A program made the translations under genes and the position numbers. Below are positions 1-64,000 of a stretch of 64,000 bases of DNA, piece by piece. Origin of the DNA: Magnetospira sp. QH-2 (GTDB lineage: Bacteria; Pseudomonadota; Alphaproteobacteria; Rhodospirillales; Magnetospiraceae); assembly GCF_000968135.1 (NCBI RefSeq), contig NZ_FO538765.1, positions 2,554,001-2,618,000 of the forward strand, written 5' to 3'. Each line of letters begins with the position of its first letter. Within the stretch, counting starts at the first letter, position 1. The notes under the pieces are model-generated. The model was not told where the DNA came from. It did no database searches and saw nothing but the letters and a program-made list of their open reading frames with translations.

Positions 1-94
1 GCCGCGCCAGGGCAGACAGAACGCGCGGATGCACGTCCGACGGGCCAGGCCCCATGAGGATACGTTGGGGCGGGTTGAAGGTCTCGCTGTTCAT
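1..94 (-). CDS. PLP-dependent aminotransferase, class V (N-terminal fragment)
   Basis: Only the first 31 codons lie in the window. The start is the ATG at 92-94, preceded on the minus strand by a perfect AGGAGG (101-106) seven bases upstream. The peptide contains LMGPGPSDVHPRVLSALA, the N-terminal signature of the alanine/serine-glyoxylate aminotransferase family (fold-type I, class V). These enzymes transfer amino groups to glyoxylate or pyruvate using pyridoxal phosphate. The catalytic lysine lies outside the window, so the substrate cannot be stated. It is divergent from the hemerythrin-like gene. Confidence 0.75.
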   Translation of the reverse strand, partial: MNSETFNPPQRILMGPGPSDVHPRVLSALAR

Positions 95-190
95 GGATGG
101 CCTCCTAGCAACATCAAAATGAAAGGGATTGGAACCAATGGCTTCTCCGCAACATAGGAAGCCAGATGGCTATCAACAAGGGGAAAGACA

Positions 191-220
191 TCGACAATGT
201 GGCCGGAAAAAACATATAAT
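191..220 (+). promoter_or_regulatory. Putative sigma-70 promoter of the hemerythrin-like gene
   Basis: TCGACA at 191-196 and a perfect TATAAT at 215-220 are separated by 18 bp. The -10 box ends 49 bp before the ATG at 270, giving a short leader. This promoter supports the start at 270 rather than the in-frame ATGs at 129 or 138, which lie upstream of the -10 box. Confidence 0.5.
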
Positions 221-269
221 GCGGCGCACAATAAAAAAACGAATCTCCCGTGCTCTCAAGGCGCCAACC

Positions 270-725
270 ATGAATTCAACTTCCTCGCAAGACTATGTCC
301 CGCTTGGCGACGAGCAGTTGGACCGCGAGCACCGAGAACTCCTCGATCAAATCCTCGAAATCGACCGGTTGATCGGTGACGAATTCGACCCTGAAGACAT
401 GAGATCCCGCATCAAAAACGTCATCACCTTGTTTCGGGACCATATCCCCTACGAGGAAAAAATCATGGAATCCTTTGAACATGGGCCGGCGTTGCTGCAC
501 AAGGTCACTCACAATTCCCACCACGAAACCTTTCTGATTGGGTTGGAGTTCCTTCTAGACAGTGTAGAGGGCCGCCACAATCGAACTTTTCTCACCAAAG
601 TGAGCCGCGAGAAGGTCAATCGGGTCTTTCTGGAATTGATGGAATATGACCAGGAAATGATGCGGCTTCATCATGGATCGGGGTCACTTGAAATCGGTAA
701 CCCTGCCGCCCCCAAACAAGCATAG
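270..725 (+). CDS. Hemerythrin-like protein with incomplete metal-ligand set
   Basis: The 151-residue product has the helical-bundle spacing of bacteriohemerythrins, which carry a di-iron O2-binding centre and often act in O2 sensing or delivery. Visible ligand candidates are H21 (DREHREL), H58 and E62 (HIPYE), and H81 and H85 (HNSHH). The usual C-terminal HxxxxD motif is not seen. The aligned segment reads LMEYDQEMMRLHH, so the last histidine and the bridging aspartate appear to be missing or displaced. The start at 270 has an AAGG eight bases upstream and a promoter at 191-220. The extra 47 residues of the longer open frame do not resemble the family. It may be a structural or altered-metal relative. 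Confidence 0.75.
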   Translation: MNSTSSQDYVPLGDEQLDREHRELLDQILEIDRLIGDEFDPEDMRSRIKNVITLFRDHIPYEEKIMESFEHGPALLHKVTHNSHHETFLIGLEFLLDSVEGRHNRTFLTKVSREKVNRVFLELMEYDQEMMRLHHGSGSLEIGNPAAPKQA

Positions 726-836
726 GCACGGCGATTCCAGCACACTGGACCCTAAGCCCCTGATTGCGGTATGCTTTGAACAATTCCAATCCGCGGGGCG
801 TGGGGGCGTGACGCGGCAGAAGGTGCGGGACCACGA

Positions 837-2519
837 ATGACCGATACGTCGCAAAAGGAAAAGCACAGGCGATTCGTCGCCTTCGCCTTTGCTTTGTCTG
901 ATCTCCTGATCGAGATCGATACCGATTTCAAAATCCATTTTGCCGAAGGGTCCATTGCCGGCTTGCATTGGCCGGGCATTGAGCATCTACAGGATCTTGT
1001 GGGTAAGGATTTCCGATCCTGCGTGGTCAAAAAGGACCGCGCGCTGATGGAATCGTCCATCGACAATATGAAGCGCAGCGGGAGACTCTCGCCAATCTCC
1101 ATCAATTTGGCCACCCAAGGCAAAGATTCGCCGGTGATCCTTGGGGGCTTTTTCCTGCCCAGCAAGGAGATTCGCTTCAATCTCTCCATGACCTTGAACA
1201 ACAAGCTGTATTGTCAGGAAAGCCCGGCTCTGGCTCGTGACGAAACCTCCGGCCTGTTGGAGGCCGACACCTTTACCGCCAAGGCCAAGGAGCGCGCCGT
1301 CACCGGCAAGATGAACGAGTCCGAGTTGGAAATGGGCATGGTCGTGGTGGCCGGCCTGAAGGAGCTCAAGGAATCCGGCGATCCGGCCAAGGTGGAGGAA
1401 TTCCTGCACAAGCTGGGATCCATGTTGCGGGCCTGGAGCCTTGGCGGCGATACCGCCGGTCTGGTTGGCGACGAGAAATTCTCTTTTGTCGGCGAGGAAG
1501 GCCTGGACGCCCAGAAGATGGCCGCCATTCAGGAAGAAGCCGATGCCATCCTTGGTGCGGACGCGGCCAAGTTGTCGATCAATTCGGTCACGGCCAATCT
1601 GGATACCACCAACCTGAGCGAGGAAGACGCCTCCAAGGCCTTGGTCCATTGCCTGCAACAGTTCGCCAAGAGCGAACCCGGCACCTTCAACATCAAGTCC
1701 CTGTCCGAAGGGGTGACCGACTACCTCGACGGCACCATGGGCCGTATCAAGCAGATCCGAGAGCTCATTGAGTCACGGAACTTCAACATCGCGTTCCAGC
1801 CCATTGTCGACCTGAAAACCCGGGCGGTGGATCATTACGAAGTGCTGTCGCGATTCGAGGGCGAGATGAGTCCGCTGGAGCTGATCCAGTTCGCGGAATC
1901 GGTGGACATGATTCATGACCTGGATCTGGTCATTGTGCAGCAAACCTACAGCACTCTGGTGCAACGGGAGAAAAAGGAAGGCTGGCGGCCGCGGGTTTCC
2001 ATCAACCTATCGGCCAAGAGCGTGCAGAACGACCTGTTCATGCGTTCCTTGCGCCAATTGACCCACAACGAAGTATTCAAACACCTGACGCCGCAAGTCA
2101 TCTTCGAGGTTACCGAAACCTCGATGATTGAAGATTTCGACCGCCTCAACAACGCCATCCAGGATCTGCGCAAGGACGGCCACGGGGTATCCATCGATGA
2201 TGTGGGTTCAGGCAACACTTCGTTCACCATGCTCAACAAGGTGGATGCGGATCATGCCAAGATCGACGGCTCTCTGGTCCGGGGATTCCTGGAAGACACC
2301 CGCACAAAGAACATTTTGAAAAGCGTCATTGATGCCTGCAAGAACATGGGCTTCGAAGTCATCTGCGAGCATATCGAGGATGAAGACGAGGCCCGCCAGT
2401 TGATGGTCATGGGCGCACACCTAGGGCAGGGATATCTGTTTGGCAAACCCACCGCCGACGGCAAGCCCCCCAACGTCATCATGTACGGAAGCGGCTCCGA
2501 TCCCGTTCTCGGCTGGTAG
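837..2519 (+). CDS. EAL-domain protein (likely c-di-GMP phosphodiesterase) with PAS-like N-terminus
   Basis: The 560-residue protein has no obvious membrane segment. Residues 1-130 look like a PAS-type sensor, 130-300 are helical and unassigned, and 305-550 form an EAL domain. The signature motif reads E335-V-L, an accepted EAL variant. Other active-site elements are visible: NLSAKSVQ, FEVTETSM, the paired aspartates D454-D455 in SIDDVGSG, KIDGSL, and the late EHIEDEDE and QGYLFGKP motifs. EAL domains hydrolyse c-di-GMP to pGpG, and the metal-binding residues look intact. The gene ends 8 bp before the KefF-like gene, so the two may be co-transcribed. No GGDEF domain is present. Confidence 0.85.
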   Translation: MTDTSQKEKHRRFVAFAFALSDLLIEIDTDFKIHFAEGSIAGLHWPGIEHLQDLVGKDFRSCVVKKDRALMESSIDNMKRSGRLSPISINLATQGKDSPVILGGFFLPSKEIRFNLSMTLNNKLYCQESPALARDETSGLLEADTFTAKAKERAVTGKMNESELEMGMVVVAGLKELKESGDPAKVEEFLHKLGSMLRAWSLGGDTAGLVGDEKFSFVGEEGLDAQKMAAIQEEADAILGADAAKLSINSVTANLDTTNLSEEDASKALVHCLQQFAKSEPGTFNIKSLSEGVTDYLDGTMGRIKQIRELIESRNFNIAFQPIVDLKTRAVDHYEVLSRFEGEMSPLELIQFAESVDMIHDLDLVIVQQTYSTLVQREKKEGWRPRVSINLSAKSVQNDLFMRSLRQLTHNEVFKHLTPQVIFEVTETSMIEDFDRLNNAIQDLRKDGHGVSIDDVGSGNTSFTMLNKVDADHAKIDGSLVRGFLEDTRTKNILKSVIDACKNMGFEVICEHIEDEDEARQLMVMGAHLGQGYLFGKPTADGKPPNVIMYGSGSDPVLGW

Positions 2520-2527
2520 ATCCAGTC

Positions 2528-3073
2528 ATGTCTCGAAAGGTTCTGGTCCTATTTGCCCATCCCGACCTCGGCACGTCCCGAATCAACCGCCGCATGGTCG
2601 AGGTTCTCGCTGATCTGAACGACGTGACCCTGCACGATCTCTATGCCGCCTATCCGGATTTCAATATCAACGTGCGCCTTGAACAAGAGCGCTGCACCGC
2701 GCATGACGTGCTGGTCTTTCAACACCCGTTTTACTGGTACAGCTGCCCCGCCTTGCTCAAGCAATGGATGGACGAGGTCCTGACCTTCGGCTGGGCCTAT
2801 GGATCCAAGGGGACCGCTTTACGCGGCAAGAAACTTCTTTCAGCCATCTCCACCGGCGGGTCGGCCCAGGCCTATACCCCCGAAGGCTTTCATGGACGAC
2901 GCGTCGAAGACCTGCTGATGCCCTTTGATCAAATGGCACGGCTCTGCGGCATGAGCTATCTACCGCCCTTCTTGTTTCACGCCACGCGCGGCGCCCAAGA
3001 CCACGACATCGAAATCCATGCTACGGCTTATTTGGGGCAAATCACCGCCCTGCGCGACGACGGGTCGGAGTAG
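2528..3073 (+). CDS. kefF: KefF/KefG-type NAD(P)H:quinone oxidoreductase, ancillary subunit of K+ efflux
   Basis: The 181-residue flavodoxin-fold protein belongs to the MdaB/KefF family. It shows VLFAHPDLGTSRINR near the N-terminus (FMN phosphate binding), then FQHPFYWYSCPALLKQW and the STGGS segment. In enteric bacteria KefF binds the cytosolic face of KefC and is required for full activity of the glutathione-adduct-gated channel. The next gene is a Kef-type antiporter starting 6 bp downstream, which strongly supports this role. The start lacks a good ribosome binding site, so translational coupling to the upstream EAL gene (8-bp gap) is possible. Confidence 0.85.
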   Translation: MSRKVLVLFAHPDLGTSRINRRMVEVLADLNDVTLHDLYAAYPDFNINVRLEQERCTAHDVLVFQHPFYWYSCPALLKQWMDEVLTFGWAYGSKGTALRGKKLLSAISTGGSAQAYTPEGFHGRRVEDLLMPFDQMARLCGMSYLPPFLFHATRGAQDHDIEIHATAYLGQITALRDDGSE

Positions 3074-3079
3074 CAAGCC

Positions 3080-4906
3080 ATGGACAATCACGATCTGCTC
3101 CTCAACGCCTTCACCTTTCTCACCGCGGCCGTGCTGGTCGTCCCGCTGGCCAAGCGGGTGGGACTTGGCTCGGTGCTGGGATATCTGCTGACCGGCGTGG
3201 CCATTGGCCCATTCGGACTATCGTTGGTCAGCAATCCGCAAGCGATCCTGCATTTCGCCGAGTTCGGCGTGGTGATGATGCTGTTTCTTATCGGCCTGGA
3301 GTTGGAACCAGCCACCCTGTGGCGTTTGCGCCGCCCAGTCCTTGGCTTGGGCGGTGGGCAGGTGATCCTCACCGCTGCCGCTTTGGCTGGCCTCGGTCAT
3401 GTGCTTGGGCTTTCCTGGAGCGTGGCCGCCGTGGTGGGATTGGGTCTGGCCCTGTCGTCCACCGCCATCGCCCTGCAAACTCTCAACGAGCGCAATCTAT
3501 TACAGGCTGGCGTTGGACAATCGGCCTTTTCCGTGCTGCTCTTTCAAGACGTGGCGGTGATCCCCATCCTCGCCCTTCTGCCACTGCTGGGCGACGGCAG
3601 TGGCGCGGGCAGTACCGGCGCCCTGCCCGGCCCGGCCTGGGTACAGGCCCTGTCCATGGTCGGCGGGGTGATCTCCATCGCCTTGGCCGGACGCTATCTG
3701 CTGAGACCGGTGTTCCGCTATATCGCCAATTCGGGCATTCGAGAGATCTTCACCGCCTTCTCCCTGCTTTTGGTCATCGGCATCGCCCTGATGATGCAGG
3801 CTTTGGGGCTGTCCGCGGCCCTGGGAACCTTCCTGGCCGGGGTAGTCCTGGCGGAGTCCGAGTATAAGCATGCTCTTGAATCGGACATTCAGCCATTCAA
3901 GGGCCTGTTGTTGGGCCTGTTCTTCATCTCGGTTGGCATGTCGGTCGATTTCGCCCTGTTGCTTCAGGGTCCCTGGATCATCGTCGGATTGACCTTGACC
4001 CTGGTGGTGGTGAAGTTCGGACTGCTGAACCTGTTAGGCCGGATGGGCAGGCTCTCGGGCGAACGGAATCTCCTGTTCTCCATCGTCCTTGCCCAGGGCG
4101 GTGAATTCGCCTTCGTGATCTTCCAGTTCGCCACGTTGGAAGGAGCCATGCCCCCGGCTTTGGCGGCTCAGCTCACGCTGGTGGTCGCACTATCCATGGC
4201 CACCACACCCCTGCTCTTGCTGGTCCATGACCATCTTTTGGCCCGCCGCGTCAAGGCCACCACGGAGCCTGAGGCGGACATCATCGACGAGGAAAGCAAG
4301 CCGGTGATTATCTTTGGCTATGGCCGTTTTGGTCAGGTGGTCGGTCGGTTCTTGGAAGTGGCGGGGATCGAGACCCGGGTCCTGGACAACGACCCGGATC
4401 ACATCGAGGTTCTACGCCGCTTCGGCCACAAGGTGTTCTATGGCGATGCCTCGCGCATGGACCTGATGGAGGCCGCCGGAGCCCATCAGGCCCGGCTGTT
4501 CATCCTGGCCATCGACGACCCCGAAAAATCGGTCCAAGTGGCACGCCTGATCCAAGAGCATTTTCCCCATGTGACCGTGCTCGCCCGGGCGCGCAACCGG
4601 GTGCATGCTTTTAAATTGCGCAAATGCGGGGTGAAGATCTTCCGTCGCGAGATGTTTGATTCCGCCCTGCGATTGGGGCGCGAGGCGTTGGTGCAGCTCG
4701 GCCACCATCCCTATGAAGCCCGACGCACGGCCATGGCCTTCGCCCGGCATGACCTGGAAACTTTCCTGACCAGTCTGGAATTTCACGATGATGAGGGATC
4801 GCTGAAAACTCTCAGCCGACGCTCTCAAGCGGAACTGGGCTTGATGCTGAAATCGGACCGCGACGGACGCGAGGCCCTGCGTGACGCGGATTGGGGGGCT
4901 GATTGA
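3080..4906 (+). CDS. kefC: Glutathione-regulated K+/H+ antiporter (KefB/KefC type, CPA2)
   Basis: The 608-residue inner-membrane protein has about 12 hydrophobic segments over residues 5-390, followed by a Rossmann RCK/TrkA-N domain from about residue 405 (VIIFGYGRFGQ, then DNDPDHIEVLRRFG and VFYGDAS). This is the Kef architecture: K+ efflux with proton entry, gated by glutathione and NADH through the RCK domain, protecting cells from electrophiles. Length matches E. coli KefC (620). The adjacent KefF-like gene fits the two-component channel. Its stop codon directly abuts the stop of the convergent gene at 4907. It is not distinguishable here between KefB and KefC. Confidence 0.88.
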   Translation: MDNHDLLLNAFTFLTAAVLVVPLAKRVGLGSVLGYLLTGVAIGPFGLSLVSNPQAILHFAEFGVVMMLFLIGLELEPATLWRLRRPVLGLGGGQVILTAAALAGLGHVLGLSWSVAAVVGLGLALSSTAIALQTLNERNLLQAGVGQSAFSVLLFQDVAVIPILALLPLLGDGSGAGSTGALPGPAWVQALSMVGGVISIALAGRYLLRPVFRYIANSGIREIFTAFSLLLVIGIALMMQALGLSAALGTFLAGVVLAESEYKHALESDIQPFKGLLLGLFFISVGMSVDFALLLQGPWIIVGLTLTLVVVKFGLLNLLGRMGRLSGERNLLFSIVLAQGGEFAFVIFQFATLEGAMPPALAAQLTLVVALSMATTPLLLLVHDHLLARRVKATTEPEADIIDEESKPVIIFGYGRFGQVVGRFLEVAGIETRVLDNDPDHIEVLRRFGHKVFYGDASRMDLMEAAGAHQARLFILAIDDPEKSVQVARLIQEHFPHVTVLARARNRVHAFKLRKCGVKIFRREMFDSALRLGREALVQLGHHPYEARRTAMAFARHDLETFLTSLEFHDDEGSLKTLSRRSQAELGLMLKSDRDGREALRDADWGAD

Positions 4907-5242
4907 CTACTTGTGCCCCAGAGCCTTGGCGGCGGCATTGACGTCGGCCCCGCCCTCGGCGCGCTTGGTATTTCCGGCGGCGGCGGCACGGGCCAGTTCT
5001 TTCCGCCGTTCCTTGGTGTAGCGGAGAATGCGCACGGCGCCGTCAATCTTGCTTTGCAGGGTTTCCTGGAAGCTCAGTTCCTGGTGAAACAGGGTCACCA
5101 AGCGCTTCTTGTGCTCTTCGTCACCCTTACGCTTGAAGAGTTCGTTGACCACCACAGCGATGCATTTCCAAAGGTTGTCCTCGCTCTCGCAAGTTTCCAC
5201 CAGCGGAATCAGTTGCTCCTCGTAAATCGCTTCCCAATCCAT
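4907..5242 (-). CDS. Conserved-looking hypothetical protein, helical and charged
   Basis: I do not recognise a family for this 111-residue protein. It begins MDWEAIYEEQLIPLVETC and is rich in charged helical segments (ELFKRKGDEEHKKR, RYTKERRKELAR), ending in an alanine-rich tail. No signal peptide or membrane segment is visible, so a cytoplasmic location is likely. GC usage matches its neighbours. It is convergent with kefC, with no bases between the two stop codons. The start at 5240-5242 is the first ATG; a longer frame is not available. Being unlinked to any same-strand neighbour, its function cannot be inferred from context. Confidence 0.6.
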   Translation of the reverse strand: MDWEAIYEEQLIPLVETCESEDNLWKCIAVVVNELFKRKGDEEHKKRLVTLFHQELSFQETLQSKIDGAVRILRYTKERRKELARAAAAGNTKRAEGGADVNAAAKALGHK

Positions 5243-5422
5243 AATGCGGGTCTATTCCGTTTCTTGAGGAGACAAAGGCCAAACTGGAATGGCAGTCTGA
5301 CCCACAAAGGTAAACAAAAGCAATAGACGGGCTACCAATTCCGTTGCCAAATAAATCGGGACGATCCGCGGATGAGCCGCGAACCGCCCCTTGGTTATAT
5401 TGTTTGCCCTTGGAACGAAAGC

Positions 5423-5584
5423 CTAAGCCAATTGGGCGATCTCGTCCTTGATCTTCAGTTTTTGCCGTTTGATATCGTGAATGGCTTCATCATCGGGGTG
5501 AGGTCGGTGATTTTCTTGTTCCAGCGCCGTCTCCAACTCATGATGCTTTGCCTTCAGCGCTGCAATCCGGTCCTCAACACTCAT
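5423..5584 (-). CDS. DUF465/YdcH-family small protein (53 aa)
   Basis: The minus-strand frame reads MSVEDRIAALKAKHHELETA and continues to IHDIKRQKLKIKDEIAQLA before a TAG stop. This helix-turn-helix hairpin pattern, with an N-terminal HxxL helix and a C-terminal LKxxKLxLKDEI helix, is the DUF465 (YdcH) family found in many proteobacteria; its function is unknown. GGGAGA lies seven to eight bases upstream of the ATG at 5582-5584. A second DUF465 gene begins 156 bp away on the other strand, so the two are divergent paralogues. Confidence 0.8.
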   Translation of the reverse strand: MSVEDRIAALKAKHHELETALEQENHRPHPDDEAIHDIKRQKLKIKDEIAQLA

Positions 5585-5740
5585 AGGTCATTCTCCCTTG
5601 GTTACCCCAAAAAACGGGGAATCATACACCCGCTTATCCTGAAATACCAGGATGACCGTACAATATTTGACCCCGGCTTTGACCTCCCCAATCGCCTTGG
5701 ATTTTGCTACACTGCGGTGGACGGGAAGACGGGATTCTCC

Positions 5741-5941
5741 ATGGACGAAAATGAAATCATGCGGCGTAAGCTGGTGGAGCTCCAGACCGAGCACCGGGAC
5801 CTGGACGATGCCATTCTACACATGGGCGATAACGGGCAGGCGGACCAGCTTCAGATTCAGCGATTGAAGAAGCGCAAGCTGTTGCTGAAGGATGAAATCA
5901 CCCGGCTGGAAGACTCCCTGACCCCCGATATCATCGCCTGA
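5741..5941 (+). CDS. DUF465/YdcH-family small protein (66 aa)
   Basis: The product starts MDENEIMRRKLVELQTEHRD and ends LKKRKLLLKDEITRLEDSLT followed by a short tail, the full DUF465 helical hairpin. The ATG at 5741 was chosen because the family always starts close to the first helix. The longer open frame beginning at 5372 runs through the complementary strand of the neighbouring DUF465 gene and has no family resemblance. It overlaps the convergent degenerate-GGDEF gene by 11 bp. Function is unknown; family members are small cytoplasmic proteins. Confidence 0.82.
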   Translation: MDENEIMRRKLVELQTEHRDLDDAILHMGDNGQADQLQIQRLKKRKLLLKDEITRLEDSLTPDIIA

Positions 5942-6680
5942 GTTCGTTGCGCCGCAGGGCGCTTTCAGCCGCATCGATGACCTGATCCACCGTTTCCCCG
6001 GCACTGAATTGATGCAAGCCGCATTTCATGCGCAACGGGATATGGGTTTCGAGCCAGCGAAACGGCTGAGACTCCACCGCTTCGACCAACCCCCTGGCCT
6101 TGTCTTCCGCCACCTGCCCGCCGGTGAGCATCAACAAAATGACGAAATCATAGCCATCCATGCTGCCCAGCAAGTCCGAGTCCCGCAGATCGTTGCGCAG
6201 GATCCAGGCCGCATGGACCATGGCCTGGTCTCCGGCGGCTCGCCCATGAACCTTGCGGATTTCCTGCAAATTGGCCAAATGCAGATAAAGGAAGGTGCAG
6301 TTCACCCTGGCATGCTCGGAGCGCACCAGGGCCTTGGACATCTCACGCAAAAAGGCTCTACGATTGTAGAGGGGCAGATAGGAGTGGTTGTCAGCCAGTT
6401 TTCCCAAATGCGATTCATGGCGTCGCGTGGCCGCCAGTTCACGGCGCAGGGTCTCGGCCTCTTCCATCAACTTGCGGATGGCGACCACCACCTCGGGCGT
6501 CAATTCTTCTGCCGGTATGCCCAGCACCGAGGCTTCCACCCGGACTTCGTCAATGTCCGGAACAGCCAGATCGGCCTCCGCGGTTGCTCGCCCATAGGGG
6601 TTGCCGGGAGGATCTCTTCGGCGGCGTTCGTCGGTGGCCAAGGTCGCCGCGATGCCCTGAGCTGCGGTAATTTCTGCCAT
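5931..6680 (-). CDS. Degenerate GGDEF-domain protein
   Basis: The 249-residue protein has a helical N-terminus (about 45-95) and a GGDEF-like fold from about residue 100 (YLPLYNRRAFLREMSKAL, matching the usual LTGLxNRRxF segment). The active-site loop, expected as GG[DE]EF, reads D175-G-Y-D-F179 within SMDGYDFVIL. The two glycines needed for GTP binding and one acidic residue are changed, so diguanylate cyclase activity is unlikely. It may act as a c-di-GMP or GTP effector, or through protein interaction. The start at 6678-6680 was chosen because longer in-frame versions run into the purE promoter. It is divergent from purE. Confidence 0.72.
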   Translation of the reverse strand: MAEITAAQGIAATLATDERRRRDPPGNPYGRATAEADLAVPDIDEVRVEASVLGIPAEELTPEVVVAIRKLMEEAETLRRELAATRRHESHLGKLADNHSYLPLYNRRAFLREMSKALVRSEHARVNCTFLYLHLANLQEIRKVHGRAAGDQAMVHAAWILRNDLRDSDLLGSMDGYDFVILLMLTGGQVAEDKARGLVEAVESQPFRWLETHIPLRMKCGLHQFSAGETVDQVIDAAESALRRNELRR

Positions 6681-6724
6681 TGCCCGATGGTAACACGATG
6701 AGTTGGCTATCGAAATACCCGTGC

Positions 6725-6752
6725 TTGCACAAGGCACGCGCATCCCTATAAT
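6725..6752 (+). promoter_or_regulatory. Putative sigma-70 promoter of purEK, with overlapping dyad
   Basis: TTGCAC (6725-6730) and a perfect TATAAT (6747-6752) are separated by 16 bp, 34 bp before the purE ATG. The -35 region lies in a dyad, CGTGCTTGCACAAGGCACG (6720-6738), which includes the palindrome CTTGCACAAG. That dyad could be an operator for a purine-responsive repressor, but it does not match the E. coli PurR box. Confidence 0.55.
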
Positions 6753-6785
6753 GGCGCCCTTTCGCGCCGGGAGGAGGCCGCAACA

Positions 6786-7280
6786 ATGACCAACGCAACA
6801 CCCAAGGTCGGCGTCATCATGGGATCCCAGTCCGATTGGGAAACCATGCGACATGGGGTGGAAATCCTGGAAAAGCTCGGGGTCGACCACGAGGTCCGCA
6901 TTGTCTCCGCCCATCGCACGCCGCAAAGGTTGGTTGAATACGCCACCACCGCCCGCGACCGGGGACTGTGGTGCATCATCGCCGGAGCCGGGGGCGCCGC
7001 CCATTTGCCCGGCATGGCCGCCGCCATGACCCCGTTGCCGGTGTTCGGCGTTCCGGTGGAAAGCAAAGCCCTGAAAGGCATGGACTCCCTATTGTCCATC
7101 GCCCAGATGCCCGCGGGCGTCCCGGTGGGTACCCTGGCCATCGGCAATGCCGGTGCCACCAATGCCGCGCTCTTGGCCACCGCGGTGGTTGCCCTGCACG
7201 ATGAGACCGTTGCCGAGGCGCTGGATGCCTTCCGCGAGACCCAGACCGCCGCCGTGGCCCCTGAACCCATGCGGGATTGA
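6786..7280 (+). CDS. purE: N5-carboxyaminoimidazole ribonucleotide mutase
   Basis: The 164-residue class I PurE converts N5-CAIR to CAIR in de novo purine synthesis. The N-terminus carries [14 protein letters not shown] (substrate phosphate loop), followed by SAHRTPQRL with the catalytic histidine, and the [13 protein letters not shown] and [11 protein letters not shown] loops. Family length is about 160-170. GGGAGGAGG (6769-6777) precedes the ATG by eight bases. purK follows after 3 bp, so the N5-CAIR made by PurK passes to PurE from the same transcript. Confidence 0.97.
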
Positions 7281-7283
7281 TCC

Positions 7284-8378
7284 ATGCCTGATCCCATCGA
7301 CTTGAAAGCCCCCCTGCCTCCGGGCAGCACCATCGGTATTATCGGCGGCGGACAGTTGGGCCGCATGAGTGCCCTTGCCGCTGCCCGGCTTGGCCTGCGT
7401 AGCCACATCTTCTGTCAGCAACAAGATAACCCGGGCGCCCAGGTGGCCGACGTTGCGACCGTTGCCGCATTCGACGATTTGGATGCCCTGGGCCGTTTTG
7501 CCGATGCGGTGGACGTGGTGACCTTCGAGTTCGAAAACATTCCCCATCAGTCGGTGCAGCACTTGGCAGAGCGGGTCTGCGTGCGTCCCAACTGGGAAAG
7601 CCTGCATACCTGCCAGCACCGCATCGTCGAAAAGGATTTCCTGAACGCCATCGGCGTGGCCACCGCCCCCTATCGGCGCATCGACGGCCCCCGCGCCCTG
7701 GCCAAGGCCGCGGATGAACTGGGATGCCCCAGCGTGCTCAAGACCTGCATGCTCGGCTATGACGGCAAGGGGCAGGTCCTGTTGCGGAACGGACAGGATG
7801 CCGAGGCCGCCTGGAGTAAAATGGGCGGAGGCGAAGGTGTTCTCGAAGGATTCGTGGCCTTTGAGCGGGAAATCTCGGTCATCATCGCCCGCGGCTCGGA
7901 TGGTGCCATCGCCACTTTTGACCCGGTGGAAAATATCCATACCCATCACATTCTCGACCGCACCATCGCCCCGGCACCCATCAACAAAAATCAGGCCAAG
8001 GAAGCGCAGAGCATCGCCCACCATATTGCCGAGAAAATGAACTTTGTCGGGTTGTTGGCGGTGGAGATGTTCGTTACCGAAGACGGGCGCCTGTTGGTCA
8101 ACGAGTTGGCGCCGCGTCCGCACAATTCCGGGCATTGGACCATTGACGCCTGTATCACCAGCCAGTTCGAGCAGTTTGTCCGTGCCGTGTGCGGCCTGCC
8201 CCTGGGCAGCCCCATGCGGCATTCCGATGCGGAGATGCGCAATTTACTGGGCGATGACGTGAACGGCTGGCTGGAAACCCTCAAGGACCCGGCCGCAAAA
8301 CTGCATCTTTACGGCAAGGCGGAAGCCCGCCCCGGTCGCAAGATGGGGCATGTCACTTGGATAAAGCGCCGGGGCTGA
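7284..8378 (+). CDS. purK: N5-carboxyaminoimidazole ribonucleotide synthase
   Basis: The 364-residue ATP-grasp enzyme makes N5-CAIR from AIR, bicarbonate and ATP. It shows the N-terminal GIIGGGQLGRM dinucleotide-like loop, then VTFEFENIP, the ATP-grasp lysine region SVLKTCMLGYDGKGQ, EGFVAFEREISVI, and ELAPRPHNSGHWTIDAC near the end. Length is typical. It forms an operon with purE (3-bp gap). Its last 26 bp overlap the 3' end of the convergent COQ9-family gene. Confidence 0.97.
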   Translation: MPDPIDLKAPLPPGSTIGIIGGGQLGRMSALAAARLGLRSHIFCQQQDNPGAQVADVATVAAFDDLDALGRFADAVDVVTFEFENIPHQSVQHLAERVCVRPNWESLHTCQHRIVEKDFLNAIGVATAPYRRIDGPRALAKAADELGCPSVLKTCMLGYDGKGQVLLRNGQDAEAAWSKMGGGEGVLEGFVAFEREISVIIARGSDGAIATFDPVENIHTHHILDRTIAPAPINKNQAKEAQSIAHHIAEKMNFVGLLAVEMFVTEDGRLLVNELAPRPHNSGHWTIDACITSQFEQFVRAVCGLPLGSPMRHSDAEMRNLLGDDVNGWLETLKDPAAKLHLYGKAEARPGRKMGHVTWIKRRG

Positions 8379-9048
8379 ATCGGCGGCGATTGCCGAATCC
8401 ACGCCGCCTGGTCGGCTTGAAGGCACGGAGCGGATTGGCCAGCTTGCCTAGGGATTTCAGCGCGTCAGACTGCATCTTTGGAACCTTCAGCACCTCGTCG
8501 ATACGCCGGGCCAAGAACCCCCAGGTATCTTCGAATCCCTCCGAGCTATCGGTCAGCCAATACAGCAAGGTCGAGGTATAGACCCCGGCCAGCAATCCGC
8601 GCTTGGTATAGAAATTCCAATCCGTGGCCGTGTCCCCGGCGGCAAACCACATGTTGTCCACGGCCCGATAGGTGCATTTGGCGGCCACCAGGGCGTGATG
8701 GGGCAGCGACAGATAAGCCACCACCCGGCGCACCGATTCGCGATGGCCCGCCACCAACTCAATGCGCACCCGAACCGCCGTGGCGATACGGTCGCGGATG
8801 CGCATATTGGCCAGATCATGCGCTTCCAATTCGACCATCATGCGCCGGTCCAGCCAGTCGCAGTAGTGCTCGGCGACTTCAATGAGCCCACCGGGAAAGG
8901 CGCGCAGGGCCATGCTTTTGTCATGCCCCAGATCGGCGACGGCCGCAGCCATGCTGCGCTCGCTCCAGCCATCAAAGAGGACATGGGGCATCATTGCGTC
9001 AATGATACCGTCACGGATCTCCATCAAATCCTTGGTGTCATCCGTCAT
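8353..9048 (-). CDS. COQ9-family protein
   Basis: The 231-residue protein matches the COQ9 family, whose members bind lipids and assist ubiquinone biosynthesis hydroxylation steps; the fold is related to TetR regulators. Supporting segments are the N-terminal RDGIIDAMMPHVLFDGWS, the central VRRVVAYLSLPHHALVAAKCTYRAVDNMWFAAGD (split here as a typical COQ9 block), and DWNFYTKRGLLAGVYTSTLLYWL. The C-terminal tail is arginine-rich. It overlaps the upstream def gene by 11 bp, indicating co-transcription with translational coupling, and its 3' end overlaps purK on the other strand by 26 bp. It is not expected to be an enzyme. Confidence 0.88.
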   Translation of the reverse strand: MTDDTKDLMEIRDGIIDAMMPHVLFDGWSERSMAAAVADLGHDKSMALRAFPGGLIEVAEHYCDWLDRRMMVELEAHDLANMRIRDRIATAVRVRIELVAGHRESVRRVVAYLSLPHHALVAAKCTYRAVDNMWFAAGDTATDWNFYTKRGLLAGVYTSTLLYWLTDSSEGFEDTWGFLARRIDEVLKVPKMQSDALKSLGKLANPLRAFKPTRRRGFGNRRRFSPGALSK

Positions 9049-9580
9049 GGTCTGCTGTCTCCATTTGCGGATTGCGGAGGATATCCTCGCTGAATCCGAA
9101 CTTGCTCAAGTCGTCCATGCGCATGGGGTAAAGGCGACCATCCAGATGATCGCATTCGTGCTGTACCACCCGGGCATGGAAGCCACTGGCTTCGCGTTCG
9201 AAAGGTTCACCATCCAATCCCAACGCGGAATAGCGAATGCGGGCATGCCGCGAGACCCGACCGTTGAATCCGGGAATGGACAGGCAACCTTCCCAGTCTT
9301 CCACCATGTCCTCGCCGATGGGCTCGATGACCGGGTTGACCAGCACGGTCAGAGGCACGCCAACGCCATCCTCGGCCCGCTGAGCCGGTACATGGAAAAT
9401 CACCAGGCGCCAGGACTCGTGAACCTGTGGGGCCGCCAGCCCAACGCCCCCGGCATCGGCCAGGGTATCAAGCATGTCTTCGACCAAGGCCGCCACTTCG
9501 GGGGCCGTCGGATCAGGTAATGGATCGGCCACGCGGGCCAGAACGGGATGGCCCATGCGGGCAATTTTCAAGATAGCCAT
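9038..9580 (-). CDS. def: Peptide deformylase
   Basis: The 180-residue metalloenzyme removes the formyl group from the initiator methionine of new proteins. All three signature motifs are present: GVGLAAPQ (I), EGCLS with the metal-binding cysteine (II), and QHECDHLDG with the HExxH-type metal site (III). Length is normal. It is the first gene of a def-COQ9 operon, with an 11-bp overlap. It is divergent from rpsU, and the 180-bp gap between them holds a tandem repeat. Confidence 0.95.
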   Translation of the reverse strand: MAILKIARMGHPVLARVADPLPDPTAPEVAALVEDMLDTLADAGGVGLAAPQVHESWRLVIFHVPAQRAEDGVGVPLTVLVNPVIEPIGEDMVEDWEGCLSIPGFNGRVSRHARIRYSALGLDGEPFEREASGFHARVVQHECDHLDGRLYPMRMDDLSKFGFSEDILRNPQMETADHDG

Positions 9581-9698
9581 AACGTGAATATGAGGGACGG
9601 TGGCTTTTGGGTCAAATGTCGAGGTTTCACTTCACATGACAAATCCCTTGTGTTAGACACTGCGTTCCACCCCGCCCGCCCTTGCGGACGGAAGGGGT

Positions 9699-9738
9699 GT
9701 ATTTGTCTTTGGACATCCGTATTTGTCATTCGACATCG
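9699..9738. repeat. Tandem 20-bp repeat upstream of rpsU
   Basis: GTATTTGTCTTTGGACATCC (9699-9718) is followed directly by GTATTTGTCATTCGACATCG (9719-9738), 16 of 20 bases identical. Each copy has TTTGTC and GACAT half-sites in a GTC-N-GAC dyad arrangement. Related inverted fragments, GTCAAATGTCGAG (9611-9623) and ATGACAAATCC (9637-9647), lie nearby. The layout, 23 bp before the rpsU start, suggests repeated binding sites for one regulator or an RNA structure in the leader. Confidence 0.5.
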
Positions 9739-9760
9739 GTAATTGAGGAGTTGAGAAACC

Positions 9761-9964
9761 GTGCAGGTTATCGTTCGCGACAACAACGTCGATCAGGCCC
9801 TGAAGGCCCTTAAGAAAAAAATGCAGCGGGAAGGTATCTTCCGTGAGATGAAGCTTCGCCGTTCATACGAGAAGCCCTCCGAGAAGAAAGCCCGTGAAAA
9901 GGCCGAAGCCGTGCGCCGCGCCCGTAAGTTGGAGCGCAAGCGTATTGAGCGTGAAGGCTTCTAG
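9761..9964 (+). CDS. rpsU: Small ribosomal subunit protein bS21
   Basis: The 67-residue basic protein starts with a GTG codon at 9761, preceded by GAGGAG (9745-9750). It reads [20 protein letters not shown] at the N-terminus and continues with the arginine/lysine-rich bS21 helix ([20 protein letters not shown]). bS21 helps 30S subunits in initiation by contacting the anti-Shine-Dalgarno region. Length and composition are typical of alphaproteobacterial copies. A strong intrinsic terminator follows, so it appears monocistronic. It is divergent from def. Confidence 0.96.
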
Positions 9965-10004
9965 ACCGGCCCTTCGCTGCGTCTGACTTTACCGAGTCGA
10001 ATGG

Positions 10005-10036
10005 AAACCGCCCGCCTGAAGGGGCGCGGCGGTTTT
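10005..10036 (+). terminator. Rho-independent terminator of rpsU
   Basis: An inverted repeat, AAACCGCCCGCC then GGGGCGCGGCGGTTTT, forms a GC-rich stem about 40 bp after the rpsU stop and ends in a run of four T residues. It separates rpsU from the convergent gene that ends at 10074. Confidence 0.8.
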
Positions 10037-10073
10037 GTCGTGCCTGTTCAAAGGCATCAACGGCACAATGGCG

Positions 10074-10577
10074 CTATCCCTTCTTGCCGTCGATCATCTC
10101 CACCACCCACTGGGTGACCGTGGCAGTAGCCCGGGCGCAACGGTCATCACGAGCGTCCGAGAATCCCTTGTATTCTTCCGGCTTCCACAGGTCCCATGTT
10201 TGTCCGCTGAATTGCTGTTGCAGGTCCTCGCAGGTGATACCGCCGAATTCTTCCTCGAAGCGACGGGTCAGGTCCTTGCCCACATTGAAATTGGCCATGC
10301 CGCGGCCCCGGTCCAGCTTGTCCGCATCCCGGCCTTTGCGGGTGGACAGCGCCAACAATCCACCGGTCAGCGCCCCACAGGCCCCTTGCCCGGTCAGCGC
10401 GCCGCCCCCGGACAGGCCATGGCTGGCCTTGATGGTATCTTCGCTCACGCCGCCGACGGTTTCATCCACTGCCGTCAAGACGCATTGCGGACAGCAGCCG
10501 ACTTTGAGCTCAAGCTCGTAGGCCCGCTCATAGGCTTGCCGCCCCAGGTCCTTGGAATCAGACTCTTCGCCGCTCAT
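10074..10577 (-). CDS. C_GCAxxG_C_C family redox-type protein
   Basis: The 167-residue protein has spaced cysteines typical of the C_GCAxxG_C_C family (named after its motif): CCPQC near residue 28, the central GACGALTGG, ITCEDL, and a late DRCARA. Members are thought to bind a metal or act in redox chemistry, but no reaction is established. No export signal is visible. The start is the ATG at 10575-10577 with GGGAGAAG upstream; the 34 extra upstream residues of the open frame overlap nnrS and look non-coding. It lies 32 bp downstream of nnrS on the same strand, so the two may be expressed together under low-oxygen or nitric oxide conditions. Confidence 0.75.
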   Translation of the reverse strand: MSGEESDSKDLGRQAYERAYELELKVGCCPQCVLTAVDETVGGVSEDTIKASHGLSGGGALTGQGACGALTGGLLALSTRKGRDADKLDRGRGMANFNVGKDLTRRFEEEFGGITCEDLQQQFSGQTWDLWKPEEYKGFSDARDDRCARATATVTQWVVEMIDGKKG

Positions 10578-10609
10578 GTTCTTCTCCCGCGAGTCGTGGA
10601 GGCGACAGT

Positions 10610-11776
10610 CTAGCGCGCTCTCGGTTGGGTCACCACTGGCAGATAGACGACCAGAAACAACACGAAAGCCAGCATCCATATCCCGGCGGAGGCATGCAGC
10701 AATCCCGGCACCCAGGCCGCGACAATGCGCAGAATGGTGCCGACCGTCAGCAGGATATAGGCGAACACGGTAAACCGGGCGGCGCGGATCTCGCGGCCGC
10801 TATGGCCGAGAATGGCCCGACTCATGATGGCGATGATCATGGTTGCCATGGCCCCGGCGGTCAGAGCATGCATGGCCCCGGCGCGCGGCACGTCCTCGAA
10901 CACGCCTGAGAGCCCCAGAAATACCAGACCCACGGCCAGCCACAGATATCCCAGATGCAATACCCAGACGATAGGCTCGGATAGCGCTCGCCATCCCTGC
11001 CACCCTGAGAGGCGAAGCAAATGCAGAAATCCGGCGAAAACCAGCAACCAATGTCCCAAGGGGTGTTCCGCCAGGGCAATATCGTGGATGGCGCCCAGGA
11101 ACGTGGTGCCCAAGGCCAGAATATCAATGGTGCCGAATGCCCGCACATTGGGGCCGCCGTAGCGGGCCAGCCAGTTGCCGGTGAAGTTGGGCACGACGCG
11201 GCCCCCGACGATGCTCAATAAAAAGACAATGGAGTAGAGCCCGATCTGTTGGCCCATTTCCATATGGTTGCCACCTTCCAAATGAAACAGCAATGCGCCA
11301 ACCGGGAACAGGGCCAGAATGACCAGCAAAATATAGTTGCGGCTATTGTCGGCGCGCACCACGTCGCGCGCGATCATCAGAACCAATAGGGTTGGGAAGG
11401 CCACATCCGCCGCGGCGACGATCATCCAATCCAGGTCGCCGCCCAACGTCACCGCCAGGCGTCCGAGCAGCCACAGCCCCCCCAACAGTCCCAAACGCCA
11501 ACCGGCCATGGGCGCCATGCCGGTCCAATTGGGCACCGCGGTCAACAAGAACCCGGCCACCGCCGCGCCAATGAAGCCGTACAGCATCTCGTGGATATGC
11601 CAATCCAGCGGTTGGAACGCCAAGGGGAGGGTCAAGGTCCCGGTCAGCAGGAAGATCCAAAGGCCGATACCGATCAGGGCGTATAGCGCCGCCAACGGGA
11701 AAAACAGCCGAAAGCCGCCCTGTAACAGGACGATCCCCTGCTCTTCGGTCGGTTCAGTCAGGGGGATAGGCGGCAT
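10610..11776 (-). CDS. nnrS: NnrS family membrane protein
   Basis: The 388-residue protein has about 12 hydrophobic segments. Near residue 55 it carries the NnrS signature PLDWHIHEMLYGFIGAA, with histidines thought to bind heme/copper, and AVPNWTG follows. NnrS proteins relieve nitric-oxide stress, and in many alphaproteobacteria they are controlled by the FNR-family regulator NnrR or DNR. A matching FNR/DNR box lies at 11845-11858, 69 bp upstream, placed for class II activation. The C_GCAxxG_C_C gene follows 32 bp downstream. Confidence 0.92.
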   Translation of the reverse strand: MPPIPLTEPTEEQGIVLLQGGFRLFFPLAALYALIGIGLWIFLLTGTLTLPLAFQPLDWHIHEMLYGFIGAAVAGFLLTAVPNWTGMAPMAGWRLGLLGGLWLLGRLAVTLGGDLDWMIVAAADVAFPTLLVLMIARDVVRADNSRNYILLVILALFPVGALLFHLEGGNHMEMGQQIGLYSIVFLLSIVGGRVVPNFTGNWLARYGGPNVRAFGTIDILALGTTFLGAIHDIALAEHPLGHWLLVFAGFLHLLRLSGWQGWRALSEPIVWVLHLGYLWLAVGLVFLGLSGVFEDVPRAGAMHALTAGAMATMIIAIMSRAILGHSGREIRAARFTVFAYILLTVGTILRIVAAWVPGLLHASAGIWMLAFVLFLVVYLPVVTQPRAR

Positions 11777-11844
11777 GATATCAGGGTTCCGTCCGATGGC
11801 GGGGAAGGGGTTTGCAGTATGGCAACAATCGCCTCCAAAAGGTA

Positions 11845-11858
11845 TTGATTTTGGTCAA
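11845..11858 (-). promoter_or_regulatory. FNR/DNR-type operator of nnrS
   Basis: The site reads TTGATTTTGGTCAA on the plus strand (TTGACCAAAATCAA on the coding strand). It matches the DNR/NnrR consensus TTGATnnnnGTCAA exactly and the FNR consensus with one mismatch. A CATACT -10-like hexamer lies at 11821-11816 on the coding strand. This puts the box centre about 42 bp before the expected start, the normal class II activation geometry. Confidence 0.7.
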
Positions 11859-11890
11859 GGGACACCGAGCCTCCCGCACCCTCTCCGGTC

Positions 11891-14800
11891 CTATCGACGT
11901 CCCACATAGACCTCGTCATAGCTGTTCACGCCATAGACCGTACCATCGGGGGCGACGGCGATGCGTTCAAAAAAACCGGGCGCCTTGTTCAAGCCGATAC
12001 CCGCCACATTGGGATCGACAAATTGCCCCTCCCAAGCATTGCCTCCCTTGTAGCGGAAGGCCCCCCCGCCCCCGTAACGGCGGTCGTAGTTGGTGCCCGC
12101 GGCCCAAATCGAGTTGGGGTGGGCCACGGCGATATCGACACCGGCTCCGGCGTGGCGGACCCACTTGTTGTTGACCGGGTACTGCCAGAACTCATTGCGC
12201 CCGTTGTTGCCCGAACGGATCAATGCCCGGCCACGGTAATCCACATCGATGGCATGGATGCCCCAGCCGCCGGTGCTTCGCCACCCGGGGTCTCCGCCCC
12301 GTGAACGGGCATTCTTGTCACCATAAGAAGCACGGAAGACGACGTTCTGGCCATGGTTCTTGTCGGTGCTGAGGATATAGATCCAGCCGCCGCCGACGGC
12401 GATGTCCACCGCCTTCTTGCCGGTGATCGTCACCCAGCCGGAATTACGGTCGCGGCTGAACAGAATGGTGCCGTCCTTGGTGACGGCGAAGATCCCACCG
12501 TCTGGCGCCACGTCGATACGGTTCAGGTCGCCGCGCCAATGCCGATGGCCATGCCAGAGATCCGCCGCCGCATCATACCACCAGGCATGGCTGTCCCGCT
12601 GCCCCACGGCCCACACATCACCGTTCTGCCCCACGTCGATATCCAAGGCCAGGGCATCGCGGGATTTGCGCCATACCACCTTGTTCGGCGGCTGTCCCTT
12701 GGAGCCATCGGATTCATAGAGTCTGCCGTGGGAATTAATCACCCACATCTTGCCGGACTTGCCCGCCGAGATGGCGATGCCCCGGTCGTTGTAGCCGAGC
12801 CAGCCATCGTTTTGATGCACGTAGCGGAACAGCGGCGACCCGCCATTGGCATGATGATAACCGGTGCCGGTGACCCAGATATCCCCGGCGTCCGAAATGG
12901 TGATGTCCGAGGCCGTGCCGGCTTTTTGATGCCAACGGTTGCCGTGGTACTGATAGACCTTGTGTTGGTCATTGATCACCCAGGCATTGCCGTTCTTGTC
13001 CACATCCAAACGGATGGCGCCGCCGGGAATATGCTGCCACTTGAACTGGCCGTTTCGGTCATAGCGGGCGCGATGCATGACATAGCCGCCGCCGGTTTTC
13101 TGGGTGCCGATGATCCAGATCCAATCGCCGCCGATCCCCACGTCGATGGCTCTTTGGCCTTTGACTTCGTGCCATTGGCCGTTGTTGAACCAGATCCGCC
13201 CTTCCTGATCCACGGCGACGGCGGTGCCGCCCCAATGGGCATCGATGCGTTTGAACCCGCTCCGCCCTCGGCGTTCCACCCAGCGGGTGCCGTTGCGCAT
13301 ATAGACCCGACCGGATTTCTGCACGCCCCAGACGTGATTGCCGTGGCTGACAGCAATATCGAGGAAATCCTGCGCCTTATTGTCATGGCGCCAGCCCGCG
13401 GTGGGCGGATAGTAGCGTTTGCTCCCACCGCCGAAGGCCGACTTGATGGCATTGCTGACCGAGCCGACGGGATCGGACAGGGCTCCGGCGATACGCCCCG
13501 CCGCGCCATTGACCACGCTGCCGGTGAACTTCCCAGCGCCGGCAAAGGCATCCTTCGCAGCCTCCCCTGCCTTGCGGGCCTCCTCCGCCGCTTTCTTGGC
13601 CGTCTTGGCTGCCGCCTCCTTGGCCTTGCGGGCGCCCCCATCCAAGTGATCCATGCCGGGAACCTTGGCGATGACGTTCTTGATTTCAGCGGTTGCTTCG
13701 CCGACCTTACCACCGGCGAACTTCAGTCCCTTGGACAGGGGCACCTTATTCAGCCCCGGCGGCAAGGTGTTCTCGGCAAACTCGGCCAGCTTGGTGGTGC
13801 CGTTGAACACCGTCACCACGCCGTTTTTCAGCATGGCGTAGATGTTCCCGGTGCATTTGACCAGCAGCTTGGGGTCGGGCAGCGCATTGATCGGCGACCC
13901 GAATTTGATCTTGCTCAGGTCCAACCCGCCCTTCGGGGCGCCGCCCTTGGGGGTCGGCGGTCGATAGCGATAGCTGTAGCGCACATCCACTGGAAAGGCA
14001 CAACTGGCCGGGCTGGTCACGGTGACGGTTTCATCAAGCACATCGACCCGGATATCGCGCCCGCCCAACAGGCCACCGTTGACCCGTCCGGCGAGGCTGA
14101 CCACCTGTCGCTCCCGGGTGGCGTTGACGGTCAGGGTTGCGGTGCCGGACAGCGCCCCGAGGCCGGTACTGCCCAGTTTACCCAGTTTCAGGTTCGTCTT
14201 GGTCTGGCCGGTGCCGCGCAGTCCATCCTTGTCGAAGGTCAGGTCGAAATCACCGAAGGTCTGGCCGAGGAACTGGGCATCGCCGAAGACCCGGGCCAGA
14301 GGACCTTGAGTGCCATCCTTGGCCTCGGCCAGGGGGCCGAGCAGCAGGATATTGAAGTTCTCCGGCCCCGGAAAGGGGCTGCCCGGCTTGAACTGATAGC
14401 CCTTGAGGTTCTTGTTGCTGATCTGAATCAGGTCCAGGGGCAGCGCGTCCAGTCCCTTGAATAGGCCTTCGCTGGCCTTGCCCTGCGCCACCTGGACCGG
14501 CGAGAGCAGGGCAGCCGGACCGGTGGCGCCGCGCAGGCTGGCGACGGTCATCAGCTTCATGGCCTGGCGCAGGGAAATCTTATCGGCGGCGAAACCCAAT
14601 TGATAGTCCATCGCTCCCCTGGCGGCGGCCTTGGGATTGGCGGCGGCGGCCTTCAAGGTCGCGCCCAGGTTATAGGGGCCGCTGTAATAGGCCACATAGC
14701 GGTCGCCGCCGACCTTCAGATTGCCCCACAAGCCGAACCGGGCGGCACTGTCCAGGTAGATCGTCGTCCCGGATAGCTCGCTTTGCGGAATGGCGAAGGG

Positions 14801-16342
14801 GTCTTTCCAAATTCCCCCCCGGTGGGCCATTTGCACATAGCGGGTCAGCTTGCTGTCGATCTTTCTCAGCACCGCCTGCCGGATAATGGCGTTGATGGTC
14901 CCGGTGGGCGGCACCTTGCTGGCCTTGCCGCCCTTCTTGCCGCCTGGCATCACCCCGGCGGTCATGGTCAGCACCCCGTTGGAGGGGAAATTCATGGCGC
15001 CAAGGGCAGTGCGCAGGTTGCCTTTCAACTCCAGTCCCGCATGAACCTGAATGCCGGTCAGGATATCCAGGCTGCCGCCGTAACTGGAGGCCACGGTCTT
15101 GCCCATTTCCCCCGGCAGCTTCTTGGCCTTGTAGATCCGCGCCGCGCCGGGCAGTCCCAGGGCAAAGATGGGATCACGCAAGGACGAGCCGACAAAAGCA
15201 TTCCACAACGGCCCGGCCAGCTTGGGTACCAGCTTGCCCTTGACCAGCAGGGTCGGGGACATGGCGGGGATGCCCTTGTAGGCCTTGCCCTTGACCAGGG
15301 CGAAATGCATATTCTTGTAGCTGCCAATCAGTCCCGTGGCGTCTTCCTTCAGGTCGCTGGGCAGGTTCTTGAGTTGATTGCCCACCACGGCCGGAAGGCC
15401 GGGAATCAGGTCGAAGCTGTTGGCCAGGGCCGACAGGGACTGCTTCGGGTCGATACCTCCGGCGGGCTGCGCGGGCTGTTTCCCGGTCGGTTGCTTTTTC
15501 GGCGCCGGTTTCGCCGTGGCAACCGCCTGGGCTTTGGCACGGGGAATGACAATCTTGTTGTGGGCATCCACACCGGCCACATGGCCGTCCATAGTCACGG
15601 TGATGCTGCCGAATTTGCCGCCCCGCTTCACCCAGCGCTTCTTTTTCAGGTCATAGATGAATGGCGTGGCGCCGTTGCGCCCCTTGGCGAAATCGGTGGT
15701 CAGCATCCAGGGCTGCCCCTTTGGACCGACGGCGATATCGACACCCTTGCCCGGCACCTGGACCCATTTCTTGCCGTCGAAGCGATGGATGTCGTTGTTG
15801 CTATCGGTGGCCCAAGCGTGGCCGTCGGGACCCACGTCCACCTTGACGATCCGCCCGCCCACCCGGCTCCATTTGAAATGGCCCGAGCCATCGTAGGGCG
15901 AGCGCCAGACCTCGCCACCGCCCTTGGTTTTGTCCATGTTGGAATTGGCCACCCAGACCCAGCCGCCGCCAACACCGATATCCAACGTCCGCACACCGAC
16001 CTTATTCCAGTTTCGGTCCTGGGCGCCCTTGTTGAAAAAGATATCGCCCTGTTTGGTGACCGCCAGTCCGCCGCCATCCGGCGCGCCATCGATGCGTACC
16101 ACGTCTTTCAGAGTGCCGTGGACAAGGAATTTCTTTTGTTTGGCATCATAACGATAGGGCTTGCCGTCAAGGCCCGCGGCCCAAAGAGTGCCGTCGTGCC
16201 CCACCGAGGCATCCACGGCTCTTACCGGACTATCGATGAAGCCAGGATTCGCTTGGGCCTTGGCCTCCGGCAACGCCAATGGGGCAGTCACCAGCAGACA
16301 ACAGACGGCGGAAATCCACCGGCGACAAATTCCGACTGACAT
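11891..16342 (-). CDS. Exported tectonin/beta-propeller repeat protein (about 1483 aa)
   Basis: The ATG at 16340-16342 has AAGGGG nine bases upstream; an upstream in-frame TTG at 16366 is less likely. A signal peptide is clear (SAVCCLLVTAPLALPEAKA, cleavage near AKA/QA), so the protein is exported. Three related modules of about 240 residues are visible, at roughly residues 40-280, 990-1225 and 1230-1483. Each is made of blades with the pattern D[IV]-VG--G--W----------Y-YD--W, as in tectonin/TECPR lectin-like propellers. Each contains a distinctive blade of GG.W.W. then a basic FKW segment. Residues 300-900 form an unassigned region that may be beta-rich. Residues 900-985 hold an alanine/lysine-rich helix (KEAAAKTAKKAAEEARKAG). 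I infer a cell-surface or periplasmic binding role. The substrate is unknown. Confidence 0.75.
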   Translation of the reverse strand: MSVGICRRWISAVCCLLVTAPLALPEAKAQANPGFIDSPVRAVDASVGHDGTLWAAGLDGKPYRYDAKQKKFLVHGTLKDVVRIDGAPDGGGLAVTKQGDIFFNKGAQDRNWNKVGVRTLDIGVGGGWVWVANSNMDKTKGGGEVWRSPYDGSGHFKWSRVGGRIVKVDVGPDGHAWATDSNNDIHRFDGKKWVQVPGKGVDIAVGPKGQPWMLTTDFAKGRNGATPFIYDLKKKRWVKRGGKFGSITVTMDGHVAGVDAHNKIVIPRAKAQAVATAKPAPKKQPTGKQPAQPAGGIDPKQSLSALANSFDLIPGLPAVVGNQLKNLPSDLKEDATGLIGSYKNMHFALVKGKAYKGIPAMSPTLLVKGKLVPKLAGPLWNAFVGSSLRDPIFALGLPGAARIYKAKKLPGEMGKTVASSYGGSLDILTGIQVHAGLELKGNLRTALGAMNFPSNGVLTMTAGVMPGGKKGGKASKVPPTGTINAIIRQAVLRKIDSKLTRYVQMAHRGGIWKDPFAIPQSELSGTTIYLDSAARFGLWGNLKVGGDRYVAYYSGPYNLGATLKAAAANPKAAARGAMDYQLGFAADKISLRQAMKLMTVASLRGATGPAALLSPVQVAQGKASEGLFKGLDALPLDLIQISNKNLKGYQFKPGSPFPGPENFNILLLGPLAEAKDGTQGPLARVFGDAQFLGQTFGDFDLTFDKDGLRGTGQTKTNLKLGKLGSTGLGALSGTATLTVNATRERQVVSLAGRVNGGLLGGRDIRVDVLDETVTVTSPASCAFPVDVRYSYRYRPPTPKGGAPKGGLDLSKIKFGSPINALPDPKLLVKCTGNIYAMLKNGVVTVFNGTTKLAEFAENTLPPGLNKVPLSKGLKFAGGKVGEATAEIKNVIAKVPGMDHLDGGARKAKEAAAKTAKKAAEEARKAGEAAKDAFAGAGKFTGSVVNGAAGRIAGALSDPVGSVSNAIKSAFGGGSKRYYPPTAGWRHDNKAQDFLDIAVSHGNHVWGVQKSGRVYMRNGTRWVERRGRSGFKRIDAHWGGTAVAVDQEGRIWFNNGQWHEVKGQRAIDVGIGGDWIWIIGTQKTGGGYVMHRARYDRNGQFKWQHIPGGAIRLDVDKNGNAWVINDQHKVYQYHGNRWHQKAGTASDITISDAGDIWVTGTGYHHANGGSPLFRYVHQNDGWLGYNDRGIAISAGKSGKMWVINSHGRLYESDGSKGQPPNKVVWRKSRDALALDIDVGQNGDVWAVGQRDSHAWWYDAAADLWHGHRHWRGDLNRIDVAPDGGIFAVTKDGTILFSRDRNSGWVTITGKKAVDIAVGGGWIYILSTDKNHGQNVVFRASYGDKNARSRGGDPGWRSTGGWGIHAIDVDYRGRALIRSGNNGRNEFWQYPVNNKWVRHAGAGVDIAVAHPNSIWAAGTNYDRRYGGGGAFRYKGGNAWEGQFVDPNVAGIGLNKAPGFFERIAVAPDGTVYGVNSYDEVYVGRR

Positions 16343-16498
16343 GGATGGAAACCCCTTCTGAACCAAGCATCAACCTGTCCCCTATGTGTCGTAACTCTCG
16401 ACAAAGAATTCAAGAATAATCGGATTGGGATATCGAACTCTCACGACAAGGCATCGTCGAAACGGGCCCGGACATTGACGCTTTTGATTTCAAGGAGA

Positions 16499-16575
16499 TG
16501 GCTGGGGTGGAAGGAATCGAACCCTCAACCTCCTGGACCAGAACCAGGCGCTACTACCAATTGAGCTACACCCCA
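16499..16575 (-). tRNA. tRNA-Gln (anticodon CTG)
   Basis: On the minus strand the gene starts TGGGGTGTAGCTC and ends CACCCCA, then G and an encoded CCA (16499-16501). The acceptor stem pairs TGGGGTG with CACCCCA. The anticodon arm is CCTGG-TTCTGGT-CCAGG, giving CTG (codon CAG, glutamine). The T arm GGTTCGATTCC is canonical. Only one tRNA was found in the window. It lies between the exported propeller gene and ppx. Confidence 0.95.
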
Positions 16576-16732
16576 TCATTTGAAGGCGCCCTTACTAGCA
16601 AAATGATTCCCTTGCCACAAGTGCCAAGTTGCCGGGGATGAGCGGCGGAATTGCGGGTTCCCCTTGGGTTGGCCCGATTCTTGGCGTATGGTCCATGTAA
16701 GAATACGGACATAACAGGCGCAAGACCGATCC

Positions 16733-17799
16733 ATGGCCAGCCCCATTGCCATCCAGACTCCCCAGGCAGATTCACCCCGCAAAAACGCGAAAACTTTGGT
16801 GCATCAAGCTCTTTATGCCGCCATTGATCTGGGCACGAACAATTGTCGCCTGCTGGTTGCCAAACCCTGCCCACGGGGAATCCGGGTGGTTGATTCGTTC
16901 TCGCGCATCGTCCGCTTGGGCGAAGGATTGACACAAACCGGACGTTTGTCCGAGGAAGCCATGGACCGGGCGGTGGAAGCGCTGAAGATCTGCGCCGACC
17001 GGATCGATAAGCGTGAAAACATCAAAGTGGTCCGCGGCGTTGCCACGGAAGCCTGCCGCCGGGCGCTCAACGGCGAATATTTTGTCGGACGGGTCAAGCG
17101 CGAGACCGGGCTGAGCCTGGAGGCCATCACACCGTTCGAAGAAGCCTCTTTGGCTCTGCGCGGTTGCATCCCCTTGCTGGACCGACGGCACAAACGAGCC
17201 CTGGTGTTTGATATTGGCGGCGGCTCCACCGAATTGCTGTGGGCGGAAATCCCCCGGCGTGGCGCGCCGAAAGTCATTGACGCCATCTCCCTCCCCCACG
17301 GCGTGGTCACCCTGACCGAGAACTTCGATTGCGACCCGGTCCCGCAACAGATTTATCGCGCCATGATGACCAAGGTCGAAGGTGACCTGATGCGGTTTGA
17401 CCGGGACCACCAGATTTCCGAAGAGGTGGCCCGCCATCGCGTGCAGATGCTCGGCACGTCGGGGACCGTCACAACGCTGGGGGCCGTCCACCTCAAACTC
17501 GAACAATACTGCCGCTCCAAGGTCGATGGCCTGTTCATGGATTTCGACGATTTGGACTCTGCCCGAAAACTGCTTTGCCACATGACCTGCGAGGACCGCG
17601 CCGCCATTCCGGCCATCGGCCCCGGTCGCGCCGACCTGGTGGTCGCCGGTTGCGCGATCCTGGAAGCCCTCTGCCGCCGCTGGCCGGTGGGGCGTCTGCG
17701 TATTGCCGATCGGGGGATCCGTGAAGGTCTGCTGCTGGGCATGATGACCGCCGACGGCTACCGCTTTGGGCGGTCGCGGCAGCCAAACTGCGCCTCCTC

Positions 17800-17803
<4 letters not shown>
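16733..17803 (+). CDS. ppx: Exopolyphosphatase / guanosine pentaphosphate phosphatase
   Basis: The 356-residue protein belongs to the Ppx/GppA branch of the ASKHA phosphotransferase superfamily. It shows the phosphate-1 loop IDLGTNNCRLLVA near residue 30, then EEASLALRG, the phosphate-2 loop FDIGGGSTELLW, and the C-terminal AGCAILEAL. These enzymes release phosphate from polyphosphate or convert pppGpp to ppGpp. The length is that of short alphaproteobacterial forms lacking the C-terminal HD region. The rlmE start overlaps its end by 4 bp (ATGA), so they are translationally coupled, as in many alphaproteobacteria. Confidence 0.92.
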
Positions 17804-20068
<2,265 letters not shown>

Positions 20069-20072
20069 TCCG

Positions 20073-21434
20073 GTGACCCCTGGCGCCCGCATCAAGGCCT
20101 CCGTCGAACTGCTGCTCGAAATCGACCAGGGCAGGCAACCGGCGGACACCGTGATGAACGGCTATTTCCGCAGCCGCCGCTACGTGGGCTCCCGGGACCG
20201 CCGCTCCATCAGCGACATGGTCTACAACATGATCCGGCGCCGTAGCGGACTGGATTGGTGGATCGACCGGGTCATGGCCTCGTTTCCCACATCGAAACCG
20301 CTGGACGGGGCCGGGCGGCTGCGGGCACGGATCATTACCGACCTGATCCTCAATGGCGATCACCGGGCGGCTCAGATGTCGGAGCTGTTCAACGGCAACC
20401 GGCATTGTCCCAATCTGCTGACCGCCCACGAACGCGCCTTGGCTGAACACCTGGAAGGCCAGCCCTTCGATCACGAAGAAATGCCCGCCAATGTCGCCTA
20501 TGAATTCCCGGCCTGGATGGAACCCCACCTCATGGACCGATGGGGCGATGACCTGGGGCGCCAGATGCAGGCGCTCAATCGCCCGGCGCCGGTGGACCTG
20601 AGAGTCAATTTGATCAAGGGCACGCGCGACGAGGCCCGTTCCGCCCTGACCGGCGAAGGACTGTTCGCCGAAAACACCCCCTTGTCGCCCCTGGGCCTGC
20701 GCCTGACCGGAAGAGCCCGCCTTGGCGGCCTGAGCGCCTTTCAGAATGGTCAGATCGACGTGCAGGACGAGGGCTCTCAGATCCTGTCGCTGTTGGTAGA
20801 TGCGCGGCCGGGCATGACTGTGGTGGATTTCTGCGCCGGAGCCGGCGGCAAGTCCCTGGCCCTGGCCGGATCCATGGGCACCACGGCGGGAAAGCCAGAC
20901 AACCTCAACGGTCGCATCATTGCCTGCGATGTCTCCAACAAGCGTCTGCGCCGCATGGACAACCGATTGGTGCGGGCGGGCATCCGCACCGGCGTGATCC
21001 GCCGCACCCTGTCCTCGGAACAGGATCGCTGGGTGGACCGCAACAAGGAAGTGGCCCAGCGGGTGCTGGTGGACGCTCCTTGCAGCGGTTCCGGCACCTG
21101 GCGCCGTAATCCGGACCAGAAAGACCAAGTCAGCGCAGAGGAATTCGCCGCCCTGCTCCGCCGTCAACAATCTATCCTCGAACACGCGGCGCGCTTGGTG
21201 CAGCCCGGTGGGCGATTGATCTATGCCACCTGTGCCATGCTATCGGCGGAAAACGAGGATCAGGTCACCCGATTCCTCAATGATCGCGACGGATTCCGCA
21301 TCCTACCCATTGGCGAGATCTGGGGCGAGACGGTGGGCGGCGACTGTCCTGCCGATGGCCCGTTCCTGCAACTGACCCCCGCCGACACCAACACGGACGG
21401 CTTTTTCTGTGCGGTGCTGGAGCGGACGGGCTAA
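20073..21434 (+). CDS. RsmB/NOP-family rRNA (cytosine-C5) methyltransferase
   Basis: The 453-residue protein begins with GTG at 20073, 4 bp after guaB. It has an N-terminal NusB-like helical region (residues 5-90) and a RsmB/NOP catalytic domain. SAM-binding motifs read QDEGSQ and DFCAGAGGKSLALA near residue 250. The two catalytic cysteines are in DAPCSGSGTWRRNPD and YATCAMLSAENEDQV. Such enzymes form m5C in 16S rRNA, with RsmB acting at C967. Whether this copy is the true RsmB or a paralogue cannot be decided here, as alphaproteobacteria often have two. The IS element begins 12 bp after its stop. Confidence 0.88.
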   Translation: MTPGARIKASVELLLEIDQGRQPADTVMNGYFRSRRYVGSRDRRSISDMVYNMIRRRSGLDWWIDRVMASFPTSKPLDGAGRLRARIITDLILNGDHRAAQMSELFNGNRHCPNLLTAHERALAEHLEGQPFDHEEMPANVAYEFPAWMEPHLMDRWGDDLGRQMQALNRPAPVDLRVNLIKGTRDEARSALTGEGLFAENTPLSPLGLRLTGRARLGGLSAFQNGQIDVQDEGSQILSLLVDARPGMTVVDFCAGAGGKSLALAGSMGTTAGKPDNLNGRIIACDVSNKRLRRMDNRLVRAGIRTGVIRRTLSSEQDRWVDRNKEVAQRVLVDAPCSGSGTWRRNPDQKDQVSAEEFAALLRRQQSILEHAARLVQPGGRLIYATCAMLSAENEDQVTRFLNDRDGFRILPIGEIWGETVGGDCPADGPFLQLTPADTNTDGFFCAVLERTG

Positions 21435-21446
21435 CAGGCTGCTTCT

Positions 21447-21687
21447 GTAATCGAGTCTTTTGAGTCAAGCTGATTTCCAAGCCGTCGGTTTGAACCTGGG
21501 TTATGTGGCGCCCTTTGCTTCTGTCCGCGGTCGACGTCGTCGCCGCATGATGGGGATCAAGGGGGATCGGGTGCAGCAATCTGAAAAGCGTGGTCTTACG
21601 CCACTGCAGCCTGCGCGCTGTCATCCGAGCCCCGCGCGTCGCCACGCGTCCTGGCCGCCCTTCAGGCGATCTCGGTTTTCGTTGTGT
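21447..21687 (-). ncRNA. Candidate bridge-RNA region of the IS110-type element
   Basis: The 241 bp downstream of the transposase stop has no convincing protein and lies inside the proposed element. In IS110-family elements, a long noncoding end encodes a structured bridge RNA that pairs with donor and target DNA. In the IS1111 subgroup that RNA lies after the transposase gene, as here, while the 5' noncoding part is short (about 105 bp). I cannot fold it by eye with confidence, so this rests on position and family knowledge. Confidence 0.3.
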
Positions 21688-22719
21688 TTAGATGGCGGTC
21701 TCCTCCTTGCGGTACTGGAAGTCCGTGCCGTCGATCCACATGCGATGCATGATTACGGCGAGACGCCGGGCAACGGCTACCTTGGCGCGTTTCATCCCGC
21801 GCCTTTTGGCGACCGCGAGCCCCCAGTGTTTGAGCCAGGACCAACGGCGGGTTCGAGTGAGAAGTGCATTGGCGGCCTCGAACAAAAGCCAACGAACCAT
21901 GGCATCTCCGCACTTGCTGATGGGGCCGCTTCGGTCCTGCTCTCCCGAGGCGTATCTGCGTGGGACAAGCCCGAAGTGGGCGCCGACCATGACCGACTTT
22001 TGAAACCGTTCCGGCACGTCGAGTCCTGTCCTGAAAGCGAGGGCGGTAACTGGGCCGACGCCGGGAACGGTCATCAGGCGCCGGCAAACGCTATCATCGC
22101 GCGCAGCGGCATGAACCTGCCGGTCGAGCTTGTCGAGTTGTTCGAGCAAGGCTTGGCGCGCAAGCAAGAGCGGCTCGGCGGCTGCGCTGAGGTGCGGGTT
22201 ATCAGCCGTCAATTCCCGAACCCGCGCCGCGAAAAGGCGTCCGCGCGCCATACCGACCTTGAGGCCGAAAGCTTTCAATGTTCCTCGTACCGTATTGGAC
22301 AACTGACGGACCTGATGAACCAGGGTCTCCCGATGGGTCAGCACCATCCGGAGCTCCTGACTGCGCGCGGTCTTGACGTGGGTCGCGCGGTACAAACCGG
22401 TCCGCATCGCCTGGCTGATCAAGCGGGCGTCGCGACGGTCCGTCTTGACTGGGCTGGCGCTGGCAAAGGCCTTCATTTGCCGGGTCTCGATACAAATCAC
22501 AGGGAGGCCCCGACTGGACAGTCCTGCGTACAGCCAAGGCGCCAGAGGGCCAGCTTCCAACCCAATTCGCGCAAAGCCACGCCCGCTTTCCTCGAGCCAA
22601 GTGGCGACCGCCTCGGGTGTGCTTGACACCTTGCCTTCGCGAATGACGGTTCCCTTTGCATCAATCTCACAGATCGAAATGCTTGCCATCGATACGTCCA
22701 TTCCAACAAAATACTCCAT
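21688..22719 (-). CDS. IS110-family transposase (DEDD recombinase)
   Basis: The start is the ATG at 22717-22719 (MEYFVGMDVS), giving 343 residues; 17 further upstream codons do not fit the family. The N-terminal RuvC-like DEDD domain shows D7 in GMDVS, E in GLEAGPL, and D in KTDRRDARL. The C-terminal Transposase_20 domain has a helix-hairpin-helix (VPGVGPVTALAF), then GLVPRRYASGEQDRSGPISKCGD with the conserved serine. All expected catalytic residues are visible and there is no frameshift, so it is probably functional. These enzymes cut and join DNA under guidance of a bridge RNA. Confidence 0.9.
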   Translation of the reverse strand: MEYFVGMDVSMASISICEIDAKGTVIREGKVSSTPEAVATWLEESGRGFARIGLEAGPLAPWLYAGLSSRGLPVICIETRQMKAFASASPVKTDRRDARLISQAMRTGLYRATHVKTARSQELRMVLTHRETLVHQVRQLSNTVRGTLKAFGLKVGMARGRLFAARVRELTADNPHLSAAAEPLLLARQALLEQLDKLDRQVHAAARDDSVCRRLMTVPGVGPVTALAFRTGLDVPERFQKSVMVGAHFGLVPRRYASGEQDRSGPISKCGDAMVRWLLFEAANALLTRTRRWSWLKHWGLAVAKRRGMKRAKVAVARRLAVIMHRMWIDGTDFQYRKEETAI

Positions 22720-22791
22720 AGCTGGTCTCCTCTGTTCCATGTCCAGGAATTGACCCGGATACTTGATCAAGACCGAGTGTGGAGACCAGCT
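22720..22791. repeat. 11-bp inverted repeat in the IS 5' noncoding end
   Basis: AGCTGGTCTCC (22720-22730), directly before the transposase start codon, and GGAGACCAGCT (22781-22791) form a perfect inverted repeat with a 50-bp loop. The palindrome TTGATCAA lies between them. The first arm covers the transposase ribosome-binding region (AGGAGACCAGCT on the coding strand), so hairpin formation in the mRNA could hide it and limit transposase expression. Confidence 0.55.
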
Positions 22792-22861
22792 GACTGTTTA
22801 GGCAATCCCTGACTGCTCGATTACCGCCATCTGAAAAAGTGTTGTCCTATGGCTCGCCTCG

Positions 22862-22956
22862 CCCTTCGTCCCTCGACAAGCTCGGGATGAGGAAGCTCAG
22901 GGTGAGGCTAACATGTTGAAATTAAAAAGCCCTCATGCTGAGCTTGTCGAAGCATG
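22862..22956. repeat. REP-like palindromic repeat pair
   Basis: CCCTCGACAAGCTCGGGATG (22870-22889) and, inverted, CCTCATGCTGAGCTTGTCG (22931-22949) are divergent copies of the widespread extragenic palindrome with core TTCGACAAGCTCAGCATGAGG. They face each other around a 40-bp spacer. Elements of this type are scattered in many proteobacterial genomes. It lies just 38 bp beyond the proposed IS end. Confidence 0.65.
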
Positions 22957-23005
22957 TGTCGCCACAGGCTCGAAATCGGACGTTTTCTGCAGCCTGCGAA
23001 AGGCT

Positions 23006-23395
23006 TTAGGCCTCCGTCACATCTGTCTGCGGAAAATTATCTCCTTGAAACAGCAATGGCGCGTCCAAGGCCCGCGCCGTCCCACAGGCGAAGCAGTCGC
23101 CCAAATTGAGTCTGGCAGGATGACGCCCCTTGCCATAGACGCGCAGGGCATGCTCGGTGAAAGCCGTGACCCGATCATCGACCGGCGCGACCGATACCCC
23201 GGCTTCGCGCAGCAGCGCCTCGTAATCGCTTTCCAAAAGGTGCCGATAGCGTCCGCGCAGCACCGCCAAAACTTCAATATGATTGACAGCGCTGATCCGC
23301 CCCTCTCCGGCTTCGCTTAAAAGGTGGACCAATAGCTCAAAGCCTTCTTCACCGCGCAAGATCGCGACAATCGCGGAGCTATCCACGACGATCAT
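23006..23395 (-). CDS. vapC: VapC-type PIN-domain ribonuclease toxin
   Basis: The 129-residue PIN domain begins MIVVDSSAIVAILRGE with the first acidic ligand D5. It has an internal glutamate in VNHIEVLAVLRGR and further acidic residues in LNLGDCFACGTARAL and LLFQGDNF, together forming the Mg2+-dependent nuclease site. VapC toxins cut tRNA or rRNA when released from antitoxin. It overlaps the upstream antitoxin gene by 4 bp (ATGA), the usual toxin-antitoxin layout. It lies next to a REP repeat and IS, between rsmB and guaA, suggesting acquisition. Confidence 0.9.
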   Translation of the reverse strand: MIVVDSSAIVAILRGEEGFELLVHLLSEAGEGRISAVNHIEVLAVLRGRYRHLLESDYEALLREAGVSVAPVDDRVTAFTEHALRVYGKGRHPARLNLGDCFACGTARALDAPLLFQGDNFPQTDVTEA

Positions 23396-23643
23396 TGGAA
23401 CAGCCCATCCTCATCGTAGAGAGAGTCCGGGTCGGCAATCCCCTCTTCAGCCAAGGATTGGGCATGATGGGCAATATTCAACAGCCGGTCATAGCGATCC
23501 CGCCCAACCGTCGGCGATGGATCCAACTCAGCCTTGTACTTGCGAAGGGCCTCGGTCACCGTGGCGGTCTTGCTGCGACCGGTCAGGCGCGCCAATTCCG
23601 TGACCAGCGCTTCGGTTTCCGCGTTCTTGATATTCAGGGCCAT
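23392..23643 (-). CDS. vapB: VapB-type antitoxin
   Basis: The 83-residue protein begins MALNIKNAETEALVTELARL and continues TGRSKTATVTEALRKY, the ribbon-helix-helix-like pattern of PSK/Rv0623-type VapB antitoxins. The C-terminal part, ending DPDSLYDEDGLFQ, should wrap the toxin. It starts at the ATG in 23641-23643; 28 upstream in-frame codons cross the likely promoter. It is expected to neutralise VapC and repress its own operon with it. A palindromic site lies 32 bp upstream. Confidence 0.87.
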   Translation of the reverse strand: MALNIKNAETEALVTELARLTGRSKTATVTEALRKYKAELDPSPTVGRDRYDRLLNIAHHAQSLAEEGIADPDSLYDEDGLFQ

Positions 23644-23675
23644 GATATGCTCGGTTTCTTTAATTCTTGATATAT

Positions 23676-23691
23676 TGGTGTAAGTATACCA
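23676..23691 (-). promoter_or_regulatory. Possible VapB operator
   Basis: TGGTGTAAGTATACCA is an imperfect dyad (six of eight pairs match) in the AT-rich stretch upstream of vapB. Its overlap with likely -10 sequences would allow autoregulation by the VapBC complex, the usual arrangement. No experimental motif is known for this copy. Confidence 0.4.
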
Positions 23692-23791
23692 TTCACAGTC
23701 CGGAAATGCCACTTCTCCTGGTTTCACTTTGATGGATGGGCTATGGTCCGCAGCGTCATTTCAGCCCTTCGCCGGAGGTTCCAGCGCGCCC

Positions 23792-25345
23792 ATGTCCGAC
23801 CGCATTCTGATCATCGATTTCGGCTCCCAGGTCACTCAGCTCATTGCCCGGCGGATCCGGGAAAGCGGGGTCTATTCGGAAATCCACCCGTTCAACAAAG
23901 TCACCGCCGAGACCATCCGGGCCTATGACCCGCAAGGGGTGATCCTGTCCGGCGGTCCGGCTTCTGTAACCTCTTCGGACACGCCACGCGCGCCTCAGGA
24001 GCTTTTCGACATGGGCCTGCCGGTTCTCGGTATCTGCTATGGCGAACAGACCATCTGCGCGCAGCTGGGCGGCAAGGTGGAAGAATCCAATCACCGGGAA
24101 TTCGGGCGCGCCTATGTGGACGTGGTGGAAGATTGCGAGCTGTTCCACGGTGTCTGGGATCTGGGCGCCCGGGAACAGGTTTGGATGAGCCATGGCGACC
24201 GTATCGACGCCATCCCCGAGGGCTTCCGCGCCGTCGCCACCTCCGACGGCTCGCCCTTTGCCGCCATTGCCAATGACGACAAGCGATTCTACGGCGTACA
24301 GTTCCATCCCGAGGTGGTGCACACCCCCCACGGCGCCAAGCTGTTGGAGAATTTCACCCACCGGGTTTGCGGCTGCGGCGGTGATTGGACCATGGCTCAC
24401 TTCAAGACCCAGGCCATCGCCAAAGTGCGCGAGCAGGTGGGCGACGGCAAAGTCATCTGTGGCCTGTCCGGCGGCGTGGATTCCTCGGTGGTGGCGGTGC
24501 TGCTGCACGAGGCCATCGGCGACCAACTGACCTGCGTCTTCGTCGATCACGGCTTCATGCGCCAGGACGAACCGGAGGAAGTGGTCAGCCTGTTCCGCGA
24601 TCACTACAACATTCCGCTGGTCCATCGGGACGCTTCCGAGGTGTTTATTTCCGCCATCAAGGGAGAGACCGACCCGGAAAAGAAGCGCAAGACCATCGGC
24701 GGCCTGTTCATCGACGTATTCGAGCAGGAAGCCAACAACATCGGCGGCGCCGACTTCCTGGCCCAGGGGACTCTCTATCCCGACGTGATCGAGTCCGTGT
24801 CCTTCACCGGCGGCCCCAGCGTCACCATCAAATCCCACCATAATGTGGGCGGCCTGCCGGAACGCATGAACATGCAATTGGTCGAGCCTTTGCGCGAACT
24901 GTTCAAGGACGAGGTCCGCGCCCTGGGCCGCGAATTGGGCCTGCCCGACGCCTTCGTCGGTCGCCACCCCTTCCCCGGCCCCGGACTGGCCATCCGCATC
25001 CCCGGCCAGCCCATCACCCGCGAAAAGCTCGATGTACTGCGCCGGGCCGACGCCATCTATCGCGAGGAGATCACCAACGCCGGGCTCTATGACGCCATCT
25101 GGCAGGCCTTCGCGGTGCTGCTGCCGGTCCAGACCGTCGGCGTCATGGGCGACGCGCGTACCTATGACTACGCCTGTGCCCTGCGCGCCGTCACCTCCAC
25201 CGACGGCATGACCGCCGACTTCTTCCATTTCGACATGGAATTCCTCGCCCGGGTATCCAACCGCATTATCAACGAAGTCAAAGGAATCAACCGCGTGACC
25301 TACGACGTGACCAGCAAACCGCCGGGGACGATTGAGTGGGAGTGA
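23792..25345 (+). CDS. guaA: GMP synthase (glutamine-hydrolysing)
   Basis: The 517-residue enzyme aminates XMP to GMP. The N-terminal class I glutamine amidotransferase domain has C82 in GICYGEQ, plus GVQFHPEV with the catalytic histidine. The ATP-pyrophosphatase domain has the P-loop [10 protein letters not shown] near residue 230, and the C-terminal dimer domain ends [13 protein letters not shown]. Length is typical (525 in E. coli). The ATG at 23792 was chosen because family members begin with [16 protein letters not shown] is 14 bp upstream. It follows guaB in pathway order, although separated by the IS and vapBC. Confidence 0.97.
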
Positions 25346-25440
25346 GCTTCCGCAGGTAACCTATTGAAATATAAACAGAAACCTTACACGAAACTTATTC
25401 ACGACTTTGCTTCTTTCGCGGCCTGGACTTACACGGAAAG

Positions 25441-26790
25441 CTACACGAATGCGTGACTATTGCCATTGGGCACTAGCTCTTTCCGTCGCTTGAAAAAACC
25501 ACGCCGCCGTTCATGGGTTGCTTCTTCGCTGTACAGTCGCATCACCAAGTCCCGAAAACCTTTTGTGAAGGCCTCCACCGTCATACCATCGGGATAATAG
25601 TTTAGATCAAAGAGCGAGCATTTTTCCCAAGCCGTGTCATTGATCAAGCGTCCATCAGCCTTTAATTGGTCGTACAGAGGCGTTCCTGGGAACGGTGTCT
25701 GTATGGTGACTTGAACCTCATAGAGCCCACTGTCCTTGACGAACTGCTCAACCGCATCAAACTGGTTGCCCCCCTGACCATCCATTCCCAAAACGAAACA
25801 CCCGTTGACCGTAATGCCTGCCCTTTGTATGCGGTCGATGGACCAGGCATATCGGTCTACTTGACGGGCCTTCCAATCAGCTTTCCGCTCCAGGCCCGAC
25901 AATGCATCGATGGTGGGGCTCTCGAAGCCGACAAGGACCTGGGCACACCCGCTGTCTTGCATTAGCGCCAACATTTCTTCGTCTTCGGCGATAGACAGGT
26001 CGCTCTCTGTGAACCACCTCACTTGCCGTTTTGCGAGGGCCTTAAGCAGCGCCTTTGAGTGGGACTTGTTAACAAAAGAGTTGTCGTCGGCGAACTCAAT
26101 GAACGGCTGTGGCCAGAGCATCTTTATGGCATCAATCTCCGCCATCACTTTGTCCACAGGCTTTACCTGATAGCGCGGAGTCAACCGAACCGACGACGCA
26201 CAGAAGGAGCAATCATACGGACAGCCACGCTGAGTTTGGACGGTGAGGCGATTATATTGATTCGGATCAAGCAGATCGAACCTCGGCATTGGAGCGTTCG
26301 CTAAATCGAATACCTCGCCGCGTCCGTCATAGACGGAAGCAAGACAACCAGCCTTCAAGTCATCGAGCACCCGAGGCCAAACCGTTTCTGCCTCGCCGAG
26401 TACAATGGTGTCAGCATGGCGCTTGGCTTCGTCCGGCAATGCAGTGACGTGAAGACCTCCCATGATGGTTTTCACGTCACGGGCACGGTACAAGTCGCTC
26501 AGACGGTAGGCGTCCTTGATCCGCGCAGTATAACTGGCGATGGCAACAACATCGAAATCCTCATTGATCAGGTCAGGAGACGTCTCGTTCGGAAGCTCAT
26601 GGTAGCTCACTTCGATATCTTGTGGCGCCATTCCAGCAAGGGTGAGCAACGATAGGCTGGGAAGGGAGGCGATCACTTTGCTGCGCTCCACAAAACCCGG
26701 CAATGTTAAACCAAATGACAAAAGTGTCTGGTCTTGAACACGCACGCCACTAACAGCGATAAGGCCAAGTCTGATAACTTGCTTCTTCAT
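25441..26790 (-). CDS. B12-binding-domain radical SAM protein
   Basis: The 449-residue protein has a cobalamin-binding-like domain at about residues 50-150 (IMGGLHVTALPDEAKR and VLGEAETVWPRVL) and a radical SAM domain from about 180. The 4Fe-4S cluster motif is C190-PYD-C194-SF-C197. Late segments GFESPTIDAL and VNGCFVLGMDGQ are typical of the BchE/MiaB-like Elp3-fold group. Such enzymes make methyl transfers, cyclisations or lipid and cofactor modifications, and the exact reaction is not apparent. The gene overlaps the upstream membrane protein by 4 bp (26787-26790). Its base composition is visibly AT-richer than the neighbours, suggesting transfer. Confidence 0.85.
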   Translation of the reverse strand: MKKQVIRLGLIAVSGVRVQDQTLLSFGLTLPGFVERSKVIASLPSLSLLTLAGMAPQDIEVSYHELPNETSPDLINEDFDVVAIASYTARIKDAYRLSDLYRARDVKTIMGGLHVTALPDEAKRHADTIVLGEAETVWPRVLDDLKAGCLASVYDGRGEVFDLANAPMPRFDLLDPNQYNRLTVQTQRGCPYDCSFCASSVRLTPRYQVKPVDKVMAEIDAIKMLWPQPFIEFADDNSFVNKSHSKALLKALAKRQVRWFTESDLSIAEDEEMLALMQDSGCAQVLVGFESPTIDALSGLERKADWKARQVDRYAWSIDRIQRAGITVNGCFVLGMDGQGGNQFDAVEQFVKDSGLYEVQVTIQTPFPGTPLYDQLKADGRLINDTAWEKCSLFDLNYYPDGMTVEAFTKGFRDLVMRLYSEEATHERRRGFFKRRKELVPNGNSHAFV

Positions 26791-27554
26791 TGCAGTTCAA
26801 TTTTCTGTCTCTGACGGTTTCGCCTTTCGTCCGTTGCGTAGCTCAGTTGCACGAGCCAGGATACGGCAAATATCGGAAAGAGAATCCAAGAGAAAAACGA
26901 CAATATCCCGACGGTAGCATGTGTCCACCCCGCGGCTTCAGTGACCCCTGAGGCTATTTCTCCTGCCATAGTCCTTGGATAAGCGTCATCCGCTCGTATG
27001 CCTGACATCACATCAAAAGTGACATGTTCCAGGCTGAACATAGCGAGGATTATCATAATGCCCGAGAGAGGCAACATGGTGACTGTCAGCACGCCCCAGA
27101 ACCTGAGACCCGCTGCTTTCGAGGCAAAATTGGATAGGAGTATGACCCTCCAAATCGCCACGATTGCCAGAAAAATCACGTTGGTTTTTGCCGCAATGTC
27201 CATCGGCAAGAAACTCTCTACTGGGATCGCGTATAGAAGCGCCGGTAGAGCCGTCATGCCAACGAATATAATCACTTGTACGTAGCTGATAGGACGCCGG
27301 GCAATGGGAAACAGCACCATCCATAGCAACGTGGACATCGCGAATAAATAGATTACCGATCCGAGTCCCAGATACTGTAGGAGGCGAGCGTCCGGACTAT
27401 CCCAGTAACGCCCCATACCGACCACCCAAGTTACAATCAGGACATACCCAAAGTACCTCTTCCAATCCTCAGGAAGGGTGTCGATGGACTGCCTCAATGA
27501 CAGGATGCGCAGTTGAGCCTCAAAGATGTCGCGCAGCAATTCCTCCCCAGACAC
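26787..27554 (-). CDS. Polytopic membrane protein of unknown function
   Basis: The 255-residue protein has about six hydrophobic segments: near 36-50, 60-82, 92-110, 127-143, 155-175 and 220-240. It begins MSGEELLRDIFEAQLRILSLRQ, a soluble amphipathic lead, and ends in a basic tail. No known family could be recognised; it resembles Yip1-like small multi-pass proteins in layout only. It is the first gene of a two-gene operon, with its stop overlapping the start of the radical SAM gene (ATGA), suggesting that the pair acts together on a membrane substrate. It shares the lower GC content of the pair. Confidence 0.6.
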   Translation of the reverse strand: MSGEELLRDIFEAQLRILSLRQSIDTLPEDWKRYFGYVLIVTWVVGMGRYWDSPDARLLQYLGLGSVIYLFAMSTLLWMVLFPIARRPISYVQVIIFVGMTALPALLYAIPVESFLPMDIAAKTNVIFLAIVAIWRVILLSNFASKAAGLRFWGVLTVTMLPLSGIMIILAMFSLEHVTFDVMSGIRADDAYPRTMAGEIASGVTEAAGWTHATVGILSFFSWILFPIFAVSWLVQLSYATDERRNRQRQKIELQ

Positions 27555-27897
27555 CTCTTCGTGCGAGCGTATCCACTATGAATACGGCCAAAAAGCCATC
27601 ATTTTAATACGACACAAAACCACATCCATCAAGATTATTTTACTCTATAACTTCTCTTTTTTTGTGCAGGCATGCAATGTATCATTAAAGGTTTTATCAT
27701 TATATTCTCGTGCAATACTTAGTGGGCCTGGATATATGGAAATGGCAGGCATTACAGACACTTAATTCTCATCTTGACATTTGGAATGGGCGCCTGGCCC
27801 CCATAGACATCTTGTGCACCCCCTTAAATCTTTAACAATCTGCTGAGACAATAATCGAAAACTGAGTTACGATCGAGTGGTCGTTACCACAACAACG
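27555..27897. other. AT-rich intergenic region upstream of the radical SAM operon
   Basis: About 340 bp without a supported gene, clearly AT-richer than its surroundings. It should hold the promoter of the minus-strand membrane-protein/radical SAM pair. A small hairpin, GTGGTCGTTACCAC (27877-27890), lies next to the terminator. The longest frame here (27526-27765, plus strand) overlaps the membrane gene start and has no family resemblance. Confidence 0.5.
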
Positions 27898-27928
27898 ACG
27901 GCCCGATGAAACCCATCGGGCCGTTTTG
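27898..27928 (+). terminator. Strong intrinsic terminator hairpin
   Basis: CGGCCCGATG (27899-27908) and CATCGGGCCG (27914-27923) form a perfect 10-bp stem with a 5-base loop. A TTTT run follows on the plus strand. On the minus strand the stem lies 36 bp after the stop of the flotillin gene and is followed by TCGTTGTTG. It most likely ends the PspA-YqiJ-flotillin transcript and may be bidirectional. Confidence 0.75.
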
Positions 27929-27943
27929 CGATGGGGAGCCCGT

Positions 27944-29755
27944 CTACTCGGCGGCTTTCGGGGTGACGGGTTCCAAGTCCGGTTGGAGGGCCTGGCCCAT
28001 GGAATTGATGTCGCCGCCGTCGATCCCTACTTCCTTGAGCAGGGAATCCACCAAGGGAGCCTGGGCCCGATAGCGCAGGGCCCCGTTGATCAGGTTATCG
28101 GCCAGATTGCCGCCGCCGGACAGGCTCTCGGACTCGCCACCACCTGCCCCGCCGTTGGCCGCGCCATTGTGAAGGCCGTCGATCTGGATCACCTTCATGC
28201 TGTCGATTTTCTCCATGGGCTTGACCGCCTCGGCGATGATGCCATCCAGGTTTTCGATCAGGGACAGCTTGATCTGCAAGGCCACCTGTTCGGGGGACAG
28301 CATGTTCTTGGCCTGATTGACCGCCGCCGTGCCCTCGGCCTCCACGTCATAGCGGACCTTGGCCGCCTCGGCCCGCAGGCGCTCGGCCTGGGCTTCGGCA
28401 TCGGCGGAAATGCGCAGCTTGTCGGCCTCGCCCTGGGCTTCCTCGCGCAGCGCCTCGGCCCGGTCGGCGGCGGCCATCTTGTCGGCTTCGGCGGCGACCT
28501 TGATGCCGATGGCATCGCGCTCGGCTTCCTTGGCGGCCTCGATCAGTTCGATGCGCTTCTGCCGGTCGGCGGCTTCCTGTTCGCGGGCGGTGGTCACCTG
28601 TTCCTCGGCGGTAACCGCCTTGGCCAGCGCCAGATCGGCTTCCGCCTGGGCTTCCGACTGGGCCTTGGATTTCTCGGCGATGACGATGGCCCGATCCTGT
28701 TCCGCCAGTTCGACGGTCTTGGTCTTTTCCACCTGTTGGGTGGCGATGGTGCGTTCCTTGTCGATCTCCTTGGCCTTTACCTGGCGTTCCAGGTCGATGC
28801 GGTCCTCGGCCAGTTCCCGCTCGGCGGAAATCCGGGCCTTTTCCACGTTCTGCTTGGACAGGATCTCGGCCTGTTTGGCGGCCTGTTCCTGCTCGGCCCG
28901 CTGCTTGGCGATTTCGGCGTTCTGCGACGCGCGACGGATTTCCACTTCCCGTTCCTGGGCCAGCTTGGCGTATTCCTCCTCCCGCTTGATCTCCAGCGCC
29001 TCTTTCTCCGTTTCCAGATTCTTCAGCTTGATCTGGACATCTGTGTCGCGCTCCACGTCGTTGCGCATTTTCTTGCGTTGCTCGATAGACTCCGTCAGCC
29101 GGGTCAGACCCTCGGCGTCAAAGGCGTTGTCCGGATTGAAGTATCCCATCCCCGTCTGGTCGAGCCCGGTCAGAGACACGCTCTCCAGCTCCAAACCGTT
29201 CTTGAGCAGGTCCTCGGTGACCGCCTGTTGGACCTTTTGGACAAAGTCGATGCGCTTTTCGTGCAGTTCCTCCATGGTCATTTCCGCCGCCACGGCACGC
29301 AGGGCATCGACGAACTTGCCCTCCACCAGTTCCCGCAACTGGTCCGGATACATGGTCCGCAAACCCAGAGTCTGAGCCGCATTGGCGATAGATTCCAAGG
29401 ACGGCTGCACGCGCACGTAAAATTCCGCCACCACGTCCACGCGCATGCGGTCTCGGGTGATCAGAGCCTGTTCATTCGCCCTTTGCACTTCCAGGCGCAG
29501 GGTGTTCATATTGACCTTGATGGTGTCATGCAGCACCGGGAATACCAGGGCACCGCCATTCATGATTACCTTCTGGCCACCGAAACCGGTGCGCACGAAT
29601 GAGGTCTCCTTGGAGGCGCGCCGATAGAGCCGGGACAGGATTAATCCGATGGTCAGCAGGGCGATAACGATGATCAGCGCACTGCCGCCGATGCTGATCA
29701 AGCCGCCCATTTTATCCATTAAACTGTCCTGATTGGCCGGGATTTCGTATGCCAT
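27944..29755 (-). CDS. Flotillin/YqiK-family membrane protein
   Basis: The 603-residue protein has one N-terminal membrane anchor (about 20-42), a basic stop (RLYRRASKE), a SPFH/Band-7 domain (45-210, with FVRTGFGGQKVIMNGG), and a very long coiled coil (about 225-480) rich in E/K/R/A repeats. The C-terminal region ends with a glycine-rich patch and EVGIDGGDINSMG. This is the YqiK/FloT architecture, forming membrane microdomain scaffolds. It is the last gene of a three-gene unit with YqiJ-like and PspA proteins, a combination tied to membrane stress and fluidity. Length and domain order match the family. Confidence 0.9.
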   Translation of the reverse strand: MAYEIPANQDSLMDKMGGLISIGGSALIIVIALLTIGLILSRLYRRASKETSFVRTGFGGQKVIMNGGALVFPVLHDTIKVNMNTLRLEVQRANEQALITRDRMRVDVVAEFYVRVQPSLESIANAAQTLGLRTMYPDQLRELVEGKFVDALRAVAAEMTMEELHEKRIDFVQKVQQAVTEDLLKNGLELESVSLTGLDQTGMGYFNPDNAFDAEGLTRLTESIEQRKKMRNDVERDTDVQIKLKNLETEKEALEIKREEEYAKLAQEREVEIRRASQNAEIAKQRAEQEQAAKQAEILSKQNVEKARISAERELAEDRIDLERQVKAKEIDKERTIATQQVEKTKTVELAEQDRAIVIAEKSKAQSEAQAEADLALAKAVTAEEQVTTAREQEAADRQKRIELIEAAKEAERDAIGIKVAAEADKMAAADRAEALREEAQGEADKLRISADAEAQAERLRAEAAKVRYDVEAEGTAAVNQAKNMLSPEQVALQIKLSLIENLDGIIAEAVKPMEKIDSMKVIQIDGLHNGAANGGAGGGESESLSGGGNLADNLINGALRYRAQAPLVDSLLKEVGIDGGDINSMGQALQPDLEPVTPKAAE

Positions 29756-29779
29756 CTTTCTCCCCTTTCCTCATCGTGG

Positions 29780-30466
29780 TTATGGCAGGTCCGCCTGCCC
29801 CTGCGAACGATCGCTCAAACCTTCGGACGGATTGTGGATGCCCTGGAAGAATCCACCGTCGCGCCGAACCAGCAAAACTTCGCACCCCTGTTCAAAGACA
29901 GTCCCTTCCTCATCCGGTTGGACCATGACGTAATGGGTCTGCCGGTGACGGTCCGATACCCGTGCCTGAGCCGGACTGTCATGGGTCGCCTCACCGAGGG
30001 TAACGACGGCGATGCGGCCAACCAGGTCATCCAGGGACACCGCGTCGGTCTCGTCCCTGGGCATTAATTTCGCCAGTATTCCCGTGATGCCGGCCATTGT
30101 CGGCAGCGCGACGAGTGTTGCTCCCAGTGCGGCCACCACCATGGGAATCAACCCGCCCACCAGGATCAAGGCGATTTCCTGCAACACCATGCCGCCGAGA
30201 CCAAAGGCGGTGAGAAAGACAATCAGCGAAACTAGCAAGGGCACTTGCCCAATCTTCAGCCAAGACAGCACCCCGCCAAGGATCGAAGGCGACGCCATGT
30301 CCGGTGCATCCACGTCGAGTTCCAGGTCCGGCAGCATGTTTTCCAACGCCTCGGACAACCCGGCCCCCATCAGTTGGCCCACGCCTTCGAGCACCGCCAG
30401 TATCAGCACGACCGCAATGGCGATGCTGAAAGGCAGGTTGGCGTCGGCGGTAAGAAAGGCGATCAT
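29780..30466 (-). CDS. YqiJ-like OB-fold membrane protein
   Basis: The 228-residue protein has hydrophobic segments near residues 12-35, 75-95 and 95-140, and a C-terminal OB-fold-like domain (DDLVGRIAVVTLGEATHDSPAQARV, then THYVMVQPDEEGTVFEQGCEVLLVRRDG). This is the YqiJ/NfeD-like pattern of flotillin partner proteins. It lies 10 bp after the PspA gene and 24 bp before the flotillin gene. NfeD-type OB domains are thought to assist flotillin assembly. The last residues (about 205-228) are polar and lack a family match. Confidence 0.82.
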   Translation of the reverse strand: MIAFLTADANLPFSIAIAVVLILAVLEGVGQLMGAGLSEALENMLPDLELDVDAPDMASPSILGGVLSWLKIGQVPLLVSLIVFLTAFGLGGMVLQEIALILVGGLIPMVVAALGATLVALPTMAGITGILAKLMPRDETDAVSLDDLVGRIAVVTLGEATHDSPAQARVSDRHRQTHYVMVQPDEEGTVFEQGCEVLLVRRDGGFFQGIHNPSEGLSDRSQGQADLP

Positions 30467-30476
30467 CGAATGCCCG

Positions 30477-31151
30477 CTACTCGCTCATGCCGGACTTCAG
30501 GGCCGCCAAGCGTTCCTTGACCCGGTTCTGCCGCGACAACTGCTCCAGCTCCTGTAGCTGGTTGGCAGTTTTGGCATCGGGTGGGGTTCGCCCCATCACA
30601 CCCAGGCTATTGTCCATGACCCGCTCGAACGTGGCATTGGCCTTGTCTACCGACGGGCCGACACCACCCGACAGTTCATCGGCGTCTCCGGTGGTGGATT
30701 CAGCCTTGGCGCGGGCGGTCTTAAACTCCGCCAGTTCCTCCTTCATTTCCCGCTTACGGGCCTGCAGGGCGGCGATATAGCCCTCCAATTCCTTTTCCCG
30801 TTCACCGGTCTCGGCAATGGACTGCTCCAACACAGGAATTTGCGCCTCGATATCCAGTTGATGGGAAATGGCGGCCTCGGCCAGATCGTCCCGTTGCTCG
30901 GCCACCGCCACTTCAATCTGGCTCCCCAGGGTTTCATGTTTGGTTTTTTTCTCCGCCAGGCGTTTCCCGGCGAGATGCTTGGCGGCGATGGCCTTGCCCA
31001 GTTCAGCCCGGACATCGTCAACAACCCGGTCCACCTCGCGCATGGCTTCCTCGAGCACCATTTCCGGTGCCGCGCCTTCGACCGCGTCCACAAGGGCATT
31101 CACGCCGCCACTGATGATCCGGCCCACGCGACCGGCAATTCCCTCTGCCAT
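30477..31151 (-). CDS. PspA/IM30-family protein
   Basis: The 224-residue protein is almost wholly helical and coiled-coil (residues 30-150), starting MAEGIAGRVGRIISGGVNALVD as in PspA/Vipp1 proteins. These proteins form ESCRT-III-like rings that bind and stabilise damaged inner membrane. The length matches PspA (222 in E. coli), although identity to the classical psp operon is not evident and no pspBC follows. It is the first gene of the operon with the YqiJ-like and flotillin genes. Confidence 0.85.
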   Translation of the reverse strand: MAEGIAGRVGRIISGGVNALVDAVEGAAPEMVLEEAMREVDRVVDDVRAELGKAIAAKHLAGKRLAEKKTKHETLGSQIEVAVAEQRDDLAEAAISHQLDIEAQIPVLEQSIAETGEREKELEGYIAALQARKREMKEELAEFKTARAKAESTTGDADELSGGVGPSVDKANATFERVMDNSLGVMGRTPPDAKTANQLQELEQLSRQNRVKERLAALKSGMSE

Positions 31152-31486
31152 CCTGCATCTCCTATTCTGTTTGCCCCTTAACCCGCGCCGGATTCAAAAT
31201 CATCGTTCTCTGACGACCACTCACCGACCGGTCGTTCCAAAGTGCGGTTTCGGTCACCCTCTCGTACAAAACCACCCTGTGATCGACCGATAAAACTATA
31301 TTCAATAGTTGAGTATAATAGCAATTATTTCTTCAATTAAAAATATAATTTGATCCGCACTATTCCTTTAAAAAAGCACTCATAGCAGATACCTTTCACC
31401 CCTGCGTGTTATTCCACCCAACTCCCTTGCCTGGACATCTCCCATGGCGGTAGCTAGCATGCGCGCGCATTCATACAGAGGCTGTC
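31152..31486. other. Divergent intergenic region, pspA-like operon / slyX
   Basis: This 335-bp gap holds no gene I can support. It contains a perfect 10-bp palindrome, CGACCGGTCG (31225-31234), and an AT-rich block around 31290-31375 that includes the minus-strand TTAATT-17-TATACT arrangement, a candidate pspA-side promoter. No sigma-54 GG-N10-GC site was found, so control through sigma-54 and PspF, as in E. coli, is not supported here. Confidence 0.4.
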
Positions 31487-31702
31487 ATGACGAATGATTC
31501 TGAGCGATTGGTGGAACTGGAAATGCGGCTCGTGGAGCAAGAGCGACTGACCCAGGACCTGTCGGACATGGTAGCCGAGCAATGGAAGGTCATTGACGCA
31601 CTGCGTCTGGTAACCGATCGGCTCAAGGACAGGGTCATCGCCGCCGAAGACCGGCTCGATGTCTCGGCGCCCCCGGCTCATGATCCTCCGCCGCACTACT
31701 GA
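31487..31702 (+). CDS. slyX: SlyX-family protein
   Basis: The 71-residue protein has the SlyX coiled-coil (RLVELEMRLVEQERLTQDLSD then VAEQWKVIDALR) and a proline-rich C-terminal tail ending PPPHY, both typical. The function of SlyX is not known. It starts at an ATG with AGAGGC upstream. The next gene, an exported protein, begins 7 bp after its stop and may be co-transcribed. Confidence 0.9.
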   Translation: MTNDSERLVELEMRLVEQERLTQDLSDMVAEQWKVIDALRLVTDRLKDRVIAAEDRLDVSAPPAHDPPPHY

Positions 31703-31709
31703 GGTGTTT

Positions 31710-33230
31710 ATGCTGCTCTTCTGGCGCATTGCCCGGGGTATACGGATACTGGCCCTTCTGTTGCTGACCGCCGGAACCGCCGCCGCCCAATCGCCGCCTC
31801 CAGAACCGAATAGTCTCGGCCTGGGCCCCGACGCCCAGCCGATCATGCAATTGATCCGCGCCATCGTCGAAAACGATCTGGAGCTGGCCCGCACCGCCCT
31901 GCGCCGGGGGGCCGATCCCGCCATGAAGGACGTGCGCGGTCTGACGCCCCTGGATATCGCCCGATTGCTCAAGCGCCCTAAGATCGCCGAGTTGATCGCC
32001 AAAGCGCAAAAAGGAGACAAGGGGCCGCTCAAGGAAGCCCTGGTGCTGGAACCTGAAAAACCCATTCCGGAAAACCAACCCGTCCTGCCAGGTGTCGAGG
32101 CTTACCTAGAGCAGTTGCCGGACGACGTCTTGTCCGACCACATCCCGGAGGTTCCGGATCCTCCCTCGCCAACGCCAACCATCAAAACACCGCCCGAGGT
32201 CAAATCGGTTTCACAGCCCACCGCCGCGAACGCCGCGCCAATGGCCGGGTCGCCACCCGAGAAACCGGTGGTCGCCCCACCGGCTCCAGCCCCTAAGACA
32301 ATGGAACCGGTTGCGGAAACCGTGGCCGACGCGTTGAGCGGCGTGATGCTGGAGGCCTCTCCCGTTGTTCCGGCCCTCCCGGCGCCCGCCATTGATATTC
32401 CCCTCTCTGAAATGGAACCAACCATTCCTCATACCAGGGCAGTTGCCACAGCCCCGGTAGCCTCGGCGCCCGTGCCCGCGTTGCCCGTGCCCATGTCGCA
32501 AGAGGCCTCGTCGCAAGGGGTGCCGGGGGAAATCCTGGAAGAAGTCCCCGATCCCATAGGCATCGTTTCGGTTCCTCCGCCTCAAGTGCACAAGGCGCCC
32601 GCGCCGGAGAAACCCCGCCCAGTCCCGCCGAAACGGATCAAAACCGGGCCGATCCTTCAAGGCGTGACCTTGGGCCTGGGATCTCTGACCCTGGGACAGG
32701 AACGGTCCATCCCACCTTCCTGCATTCAGCGGCAAGAAATACTGTTCTGCCTTGAAGATTCGAAATGGAAAGGCGGAACTGCCGATCTGTTCAATGTGAC
32801 GGAGATCCCCTTGCTGCAAGGCCAGCGGGTCCTTGTCCGCTATGCCACCAACCGGGTTGTCGCCATGCACAGCTTCTTTCCCAGCGCGAATTTCGACGCG
32901 GTGCGCGCCTATTTCAGCCGACGTCATGGCCCGCCCACCAACTCGGACCGGCGAACGATCCGCTTCACCGGCTATCCTTTCACGGAAAACAACATGGTCG
33001 CCTGGCGACATCGCCCCTTGAATGGCGGGCCGGAAGAAATCCTGCAAATTGTCGAGCATGCGCCGCGCCGGAGTCTGGGCGTCTTGCCCGATCATGGTCT
33101 CGTGCGAATTTTCCGCGCCAAGGATGACGACAAGATGGGTGTTCTCGGCCTTGAAGACCTGCAACTCCTCGCGGCACGCCTGGCGCAGGGAGGATCAAGA
33201 AACCCCGGTGACCCTGCACGCGCCCATTGA
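31710..33230 (+). CDS. Exported ankyrin / proline-rich protein of unknown function
   Basis: The ATG at 31710 has GAGGTG upstream and gives a signal peptide (MLLFWRIARGIRILALLLLT then AGTAAA, cleavage near AAA/Q). The mature part has one ankyrin-like repeat pair (about 45-105: LARTALRRGADPAMKDVRGLTPLDIARLL), a long proline/alanine-rich linker (140-310), and a C-terminal globular domain (330-490) with CIQRQEILFCLEDSKW. The C-terminal domain may carry a disulfide between the two visible cysteines. The domain has no name I recognise. It lies 7 bp after slyX. The periplasm is the likely location. Confidence 0.65.
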   Translation: MLLFWRIARGIRILALLLLTAGTAAAQSPPPEPNSLGLGPDAQPIMQLIRAIVENDLELARTALRRGADPAMKDVRGLTPLDIARLLKRPKIAELIAKAQKGDKGPLKEALVLEPEKPIPENQPVLPGVEAYLEQLPDDVLSDHIPEVPDPPSPTPTIKTPPEVKSVSQPTAANAAPMAGSPPEKPVVAPPAPAPKTMEPVAETVADALSGVMLEASPVVPALPAPAIDIPLSEMEPTIPHTRAVATAPVASAPVPALPVPMSQEASSQGVPGEILEEVPDPIGIVSVPPPQVHKAPAPEKPRPVPPKRIKTGPILQGVTLGLGSLTLGQERSIPPSCIQRQEILFCLEDSKWKGGTADLFNVTEIPLLQGQRVLVRYATNRVVAMHSFFPSANFDAVRAYFSRRHGPPTNSDRRTIRFTGYPFTENNMVAWRHRPLNGGPEEILQIVEHAPRRSLGVLPDHGLVRIFRAKDDDKMGVLGLEDLQLLAARLAQGGSRNPGDPARAH

Positions 33231-33236
33231 TACCGG

Positions 33237-33770
33237 TTACCCCAGACCCGAAAGGGTCGCCACATGGCGTCGGGACAGGTTGACGTAGTGATTGATTCCG
33301 CGTTGGAAATCATTCATTTCCGCTTCGGTCAGATCGCGGATCTTCTTGGCCGGAACCCCGGCCCAGAGTTCTCCGGACGGGATGCGCTTGCCCGGTCCCA
33401 ATAAAGCCCCCGCCGCCAGCATGGCCCGGCTTTCGATGACGGCGCCATCCATCACACAGGCCTTCATGCCAACGAAGCACTCGTTTTCCAGGGTCGCCCC
33501 ATGGATCATGGCCATATGGCCCACCAAGACGTCATCGCCAATGGTCGTCGGCCATTTGGCCGTGGTCACATGGACCATGGAGTTGTCCTGGATATTGGTG
33601 CGGGCCCCGATGCGGATCCAGTTGACGTCGCCGCGCACGGTCACGCCGTACCAAACGGAGGCGTCGGCACCGATCTCCACATCTCCGATCACCGAGGCGC
33701 CCGGCGCGATAAAGGCGCTTTCAGCAATGCGCGGGAATTGCTCTTCAAACGGCAGGATGAGGGGTGTCAT
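33237..33770 (-). CDS. Gamma-carbonic anhydrase-like / PaaY family hexapeptide protein
   Basis: The 177-residue left-handed beta-helix protein has hexapeptide repeats over about 15-130 (ADASVWYGVTVRGD, IGARTNIQDNS). Three histidines expected to bind metal are present in MVHVTT, VGHMAMIHG. The C-terminal helix follows. Family members include gamma-class carbonic anhydrases and PaaY-type thioesterase-like proteins; activity of single members varies. Convergent with the ankyrin protein, with a 6-bp gap between the genes. Confidence 0.85.
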   Translation of the reverse strand: MTPLILPFEEQFPRIAESAFIAPGASVIGDVEIGADASVWYGVTVRGDVNWIRIGARTNIQDNSMVHVTTAKWPTTIGDDVLVGHMAMIHGATLENECFVGMKACVMDGAVIESRAMLAAGALLGPGKRIPSGELWAGVPAKKIRDLTEAEMNDFQRGINHYVNLSRRHVATLSGLG

Positions 33771-33806
33771 GGCCGACTCCTTCGCAGGTGCAAACAGGCC
33801 GCCATT

Positions 33807-34349
33807 CTATTTCAGCAGTTTCTGAATGTCCTTGAAAACCGGCGTCCCGGCCTCGCGCAACCATTCGAACAGCACCATTTCCGTGGAAACCACCTGCGCC
33901 CCGGCCCGGGCCATGCGCTCACAGGCCAGGCGGTGGTTCTCGGGACGGCGCGACGAAACCGCATCGGCAACCAAAAAGACCGCGACCCCGCTATCCAAGA
34001 GATCCGCAACAGTTTGCATGACGCATACATGAGCCTCGATCCCGATGACGATGGCTTGCGATCGATCCAGCGCCGTAAAAGCTTCGGACCAGCCCTGATC
34101 GCGACCGCAGGAAAAGCTGATCTTGTTCCTCACCTCCGCATCGCCCAGCACATTAGTGATGGCGGGAACCGTCGGCCCCAGGCCCTTTGGATACTGCTCC
34201 GAGATCAGCTTCGGTACTCCCAACAGACCGGCGGCGGTGATGAGCTTGGCACCGTTTTCCACCACTGATGTCGGGTCCGACATGGTTGGCAGCAGCCGTT
34301 CCTGAATGTCTATGACCAGAAGGGCAGAGCGATCAACCCGCATTAACAT
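33807..34349 (-). CDS. Isochorismatase-family cysteine hydrolase
   Basis: The 180-residue protein starts at the ATG in 34347-34349, which has GAGGAG eight bases upstream. It shows the family aspartate in LLVIDIQERLLP, the lysine region, and the nucleophile cysteine in EAHVCVMQTVADLLD followed by AVSSRRPENHRLA. Members hydrolyse isochorismate, nicotinamide or related amides; this short form is close to YcaC-like hydrolases. The substrate is not predictable from context. The gene is 36 bp upstream of the gamma-carbonic anhydrase gene and on the same strand. Confidence 0.85.
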   Translation of the reverse strand: MLMRVDRSALLVIDIQERLLPTMSDPTSVVENGAKLITAAGLLGVPKLISEQYPKGLGPTVPAITNVLGDAEVRNKISFSCGRDQGWSEAFTALDRSQAIVIGIEAHVCVMQTVADLLDSGVAVFLVADAVSSRRPENHRLACERMARAGAQVVSTEMVLFEWLREAGTPVFKDIQKLLK

Positions 34350-34547
34350 GACAAAAACTCCTCTATTCCACCGATTCTGTGTCACCAGGGCAACACTGTG
34401 ACATTATGACAAGATTATGGCCCGCCTTTCATTGACTCGCCAAAGGAAGGGCCTAGTATCCGCTGCACTTGCACCATGGTATAATTCCAGGGCGGAATAT
34501 CCAACGCGGGATATACATTTCCGGCCCAACACAGGATACAAACGAAT

Positions 34548-36158
34548 ATGGGTTTTGCGGATCTCGGATTAGGGGAAGACGTCCTGCGGGCTGTTTCCGA
34601 CGCAGGATATGACAATCCCACGCCGATCCAGGAAAAGGCCATTCCGTTTGTTCTAATGAGCCGGGACATTCTCGGCTGTGCCCAAACAGGCACCGGCAAG
34701 ACCGCCTCCTTTACCCTGCCGATGATCGATATTCTGGCCCATGGTCGGGCCAAGGCGCGCATGCCCCGGACCCTGATCCTGGAGCCAACCCGCGAACTGG
34801 CCGCTCAGGTGGCCGAGAATTTCGACAAATACGGCAAGTATCACAAGCTCAACAAGGTGCTGCTGATCGGCGGCGAGTCCATGCAAGAGCAGATGAAGGT
34901 CATGGAAAAGGGCGTCGATGTGTTGATCGCCACCCCGGGCCGCCTGCTCGATATGTTCGAACGCGGTGGCCTGCTCCTGCGCGACGTGAAAATTCTGGTC
35001 ATCGACGAAGCCGACCGTATGCTCGACATGGGCTTTATCCCTGATGTGGAACGCATCGTGTCCTTGTTGCCGCCGTTGCGTCAGACCCTGTTCTTCTCCG
35101 CTACCATGCCGCCGGAAATCAAGCGTCTGGCCGATGCCTTCCTGAGCAATCCCAAGGAAATCAGCGTCGCGGCCCCGTCGTCGGCGGCGGAAACGGTCCG
35201 GCAGGCATTGATTGTTGTCGATCATGTGGAAGCGGCCAGAAGTGGACGCGGCGGTCCCAGCGGAGGACGGAGCGGCGGTCGAAGCGGCGGTGGTCGAGGG
35301 GGCCCGCGCGGCGGATCCACCAGCGGCCACAAGGAAAAACGCGCCGCGTTGCGGGCCTTGATTGCCCAGGAAGACGTACGGACCGCCTTTATTTTCTGTA
35401 ATCGCAAGCGCGACGTGGGCGTGACATACCGCTCGCTGGTCAAACATGGTTTCAGCGTCGGCCAACTGCATGGCGACATGAGCCAGTCCGAACGCACCCA
35501 GATGCTCCACGCGTTCAAGAATGGCGAGGTCAAGCTGCTGGTCTGTTCCGATGTGGCCGCCCGTGGCATCGACGTGTCTGATTTGAGCCACGTTTTCAAT
35601 TTTGATGTGCCGACCCATGCCGAGGACTATATCCACCGCATCGGTCGCACCGGGCGCGCCGGCAAGGAAGGCGTTGCTTTCACCCTCGCGGTTTCCGATG
35701 AAAGCAAATATATCGACGCCATTCAAAGACTGCTGAAGAAACCCATCGAACGGTTGGACGTGGTCGGATTGGTCAGCGGCACGTTGAAAGAGGGTGTTGG
35801 ACGCCCCAAGGCTTCCAGCAACAAGTCTCCGAAAACACCCGCTCCGGAGGCTCCGGCCTCGGAACCCGAGGTGACTGAGGACAACGAAACCGGGGAAGTC
35901 CGCGTTCCGGAAACCCAAAATGCTGATGAAAAGCCCAAGCGGTCCCGCCGGAAACCTTCCGACAAGCCCGCTGACGCCGCCGACGAAGGCAAGGCCAAAG
36001 CTCCCGCCAGGAAGGCTGCCAAGCCGGCGAAAAAAGCTGAAGACAAGCCCCGGGGTCGCGGTCGTGGCCGGGATCGAGACACGGATAACAATCAGGTTGT
36101 CGGCCTGGGCGATCACGTTCCGGCCTTCTTATTGCGCGCGGTCAAGCTGGACAATTGA
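34548..36158 (+). CDS. DEAD-box RNA helicase with inter-domain RGG insertion
   Basis: The 536-residue protein has the Q motif (PTPIQ), Walker A AQTGTGKT at 45-52, PTRELA, TPGR, DEAD at about 151-154, SAT, and in the second RecA domain ARGIDV and HRIGRTGRAG. It is closest to the RhlE/CsdA group of ribosome-assembly and cold-adaptation helicases. Between the two RecA domains (about residues 230-262) lies an unusual Gly/Arg/Ser-rich insert (SGGRSGGRSGGG then RGGPRGG). The C-terminal tail (about 420-510) is alanine/lysine/proline-rich with RGRGRGRDRD and ends in VPAFLLRAVKLDN. Confidence 0.92.
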   Translation: MGFADLGLGEDVLRAVSDAGYDNPTPIQEKAIPFVLMSRDILGCAQTGTGKTASFTLPMIDILAHGRAKARMPRTLILEPTRELAAQVAENFDKYGKYHKLNKVLLIGGESMQEQMKVMEKGVDVLIATPGRLLDMFERGGLLLRDVKILVIDEADRMLDMGFIPDVERIVSLLPPLRQTLFFSATMPPEIKRLADAFLSNPKEISVAAPSSAAETVRQALIVVDHVEAARSGRGGPSGGRSGGRSGGGRGGPRGGSTSGHKEKRAALRALIAQEDVRTAFIFCNRKRDVGVTYRSLVKHGFSVGQLHGDMSQSERTQMLHAFKNGEVKLLVCSDVAARGIDVSDLSHVFNFDVPTHAEDYIHRIGRTGRAGKEGVAFTLAVSDESKYIDAIQRLLKKPIERLDVVGLVSGTLKEGVGRPKASSNKSPKTPAPEAPASEPEVTEDNETGEVRVPETQNADEKPKRSRRKPSDKPADAADEGKAKAPARKAAKPAKKAEDKPRGRGRGRDRDTDNNQVVGLGDHVPAFLLRAVKLDN

Positions 36159-36214
36159 TCCCAATTTAAAAGCGCCGTACAGTCCCAACTAACAAGAATC
36201 GCGGGGCGAGCTGT

Positions 36215-37600
36215 ATGAATTGGCTTCTGTCAGATATGGGCTCAGCCTGGGCGGCGATGGTAGATCTTTTTACCATGGACGCCAGTCGCTTGGCTGAATG
36301 GGATATGATCCTGCGGCTCAGTTTGCAGGGGGTCCTTTTTGCCCTATCCGCATTTTTTTCCGGCTCCGAAACCGCGCTGTTTTCATTATCGCGCCTGGAC
36401 CTGCAAAAGCTGCGCCGGGAACGCCATGATCAATCCGACAACCTGCACGCCCTGCTCGACCATCCACGTCGGCTGATTATCTCCATTCTCTGCGGCAATG
36501 AACTGGTCAATATCGCGGCCACCGCCAATCTGGCCAGCATCATGATCACCCTTTATGGCCCCGAGCGCGGCGGCTTGGTCAATGTGCTGGTGATGTTTCC
36601 GCTGGTGCTGCTGTTTGGCGAAGTTACGCCGAAAACCATCGCGGTATCCAACCCCATGCGTCTCAGCGCCGGGTTGGTCTCCGCCCCCATGACCCTGTGG
36701 GTAAGGCTGGTCACGCCGCTCCGGCGGGTCATCCGGATCGTCGCCGACAAGGTCACCACCTGGCTGGTGGGTGAGGAACGCCAACGGGAAAACATCCTCG
36801 GCGCGGATGAGTTCAGAATGGTTTTGGAAGAAGTGACCGCCGAGGGCATCCTTGACGGGACCGAACGGGTGATTATCGACAACCTGCTGGAAGCCAGCGA
36901 GGTGGAAATCGTCGAGATCATGACCCCGCGGAACCTGGTTGATTTCCTTTATGACAACATGGATGTTCCCACCGTGGTCGATCTGGTCAAGCAGTACCGC
37001 CACCCGCGACTGCCGGTCTGCCACGAGCAACGAGACAATTTGCTCGGCTTCATCCATGCCGAAGATATCTTGCGGTTGCTGCTTGACGAGGCCGACCTGG
37101 AAAAGATGACCCTTGATGAGCTGATGCACCCGCCCATCGTCGTGCCGCCGACCAAGGAAGTGGATGAGATGTTCGATTTCTTCCAGGCCAACAATGCGCG
37201 GGCGGCGGTGGTGCTCAATGAATTCGGCGGCGTTGACGGCCTGATTAGCATGCGCGACGTGCTCACCTATATCTTCGGCGAAGTGACCGAGGATGTGGAC
37301 GGACAAGAGCACTACCGGGAACAGGACAATGATGTTTACGAGGTCAGCGGCCTGATGAAGCTGACCGATTTCAACGACCTCAGCACTTTTGGAATCGAAG
37401 ATCCACGCATGACCACCGTCGGCGGCGTGGTATTCCGTTATCTGGACCGCCTGCCCAAGGTGGGCGATCAGGTGGATCTGGAAGACGGCATTACCGCCAC
37501 GGTGCTGGAAATGGAAGGGCATAGACTAGCCCGTATTCGACTGGCCCGCGGCGGTGCCGTTGCCGTCGAGATCCCACAAGAGGAGCACGAGCATGGCTGA
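36215..37600 (+). CDS. CNNM/CorC-type transporter-associated protein (DUF21-CBS-CorC)
   Basis: The 461-residue inner-membrane protein has an N-terminal DUF21/CNNM domain with about four membrane segments (about 25-190), starting after FFSGSETALFSLSRL, then a CBS pair (about 210-345) and a CorC/HlyC C-terminal domain (about 365-450). Such proteins act in Mg2+/Co2+ efflux or ion homeostasis; the name hemolysin is historical. It overlaps the next paralogous gene by 8 bp. Confidence 0.85.
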   Translation: MNWLLSDMGSAWAAMVDLFTMDASRLAEWDMILRLSLQGVLFALSAFFSGSETALFSLSRLDLQKLRRERHDQSDNLHALLDHPRRLIISILCGNELVNIAATANLASIMITLYGPERGGLVNVLVMFPLVLLFGEVTPKTIAVSNPMRLSAGLVSAPMTLWVRLVTPLRRVIRIVADKVTTWLVGEERQRENILGADEFRMVLEEVTAEGILDGTERVIIDNLLEASEVEIVEIMTPRNLVDFLYDNMDVPTVVDLVKQYRHPRLPVCHEQRDNLLGFIHAEDILRLLLDEADLEKMTLDELMHPPIVVPPTKEVDEMFDFFQANNARAAVVLNEFGGVDGLISMRDVLTYIFGEVTEDVDGQEHYREQDNDVYEVSGLMKLTDFNDLSTFGIEDPRMTTVGGVVFRYLDRLPKVGDQVDLEDGITATVLEMEGHRLARIRLARGGAVAVEIPQEEHEHG

Positions 37601-38855
37601 TCTCCTGTGGGCCATCCCGGTGATGATTGTTCTGCTGCTGCTCAAGGGCTTTTTCTCGGGCTCGGAGATCGCGCTGGTCAATTCCGACCGCATCAAGCTG
37701 CGCGCCCGCGCCAAGCAGGGCGATCAGGGCGCACGTCTGGCCATCGACCTGCTCAAGAAGCCCGATGTTCTGCTCAGCACCACCTTGGTCGGCACCAACA
37801 TGGCAACGGTGATTCTGACCACCATCGGCACCATGCTGATGATCCAGTTCTTCGGGTCGTTGGGGGATCTGTGGGCATTCCTGCTGTTTACACCGATCAT
37901 GCTGATCTTTGGCGAAATCGTCCCCAAGAGTGTCTATCAGCAAAAGTCCGACACCATCACGCCGGTTATCATCCATCCCTTGCGCTGGTCGTCCTGGCTG
38001 TTTGCTCCGATCATTTTCATTTTCTCGCGCATCGCCCGATTTGCCGCTCGCCTGGTGGGCGGTGGCAAGCGGGAACAGACCATGTTCATCACCCGCGAAC
38101 AGTTACAGTCGTTGGTGGAAATGGCCGAGCATGGCACTGCGCTCAGTGCCTTGGACCGGGGACAGGTACGCCGGGTGATCCGGTTCGCCGAAACAACCGT
38201 CGCCGAAGCCATGATCCCCACCGCCGAAGTCACGGCCCTGTCCCGCACCGGAACCACTGCTGATGCCATTCAACTGGTACGCCGCCATGGCTATAACCGC
38301 CTGCCGGTTTATGAACGTTCTTCCAATAACATTATCGGCATCGTCACCTTGTCCACCTGGGACCTGATGGATGCGGAAACCCAGACCCGCACCCTGGACG
38401 ATTTGATCAAGCCGGCACTCTATGTATCGCCCAACCAAACCATTGACGAGCTACTGCCGGTGCTGAATAAGCGCACCGATCACATGGCCATTGTGGTCGA
38501 TGAATTCGGTTCGGCGGTGGGCATGATCACCATGGAAGACATTGTCGAGGAAGTGGTCGGCGAAATCGACGTGGGTTACGACTTCGAAGAATACCTGCCG
38601 CGCCGCAAGCGCACCGTGGAGGAAGTGGAAACCGGCATCTTTTTGATGGACTCCCGGCTTTCCATCTCCGAAGCCTCGGAGGTCCTCGACATACCCCTGC
38701 CGGCCAAGGAATTCCATACCCTGGGCGGCATGGTCATCGGTCGTCTGCGGCATATCCCCAAAACAGGTGAATCCATCACCGAGAACGGCTTCCGCTTTGT
38801 CGTCGAGGAAGCCACCGAACGCAGCATCGTCAAGCTGCGGGTCGAAGCGGAATAG
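37593..38855 (+). CDS. CNNM/CorC-type transporter-associated protein, second paralogue
   Basis: The 420-residue protein shares the DUF21 (FFSGSEIALVNSDR, then about four membrane segments), CBS-pair (about 200-325) and CorC domain order with the preceding gene. The start was set at 37593 (MADLLWAIPVM), with AGAGGAG upstream and an 8-bp overlap with its neighbour, indicating translational coupling. The two tandem genes probably form a hetero-oligomer. The gene is followed by a MITE-like repeat 3 bp after its stop. Confidence 0.85.
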   Translation: MADLLWAIPVMIVLLLLKGFFSGSEIALVNSDRIKLRARAKQGDQGARLAIDLLKKPDVLLSTTLVGTNMATVILTTIGTMLMIQFFGSLGDLWAFLLFTPIMLIFGEIVPKSVYQQKSDTITPVIIHPLRWSSWLFAPIIFIFSRIARFAARLVGGGKREQTMFITREQLQSLVEMAEHGTALSALDRGQVRRVIRFAETTVAEAMIPTAEVTALSRTGTTADAIQLVRRHGYNRLPVYERSSNNIIGIVTLSTWDLMDAETQTRTLDDLIKPALYVSPNQTIDELLPVLNKRTDHMAIVVDEFGSAVGMITMEDIVEEVVGEIDVGYDFEEYLPRRKRTVEEVETGIFLMDSRLSISEASEVLDIPLPAKEFHTLGGMVIGRLRHIPKTGESITENGFRFVVEEATERSIVKLRVEAE

Positions 38856-38858
38856 GTC

Positions 38859-39127
38859 CTAAAGCCTTTCGTGTTTCATATGACCCATTGTGATGGTCTC
38901 CGGTGAGTCGAACCGCCAGGAAAGGTCCCGAAAGCGATGCGGCGCATCGGTGAGGGAGCTTGACGCCGCGGGCGGCCACCGGAGGCCACTGGAGACCACC
39001 CTGCGGGCCGATCCTTTTGCCCAGATCACGTCGAGTTTGATCGGATTCGATCAAACATGAAAAACGTGATCGATTCCAACAAGGTCGCGCGTGTCTAGCG
39101 CGTCATATTAAACCCGAAAGACTTTAG
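38859..39127. repeat. 269-bp MITE-like element with nested inverted repeats
   Basis: CTAAAGCCTTTCGTGTTTCA opens the left 26-bp arm (38859-38884) and ends ATATGAC. The right arm (39102-39127) ends GAAAGACTTTAG. They match as inverted repeats with about 22 of 26 pairs. Inside are two more dyads: GGTCTCCGGTG (38895-38905) with CACTGGAGACC (38987-38997), and GATCACG (39024-39030) with CGTGATC (39065-39071) enclosing GTTTGATC-GGATTC-GATCAAAC (39035-39056). No gene is inside. The whole could fold into one cruciform. It fills nearly all of the gap between the CorC gene and the decarboxylase gene. Each end contains a TA, the usual IS630/mariner target duplication, so a non-autonomous element of that type is possible. 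Confidence 0.65.
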
Positions 39128-39189
39128 ATCATGTCCGCGGCAAGGCAGGCTTTCCCAGGCTCGGAAGCTCCGCGTTTGGTCTGTAATCT

Positions 39190-40320
39190 CTAAAGATAGA
39201 CTTCCGTCGGCGGTGGAAAGCCGTTGAAGCCTACCGAGGCATAGGTGCTGGTATAGGCTCCGGCAGATTCGATGCGGAGTTTGTCCCCGGCCTTCAGGCT
39301 GAGCGGCATCCGGTAATCCGCCTTTTCGTATAGGATATCAGCACCGTCGCAGGTGGGGCCGGCCAGATGGACCGGACCGGTGGGATCGCCGTCGCGATCA
39401 CTGACAAAGTCATACTGGATGGCCTCGCCCATGCATTCCGCCAGACCGCCGAACAGCCCCACGTCCAGATAGACCCAGCGGGTTTTGTCGTCATGGGTCT
39501 TGCGCGACACCAACACCACTTCGGTTTCCAACACACCGGCATCGGCGATGATGGAGCGCCCGGGTTCGATGATCATATCGGGCATGGCATTACCGAAATG
39601 CGCGTGCATGGCGCTCATGATGGCTTCGGCAAATTCGTCCACCGACGGAACATCCCGGCGGTAGCGCACCGGGAAGCCGCCGCCCAGATTGAGCATCCGC
39701 AGGTCAACGCCCTGCTCGCGCAGATCTGTAAAGACCATGGCGGCATCGGCAATGGCCGCTTGCCATTGATCGGGGTCGGTTTGCTGCGAGCCTACGTGGA
39801 AGGAGACACCATGAGCGACCAAGCCCAGGTCCCGTGCTTTGAGCAGTAGGTCCTTGGCCATGTCGGCGGCGCAGCCAAATTTGCGCGACAGCGGCCAGTC
39901 GGCCCCCTTATTTTCCACCAGCAAGCGGCAATAGACCCGCGCGCCCGGCGCGTTCTCAGCCAGCTTGATCAGTTCCTCTTCGGCATCAAAAGCAAACAGA
40001 TCCACTCCCAGCGCATGCGCCCGGGCAATATGAGCCGCCTTCTTGATGGTATTGCCAAAGGACAGACGGGCCGCGTCGGCCCCGGCTTCCAAGCAGGATT
40101 CCACCTCGAAGATGCTCGCCGCATCGAAATGGGAACCCAGACCCGTCAGCCGTTCCAAAACAGGTGCGGCGGGATTGGCTTTCACCGCGTAATAGATTTG
40201 TGCGGAGGGCAGAGCCCGCCGCAAACGCTCATAATTGCTTTCAACCTGATCCAGGTCGACCACCAGACAGGGTGTTTCGGGCCGCTCACTTGCGAGATAA
40301 CGGGAAATCTTCGGCGTCAT
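39190..40320 (-). CDS. Ornithine/lysine decarboxylase-type fold-III PLP enzyme
   Basis: The 376-residue protein is a eukaryotic-type (alanine racemase fold) decarboxylase. The PLP lysine is K47 in YAVKANP. The glycine-rich phosphate loop GGGFPV is visible, and the catalytic cysteine C324 lies in GPTCDGAD, as in ornithine decarboxylases. It would make putrescine (or cadaverine) for polyamine synthesis. The size fits bacterial ODC of this class. A hairpin and a 46-residue ORF lie immediately upstream on the same strand. It ends just after the MITE-like element. Confidence 0.88.
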   Translation of the reverse strand: MTPKISRYLASERPETPCLVVDLDQVESNYERLRRALPSAQIYYAVKANPAAPVLERLTGLGSHFDAASIFEVESCLEAGADAARLSFGNTIKKAAHIARAHALGVDLFAFDAEEELIKLAENAPGARVYCRLLVENKGADWPLSRKFGCAADMAKDLLLKARDLGLVAHGVSFHVGSQQTDPDQWQAAIADAAMVFTDLREQGVDLRMLNLGGGFPVRYRRDVPSVDEFAEAIMSAMHAHFGNAMPDMIIEPGRSIIADAGVLETEVVLVSRKTHDDKTRWVYLDVGLFGGLAECMGEAIQYDFVSDRDGDPTGPVHLAGPTCDGADILYEKADYRMPLSLKAGDKLRIESAGAYTSTYASVGFNGFPPPTEVYL

Positions 40321-40364
40321 TTTCAGGCAGGTCTCATGCTCATTTCGGAAGGATCAATCGCATT

Positions 40365-40382
40365 CCGCCAAGGTTTTGGCGG
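40365..40382 (-). other. RNA hairpin between the small ORF and the decarboxylase
   Basis: CCGCCAA (40365-40371) and TTGGCGG (40376-40382) form a perfect 7-bp stem with a 4-base loop. It begins 5 bp after the stop of the small ORF and 45 bp before the decarboxylase ATG. No T run follows, so it is not a classical terminator. A role in mRNA processing or attenuation is possible. Confidence 0.45.
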
Positions 40383-40386
40383 CCGA

Positions 40387-40527
40387 TCACCGACTGGAAT
40401 GAGGATTACGGCGTCCCATCAAAGCCATATAGGACAGTGCCGGGCGATGCCGGGCATCCCAGGCACAGGCTGGACAGGCCTGGGCTGCCGCGTCGCGGAA
40501 GTCGTTGAAGTTGGTCAACCAACACAT
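40387..40527 (-). CDS. Small Cys-containing ORF (46 aa) upstream of the decarboxylase
   Basis: The frame begins MCWLTNFNDFRDAAAQACPA and has a CPAC pair, then a basic C-terminal half. GGGAGGG lies 7 bases before the ATG (40525-40527), a strong and well-placed ribosome binding site. A longer reading to 40647 lacks this signal. It ends just before a hairpin and the ornithine-type decarboxylase gene on the same strand. I do not recognise a family; it could be a regulatory leader peptide or a small metal-binding protein. Support comes from the ribosome site and position only. Confidence 0.5.
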   Translation of the reverse strand: MCWLTNFNDFRDAAAQACPACAWDARHRPALSYMALMGRRNPHSSR

Positions 40528-40712
40528 GGCTTTTCCCTCCCGGGGGCCGTCCGGACACACCGGCGATCGCCCCAAAAAAGAACGCCTTGCGACGTCATAT
40601 GGCCCGGATACAGATCCCAAGACCGCTTGTACGAGCGCCTGCGTCAAGGGCGGGATTTATACAGATCCCGCCCTAAAAGAAAAGCAAAAAACGCCTCATG
40701 ATTGGGATGCTT

Positions 40713-42455
40713 CTAATTTCGCAGGATCCGCCCCACTTCGCCGAAAAGCTCCACCCGGTCGCGGCCCGCCTTCTTGGCCAGGTACAAAGCCTCGTCAGCC
40801 TCGTTGACCAGATCGTGCATGCTCATATTCTTGCGGCCGGCAACGCAGGTGACCCCAATGGAGACCGTGAACCCGAAAGTGTCTTCGCCGGAGGTCACAT
40901 GCAGCATGGATACCAGGTCGCGCAGCCGCTCGGCCAAGACCATGGCCTTGTCCATGGAAGTGTTGGGCAGCAACACGCCGAATTCCTCGCCGCCAACCCG
41001 TCCGAAGGTATCGCTGGCCCGCAATTGCGGTTTGATGGCATCCACGAAGGTCACCAGGGCCGCATCACCTGCGGCATGTCCATAGGTGTCATTGATCTTC
41101 TTGAAGTGATCCAGGTCAAACAACAGCAGGGACAAGGAAACGTCATACCGCTGGGTGCGCTCGATCTCGTCGGCCACCCGCTCCATGAAATAGCGACGAT
41201 TGAAAATCTGGGTCAGATAATCATGAATGGCCATGGAGCGCAGTTCGGCTTCCAGATGTTTCTGCCGACTGACATCGAAGAAACTCACGACCGCCGCCAC
41301 AACATGGCCGTCCTGCAATACCGGATAGGAATAGCATTCCACCGGCAACGCGGTCCCATCGCGACGGATCAAGGACTCATCACTTAGGGTCACCGCCTTG
41401 CCGCTACGCGTCACTTGATGCAAGGCACATTGGACCAACGGCATTGGTTCGCCGTCCGGATGCTTATGATGCACCATTTGGTGAATGGGTTTGCCGATCA
41501 GGTCTTCCGGCTCGTCATAGCCGAGCATCCGCACCGCCGCCGGGTTGATCATCAAGCATACGCCGTTGGGATCGATCTCGTAGATTCCTTCTCCGGCGTT
41601 GTCGAGAATGGAGCGGATTGTCTCCTCGCGCTCGGCCAGAATAATTTCGGATTTGCGGCGGGCGCTGATCTCGTTCTCCAGATCGCGGGTACGCTGTTCG
41701 ATGATCTGTTCACGGGCCTGTTTCTCCCGTTCCAGACCCACCACCCGCGACCGGAAAAAACCAAGGCTCAACCAGGTCAGTCCCGTCAGCGCCATGAAGG
41801 CAAGAATATGCAAGCCGACGACCGTGGATTGCCGCTCAGATACGAACTCAACGATATAGTCGCCAGGGAATGAAACGCTCAGACCGCCTCGAACGTCGCC
41901 CACTCGATAGCCCTGCACCTGGTGGCAGGTCAGGCAGGGCTCTTCGACGATCAACGGCGCCATGAATCGGAACACGCCATGCGCGCCGCCATCGGCAATG
42001 GTAACCCGTTGAGTTTCCCCGGACTCAAATGCCCTCAGCGCTTCGGCTTCCCAGGCGTCGGCCCGATTGGCGGGATTGAGAGGATTGAGGCTGGTCAGAT
42101 GGATGTTGACCTTGCCCAAGGCCAGCAGATCCCCCAACTGACGGGTCATATAGGCCGGATTGACCAAGGTCAGGGCCACGCCCGATGGGGTTGTGATGTC
42201 CCGATCTTGAACCTTCAAATAGGGATTAGGGGGAGAATCATCGGTGGCGGGCACATAGACTCCGCCATGTTGGGTGTTCCATTTGCGGGAGGTCTGAATG
42301 AGCTCATAGACCAACTGCCCCCGCATCACGGCCATTTCCAGCCCATGATCCCTTATTTGTTTAATGTTCCAGAGATAGGTGACATAGGCCACGGTTCCCC
42401 AAACCAACGCCACCAAAGCCCATAGAAAGACAGTTCTCTTCATTCCGTTTGGCAT
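40713..42455 (-). CDS. Heme-binding (DUF3365) PAS-GGDEF diguanylate cyclase
   Basis: The ATG at 42453-42455 has GAGGGA upstream and gives 580 residues. There is a membrane segment at about 8-28, a periplasmic DUF3365/Tll0287-like domain with the c-type heme motif C174-LT-C177-H178, a second membrane segment (about 215-240), a short coiled coil, a PAS domain (about 280-400), and a GGDEF domain (about 410-575). The active site is intact: GGEEF in VGGEEFGVLLPN. Attachment of heme to CxxCH implies sensing of redox, O2 or NO in the periplasm, which would control c-di-GMP production in the cytoplasm. The heme route needs cytochrome c maturation. Confidence 0.85.
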   Translation of the reverse strand: MPNGMKRTVFLWALVALVWGTVAYVTYLWNIKQIRDHGLEMAVMRGQLVYELIQTSRKWNTQHGGVYVPATDDSPPNPYLKVQDRDITTPSGVALTLVNPAYMTRQLGDLLALGKVNIHLTSLNPLNPANRADAWEAEALRAFESGETQRVTIADGGAHGVFRFMAPLIVEEPCLTCHQVQGYRVGDVRGGLSVSFPGDYIVEFVSERQSTVVGLHILAFMALTGLTWLSLGFFRSRVVGLEREKQAREQIIEQRTRDLENEISARRKSEIILAEREETIRSILDNAGEGIYEIDPNGVCLMINPAAVRMLGYDEPEDLIGKPIHQMVHHKHPDGEPMPLVQCALHQVTRSGKAVTLSDESLIRRDGTALPVECYSYPVLQDGHVVAAVVSFFDVSRQKHLEAELRSMAIHDYLTQIFNRRYFMERVADEIERTQRYDVSLSLLLFDLDHFKKINDTYGHAAGDAALVTFVDAIKPQLRASDTFGRVGGEEFGVLLPNTSMDKAMVLAERLRDLVSMLHVTSGEDTFGFTVSIGVTCVAGRKNMSMHDLVNEADEALYLAKKAGRDRVELFGEVGRILRN

Positions 42456-42650
42456 GGTCCCTCGCAAAACGCCCTGACCGATTGACGGTCGGTGCCTCGA
42501 TTCCATGATTTCCCAAACGAAGCCTCTTATTGTTATATCGGGCGCTTGGCGCGCCTCTTTTGATGACTGGAATATTACGGAAGTTTGATAGAAGAACCTG
42601 TGATGATGCTCACACTATAGTATAGCATTTGGCGTTGTTATCATGTGGAA

Positions 42651-43109
42651 TTAGTCAAAGGTGGACGTATTTATTGTTTCAATAAAGGGCCTTAGGATTG
42701 AAACGAAATTTGTAGATAAAATTTGATCAAAAGCGACAAATTGGGCTGAAATAATTTCCCGTCGATCCATATGCAGGATTGGAACCTGATCAATTCGCAG
42801 AACAAAGCAATCGGTTCGATCCCGGCCTTCCTGGACCTGGACAACGAAGGTTAGGTCCTCGGCGGCAACCCGCAATCCCAGTTCCTCGCCCAATTCCCGG
42901 GCCGCGGCGTGGCGCGGAAGTTCCCCCGCATGTAAATAGCCGCCGGGCAAAGACAGACCCCGTCGATAAGAGGGCTGCACCACCAACACCGATTCGTCAT
43001 GGATAATCGCGACCACGGCCCCGTGGGTGGAGCGCCCGGTTAGTCGCCAGACCAGACGGGCCAGGGGATAGGCCAAGCGGTAAAAAAGACGCCAGGCCCC
43101 GTCGATCAT
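42651..43109 (-). CDS. Nudix hydrolase
   Basis: The 152-residue protein carries an intact Nudix box (GYLHAGELPRHAAARELGEELGL split by family as Gx5Ex7REUxEExGU), the Mg2+-binding catalytic site that hydrolyses nucleoside diphosphates linked to another group. The N-terminal 25 residues are hydrophobic and basic, an unusual lead for the family. The last residues (about 125-152) have lower GC than the rest. The substrate cannot be told. It lies 4 bp upstream of thiSG's end on the same strand and may be read from the thiSG transcript. Confidence 0.85.
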   Translation of the reverse strand: MIDGAWRLFYRLAYPLARLVWRLTGRSTHGAVVAIIHDESVLVVQPSYRRGLSLPGGYLHAGELPRHAAARELGEELGLRVAAEDLTFVVQVQEGRDRTDCFVLRIDQVPILHMDRREIISAQFVAFDQILSTNFVSILRPFIETINTSTFD

Positions 43110-43113
43110 GGCA

Positions 43114-44094
43114 TCAGATCAATCCGGCCAGAGGGGAGGACGGATCGGCATAGCTCTTCTTCGGCATGCGACCGGCCAGGTAGGACAAGCGCCCAGCCTC
43201 AATGGCCAGCTTCATGGCCTTGGCCATCTTGATGGGATCCTTGGCGCCGGCAATGGCTGTATTCATCAAAACGCCATCACAGCCCAGTTCCATGGCCACC
43301 GCCGCATCGGATGCCGAGCCGACACCCGCGTCCACCAGCACCGGAACCGAGGATTGCTCCTTGATCAGCCGGATATTGACCGGATTGAGAATGCCCAGGC
43401 CGGACCCGATCAGGGACCCCAAAGGCATGATGGCGACGCAGCCCATGTCTTCGAGCCGCTTGGCGGCAATGGGATCGTCGGAGCAATAGACCATGACCTT
43501 GAAACCATCCTCGATCAGCGCCTCGGCGGCGGCGAAAGTTTCCGCCATGTTGGGATAGAGGGTCTTCTGATCCCCCAACACCTCAAGCTTGACCAGGTCC
43601 CAGCCCCCCGCCTCGCGGGCCAGCCGCAAGGTGCGCACGGCCTCGTCGGCGGTATAGCAGCCTGCGGTGTTGGGCAGGTAGGTATAGACTTTGGGGTCCA
43701 CATAATCCACCAGCATGGGCTGATTGGGGTCGGTCAGGTTCACCCGACGCACGGCAACGGTGACGATTTCCGCTCCCGAGGCCTCGATGGCTGCCTTGGT
43801 CTCCTCGAAATCCTTGTACTTGCCGGTTCCCACCAGCAGCCGCGACCAGAATTTCCGGTCGGCAACCTCGAAAAAGTCGTCGTCGCTCAATTGAGCTCCC
43901 CCCCCAATGAAATGCACGATTTCCAGTTTGTCTCCGTCCCCCAGACCCACGGAATCGTAGGTGGACTTGGGAACGATCTCCAGATTGCGCTCCACCGCCA
44001 CCTTGGTCGGATCAAGACCAATGCTCACCAGCAGCTGCGCCACCGACAACGGCCCATCGAGATCTTTTTGTTCGCCGTTGATGGTCACCTGCAT
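43114..44094 (-). CDS. thiG: ThiS-ThiG fusion: sulfur carrier plus thiazole synthase
   Basis: The 326-residue protein has a ThiS ubiquitin-like domain at residues 1-67, including HFIGGG (G64-G66), then ThiG from about residue 72. The ThiG part has [10 protein letters not shown], with the lysine that forms the imine with 1-deoxy-D-xylulose 5-phosphate, plus [15 protein letters not shown]. ThiG joins sulfur, DXP and dehydroglycine (or glycine-derived imine) into thiazole phosphate for thiamine synthesis. In separate ThiS the GG must be free at the C-terminus for adenylation, so here it is internal. Fused ThiSG occurs in some alphaproteobacteria. AAAGGA is upstream. No TPP riboswitch was seen in the 78-bp gap to the chemoreceptor gene. 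Confidence 0.92.
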
Positions 44095-44172
44095 GAACGG
44101 GGTCCTTTCCTTTGGAATCGGTGCTGAAATCGGACCTGGAATATGGACCTGAGGCGCCCCGTATTCAACCCG

Positions 44173-45648
44173 CTAGAGCGGCCTGTACCCCAACCGCAAA
44201 CCGCCCCAATGGCGTCCCTGGACCATGATCGGCGCGGCGACCTCTTTCATGATGACGTATTCGCCGCCGCCCATATGTCGGCGATAGACCTGTAACAGGT
44301 GCGGCTTGGTATTTTGCGCCGAGGCCAGTCCCGTGCGGTCGTCGAAGATCCGCCGGTTGCGGCAATGGGCATCGTTCCATACCGGATCACGCCCTTGGGG
44401 ATGGGAAAACTTGCGGTTATGGGTCGGCAGATAGCCATTGCGATCGACGGCGGCACAAAAGATCACCCTCGGATCTAACGCCAGCATCCCTTCTTGTAGC
44501 GAGGGAAGAAGCCGGTCGGTCAAAGTCAGGAATCGGCTACGCACCTGGGGAGGATCAGTGGCCGGGATCGGCTCATAGCTCTCGTCGAACAGGTCTTCCA
44601 GGGTCAAACGCCCTTCGCTCAAAGCCTGCTCGAACATCGCCGAGACGCGGTCCGCTCCCGCCACCACCGCATCGATGAACGGCGTATCGTCTGTTGGCAC
44701 GCCTGACGAGGCAATATCCTCCATCAGTTCCTCGCCCCGATCGCGCATGCCCCGGAGCCGACCATCCGCCTCGCGCAGACTGGTGGCCGACAGGTTGATG
44801 GAATTCGATAGCCGGTCCACATCCTCAAGCACGGTTTCACAGGCCGCGCGATTGTCGCCGGCGGCCATGGCAATATGCTCCACCTCCTCGGTGACCGAGG
44901 CAACGTGCTTGTCCAGGCGCTCGACGATCTCGATCACATGGGCGGAGCCGTCACTGGCAACCTCGGCCTGATTGGAAGCATTGAGACTGATACCCCGCAG
45001 GACGTCTATTTCATCGGTCAGGGTATGAACGGTTTCGCCAATTTTCTGGGTTGCCTGCCGGGTTTGGTCGGCCAGCCTTTTGACCTCTCCAGCAACGACG
45101 GCGAAGCCCTTTCCCGCATCGCCGGCGCGGGCCGCTTCGATGGTCGCGTTCAAGGCCAACAGATTGGTCTGCTTGGCAATGGCTTCGATGGCCCCGGAGA
45201 CCTGGGCCACCCCGCCCAACGCCTGAGTCAGGGTTTCGAATTGCTCGGCGATTCGGTGAACACCGGTCACCAGTTCCTGAATATTCTGTATGGCGGTATC
45301 GACCGCGCGTCGGGAATCACAGATATCGTCTTCCACCGACATGGTCACGCCAAGAGCCTTGGTGGCCGCCTCGCCGATGCCCGAATTGGTATCGATCATG
45401 CCCTGAGCCGCATCTTGCAATCGCGCGGCCTGTTCAACGCGCACACCGGCCTGCTGGCTGATGTCATCCATGTGCCCAGCAATATCGGCCACATCGATAC
45501 CCAAGGCGCAAAACCGCCGGGTCACCGCTGCCAGCAGATCCCGATAGGTCTCCAGATTCTCGTTCGCACTCATTCCTGCGGCCGGATTTCCCGGCTCTCC
45601 CCGCCCGACAATCGGGGACGGAGCGGTGCTTCCCTCGGCAGGCGCCAA
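44173..45648 (-). CDS. Cytoplasmic methyl-accepting chemotaxis protein
   Basis: No membrane segment is visible, so the receptor is soluble. The signalling hairpin tip reads [20 protein letters not shown] then [17 protein letters not shown] (about 175-220), flanked by long coiled coils. C-terminal to it lies a 155-residue domain (about 335-491) with conserved H/C/D residues ([31 protein letters not shown]). This looks like a PAS/Cache-type sensor fused at the C-terminus. The start is a TTG at 45646-45648 with GGGGAG six bases upstream; an ATG at 45573 is possible but has no spaced ribosome binding site. Confidence 0.85.
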
Positions 45649-45763
45649 GTCTTACTCCCCACCATTTTCATTTTGACGTTTCTCGTTGCGGACAGTTTAA
45701 CAACAGCCTTTGGCGGTGAGCAAGAATTCTACTTTGGAATAACGCTAAAGAAGGGCCGCCAGG

Positions 45764-46504
45764 CTACAGCATATGCTGGCCACCGGTGACCCAGATCTCG
45801 GTGCCGGTCACATAGGAGGCATCCTCGGAACAGAGGTAATAAATAGTGGTCGCGGTTTCCTTGGCCGTTCCCATGCGGCCCATGGGAATGCGCGGGATCA
45901 GCACCTCGTATTCCGGCTGCACCATTTCCGTTTCGATCTCGCCGGGGGCCACCGCATTGACCCGCACGCCAAGAGCGGCGAACTCATTGGCCATTTCCCG
46001 CGTCAGCGCCGAGAGAGCCGCCTTGGAAATAGAATAGGCCGATCCGGCAAAGGGGTGAATCTCATGTCCGGCAATGGAGGTGATATTGACGATGGCCCCT
46101 TGCCCCCGATGCAGCGCTGCGGCAAAGCCCCTGGATAAGCGCAAACCGGCGAAGAAATTCAATTCGAACACATCCCGCCAGGCCTTCAAGTCCCCGTTCA
46201 GGCATCCCAGACGTTCCTTGAAGGACGTCTTTGGCGACATGCCGGCATTGTTGACCAAGGCATGCAGCGGCCGGTCGCCCAGATAGGTATTCACTTCGTC
46301 AATGAAGTTGGCGGTGCTATCGCCATCGGCAAGATCCGTGGGCACATGCACCGTCCATCGCGGGTCACGACCGCATTCCGGCGGTACCTCACCCCGAGCG
46401 CAGGTAATGATTTCCCAGCCTCGCTCAAAGAACAGCAATGCCGTGGCATGCCCGATGCCGCGACTGGCACCCGTAATCACCACGGTTTTTCGCTCGTTGG
46501 ACAT
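45764..46504 (-). CDS. SDR-family oxidoreductase (3-ketoacyl reductase-like)
   Basis: The 246-residue protein is a classical short-chain dehydrogenase. It has VVITGASRGIGHATA (NAD(P) binding), NNAG, the catalytic serine in VNITS, and the YSISK tyrosine/lysine pair, then RVNAVAPGEIETEM. The ATG at 46502-46504 has GGTGGG upstream; 20 upstream codons are not supported. Substrate is unknown. It sits between the chemoreceptor and cyclase genes without clear operon partners. Confidence 0.88.
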   Translation of the reverse strand: MSNERKTVVITGASRGIGHATALLFFERGWEIITCARGEVPPECGRDPRWTVHVPTDLADGDSTANFIDEVNTYLGDRPLHALVNNAGMSPKTSFKERLGCLNGDLKAWRDVFELNFFAGLRLSRGFAAALHRGQGAIVNITSIAGHEIHPFAGSAYSISKAALSALTREMANEFAALGVRVNAVAPGEIETEMVQPEYEVLIPRIPMGRMGTAKETATTIYYLCSEDASYVTGTEIWVTGGQHML

Positions 46505-46566
46505 TGGCTTTCCCACCCTTGGCCTGCCCGAAGGATCGCAACCGCGAGCCCATCCGTCAACCAAAC

Positions 46567-48576
46567 CTATTTACTCATGACCCTGTTACGGCCGCATTCC
46601 TTGGCCAGATGAAGAGCCGAGTCAGCCCGCTGGATAGCGGCTTCGAGATTGGGTTCATCCCGGTTCCAAGTGGCACAACCGATGCTGACGGTCATGGAAA
46701 TCTCCAGACCGGCGTGTAGGGCCGGCGTTTCAGAGACTTTGTGCCGCAACCGCTCGGCCAACGAGATCGCATCCAGCATCGTCGTTTCCGGCAAGGTGGC
46801 CACGAACTCCTCTCCGCCAAAGCGGCAGAGGATATCGCTCGCCCGGAGAAAAGGAGTAATGGTCTCGACGAACGCACGCAGGACCGTGTCTCCCGCGGGA
46901 TGGCCATATTTTTCATTGATCGCCTTGAAATTATCCAGGTCCATGATGATCACGGACAGTGCATGATTGAACCGGCGGCAACGCGCCACTTCGGCGTCGG
47001 CGACTGAAAAGAATTGGCGGCGATTATACGCGCCGGTCAAGGGATCGCTATGGGACAGTATACGGAGCTTCTTCTTCAATTCCCGCTTTTCGGAAATGTC
47101 TTCTTGAATGCCTATGAAGTGGGTGATCTTGCCGGACGCATCGACGATCGGAGAGATCTGTCCCTCGGTCCAATAGTAGCTGCCATCTTTGCGACGATTA
47201 TGGAAGACCCCGCGCCAGGTGCGTCCCGAGGAGATAGTGTCCCACAAGTTTTTGTATTCCTCCGGCGCGGTTTCTCCTGATTTCAGCTTTCGGGGGTTTT
47301 CGCCGATCATCTCTTTGGCGCCATAGCCCGAGATCTCGGAAAATCGGAGATTGATATACTCCGCAATGCCCTCGGTATCCGTGATAATCACCCCGGCCGG
47401 ACTCTGTTCCACGCCGACAAACAGGATCCGCAGATAGCTCTCGGCGATTTCCCGGCTGGTTCGAGCCTGAGCGGTTTGCCAGATTCCGTATGCTGTCAGC
47501 AATAAGATGCCGACGAAGGCGGTCAGCAGTGTTCTGTTTTCCAACGCTTGGGCCAGGGAATAATTTAGGTCATCGGGGCCAAAACGCGATAGCAGCACCC
47601 AGGACTGTTTTAAAGGCCTCGCCTCCCCACTGGAAACGAATGGGGTGACCATCGGATTTTCCATGCTTCCTTTGATAATCGCCTGAGGTTTTAGGCGCCT
47701 GAAAACAAACAGCTCTCCCTCCGATTCGGCGCGTCCCCATTCTTGATCGCCAATTTGCTTCCACGCATGGGAATTCTCCCGTGCAAAGGAATCTCCGTGG
47801 TCGAACATAAAACCCCATTCCCGCTCCGGGTTCGGGTGATGCAACCAGAAACCTTGCTCATTGACCATCGAATAGCGTCTCAGTCTGGCCTCGGATAACT
47901 GGGACGTAAACCGGTGGAGCATCTTCTGGGCCAGATAGTTAAGAACAAGGACTCCCCGCCTCTTGCCGGCGGCGTCATCCAATGGCAAGGCGATGCGCAG
48001 CATGGGCTTCAAAGGGCGCTCGATCAGGCCATTTTCCTTGTTCAGATCGAGCGGAGAAATATAAATCTCACGCTCTCCCTGGTTCATGGTCTCCTTGAAA
48101 TAATAGCGATCGCCTTTGTTCTGTAGTTGGTTTGCAGGAACCACCTTCGGTTGTCCTTCGTTGTAATTTATTCGCACAACCTCCAGTCCGTCAGAATCCA
48201 AAAAACGAATTTGGTCGTAGAGGCGCCGGTCGGTAGTAAAATTGAGAAACCGATACTCCAATTCGTAGCGCCTTCCCTCGTCGGGATCGGCGAGGTACTG
48301 CTGCATTTCATAGCTATCGGCCAACACCAGCGCATCGCTGACCAGGATTTCCAGGTCACGCTCCATCAAGGTTTTGACCAGGCGCATATGCGCCGCTTCA
48401 TCGGTCAATCGCAATTCCACTCGCCGCTCGTGTTCGGCAATCTGGAACAGAAAGAATATACCAACCAACAGGGCTGCAATCGGCACATAGTACAAGGCGA
48501 ACCGTCGCAACACCTTTCCGGTCGCAGCGGAATCAAAGATTTGGGGTATGGAGGCGGTATCGTCTCGAATCGTCAT
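46567..48576 (-). CDS. dCACHE-like sensor PAS-GGDEF diguanylate cyclase
   Basis: From the ATG at 48574-48576 the protein has 669 residues: membrane segment (about 25-45), a large periplasmic Cache-type sensor (about 50-320), a second membrane segment (about 335-355), PAS (about 370-485, EYINLRFSEISGYG) and GGDEF (about 500-665). The active site is intact (FGGEEFVATLPE), with LDNFKAINEKYGHPAGD binding GTP. It should make c-di-GMP in response to a periplasmic ligand. The exact start is uncertain because 22 upstream residues are open and hydrophobic. Confidence 0.85.
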   Translation of the reverse strand: MTIRDDTASIPQIFDSAATGKVLRRFALYYVPIAALLVGIFFLFQIAEHERRVELRLTDEAAHMRLVKTLMERDLEILVSDALVLADSYEMQQYLADPDEGRRYELEYRFLNFTTDRRLYDQIRFLDSDGLEVVRINYNEGQPKVVPANQLQNKGDRYYFKETMNQGEREIYISPLDLNKENGLIERPLKPMLRIALPLDDAAGKRRGVLVLNYLAQKMLHRFTSQLSEARLRRYSMVNEQGFWLHHPNPEREWGFMFDHGDSFARENSHAWKQIGDQEWGRAESEGELFVFRRLKPQAIIKGSMENPMVTPFVSSGEARPLKQSWVLLSRFGPDDLNYSLAQALENRTLLTAFVGILLLTAYGIWQTAQARTSREIAESYLRILFVGVEQSPAGVIITDTEGIAEYINLRFSEISGYGAKEMIGENPRKLKSGETAPEEYKNLWDTISSGRTWRGVFHNRRKDGSYYWTEGQISPIVDASGKITHFIGIQEDISEKRELKKKLRILSHSDPLTGAYNRRQFFSVADAEVARCRRFNHALSVIIMDLDNFKAINEKYGHPAGDTVLRAFVETITPFLRASDILCRFGGEEFVATLPETTMLDAISLAERLRHKVSETPALHAGLEISMTVSIGCATWNRDEPNLEAAIQRADSALHLAKECGRNRVMSK

Positions 48577-48698
48577 GGCAAGGAAACGGGCCCACAACAG
48601 GGTCAGGGGAAAGAGCCATAGCATAGCCATTCCACCATCCATTGGCTATGCCGGGTATGGGCCTTGCCAAGCCACGAAGACCGGGCCAACCTGTTGCC

Positions 48699-49283
48699 AT
48701 GTGTTCCCGATTCAACAACGGCGGTTCACCACAAGAACTGCAACAGCGCTTTGGCGACTGGGACTGGCCGGACCCCCTGCCCAATGGCGATCAACGCCCG
48801 ACGGATTCCGTTCTCACGCTGGATATCCAAGAAGGCGCCCGCCTGCTCGCCTGGGGCATTCCCTCCCCTTTCGACGGCAAGCCGCTGATCAATGCGCGCT
48901 CGGAAACCCTGGAGATCAAACAGACATTCCGCCCCTTGCTTCAGCGCCGGGTCCTGGTCCCGGCAAGCTTTTACTATGAATGGCGCAAGGATGGAAAACG
49001 CTCACTCAAGAACCGGATCGGGCGCCCGGATGGGGCCTACATGGCCCTGGCGGGTCTCACTGACGGGCGCTTCCTGACCATTGTCACCTGTGCGCCGTCC
49101 CCGAGCATCGCGCACATCCATGGACGCATGCCGGTCATCCTTGATGAATCCCTCGAACGGGACTGGATGAACAACCAGATTGGTTTTGGGACGATCCAGC
49201 CTGCCCTGGCGCCGGCACCGGATCATCTGCTCAGCGCCGTCGAGGACCAGCCACCGCCAGACCCGCAGATGTCATTATTCTGA
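48699..49283 (+). CDS. SOS-response-associated peptidase / HMCES-type abasic-site protein (YedK)
   Basis: The 194-residue SRAP protein begins MCSRFN. After methionine removal the cysteine at position 2 becomes the N-terminal nucleophile that forms a thiazolidine with abasic sites in single-stranded DNA. The conserved ARSETL, RVLVPASFYYEW, and CAPSPSIAHIHGRMPVIL blocks are present, including the HGRMP segment. Start at 48699 is forced by the catalytic Cys2. It is convergent with the USP gene, with 8 bp between. Confidence 0.95.
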   Translation: MCSRFNNGGSPQELQQRFGDWDWPDPLPNGDQRPTDSVLTLDIQEGARLLAWGIPSPFDGKPLINARSETLEIKQTFRPLLQRRVLVPASFYYEWRKDGKRSLKNRIGRPDGAYMALAGLTDGRFLTIVTCAPSPSIAHIHGRMPVILDESLERDWMNNQIGFGTIQPALAPAPDHLLSAVEDQPPPDPQMSLF

Positions 49284-49291
49284 CACCAAGA

Positions 49292-50158
49292 TCAATGTGC
49301 CATCAAAACCGGAAGGCTGGCTTCTTCGAGAATGTGACGGGTCACTCCGCCCAAAACCATTTCCCAAACGCGGGAATGGGAATAGGCGCCCATAACCAGC
49401 AGGTCGGCTTCCACCTTGCCGCATTCTCCCAGTAAGGCTTCACCGATAGAGAGGCCTCCTGGCGAAAATACCAACGATGTGGTCGTCACTCCGTGCCAGG
49501 ACAGATAGGTGGCCACCTCGCCCACGTCTTGCTCTTCGTCATTCTCTGATTCGGCACTGAGCAGGTAGACCGCCTCGGCCTGCAACAGAAATGGCATGGC
49601 CGCCGACACGGCCCGCGTCGCTTCGGCGCTGCCGTTCCAAGCCACCACAATCCTGCGCCCCATATGGTCTGGGACCATGCTGGGGGTCATCAACACCGGC
49701 TTGCCGGTTTCATACAGCGCCGCATTGAGGGTCTGGTCCGCGGCTCCGTCTCTGCCATCGGTCGGAAAGGGCAGCAACACCAGGTCCCGCACCCGTCCCG
49801 AGCGGGCAATGACCTCGTCTTCGCGACCGGTGACTTCGCGCCAACTGGCCGATACGTCATTGGGGCCCGGCGGTTGATCCGCCACGGTCACATTGTTGGC
49901 CGTGGTTGCCTCATCGAACAAATTCCGTGCGGCGGAAGCCAAATCAGCGGATTCCTTCTCCGCCAGTTCCATCATCTCTTCGATCATGGCCCCGGACATG
50001 CCCTCGCCGAGCATGGGCAGTGCATTTTTGGGATCGGATTTGACGTGGATCACATCCACATGGGCCATGAAATCGCGCCCCAGGCCTATGGCGGCATCCA
50101 GTGCCGAACGTGCACTGTCGGAGCCATCGACCGGCACCAGGATGGTTCTGAGTGTCAT
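49292..50158 (-). CDS. Tandem universal stress protein
   Basis: The 288-residue protein has two UspA-type Rossmann halves. The first begins RTILVPVDGSDSARSALDAA, and the second ends with the signature GAYSHSRVWEMVLGGVTRHIL. The second domain carries the ATP-binding-like G-2x-G-9x-G pattern in GAYSHSR--VLGG; the first lacks a clear one. UspA proteins bind ATP and act in stress survival by unknown means. It lies alone on its strand, and its 5' end faces a short gap before the kinase-like fusion gene. Confidence 0.88.
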   Translation of the reverse strand: MTLRTILVPVDGSDSARSALDAAIGLGRDFMAHVDVIHVKSDPKNALPMLGEGMSGAMIEEMMELAEKESADLASAARNLFDEATTANNVTVADQPPGPNDVSASWREVTGREDEVIARSGRVRDLVLLPFPTDGRDGAADQTLNAALYETGKPVLMTPSMVPDHMGRRIVVAWNGSAEATRAVSAAMPFLLQAEAVYLLSAESENDEEQDVGEVATYLSWHGVTTTSLVFSPGGLSIGEALLGECGKVEADLLVMGAYSHSRVWEMVLGGVTRHILEEASLPVLMAH

Positions 50159-50247
50159 CGGTTTTCTCCTTTGCCAATGGGGCCTAACCCCTTCTCCGGT
50201 AATAGTATCTCACCTGGAGAGCAGGGGGGCAAAGGGAAACGGAGCGG

Positions 50248-51825
50248 CTATAGGCCGATCAGAGCGAGACCTTTGGCCAGGGTCTCTTCGCGGGCACCAC
50301 CACTATCCACGGGCGCCCAGGACATTTCCCCCAGATCATAGTTCAATTGTCCGGCCAAGACCTCTGGCGTCGCATCGGAAGCATTCCGAGTCCGTTTGGC
50401 AATGCGCTCGGCCATGACCGCCGGGTCGGCCGAAAGCCACAGTCCATCAAAGGGCACGCCCGCCGCTTTCGCCGCCTTGGCCGCCTGTTCCCTTTCTTCC
50501 GGCTTGGCGAAAACCGCGTCCAGAACCACGGAGCGTCCGGCGGCCAGGACCTTGGCCGCCTCCTCCCATAGGGCGCCATAGGTCTTTTCGCTCATTTCCG
50601 GTGCATAGGCCTCGGCGGGCAGACGCTCGAACAGCCCCACGCCCCACAGCCGCTTGCGCAGAACATCGGTGCGCAGGACCACCGCACCGGGGCCGTCATG
50701 GAGAGCCGGCGCCAGCTCGCGGGCCATACGCGATTTGCCACTGCCGGAGAGCCCGCCCACGGCCACCATCCGTGGCGTCGCAGGCTCCAGGTAGGCCAGG
50801 GCCCGATCCAGATAGGCGCGCGACTCGGTAATGATGACCTGTCTTTCCGCCTCATCCTGAATGGTCGCCATGGCGGCACCGCCCACCTGGGCCCGAATGG
50901 CCGCCCGCACCGATTGGAACAAGGGCAGGGCGGCCAGCCCGCCCGTATCGCCGGTCAAATCCAAATAGCGATTGAACAGAATACCCGATTGCCGCTTCAG
51001 CCCTTGGTGCTCCAGATCCATCAGCAAGAATGCCAGGTCATAGAGCACATCAATATGAGAGATGGCCGGGTTGAACTCGATGCCGTCGAACAGAATCGGC
51101 CTCAGGCTGGCGGGATCGCCCCCCAGGCAGGCATCCCCCTGCCCCATGAGGCAGATATTGCGTAGGTGCAGATCCCCGTGGCAATGACGAACCGAGCCGC
51201 TTTCCCGTCGCGCTTCCAACATAGTCCGCAAGCCATCCAACGCCGCCAGAGATTGGGACTCCAAAGTCGCGACCGCCGTTGGATCGAACATGCCGTTTGG
51301 TGCTTCGGCAAAACAATCGGCGTTGCTGCCGATGATAAAGCCGGTGCCATCGTGACCACCATATTGGGATGTCGAATCGCTCTGACGGTGAAATCGCGCA
51401 ATGACTTCGGCCAGATCCTCCATCAACCGCCGGGTCAATTGGCCCCTTTGGGCCATGCGATCAAACAGGTTCTCCTCGTCAAAGCGGACCATTTCCACCA
51501 GCCAGTCCACCGGATTGCCGAGTCCCGCCAGTGCCAGACTCCCATTGATCTCGCGTGTCACGGGCAGGACGCCGATGTATAGATCCGGGGCGGCGCGGCT
51601 GTTGGCGTTGACTTCTTCTAGACAGGCTTCGTGGCGCAGATCGGCGGTGGAGAAATCCAGGTATGAAAACCGCACCGCCCTTTTCAGCTTGAACACCCGG
51701 CAGCCGACCTTGAACACCGCCGAGATATGGGTGTCCAGGCGCTCCACCGGCGCTCGGGCACTGGTCTCATAGGACTCAACGCGGGACAGAAAATCCAGAA
51801 CTTCCGACTGGTCTTCAACGATCAT
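50248..51825 (-). CDS. Kinase-like (APH) plus P-loop NTPase fusion protein
   Basis: The ATG at 51823-51825 has GGAGGT upstream and gives 525 residues. The N-terminal part (about 1-320) is an aminoglycoside-phosphotransferase-like fold with the catalytic [11 protein letters not shown] and the metal-binding FDGIEFNP. The C-terminal part (about 345-525) is an AAA/zeta-type kinase with Walker [10 protein letters not shown]. Bacterial proteins of this layout are common, usually labelled bifunctional aminoglycoside phosphotransferase/ATP-binding protein; resistance activity is unproven. It is divergent from the small DUF2892 gene. Confidence 0.85.
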
Positions 51826-51881
51826 CGCCACCTCCGGCCCGCAGATTACACCCAGCCCCCCTGGCTCGCGAGATTTTCCTG

Positions 51882-51914
51882 TTGACATTTATATTAGCTG
51901 GTACTAATTTAGTA
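51882..51914 (+). promoter_or_regulatory. Promoter of the DUF2892 gene with overlapping operator palindrome
   Basis: TTGACA (51882-51887), a 17-bp spacer and TAATTT (51905-51910) form a strong promoter. The perfect palindrome TACTAATTTAGTA (51902-51914) covers the -10 box. A second dyad, ATTAG (51893-51897) and CTAAT (51904-51908), overlaps it. Such overlap suggests a repressor, for example of the ArsR/SqrR class that often controls YgaP-type sulfur genes, but the regulator is not in the window. Confidence 0.6.
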
Positions 51915-51962
51915 ACACTTAATATATTGCCGCACGCCAACTGGGAAGACGAGGATTGGATT

Positions 51963-52166
51963 ATGTCGATTGATCGTATGGTTATGGCTTTTGCCGGTGT
52001 CGTAATTTTGGCCACCCTCGCGCTTGGCCACTATGTGCATCCTTACTGGCTGTTTATGACAGCTTTCGTCGGATTGAATCTTTTGCAGGCCGCCTTTACC
52101 GGGTTCTGCCCGCTGGCGATCATCCTCAAAAAGCTGGGAGTCAAGCCGGGACAAGCTTTCGGTTGA
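51963..52166 (+). CDS. Small DUF2892/YgaP-type membrane protein (67 aa)
   Basis: The product reads [20 protein letters not shown] and continues with two membrane segments (about 7-25 and 31-50). It ends with [12 protein letters not shown], the conserved cysteine motif of the YgaP membrane domain. These proteins accompany rhodanese-type sulfur transfer enzymes or thiosulfate metabolism. No rhodanese neighbour is visible. It has its own promoter at 51882-51910 and a terminator at 52227-52255, so it appears monocistronic. Confidence 0.85.
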
Positions 52167-52226
52167 CCCCAACGGGGCGCCCCGCGCCCCAGCATCACGT
52201 TTTATTACACCTCCCAAGCAACCTCG

Positions 52227-52255
52227 GGGGCGGCTCTGCCGCCCCATCTTTTTTT
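52227..52255 (+). terminator. Rho-independent terminator after the DUF2892 gene
   Basis: GGGGCGG-CTCTG-CCGCCCC (52227-52245) is a perfect 7-bp GC stem with a 5-base loop, followed by ATC and a run of T. It ends the DUF2892 transcript and isolates it from lptF. Confidence 0.9.
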
Positions 52256-52347
52256 GTGAAAAGCCCTCTGATGGGCTGAAATTGCCGCATTCTATTGCCA
52301 TTTTCGGTTTTTTTTGACAGGTTGGCGCCGAACCTCAGTGACAAGAA

Positions 52348-53472
52348 ATGGGCATGAACGGTATTTCCCGATACATCTTTCGGCAATTGGCCACGGGAAC
52401 CATTCTGGTCACCCTGGGTTTGACGACGATTATCTGGCTGACCCAGTCCCTTCGTTTCATTGAAATGATCGTCAACCGTGGCCTGGATATCGGCGGGTTC
52501 CTGCGGCTAACCATGCTGCTTATGCCGGATATCCTGACGATCATTCTGCCCCTAGCCCTTTTTGCAGCCGTTGTGTTCGTCTATTCGAAAATGGTTGGCG
52601 ACCGGGAACTGGTGGTTATGCGGGCGACCGGACTGAGTCAGGGCATGCTGGCCTACCCGGCCATTCTCTTGGCCCTGATTGCCATGGGCATTTCCTATAC
52701 CCTAAACCTCTACTTTCTTCCCAAGTCCTATCAAATGTTCCGGGATTTCCAATGGCAGGTCCGCTATTCCTATTCCCACGTAGTTTTGCAGGAAGGCACC
52801 TTCAATTCCTTGACGCCCGAAGTGACCGTCTATGTGCGCGAACGAACGGCCGATGGTCAGCTCAAGGGCATCTTGGCGCATATGACCAAAGACCCGGAGA
52901 AGCCAACGACGATCATGGCTGAACGAGGCGCCCTGGTGATCACGGAGACCGGTCCCCGGGTGATCATGTTCAACGGCAATCGCCAGGAAGTGGATAAGAA
53001 GAAACACAAGATGTCCATTCTCTTCTTTGACCGATATGCCCTCGATATTGCGGGCACGAAGGCGGATGCCACCGATCGCTATCGGGAACCGCGCGAACGC
53101 ATGCTGCACGAACTTCTGGGGGCCAACGAGGAAACTGTTCCCGACGCCCGAGATCGGGGTCGATTTATCGTTGAAGGACATAAACGGTTAGCCTCGCCCC
53201 TTTGGATCCTGGGATTTGTCATGGTTGGCGTGAGTGCCCTGATTTCCGGTAGCATCACCCGCCGCAGCCAAACGCGCCGTATTGTCATGGCGGTTTGCCT
53301 GGTCGTGCTCCTACAAGCCGGATTCTTGGGGGTTGAAAACCTGGCGGCCAAACGCTTGGAATTGATTCCATTGATTTACGTCGCGGCACTGCTCCCCATC
53401 TTGGTGGGACTGAGTGCCATTCATTTCAATCCGCGTGCGGGGCGCCGCGCGCCGGCCGCCGTCGGCAGCTAG
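52348..53472 (+). CDS. lptF: LPS export system permease
   Basis: The 374-residue YjgP/YjgQ-family inner-membrane protein has membrane segments at the N-terminus (about 15-125) and C-terminus (about 275-365) around a periplasmic beta-jellyroll region (about 130-265). With LptG it forms the membrane part of the LptB2FG ABC exporter that extracts LPS from the inner membrane. The order lptF-lptG-lptD-surA-pdxA-rsmA is well known in alphaproteobacteria. It is separated from lptG by 16 bp. Confidence 0.93.
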   Translation: MGMNGISRYIFRQLATGTILVTLGLTTIIWLTQSLRFIEMIVNRGLDIGGFLRLTMLLMPDILTIILPLALFAAVVFVYSKMVGDRELVVMRATGLSQGMLAYPAILLALIAMGISYTLNLYFLPKSYQMFRDFQWQVRYSYSHVVLQEGTFNSLTPEVTVYVRERTADGQLKGILAHMTKDPEKPTTIMAERGALVITETGPRVIMFNGNRQEVDKKKHKMSILFFDRYALDIAGTKADATDRYREPRERMLHELLGANEETVPDARDRGRFIVEGHKRLASPLWILGFVMVGVSALISGSITRRSQTRRIVMAVCLVVLLQAGFLGVENLAAKRLELIPLIYVAALLPILVGLSAIHFNPRAGRRAPAAVGS

Positions 53473-53488
53473 AGAGGGACGGGAAAAC

Positions 53489-54592
53489 ATGCGGGTATCA
53501 TCCACCCTCTCCTTTTATATCGGTCGCCGGTTCTTGATGTCGGTGATGGGGCTGTACTTCTCTTTCCTGGCACTGATTTTCGTCTTTGACATGATCGAGT
53601 TGCTGCGGCGCGCGGCTTCCAAGCCCAATATTTCTTTCACGCTTATCTTGGAAATGGCTTTTCTGAAACTGCCCCATATGGGCCAAGAGGCACTCCCCTT
53701 TGCCGTTTTGCTTGGCGGTATGATGGCGTTTTGGCGTTTAACCCGAAATCATGAATTGGTCATTGCCCGCTCCTCCGGTGTTTCGGCCTGGCAGTTCTTG
53801 TTTCCGGTTTTGGGTATGGCCGCCTTGCTCGGCGTTTTACAGGTCACCGTCTTCAACCCGGTTTCGTCCATGACCCTGGCCCGCTTCGTTCAGATCGAAA
53901 CGGCGGTACTCAAGGGACAACAGAGCGCGCTCGCCATTTCCAAGACCGGGCTCTGGCTGAGACAGGCCAATGAACAGGGCCAATCGGTGGTGCATGCGGT
54001 GCGCGTCCACCAGGCCCAGACATCCGTTGAATTGCAAGACGTGAGCATCATCGTCTACCGGGATACGGATCAGTTCGGCAATCGGATCGAAGCCGACAGG
54101 GCGACACTCGAAGACGGGTTCTGGCATCTCTATGACGTCTGGAGCTACCTGCCGGAACACCCCCCTCAACATGCCGAAGAACTCTTGTTCGCTACCGACC
54201 TGACCCTGAATCGCATCCAAGATAGCTTCGCGCCGCCGGAAACCATGTCTTTTTGGGAACTGCCCAAGTTCATTGATACTTTGGAAGCCTCCGGCTTTTC
54301 CGCCCTGCGGCACCGATTGCACCTGCATGCCCTGCTGGCCGCCCCGCTGCTGCTTTGTGCGATGGTGCTGATTGCCGCCATGTTCACTCTCCGATTGTCC
54401 AATCGGCGCGGCGGCGCCACGAGAATCGTCGTGGGCGGGGTGTTGTCCGGGTTTACCGTCTACGTATTTACCGATGTGGTGTTCGCCCTTGGTCTATCGG
54501 ATCGCATCCCCGCGGTCCTCGCGGCCTGGACCCCGTCGGGGGTCACCACCTTGTTGGGGCTTGCCATGCTTCTGCATCTGGAAGATGGTTAG
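53489..54592 (+). CDS. lptG: LPS export system permease
   Basis: The 367-residue protein shares the YjgP/YjgQ layout with lptF: membrane segments at about 10-120 and 270-365 and a periplasmic region between. The start was set at 53489 (MRVSSTLSFYIGRRF), 16 bp after lptF with AGAGAGGG upstream; a longer reading overlaps lptF. LptF and LptG act as a heterodimer with LptB. The next gene, lptD, starts 4 bp after the stop. Confidence 0.92.
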   Translation: MRVSSTLSFYIGRRFLMSVMGLYFSFLALIFVFDMIELLRRAASKPNISFTLILEMAFLKLPHMGQEALPFAVLLGGMMAFWRLTRNHELVIARSSGVSAWQFLFPVLGMAALLGVLQVTVFNPVSSMTLARFVQIETAVLKGQQSALAISKTGLWLRQANEQGQSVVHAVRVHQAQTSVELQDVSIIVYRDTDQFGNRIEADRATLEDGFWHLYDVWSYLPEHPPQHAEELLFATDLTLNRIQDSFAPPETMSFWELPKFIDTLEASGFSALRHRLHLHALLAAPLLLCAMVLIAAMFTLRLSNRRGGATRIVVGGVLSGFTVYVFTDVVFALGLSDRIPAVLAAWTPSGVTTLLGLAMLLHLEDG

Positions 54593-54596
54593 CGCC

Positions 54597-56714
54597 ATGA
54601 AAAAGGTCGCCTTTACCGCATTGCTTGCCGTGCTTGCCTGGCTGCCGACCGACACTCGGTCGCAGGAACGCGAATCCGCTGTGTTCACGGCCGACGAGGT
54701 GGTCCATGACCGGGATTTGCATACCATCACCGCACGCGGCAACGTGGAAGTTGTATATGAGGACAGAACGCTGCTCACCGATGTTCTGTCCTACAATCAA
54801 AAGGACGATATCGTCACCGCCACGGGACGCGTGGTCATGCACGAACCAACGGGAGAAGTGCTCTTTGCCCGCCATGTCAAATTGTCGGGTGATCTCAAAA
54901 ATGGCATCATCGAAGACCTGAGGATCATCTTGCAAGATGGTGCCCGGCTCGCGGCCAATGGCGGTCGACGAACAGACGGGCGGATTATGGAATTCAAGCG
55001 CGCTGTCTATTCGCCATGCGAGATCTGCAAAGAGGATCCGACCAAAGACCCGCTGTGGCAAGTCAAGGCCGACACCGCCAGCCATGACAAGGATGCCCGA
55101 ACCATCAGCTATGAGAATGTATGGCTGGAAGTGGCTGGCATTCCGGTGGCCTATACGCCTTACCTGTCTCACCCTGATCCAACCGTGAAGCGCCAAAGCG
55201 GCTTCTTGATTCCGACAATTGGCAGTTCGTCCGATCTTGGGTTCATTGCCCACATCCCTTACTTCTGGGCGATCTCCGATACGGCGGACATGACCATCGA
55301 ACCAATATTGACCACCAACGAGGGCGGCATCCTCTCGGGCCAGTACCGGCAGCGTTTTGAGGATGGAGCCTGGGACATGGAGGCCAGTATCACGCGCAAT
55401 TCGAAGGATGAATGGCTGGGACATGTGGACAGCGAAATGCGTTTCGACCTGGATTCCACCTGGAGAGCCGGATTGGACGTGGAACGGGCGAGCGGCGAAA
55501 CCTACCTGCGGCGCTATGGTTTCAACAGCAAACAAACTCTAACCACCCGGGCCTATGTAGAAGGTTATCGCAAACGCAACCGGGCCTCGGCTGAGGCCTT
55601 TGCCTTCCAACAATTGGGCGCGGATGACGACCCTGGCACCTCGCCTTATGTCCTGCCCCTTCTGGAATATAACCATATTGGAGAAGCCGATCGGTTCGGA
55701 GGTCGGACAAGTTTGGATGCGTCCTACCTCACGCTATTCCGGACCGATGGGCGCGATACGCATCGCGCTTCGTTACAGGGCGGATGGCAGTTGCCTTACA
55801 CGGGCCCGCTGGGGGATCGCTATACCCTTTCCGCATCTCTGCGAGGCGATGGATACTATGTCACCAACCACGATATCCCCGGACAACAAGACAGCTACAC
55901 GGGCGTGGCGGGACGGGTCGTACCGCAAATAGCCATGGATTGGCGTATGCCATTCGTGCGCCAGGGGCGCAGAGTCCACCAGATGATCGAACCGATTGGA
56001 TCCGTGGCGATAAGCCCCTATGGCGGCAATCCCGATGAAATCCCCAACGAAGATAGCGTCGATATTGAATTCGACGAGACGAACCTGTTCAGTTTCAACC
56101 GTTTCAACGGACTGGACCGGGTGGAAGGTGGCGCGCGGTTCAACTACGGTCTGCGATGGGGCATTTTCGCGCCGACCACCGGACAAGCAACGGCGATCAT
56201 CGGTCAGTCATACCGACCTCACGCCGATTCGGCCTTTGCATCCAATTCGGGTCTGGAAGACAATTTCTCCGATATTGTCGCAAGTCTTCGTCTCAGCCGC
56301 GAGGACTATCTGGAGCTGAAGTACCGCACCCGCTTCGATAAAGATACCCTTTCTCCAACCAGGAATGAGATGGATATCTCGGCGGGAATCCCGGCTTTCC
56401 AGGCTACGGTTTCATACCAATTCTTCGAGGCTCACTCCAACCAGCAATTTGCCACCCGCGAGCAACTGCAAACCGGCTTTTCCTCTCAGATGTCTCGTTT
56501 CTGGAGCATGGGCATGACCGCCAATCATGACCTGGTCAATGACAACGACCTCCGATCCTTCCAAGCCAATCTGACCTATGAAGACGAATGCCTGGTTTTC
56601 GGTATTGAATACCTAAAAACCGTCATTCAAGATCGCGACATTCAACCGGCTGATACGATTATGCTTCGGTTCAACTTCAAGACCCTGGGCTCGGCCGAAG
56701 CGCAGGCCTACTAA
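54597..56714 (+). CDS. lptD: LPS-assembly outer-membrane protein
   Basis: The ATG at 54597 (MKKVAFTALLAVLAWLPTDT) gives a signal peptide ending near TRS. The protein has 705 residues: an N-terminal OstA/LptA-like domain (about 30-140) and a C-terminal beta-barrel. The barrel inserts LPS into the outer leaflet with LptE. The CEICKEDP pair near residue 140 may hold the disulfide seen in LptD proteins. Four bases separate it from lptG, so the genes are co-translated. Confidence 0.94.
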   Translation: MKKVAFTALLAVLAWLPTDTRSQERESAVFTADEVVHDRDLHTITARGNVEVVYEDRTLLTDVLSYNQKDDIVTATGRVVMHEPTGEVLFARHVKLSGDLKNGIIEDLRIILQDGARLAANGGRRTDGRIMEFKRAVYSPCEICKEDPTKDPLWQVKADTASHDKDARTISYENVWLEVAGIPVAYTPYLSHPDPTVKRQSGFLIPTIGSSSDLGFIAHIPYFWAISDTADMTIEPILTTNEGGILSGQYRQRFEDGAWDMEASITRNSKDEWLGHVDSEMRFDLDSTWRAGLDVERASGETYLRRYGFNSKQTLTTRAYVEGYRKRNRASAEAFAFQQLGADDDPGTSPYVLPLLEYNHIGEADRFGGRTSLDASYLTLFRTDGRDTHRASLQGGWQLPYTGPLGDRYTLSASLRGDGYYVTNHDIPGQQDSYTGVAGRVVPQIAMDWRMPFVRQGRRVHQMIEPIGSVAISPYGGNPDEIPNEDSVDIEFDETNLFSFNRFNGLDRVEGGARFNYGLRWGIFAPTTGQATAIIGQSYRPHADSAFASNSGLEDNFSDIVASLRLSREDYLELKYRTRFDKDTLSPTRNEMDISAGIPAFQATVSYQFFEAHSNQQFATREQLQTGFSSQMSRFWSMGMTANHDLVNDNDLRSFQANLTYEDECLVFGIEYLKTVIQDRDIQPADTIMLRFNFKTLGSAEAQAY

Positions 56715-56789
56715 TTCCCGCCGTTGCCCCTGTCTCGCCAGCGGACTATGCTCTTGCTTGAAAACTGGGGTTGGTCGAAATCGGAAATT

Positions 56790-58064
56790 ATGATGCTCTT
56801 GACGCGTATTGGGATCCTTGCTCTCGTCCTTGTCACCTTGATCGTGGCGCCCCACGCTCGCGCGCAACAATCCGTGCAGGGGATCGCCGCCGTTATCAAT
56901 GACGAAGTCATTTCGGTCTATGACGTTTGGGCCCGCTTGCAGATCGTTATTTCTTCATCGGATCTGCCCAATACGCCCCAGACGCAACAACGACTCATCC
57001 CTCAAGTTCTGCGCGGCTTGATCGACGAAAAGCTTCAAATCCAGGAAGCCAAGCGATTGGGCGTCGAAGCCACCGCCTCGGACTTAAAGCGCGCGAAAGC
57101 GGACCTCGAAAAGCAAAACAAGCTCGCCCCGGGGACCTTGGGTAAATTCTTGGCCGCGAGAGGGGTCGATGAAAACGCGCTGGAGCAACAACTGAAGGCG
57201 ACCATGTCATGGTCCAAAGTGCGGCGCATCCGGCTCCGCAAGAAGTTCCGCGTTGGGGATGACGAAATCAACGAAGCCATGGCGCGGATCAAGGCCAACA
57301 AAGGAAAACCGGAACACCTGGCAGCGGAAATCTTCCTCCCCGTGGACAATCCACGAGAAGAGCAGAAGGTTCGCGAGATTGTCGCCAGACTGCTCAAACA
57401 GATCAAAGCTGGTGCCGATTTTCCGGCTTTGGCAAAGAGTTTTTCCAAATCAGCTTCCGCTTCTTCGGGCGGTAGTTTGGGATGGGTTATCGAAGGACAA
57501 TTGGATCCTGAATTAGAGGCCGCTTTGAACAAGATGGAACCGGGGCAGATCGCCGGTCCGGTTCGGACTTTGTCGGGGTTCCATATTCTGCTGCTGCGCA
57601 AGAGGCGGCAAAGTGCGGGATTGCTTGCTGGAGAGCCGTTGAAGGTGAACCTTCAGCAGACCTTTCTGCCCCTGACACGCATCGCCACCAATGTGGCCGT
57701 TGCCGAAGCATCGCGCCGGTTGACCGAAACGACTAAGGATGCCAAGTCCTGTGCTGATCTGGATCGGATCGGAAAAGATCTGGGAACCACAATGTCCGGC
57801 AGTCTCGGTACATTGGAGATCACCAAACTGCCGGCGCGCTTCCAACAAGTTCTGGCCAAATTGCCCGATCTGACCCCCAGCCCACCGGTACGCACCGAAC
57901 AGGGCATGGTCGTCCTCATGGTCTGCTCAAGGTCAGGTGGCACATCGGAGGCCATGGCCCGGGACCGGGTCAAGAACATGCTGCTCAATAAGCGCGCCGA
58001 CAAAGCGGCACAGCGTCTGATGCGCGACCTTCGCCGTGATGCCCTGGTGGATATCCGGCTGTGA
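56790..58064 (+). CDS. surA: Periplasmic peptidyl-prolyl isomerase / chaperone
   Basis: The 424-residue protein starts MMLLTRIGILALVLVTLIVA, a signal peptide (cleavage near ARA/QQ). The SurA N-terminal chaperone domain (about 30-170) reads AAVINDEVISVYDV, and a single PPIC rotamase-like domain (about 190-290) follows with SASSGGSLGW. SurA helps fold outer-membrane proteins, including LptD, the gene just upstream. It overlaps pdxA by 4 bp. Its start is uncertain by one codon (ATGATG). Confidence 0.9.
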   Translation: MMLLTRIGILALVLVTLIVAPHARAQQSVQGIAAVINDEVISVYDVWARLQIVISSSDLPNTPQTQQRLIPQVLRGLIDEKLQIQEAKRLGVEATASDLKRAKADLEKQNKLAPGTLGKFLAARGVDENALEQQLKATMSWSKVRRIRLRKKFRVGDDEINEAMARIKANKGKPEHLAAEIFLPVDNPREEQKVREIVARLLKQIKAGADFPALAKSFSKSASASSGGSLGWVIEGQLDPELEAALNKMEPGQIAGPVRTLSGFHILLLRKRRQSAGLLAGEPLKVNLQQTFLPLTRIATNVAVAEASRRLTETTKDAKSCADLDRIGKDLGTTMSGSLGTLEITKLPARFQQVLAKLPDLTPSPPVRTEQGMVVLMVCSRSGGTSEAMARDRVKNMLLNKRADKAAQRLMRDLRRDALVDIRL

Positions 58065-59071
58065 CCTCTCAGCCACTCCCCCTGGCCTTGACCATGGGCG
58101 AGCCAGCCGGAGTCGGAGCAGAAGTCACCTTGAAGGCTTGGCTGCGGGCGGGCGATCTGGGCATTCCCTCCTTCTTTCTGATCGATGACCGTGAGCGAGT
58201 GGCCAAGCTGGCCGCAATGTTGAACATTGCAACGCCTGTGGAAGCCATCTCCGATCCGCTGCAAGCCCCCCATGTCTTCACGCGAGCCCTGCCGGTTCTT
58301 GATCATCCTCTTCCTGCGCCGGTGATTCCCGGAGAGTTGAACCCTGACAATGGCCAAGCCGTGATCACCGCCATTGAACAGGCCGTCAAAATGACCTTGG
58401 CGGGCCGCGCGGGCGCCGTGGTCACCAATCCCATTCACAAACATGCCCTGCACCAAGTGGGATTTCAGTTCCCCGGCCATACGGAATTCCTGGCTCATTT
58501 GGCCAATACCGACAATCGCCCGGTGATGATGCTGGCCTGTTCCGAGTTAAGGGTGGTGCCGGTCACCATTCATGTCAGCCTGGCTGATGCGACCCAGGAC
58601 CTAAGCACCGAGGCCATCATCGAGACCGCGACAACCACCCATCAAGCGCTGAGGCGGAATTTCGGGATCGAGGCCCCCCGTCTGGCCGTGGCCGGGCTTA
58701 ATCCCCACGCGGGGGAAGATGGCTCCATGGGACACGAGGATGCCGCCATCATCGGCCCGGCGGTAGCCGCTTTGCGGGCAGCGGGGATTGACGCCCGGGG
58801 GCCGCTGTCTGCCGACACCTTGTTCCATGCCCGAGCCAGAGCAACCTATGACGCGGCCATCTGCATGTATCATGATCAGGCGCTGATCCCCATCAAGACC
58901 ATTGATTTCGATGGCGGGGTCAATGTCACCCTCGGCCTGCCCTTTGTCCGCACCTCGCCGGATCATGGTACGGCGCTGGATCTGGCGGGGACCGGTCAAG
59001 CCCATGAAACCAGCCTGCTGGCTGCCTTGCACATGGCTGGGGTGATGGCGGAGCACCGGCGCAGTGCCTGA
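58061..59071 (+). CDS. pdxA: 4-hydroxythreonine-4-phosphate dehydrogenase
   Basis: The 336-residue enzyme acts in pyridoxal phosphate synthesis. It starts with GTG at 58061, overlapping the surA stop by 4 bp (GTGA). It shows ALTMGEPAGVGAEV at the N-terminus, TNPIHKHAL and GHTEFLAHL with metal-binding histidine, and MYHDQALIPIKT near the end. Length is typical. The rsmA start overlaps its end by 8 bp. Confidence 0.95.
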   Translation: MTSQPLPLALTMGEPAGVGAEVTLKAWLRAGDLGIPSFFLIDDRERVAKLAAMLNIATPVEAISDPLQAPHVFTRALPVLDHPLPAPVIPGELNPDNGQAVITAIEQAVKMTLAGRAGAVVTNPIHKHALHQVGFQFPGHTEFLAHLANTDNRPVMMLACSELRVVPVTIHVSLADATQDLSTEAIIETATTTHQALRRNFGIEAPRLAVAGLNPHAGEDGSMGHEDAAIIGPAVAALRAAGIDARGPLSADTLFHARARATYDAAICMYHDQALIPIKTIDFDGGVNVTLGLPFVRTSPDHGTALDLAGTGQAHETSLLAALHMAGVMAEHRRSA

Positions 59072-59873
59072 TCTGCCCCCCCTGCGCGATGTGATTGCCC
59101 GGCATGGTCTGCGGGCCCGCAAGTCCCTGGGTCAGAATTTCTTGCTTGATCTCAATTTGACCGGCCGCATCGCCCGAGCGGCGGGCGTGACGCCAGGCAT
59201 GAACGTCATCGAGATTGGGCCGGGACCGGGGGGATTGACTCGTGCCCTGCTGGCCGCTGGGGCTTTCGTCCAAGCCATCGAGATGGACGAGCGCTGCATC
59301 GGGGCCCTAAGCGAACTGGGCGAGGCCTACCCAGGCCAACTCACCTTGCACCAGGGCGATGCGCTCAAAGTAGATGTGACAACCCTTTGCCCGGCCCCGA
59401 GACGGATCGTTGCCAACCTGCCCTATAACGTGGCGACCCCGCTGCTGCTGGGCTGGCTCAGGCAGGTAGCGGCATTCGACAGCTTTACCTTGATGTTCCA
59501 AAAAGAGGTGGCCGACCGCCTTTTGGCCGAACCGGGCACCAAGGCCTATGGCCGATTGGCAGTGATCACCCAATGGCTGTGTGACGTGCAGCGTGAATTC
59601 AACGTGGACAAGGCCGCCTTTACCCCACCGCCCAAGATCATGTCGACGGTTGTCACTCTGACACCGCGCCCCGCCCCCCTGGCCCCTGCAAACTGGGAAT
59701 GTTTGGAAAAGGTTACGGCGGCGGCTTTCGGGCAACGGCGTAAAATGCTGCGGGCCAGCCTCAAACCCTTGAACCTGGACCTGGAAGCCTTGGGCATCAC
59801 ACCCACGGCGCGGGCCGAGGAACTGCCGGTGGAAGCCTTTTGCACCCTGGCCCGAGCCATTGAGTATTCTTGA
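59064..59873 (+). CDS. rsmA: 16S rRNA (adenine1518-N6/adenine1519-N6) dimethyltransferase
   Basis: The 269-residue KsgA protein dimethylates two adenines in helix 45 of 16S rRNA during 30S maturation. Motifs are KSLGQNFLLDLNL, EIGPGPGGLTRALL (SAM binding), and NLPYNVATPLLLGWL (catalytic NLPY). The GTG start at 59064 lies inside pdxA, overlapping by 8 bp. It ends the tightly packed run beginning at lptF. Confidence 0.95.
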   Translation: MPDLPPLRDVIARHGLRARKSLGQNFLLDLNLTGRIARAAGVTPGMNVIEIGPGPGGLTRALLAAGAFVQAIEMDERCIGALSELGEAYPGQLTLHQGDALKVDVTTLCPAPRRIVANLPYNVATPLLLGWLRQVAAFDSFTLMFQKEVADRLLAEPGTKAYGRLAVITQWLCDVQREFNVDKAAFTPPPKIMSTVVTLTPRPAPLAPANWECLEKVTAAAFGQRRKMLRASLKPLNLDLEALGITPTARAEELPVEAFCTLARAIEYS

Positions 59874-59898
59874 CAGATTCCCTGGGCTCCCGGATAGT
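59870..59898 (+). promoter_or_regulatory. Putative sigma-70 promoter of the VUT gene
   Basis: A consensus TTGACA (59870-59875), overlapping the rsmA stop codon, is separated by 17 bp from GATAGT (59893-59898). AAGGAG at 59908-59913 and the ATG at 59924 follow. No preQ1 riboswitch was seen in the short leader. Confidence 0.5.
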
Positions 59899-59923
59899 AG
59901 GGGCGAGAAGGAGAGCTATACTA

Positions 59924-60457
59924 ATGGATAGGTTATTCATCGCCTTGACCGTCGCCATGGCGGTCATCGTCACCGCCTCGAACATTCTGGTTCAGCATGC
60001 CATCAATGACTGGCTGACCTGGGGCGCCTTGACCTATCCGGTGGCCTTCCTGATCACAGACCTGACCAACCGCCTGCAAGGCCCGGCCATGGCCCGCCGG
60101 GTGGTGATTGTCGGCTTTCTGTTTGCGGTGCTGTTGTCGTTCTGGCTGGCCACGCCGCGCATTGCCCTGGCATCGGGCACGGCCTTCCTGGTGGCTCAGT
60201 TGCTCGATGTGATGGTATTCGACCGGCTGCGGAACAAGACCTGGTGGCTGCCGCCCCTGGCCTCCTCGTCGCTGGGTTCGGTGGTCGATACGGTACTGTT
60301 CTTTTCCATTGCCTTTGCCGCCACCGGGCTGCCCTGGATTACTTGGGCCATTGGTGATTTCGCGGTCAAAATGGCCGTGGCGCTGTTCATGCTGATCCCG
60401 TTTCGGATCGCCTACACATGGTGGCGCAAGCAGCAGAGCCCCGCCCTATCGGCATAG
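59924..60457 (+). CDS. VUT-family (YhhQ/queuosine precursor transporter-like) membrane protein
   Basis: The 177-residue protein has about six membrane segments and the motif YPVAFLITDLTNR near residue 40, typical of the VUT/YhhQ family of queuosine precursor (preQ0/preQ1) importers. The start at 59924 has AAGGAG ten bases upstream. Substrate is inferred from the family. It converges with gmk, overlapping by 12 bp. Confidence 0.85.
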   Translation: MDRLFIALTVAMAVIVTASNILVQHAINDWLTWGALTYPVAFLITDLTNRLQGPAMARRVVIVGFLFAVLLSFWLATPRIALASGTAFLVAQLLDVMVFDRLRNKTWWLPPLASSSLGSVVDTVLFFSIAFAATGLPWITWAIGDFAVKMAVALFMLIPFRIAYTWWRKQQSPALSA

Positions 60458-61081
60458 CTCCGCAACAAAAGCGGACAAGCCCACCTGACGCTTCTTGCGC
60501 AGACGCTCGGCGGCCAGGATCGCCTTGACCTCGGCCACGGCCTTTTCCAGATCATCATTCACCACGATGTAATCGTATTCGTTCCAGTGGCTCATCTCAT
60601 CAGCCGCCTTGGCCATGCGTTTGGCGATAACGTCCTCGGCATCCTGGGCCCGCTTGCGCAGTCGCACCGCCAATTCATCATGGGAGGGTGGCAGAATGAA
60701 GATGGTCACCAGATCATCGCGCGCGTTTTCGCCCAGTTGCTGGGTACCCTGCCAGTCCACGTCGAACAGCACGTCCCGGGCGGCGTTCAATTCCTTTTCC
60801 ACCAAATCGCGCGGCGTACCATAGAAATTATCAAACACCTGCGCATGTTCCAGCAGGCCGTTGGCCGCGACCATCTGGTGATAGGTTTCTTCCGTGATGA
60901 AGTGATAGTCGATCCCGTCTTGCTCTCCCGGACGCGGGGCCCGCGTGGTCACGGAAACGGACATGATCAGATCGGGATCGTCGTCCAGGAGCTGTCGCGA
61001 GATGGTCGATTTCCCGGCCCCGGACGGCGAGGACAAGACCAGCATCAGGCCGCGACGGTGTTTTTCGGTCATATTGATCAT
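60446..61081 (-). CDS. gmk: Guanylate kinase
   Basis: The 211-residue kinase phosphorylates GMP to GDP. It has the P-loop SSPSGAGKSTI, the GMP-binding VTTRAPRPGEQDGIDYHFI and the lid region, as in E. coli Gmk (207 aa). The start was set at the ATG in 61079-61081, with AAGGA nine bases upstream; an ATG at 61099, close to the yicC stop, is the alternative. It lies 19 bp downstream of yicC, the usual alphaproteobacterial pair. Confidence 0.95.
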   Translation of the reverse strand: MINMTEKHRRGLMLVLSSPSGAGKSTISRQLLDDDPDLIMSVSVTTRAPRPGEQDGIDYHFITEETYHQMVAANGLLEHAQVFDNFYGTPRDLVEKELNAARDVLFDVDWQGTQQLGENARDDLVTIFILPPSHDELAVRLRKRAQDAEDVIAKRMAKAADEMSHWNEYDYIVVNDDLEKAVAEVKAILAAERLRKKRQVGLSAFVAELCR

Positions 61082-61100
61082 GTCCCGGGTTCCTTGCATC

Positions 61101-62000
61101 CTACTCGACGTTCTGTACCTGCTCGCGAAACTGCTCCACCACCGCCTTGAGGTCCAGACCCACCTGGGTCAGGTCCGTATCGATGGACTTGGAACAAAGC
61201 GTGTTGGCTTCCCTGTTGAATTCCTGACAAAGGAAATCCAACTTGCGGCCCACCGGTTCGCCGGAGGCCAACAAGGCACGCGTGGCCGCTATATGGGCTT
61301 TCAGCCGGTCCAATTCCTCGCGAATATCGGCCTTGGTCATTAACAGCGCCGCTTCCTGGGCCAGGCGTTCCTCGGGCAGCGCGGGGACCGTGTCCATCAG
61401 ATCCTGAACCTGCTCGGCCAACCGCGCCTTGATGGCATCGGGTTGGGTGGCGGCCAGGCTTTCGGCGCGGCCACAAAGATCGGCGATAACGGCCAAGTGG
61501 TCGGTGAGGTTCTGGTGCAGATGGCTGCCCTCTTCCGCCCGCATGGCGGCCAGGGCCTTCAGGGCTTGATCGAGGGTTTCAAGAATGGCCCGCTCGGTCG
61601 CCGCGCGCGCCGCCTCGTCGGGGACGGTTTCTTCTTCCATATCCATCACGCCGCGCAGTCCCAGCAACCCGTCCACCGTGGGCGGTGCCAGATCCGGCAC
61701 TTTCTGGCGGAGTTGCTCGGCGGCTTCCAGCATGCGCTCGAGCACCGCCATGTTGACGCGCACACCGCCAGAATCGCCACCGCGCCGCACCTCCAACATC
61801 AAATAGATGTTGCCACGCCGCAAGCCTCCGCCGACGGCCTTGCGCACCGCCGGTTCCAATCCCTCGAATCCGGGGGCCAGCTTCATGCGCACATCCAGGC
61901 CCTTGCTGTTGACGCTCTTGGCTTCCCAGGTCCAGGTCTGGCTGTCGTTCTGGCCCTGGGCACGGGCAAATCCGGTCATGGATGTAACGGTCACAGGCAT
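61101..62000 (-). CDS. yicC: YicC-family RNA endoribonuclease / stress protein
   Basis: The 299-residue protein begins VTSMTGFARAQG, the YicC signature, and ends with the DUF1732 block HNREANTLCSKSIDTDLT-like region (FLCQEFNREANTLCSKS). E. coli YicC is an endoribonuclease that helps degrade the sRNA RyhB. Long helical stretches fill the middle. It is upstream of and adjacent to gmk on the same strand, a conserved pair. Confidence 0.92.
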   Translation of the reverse strand: MPVTVTSMTGFARAQGQNDSQTWTWEAKSVNSKGLDVRMKLAPGFEGLEPAVRKAVGGGLRRGNIYLMLEVRRGGDSGGVRVNMAVLERMLEAAEQLRQKVPDLAPPTVDGLLGLRGVMDMEEETVPDEAARAATERAILETLDQALKALAAMRAEEGSHLHQNLTDHLAVIADLCGRAESLAATQPDAIKARLAEQVQDLMDTVPALPEERLAQEAALLMTKADIREELDRLKAHIAATRALLASGEPVGRKLDFLCQEFNREANTLCSKSIDTDLTQVGLDLKAVVEQFREQVQNVE

Positions 62001-62065
62001 CCCCTTGCGTCATCGTGAAAACCGTTTATAGCCTTGAGACCAGTCGGCAACAAGGCGGCAGACCC

Positions 62066-62833
62066 ATGAAAAGTGATACTCCTCGCGCTATTCTCATCAC
62101 CGGTGCCTCTAGCGGCATCGGCGAGGCCCTGGCTTTGGAATACGCCGCCCCTGGCTTGCGGTTGTTTCTGTCGGGACGCGATGCCAATCGACTGCAAGCC
62201 GTCGTCGATGCTTGCCGGGCCAAGGGGGCTGAAGCCACCGGTCAGGTGATAGACGTGGCCGAACGGGAAGCCATGGCGGTCTGGGTCGATCAGTGCGACG
62301 CGCAACGGCCTCTCGATCTGGTCATTGCCAACGCCGGTATCGCCTCCGCCAGCCTCGACCCGCTGGCGGAGGAAGAAAAGGCCCTGCGCCGCGTCATGGC
62401 CACCAACACCGATGGTGTCTTTAATACCGTGTTTCCGGCCCTTGGCCCCATGCGGGATCGGGGGCGAGGTCAGATCGCCCTCATGGCCTCGCTGGCCGGC
62501 TACCTGGGCATGCCTGGGGCGGCGGCCTATTGCGCGTCCAAGGCGGCGGTGAAGGTCTGGGGAGAGGCGCTGCGCGGGGAACTGGCCGATGAGGGCATCC
62601 GGGTCTCGGTCATCAATCCGGGCTGGGTGGACAGCCGCATCACCCAGCAGAACAGTTTCCCCATGCCCTTTTTCATGCGCGCGGACAAGGCGGCGAAGAT
62701 CATTCGTCGTGGCCTTTACCGAAACAAGGGCCGAATCGCCTTTCCCTGGCCAACCGCGACGATGGCCTGGCTGATGATGATTCTGCCTGACAGCCTGCGC
62801 CACGCCCTCACGAGCAAGCTGCCACGCAAGTGA
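62066..62833 (+). CDS. SDR-family oxidoreductase
   Basis: The 255-residue short-chain dehydrogenase has AILITGASSGIGEALALEYA (cofactor binding), NAGIASAS, LMASLAG with the catalytic serine region, and YCASKAAVK with Tyr/Lys. The C-terminal part is hydrophobic (about 235-250), suggesting membrane association, as in some lipid-modifying SDRs. The ATG at 62066 has AAGGCGG eight bases upstream. Substrate is unknown. It is divergent from yicC. Confidence 0.87.
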   Translation: MKSDTPRAILITGASSGIGEALALEYAAPGLRLFLSGRDANRLQAVVDACRAKGAEATGQVIDVAEREAMAVWVDQCDAQRPLDLVIANAGIASASLDPLAEEEKALRRVMATNTDGVFNTVFPALGPMRDRGRGQIALMASLAGYLGMPGAAAYCASKAAVKVWGEALRGELADEGIRVSVINPGWVDSRITQQNSFPMPFFMRADKAAKIIRRGLYRNKGRIAFPWPTATMAWLMMILPDSLRHALTSKLPRK

Positions 62834-62883
62834 ATTCCCCACGAAGACCTGGGAAGAACCGGCTATCGGCCCCTATTGTGGAC

Positions 62884-62913
62884 AAAAAAACGGCGGCCCC
62901 GGAGGGTCGCCGT
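62884..62913 (-). terminator. Rho-independent terminator of the PEP-CTERM gene
   Basis: On the minus strand ACGGCGACCCTCCGGGGCCG and CCGT form a GC-rich stem followed by a run of seven T residues (plus-strand AAAAAAA at 62884-62890). It lies 40 bp after the PEP-CTERM stop, and is between that gene and the convergent SDR. Confidence 0.85.
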
Positions 62914-62952
62914 CATTGTAAGAAATTCCGACAGGTTCCTGTCGAGAGCCGA

Positions 62953-63603
62953 TCAGGCCACGCGGCGGCGACGGGCATAGCCCAGTCCGACAAGGCCGAT
63001 ACCGAGCAGCGCCAAGGAAGCCGGCTCCGGGATTTGGCTGCTTTGATCAATCACCATGCCACTACTATCAAAGGCAACGAAGTCGGAGAACGGCAATCCG
63101 CCAAAGAAGAATCCGCCTCGGGTTTCCCCCGATGCGATGGGATCTTCCATGCCATAATTCCAAAAGACATACCCGGCGAACTCATCGGGGAACAACTGCT
63201 CCCAACTGCCCAGCGAGGACAGGCTGATCGAGCTCTCGTCGGCAAAGTAAATGGTATCAGAGTCCCAGGTTTCGGCGTTGGTCATCGTGGCATTCCACCA
63301 ACCCTGGCCTTCGTCGAGATACTCAACCCACGGAAGGCCCCAGGAATCATTGCTGATCGCGAAACCGGCGATACCCGCATCCCCATGATTGGTCACGATG
63401 TACTCACCCACCCCTTCTTCGACCCGAAGGCCATCAAATGAGTCCTCAGAAATAATGAATGGCTCGAAGCGTTCCTCGATCGTGACGTTACCATTGTTAC
63501 CCAAGATGATCTCACTTCCCAGAGTCACCGCTTGAGCCGAACTGAACAGCGATGTCGCCGCGAAGGCGCCAGCCGCTAAGGTGGAAAAAAGAATACGGTT
63601 CAT
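62953..63603 (-). CDS. PEP-CTERM sorting-domain protein
   Basis: The 216-residue protein has a signal peptide (MNRILFSTLAAGAFAATSLF then SSAQA) and a C-terminal PEP-CTERM tag: IPEPASLALLGIGLVGLGYARRRR. The PEP motif, hydrophobic helix and basic end target proteins to the EpsH exosortase for removal and surface or exopolysaccharide-linked placement. The mature part is acidic and tryptophan-rich, with no family I recognise. GGGAGA lies eight bases before the ATG. No exosortase gene is in the window. Confidence 0.88.
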   Translation of the reverse strand: MNRILFSTLAAGAFAATSLFSSAQAVTLGSEIILGNNGNVTIEERFEPFIISEDSFDGLRVEEGVGEYIVTNHGDAGIAGFAISNDSWGLPWVEYLDEGQGWWNATMTNAETWDSDTIYFADESSISLSSLGSWEQLFPDEFAGYVFWNYGMEDPIASGETRGGFFFGGLPFSDFVAFDSSGMVIDQSSQIPEPASLALLGIGLVGLGYARRRRVA

Positions 63604-63669
63604 TGTGATATCTCCCTACACACATGCCTAGGAAAGCCTCCCGCAATAATCGCGCCAAATTCGTTACAT

Positions 63670-63686
63670 GTTTATTTTAAATAAAC
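63670..63686. promoter_or_regulatory. AT-rich palindrome upstream of the PEP-CTERM gene
   Basis: GTTTATTTTAAATAAAC is a perfect dyad with 8-bp arms around a central T. It lies 67 bp upstream of the PEP-CTERM start codon, in a position suitable for an operator. The binding protein is unknown. Confidence 0.4.
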
Positions 63687-63715
63687 TAGCCACAGATGCC
63701 GCTCCAACGGCCTCG

Positions 63716-63756
63716 AAAACCGTAAAATATCCCGACACTCTTTCTCGGTTTTTTTT
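63716..63756. terminator. Possible terminator-like hairpin after the DUF302 gene
   Basis: AAAACCG (63716-63722) and CGGTTTT (63746-63752) can pair, with an inner CCGA/TCGG, and T-rich sequence flanks the stem. It lies about 20 bp after the DUF302 stop on the minus strand. The stem is AT-rich, so the call is weak. Confidence 0.35.
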
Positions 63757-63774
63757 ACACCCGACCGGTTTGAA

Positions 63775-64000
63775 TCACTGCATAGGGAGCCCGCCACGCT
63801 GGGTCGCCATGTTGGTGAACTTGTTGAGGGCGCCGGTCATCTTCATGAACACTGGGTCCCGGTTGGCAATGCTGTAGCGTTTGGCCAGCCAGGCCGGATC
63901 GGTATAGGCCAGACTGGTCGTGCCATCCGCTGCCTGCCAGGCCAACGCCTTGAGCGGTAGATCGAGACCTATGGCCGGGTTGGACTGCATCAAGGGCGTA
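63775..64000 (-). CDS. DUF302-domain protein (C-terminal part, 5' end outside window)
   Basis: The visible 75 residues read TPLMQSNPAIGLDLPLKALAW and continue to TDPAWLAKRYSI, then a helical tail ending GGLPMQ. This is the C-terminal half of a DUF302 domain, a small alpha/beta fold of unclear function seen in periplasmic and cytoplasmic proteins. The frame is open to the window edge, so the gene begins beyond it. Confidence 0.8.
   Translation of the reverse strand, partial: TPLMQSNPAIGLDLPLKALAWQAADGTTSLAYTDPAWLAKRYSIANRDPVFMKMTGALNKFTNMATQRGGLPMQ

What the first reader, a model, noticed from the sequence alone, without database searches (positions are those of the whole stretch)
38859..39127. 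MITE-like 269-bp element with 26-bp terminal inverted repeats and two nested dyads
Outer arms match in about 22 of 26 pairs and each carries a TA near the end. Two inner dyads could make the whole region a single large hairpin. It fills the gap between two genes and holds no ORF, fitting a non-autonomous mobile element or a structured regulatory RNA.
Basis: seen in the sequence. Interest (0 to 1): 0.6.

Follow-up and report, generated by a model that had tools for sequence, protein, structure and literature searches.

The report
Mobile element carrying paired RNA hairpins
The 269-base stretch is a worn copy of a small non-autonomous jumping element, and it belongs to a large group of related elements in alphaproteobacteria that keep the same pair of folded hairpins while their outer ends differ almost completely.

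Summary
In detail: the arms match in 23 of 26 places and the fold has z -8.0. The left half recurs at 17 places in the 4.05-Mb host genome. Complete copies (family A) are about 268 bp. The window copy is an A+B composite that lost about 112 bp; its second dyad belongs to a separate repeat, B, inserted at an exact TA.

A carries a hairpin module M (internal loop AGGA/GACG on covarying stems) and an inverted partner M'. A model of M hits 111 of 297 sampled genomes of the order, 32 of 385 of the class, and 7 of 398 of the phylum, these seven all Alphaproteobacteria. Carriers are mostly 264-274 bp with about 35-bp TIRs ending in TA/CTAG; the TIRs form 26 nearly unrelated groups. TIR tips resemble IS630-family ends. 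One insertion is missing from 22 of 28 congeners. Ends often serve as stop codons.

Verdict: an IS630-type MITE superfamily with a conserved, RNA-like device. Its role as a 3'-UTR hairpin is inferred.

The parts
38859..38893 (+). left terminal inverted repeat of family A (the 26 outer bases pair with the right arm; the family arm runs to about 35 bp)
38860..38861 (.). left terminal TA (C-TA-AAG)
38894..38988 (+). hairpin module M with its outer stem S1 (MFE pairs 38894-38988 and 38905-38977)
38907..38977 (+). core of module M matched by covariance model R1 (85.4 bits; this copy is one of the 12 in the model)
38918..38921 (+). 5' half (AGGA) of the conserved internal loop of M
38962..38965 (+). 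3' half (GACG) of the conserved internal loop of M
39022..39023 (.). site where repeat B entered A (TA in L010-L014, CA here)
39100..39102 (.). junction of the internal deletion (about 112 bp against L010) that removed the end of B and the right half of A with module M'
39102..39127 (-). right terminal inverted repeat, 23 of 26 matching the left arm, ending TTTAG

Best explanation
The stretch is a degraded copy of a non-autonomous, IS630/Tc1-mariner-type miniature element (family A, about 268 bp when complete) that was moved in trans by a DDE transposase of the IS630 family inserting at TA, often CTAG. In this copy's ancestor a second TA-targeting repeat (B) had inserted, and an internal deletion then removed the right half. 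Family A belongs to a superfamily of about 270-bp elements with near-constant layout: 35-bp TIR, about 11 bp, hairpin module M, spacer, inverted module M', TIR. Shown here: multiplicity, layout, covariation of M, presence or absence of one insertion between congeners, exact TA empty site for B, similarity of TIR tips to IS630 ends, and ends that often coincide with stop codons of flanking ORFs. Inferred: trans-mobilisation, and that M works as single-stranded RNA. Whichever way the element lands, the transcript entering from either side reads a stop codon (TAG/TAA of the end) and, about 45 nt later, an M hairpin in the right sense. The element would thus give each neighbouring gene a harmless or stabilising 3' end and would be tolerated between convergent genes.
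For: Copies: (47 TIR matches with up to 3 mismatches, 0 for the reversed pattern). Layout: 54 of 59 testable loci have TIRs above shuffles; 20 of 79 were too near a contig end; 38 of 49 lengths 264-274 bp; 41 of 49 M offsets 45-48. Second module found by a model trained on M only: and (26 matches in 88 loci, 24 of 79 distinct places, all on the opposite strand). Covariation: A1, 11 sequences, 86.8% paired against 36.8-47.5% when slid; 96 rows, fitted to the model, score 0.725 against 0.209 shuffled. Strand sense: G-T over A-C 121:9 in M and 54:7 in M' inside the model, 50:16 in M outside it. Mobility: 22 of 28 congeners uninterrupted; B in A, one TA. Transposase: DDE_3 in 11 of 24 M-bearing genomes, host included; CTAG/ATACC ends; 21 of 39 TIR tips with at least 7 of 10 matches; 500 shuffles mean 2.0, largest 7; 21 and 19 of 23 bases shared with the two arms of an IS630 in the same genome, G097. 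Stop codons: 35 of 76 terminal TARs against 107 of 610 background TARs; own A ends 8 of 30, control 2 of 240. Convergent position: (11 of 15).
Against: No transposase with A's own ends was found in the host genome: the single DDE_3 gene has ends CTAGAGCRTTTCCCA. 13 of 24 M-bearing genomes have no DDE_3 hit, though many are fragmented. No empty site was obtained for any A copy, and the orthologous junctions are too diverged to read the duplication. For M' the G-T excess vanishes outside the model (15:13). No terminator-like hairpin was found at M in the window. M conservation is partly by ascertainment, since elements were found with a model of M. TIR tips and IS ends were picked and trimmed by hand and are not independent; one search had no shuffled control. 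The terminal-TAR statistic uses mechanical ORFs, and insertions inside genes would also end ORFs. The genome-wide share of convergent gaps was not measured. No expression data were available.
Confidence: 0.75

Rival explanations
1. Ordinary MITEs: each subfamily arose separately as a deletion derivative of a different IS630 element, and the shared hairpins are chance palindromes without function.
For: TIR tips resemble IS630 ends. MITEs of this kind are known: RUP and IS630-Spn1 (PMC2229807, passages).
Against: Separate deletions would not give near-constant length and offset and inverted M/M' modules with the same loop across 26 TIR groups. In the 13 DDE_3 loci where IS ends were found, no R1 match lies between those ends; the IS ends of L162 and L168, which have an M match elsewhere in the locus, were not found.
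Confidence: 0.1
2. M/M' is a CGTC-tagged REP head-to-head dimer, and a Y1 tyrosine transposase (RAYT-like) moves the unit by way of single-stranded hairpins; the TIRs are secondary.
For: Read on the other strand, M is CGTC-hairpin-TCCT and the two CGTC heads face each other; CGTC REPs are mostly alphaproteobacterial and mostly head-to-head dimers (PMC3733652). The host genome has 3 Y1 hits.
Against: Stem, tail and first-pair features of CGTC REPs are not met. None of the three Y1 loci matches M at E<=1. Clear TIRs with TA/CTAG ends are typical of DDE elements.
Confidence: 0.12
3. The hairpins act at the DNA level (ssDNA or cruciform), for example as transposase or host-factor sites, rather than as RNA.
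For: M and M' lie in inverted symmetry with the TIRs, as DNA-level end signals would; a G-T wobble is also tolerated better than A-C in single-stranded DNA (general knowledge).
Against: The outer stem covaries in sequence, so pairing matters and not a base-specific duplex site; convergent, stop-codon-adjacent positions fit transcription.
Confidence: 0.3
4. A fixed cis-regulatory RNA of the window locus, not a mobile element.
For: Strong fold; convergent intergenic position.
Against: Seventeen loci in one genome, nested insertions, presence or absence of a related element between congeners.
Confidence: 0.02

Closest known systems
RUP of Streptococcus pneumoniae (proposed to be mobilised by IS630-Spn1)
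   Same: Small non-autonomous element, TA target, TIRs resembling an IS630-family IS, enriched between convergent genes (PMC2229807 and PMC3049150, passages).
   Different: 107 bp, TIRs paired with each other in one tight fold; the passages read mention no pair of inverted modules with a conserved internal loop and no set of TIR types around one interior.
Caulobacter/Brucella CIR repeats
   Same: Alphaproteobacterial intergenic repeats whose RNA is proposed to fold into two arms joined by a linker, with TA at the termini (PMC2229807, passage).
   Different: No TIR listed and a GANTC methylation site in a loop; sequence relation to M not tested here.
CGTC-tagged REPs
   Same: Mostly alphaproteobacterial hairpins with CGTC at one foot, mostly head-to-head dimers; REPs in general lie often between convergent ORFs (PMC3733652).
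   Different: REPs are 20-40 bp; CGTC ones have stems of 8-9 bp with A/T first pairs and mostly a CCA tail, and no transposase was found for them; M has a TCCT tail, longer broken stems and sits in a TIR-bounded element.
BOX, ERIC and NEMIS/Correia elements
   Same: Structured miniature elements that can affect or border genes; BOX supplies the stop codon in 36 cases in one genome (PMC3049150, passage; PMC2229807).
   Different: Other hosts and sequences; no superfamily with differing ends and a constant interior is reported in the passages read.

Membership tests
IS630/Tc1-mariner-derived MITE | terminal inverted repeats, short, no transposase gene | tested here: met
IS630/Tc1-mariner-derived MITE | multiple dispersed copies | tested here: met
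IS630/Tc1-mariner-derived MITE | TA target duplicated on insertion | tested here: inconclusive
   Exact for B in A and one base off for C in A; ends are TA/CTAG in most relatives with TIRs; no A empty site; the junctions are too diverged
IS630/Tc1-mariner-derived MITE | an IS630-family transposase with the same ends in the same genome | tested here: inconclusive
   Host genome: not met for A. Relative G097: met for another subfamily, 21 of 23 bases. Overall tips 21 of 39
CGTC-tagged REP | CGTC tag at one foot of the hairpin | tested here: met
   AGGA/GACG exact in 87 of 96 distinct rows
CGTC-tagged REP | first two stem pairs A/T | tested here: not met
   of 96 rows the first pair next to the loop is GC in 68 and AT in 26; the second AT in 36, GC or CG in 56
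CGTC-tagged REP | 8-9 bp stem, total 20-40 bp, mostly CCA tail | tested here: not met
   about 50 nt from AGGA to GACG with two helices and an internal loop; tail TCCT (definition)
CGTC-tagged REP | head-to-head dimers | tested here: met
   M and M' inverted, most about 100 bp apart, seen by the model in 24 of 79 distinct places
known Rfam RNA | match above a gathering score | tested here: not met
   0 matches on 10 element loci; the window had only a sub-threshold tRNA-Sec match, E 0.08, two other A copies a sub-threshold miRNA match
Caulobacter CIR | two-armed repeat with a GANTC site in a loop | not tested
   no CIR sequence was fetched

The most novel reading that the evidence does not exclude
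One long-lived lineage of non-autonomous elements in Alphaproteobacteria keeps a two-hairpin RNA device while exchanging or radically diverging its terminal repeats to be moved by many different IS630 transposases. It settles in stop codons, which its TAR-ended termini regenerate, so that each neighbouring mRNA receives one hairpin as its 3' UTR.
Probability: 0.35. Interest if true: 0.8.

Novelty: new variant of a known kind. Interest (0 to 1): 0.62.

Why it matters
In a typical MITE the ends are what is conserved, because a transposase must read them, and the interior is filler (general knowledge). Here it is the reverse: the interior device is kept across a class of bacteria while the ends differ almost to randomness. 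That makes it directly testable what a parasitic element needs besides a transposase, for example a 3'-UTR hairpin that makes it tolerable. It also bears on the open question of how CGTC-type palindromes of alphaproteobacteria spread, since they 'apparently lack a dedicated transposase' (PMC3733652, abstract).

Tried and rejected
tRNA-derived element: the sub-threshold tRNA-Sec match of the window was not listed for four other A copies (L012, L016, L017, L020), and ARAGORN on seven A loci found only a tRNA-Ala in L020 outside the element. Plasmid collection: no match. A-core pattern in genome contigs: 0 hits. M pattern in genome contigs: 10 hits, of which five (L074, L075, L077, L079, L081; the last three from one MAG) are real by their flanks and five (L076, L078, L080, L082, L083) look like chance matches. 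Intrinsic terminator: no T-tailed hairpin at M in the window. In-genome empty site for A: none convincing (one 74% match with gaps). K-turn reading of the AGGA/GACG loop: considered by hand and dropped, because the C-stem would not pair. A first, looser stop-codon count (38 of 98 ends against 30 of 579 shifted positions) was replaced by the stricter one. A concatenated flank query for the same-family relatives was built but not sent, as they are another genus. Literature: the listings showed no title or abstract start that describes such elements in Rhodospirillales. I read PMC3733652 in part (abstract, two sections, passages) and passages of PMC2229807 and PMC3049150; the rest I saw as listings only.

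Full report
CHECK. The letters give arms 38859-38884 and 39102-39127 that agree in 23 of 26 places, each starting CTAAAG. The region folds far better than its shuffles (z -8.0). It occupies 269 of the 334 bases between the convergent CNNM/CorC_HlyC-type gene and the decarboxylase-type gene.

COPIES. In the host genome (4.05 Mb) the 269 bp gave 65 matches. They resolve into two repeats. Family A has 17 loci holding its left part (L009-L025), four of them without a recognisable right arm (L015, L019, L023, L024). Complete copies without an insert are about 268 bp (L016, L017, L022), with arms of about 35 bp. The TIR pattern occurs 47 times with up to 3 mismatches and never in the reversed control. 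Repeat B is a 101-bp unit between TA repeats, made of two hairpins, sometimes in tandem; 38 matches longer than 60 bp lie in the 38 loci examined. Five A copies of 371-381 bp (L010-L014) hold B at one internal site, probably one old event. A copies without B show that site with a single TA, and the flanks are otherwise continuous. The window copy descends from such a composite and lost about 112 bp against L010, between a GGGTC in B and a GGGTC near the right arm. Hence it has module M but not M', and its second dyad is B. A third repeat, C (167 bp), also has M and sits in two A copies (L055, L056), at a TA with one base unaccounted for.

THE MODULE. A search of 40 genomes, host included, matched only the core of A in three others (G004, G027, G033). 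Those loci had the core but wholly different ends. Aligning 11 cores gave a hairpin in which stems change and pairing stays (86.8% of cells paired, 14 of 22 pairs with changes on both sides, slid controls at most 47.5%). The loop keeps AGGA on one side and GACG on the other. A covariance model (R1, 12 sequences) trained on M alone also found a second, inverted module M' in the same elements. In one search it did so for 26 of 88 loci (24 of 79 distinct places), each time on the opposite strand and mostly about 100 bp from M. On 96 distinct rows, 95.1% of cells pair, and AGGA/GACG is exact in 87; this alignment was fitted to the model. G-T outnumbers A-C on the strand that reads AGGA to GACG: 121:9 (M) and 54:7 (M') inside the model; outside it 50:16 for M but 15:13 for M'. 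So the single strand, not the duplex, seems to be selected, most clearly for M.

DISTRIBUTION. R1 at E <= 0.001: host genome 41 places (150 of 6142 candidates scored); order 111 of 297 sampled genomes, 71 of 210 good ones; class 32 of 385; phylum 7 of 398, all of the host's class. These counts include the host, and the three wide searches used stricter filters. Of five named records with a real element, four are titled Rhodospirillales (three of them one MAG) and one Proteobacteria.

ANATOMY OF RELATIVES. Of 79 loci, 20 were too near a contig end; 54 of the other 59 had TIRs clearly above shuffles. In a stricter set of 49, 38 are 264-274 bp long and M starts 45-48 bp inside in 41. The TIRs fall into 26 groups with mean identity 0.30 (shuffled 0.26), while M averages 0.59. 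M was the bait, so its similarity is partly by choice; the length, the offset and the TIRs were not.

MOBILITY. An element of G030 splits a 604-bp query made of its joined flanks, while 22 of 28 other genomes of the genus match it in one piece (65-76% identity) without the 267-bp insert; five match only partly and one not at all. The junction is too diverged to read the duplication.

TRANSPOSASE. The host has one DDE_3 (IS630-type) hit, with ends CTAGAGCRTTTCCCA, and three Y1 hits. Among 24 M-bearing genomes 11 have DDE_3 hits. TA-ended inverted ends were found for 13 of 28 DDE_3 loci; among the tips are CTAGAGC, CTAGTAC, CTAGTGT, CTAGTGC, CTAGTGG and ATACCA (no shuffled control), tips also seen on M-element TIRs. 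By score, 21 of 39 TIR tips match an IS end in at least 7 of 10 bases, against a mean of 2.0 and a maximum of 7 in 500 shuffles (hand-picked and not all independent). In G097 an IS630 and an M element share 21 of 23 terminal bases with one arm and 19 of 23 with the other. No R1 match lies between the ends of the 13 IS elements; three DDE_3 loci (L146, L162, L168) have a strong M match elsewhere in the locus, and for L162 and L168 the IS ends are unknown.

POSITION. By rough ORF calling, 11 of 15 own A copies lie between convergent genes (the genome's base rate was not measured). In relatives, 35 of 76 terminal TAR triplets end an ORF of at least 80 codons (28 of 49 elements at one end or both), against 107 of 610 TAR triplets in the flanks (4 of 23 for CTAG). 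For own A ends it is 8 of 30, against 2 of 240 shifted positions. In L105 the homologue of the window's decarboxylase gene ends in the element's TAG at the same C-terminal length. Stop codons supplied by repeats are known for BOX and GTAG REPs (PMC3049150; PMC3733652), so this is a known habit, not a new one.

MECHANISM. Shown: an element family with TA/CTAG ends, one member absent from congeners, with TIR tips like IS630 ends and a conserved, strand-specific paired structure. Inferred: trans-mobilisation by IS630 transposases; insertion at TA, with those in stop codons surviving because the TAR end restores the stop; M read as RNA about 45 nt downstream of that stop from either side. Whether M stabilises, processes or ends the mRNA is open; no T-tail was seen in the window.

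KNOWN AND NEW. It works like RUP/IS630-Spn1 and looks like CIR and like CGTC-REP dimers, but it fails the REP definition, and CIR was not tested. No Rfam family matched at its threshold. The literature searches listed nothing that describes it, as far as titles, abstract starts and the passages read show; most subscription papers and preprints are not in that library. I therefore call it a new variant of a known kind.

Noticed in passing
L026-L029, L030 and L068:3096-4755 (host genome): Repeat B sits with identical flanks in five copies of an IS110-like element (named by eye), upstream of its recombinase ORF, where IS110 elements are known (recalled) to encode their bridge RNA; it seems to have spread with the IS.
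   Followed up: partly
L032, L035, L037, L043 (host genome): Repeat B occurs as head-to-tail arrays of two or three units sharing one TA per junction (103-bp spacing).
   Followed up: partly
L055, L056, L016, L023, L068 (host genome): Repeat C (167 bp, TAAGAG ends) carries one M module. Fourteen host places have the same R1 score of 76.6, and the three of them that were looked at are C, which suggests recent activity.
   Followed up: partly
L105:1700-1730: In another family of the order, an M element sits exactly in the stop codon of the homologue of the decarboxylase gene next to the window element.
   Followed up: yes
L016, L021, L052, L058, L065, L066 (flanks): A further repeated palindrome family (TTTTTCAGCAGCCTG ends, CTTCGACAAGCTCAGG core) lies beside several A or TIR-bearing copies; not analysed.
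   Followed up: no
L101 and L102: Genomes G035 and G097 of one genus share an M element at the same place beside a phosphatidylserine-synthase-like ORF (named by eye), so some insertions are old enough to be inherited.
   Followed up: no
L070:331-1299: An IS30-like transposase ORF (named by eye) lies beside the host's only DDE_3 (IS630-type) hit.
   Followed up: no
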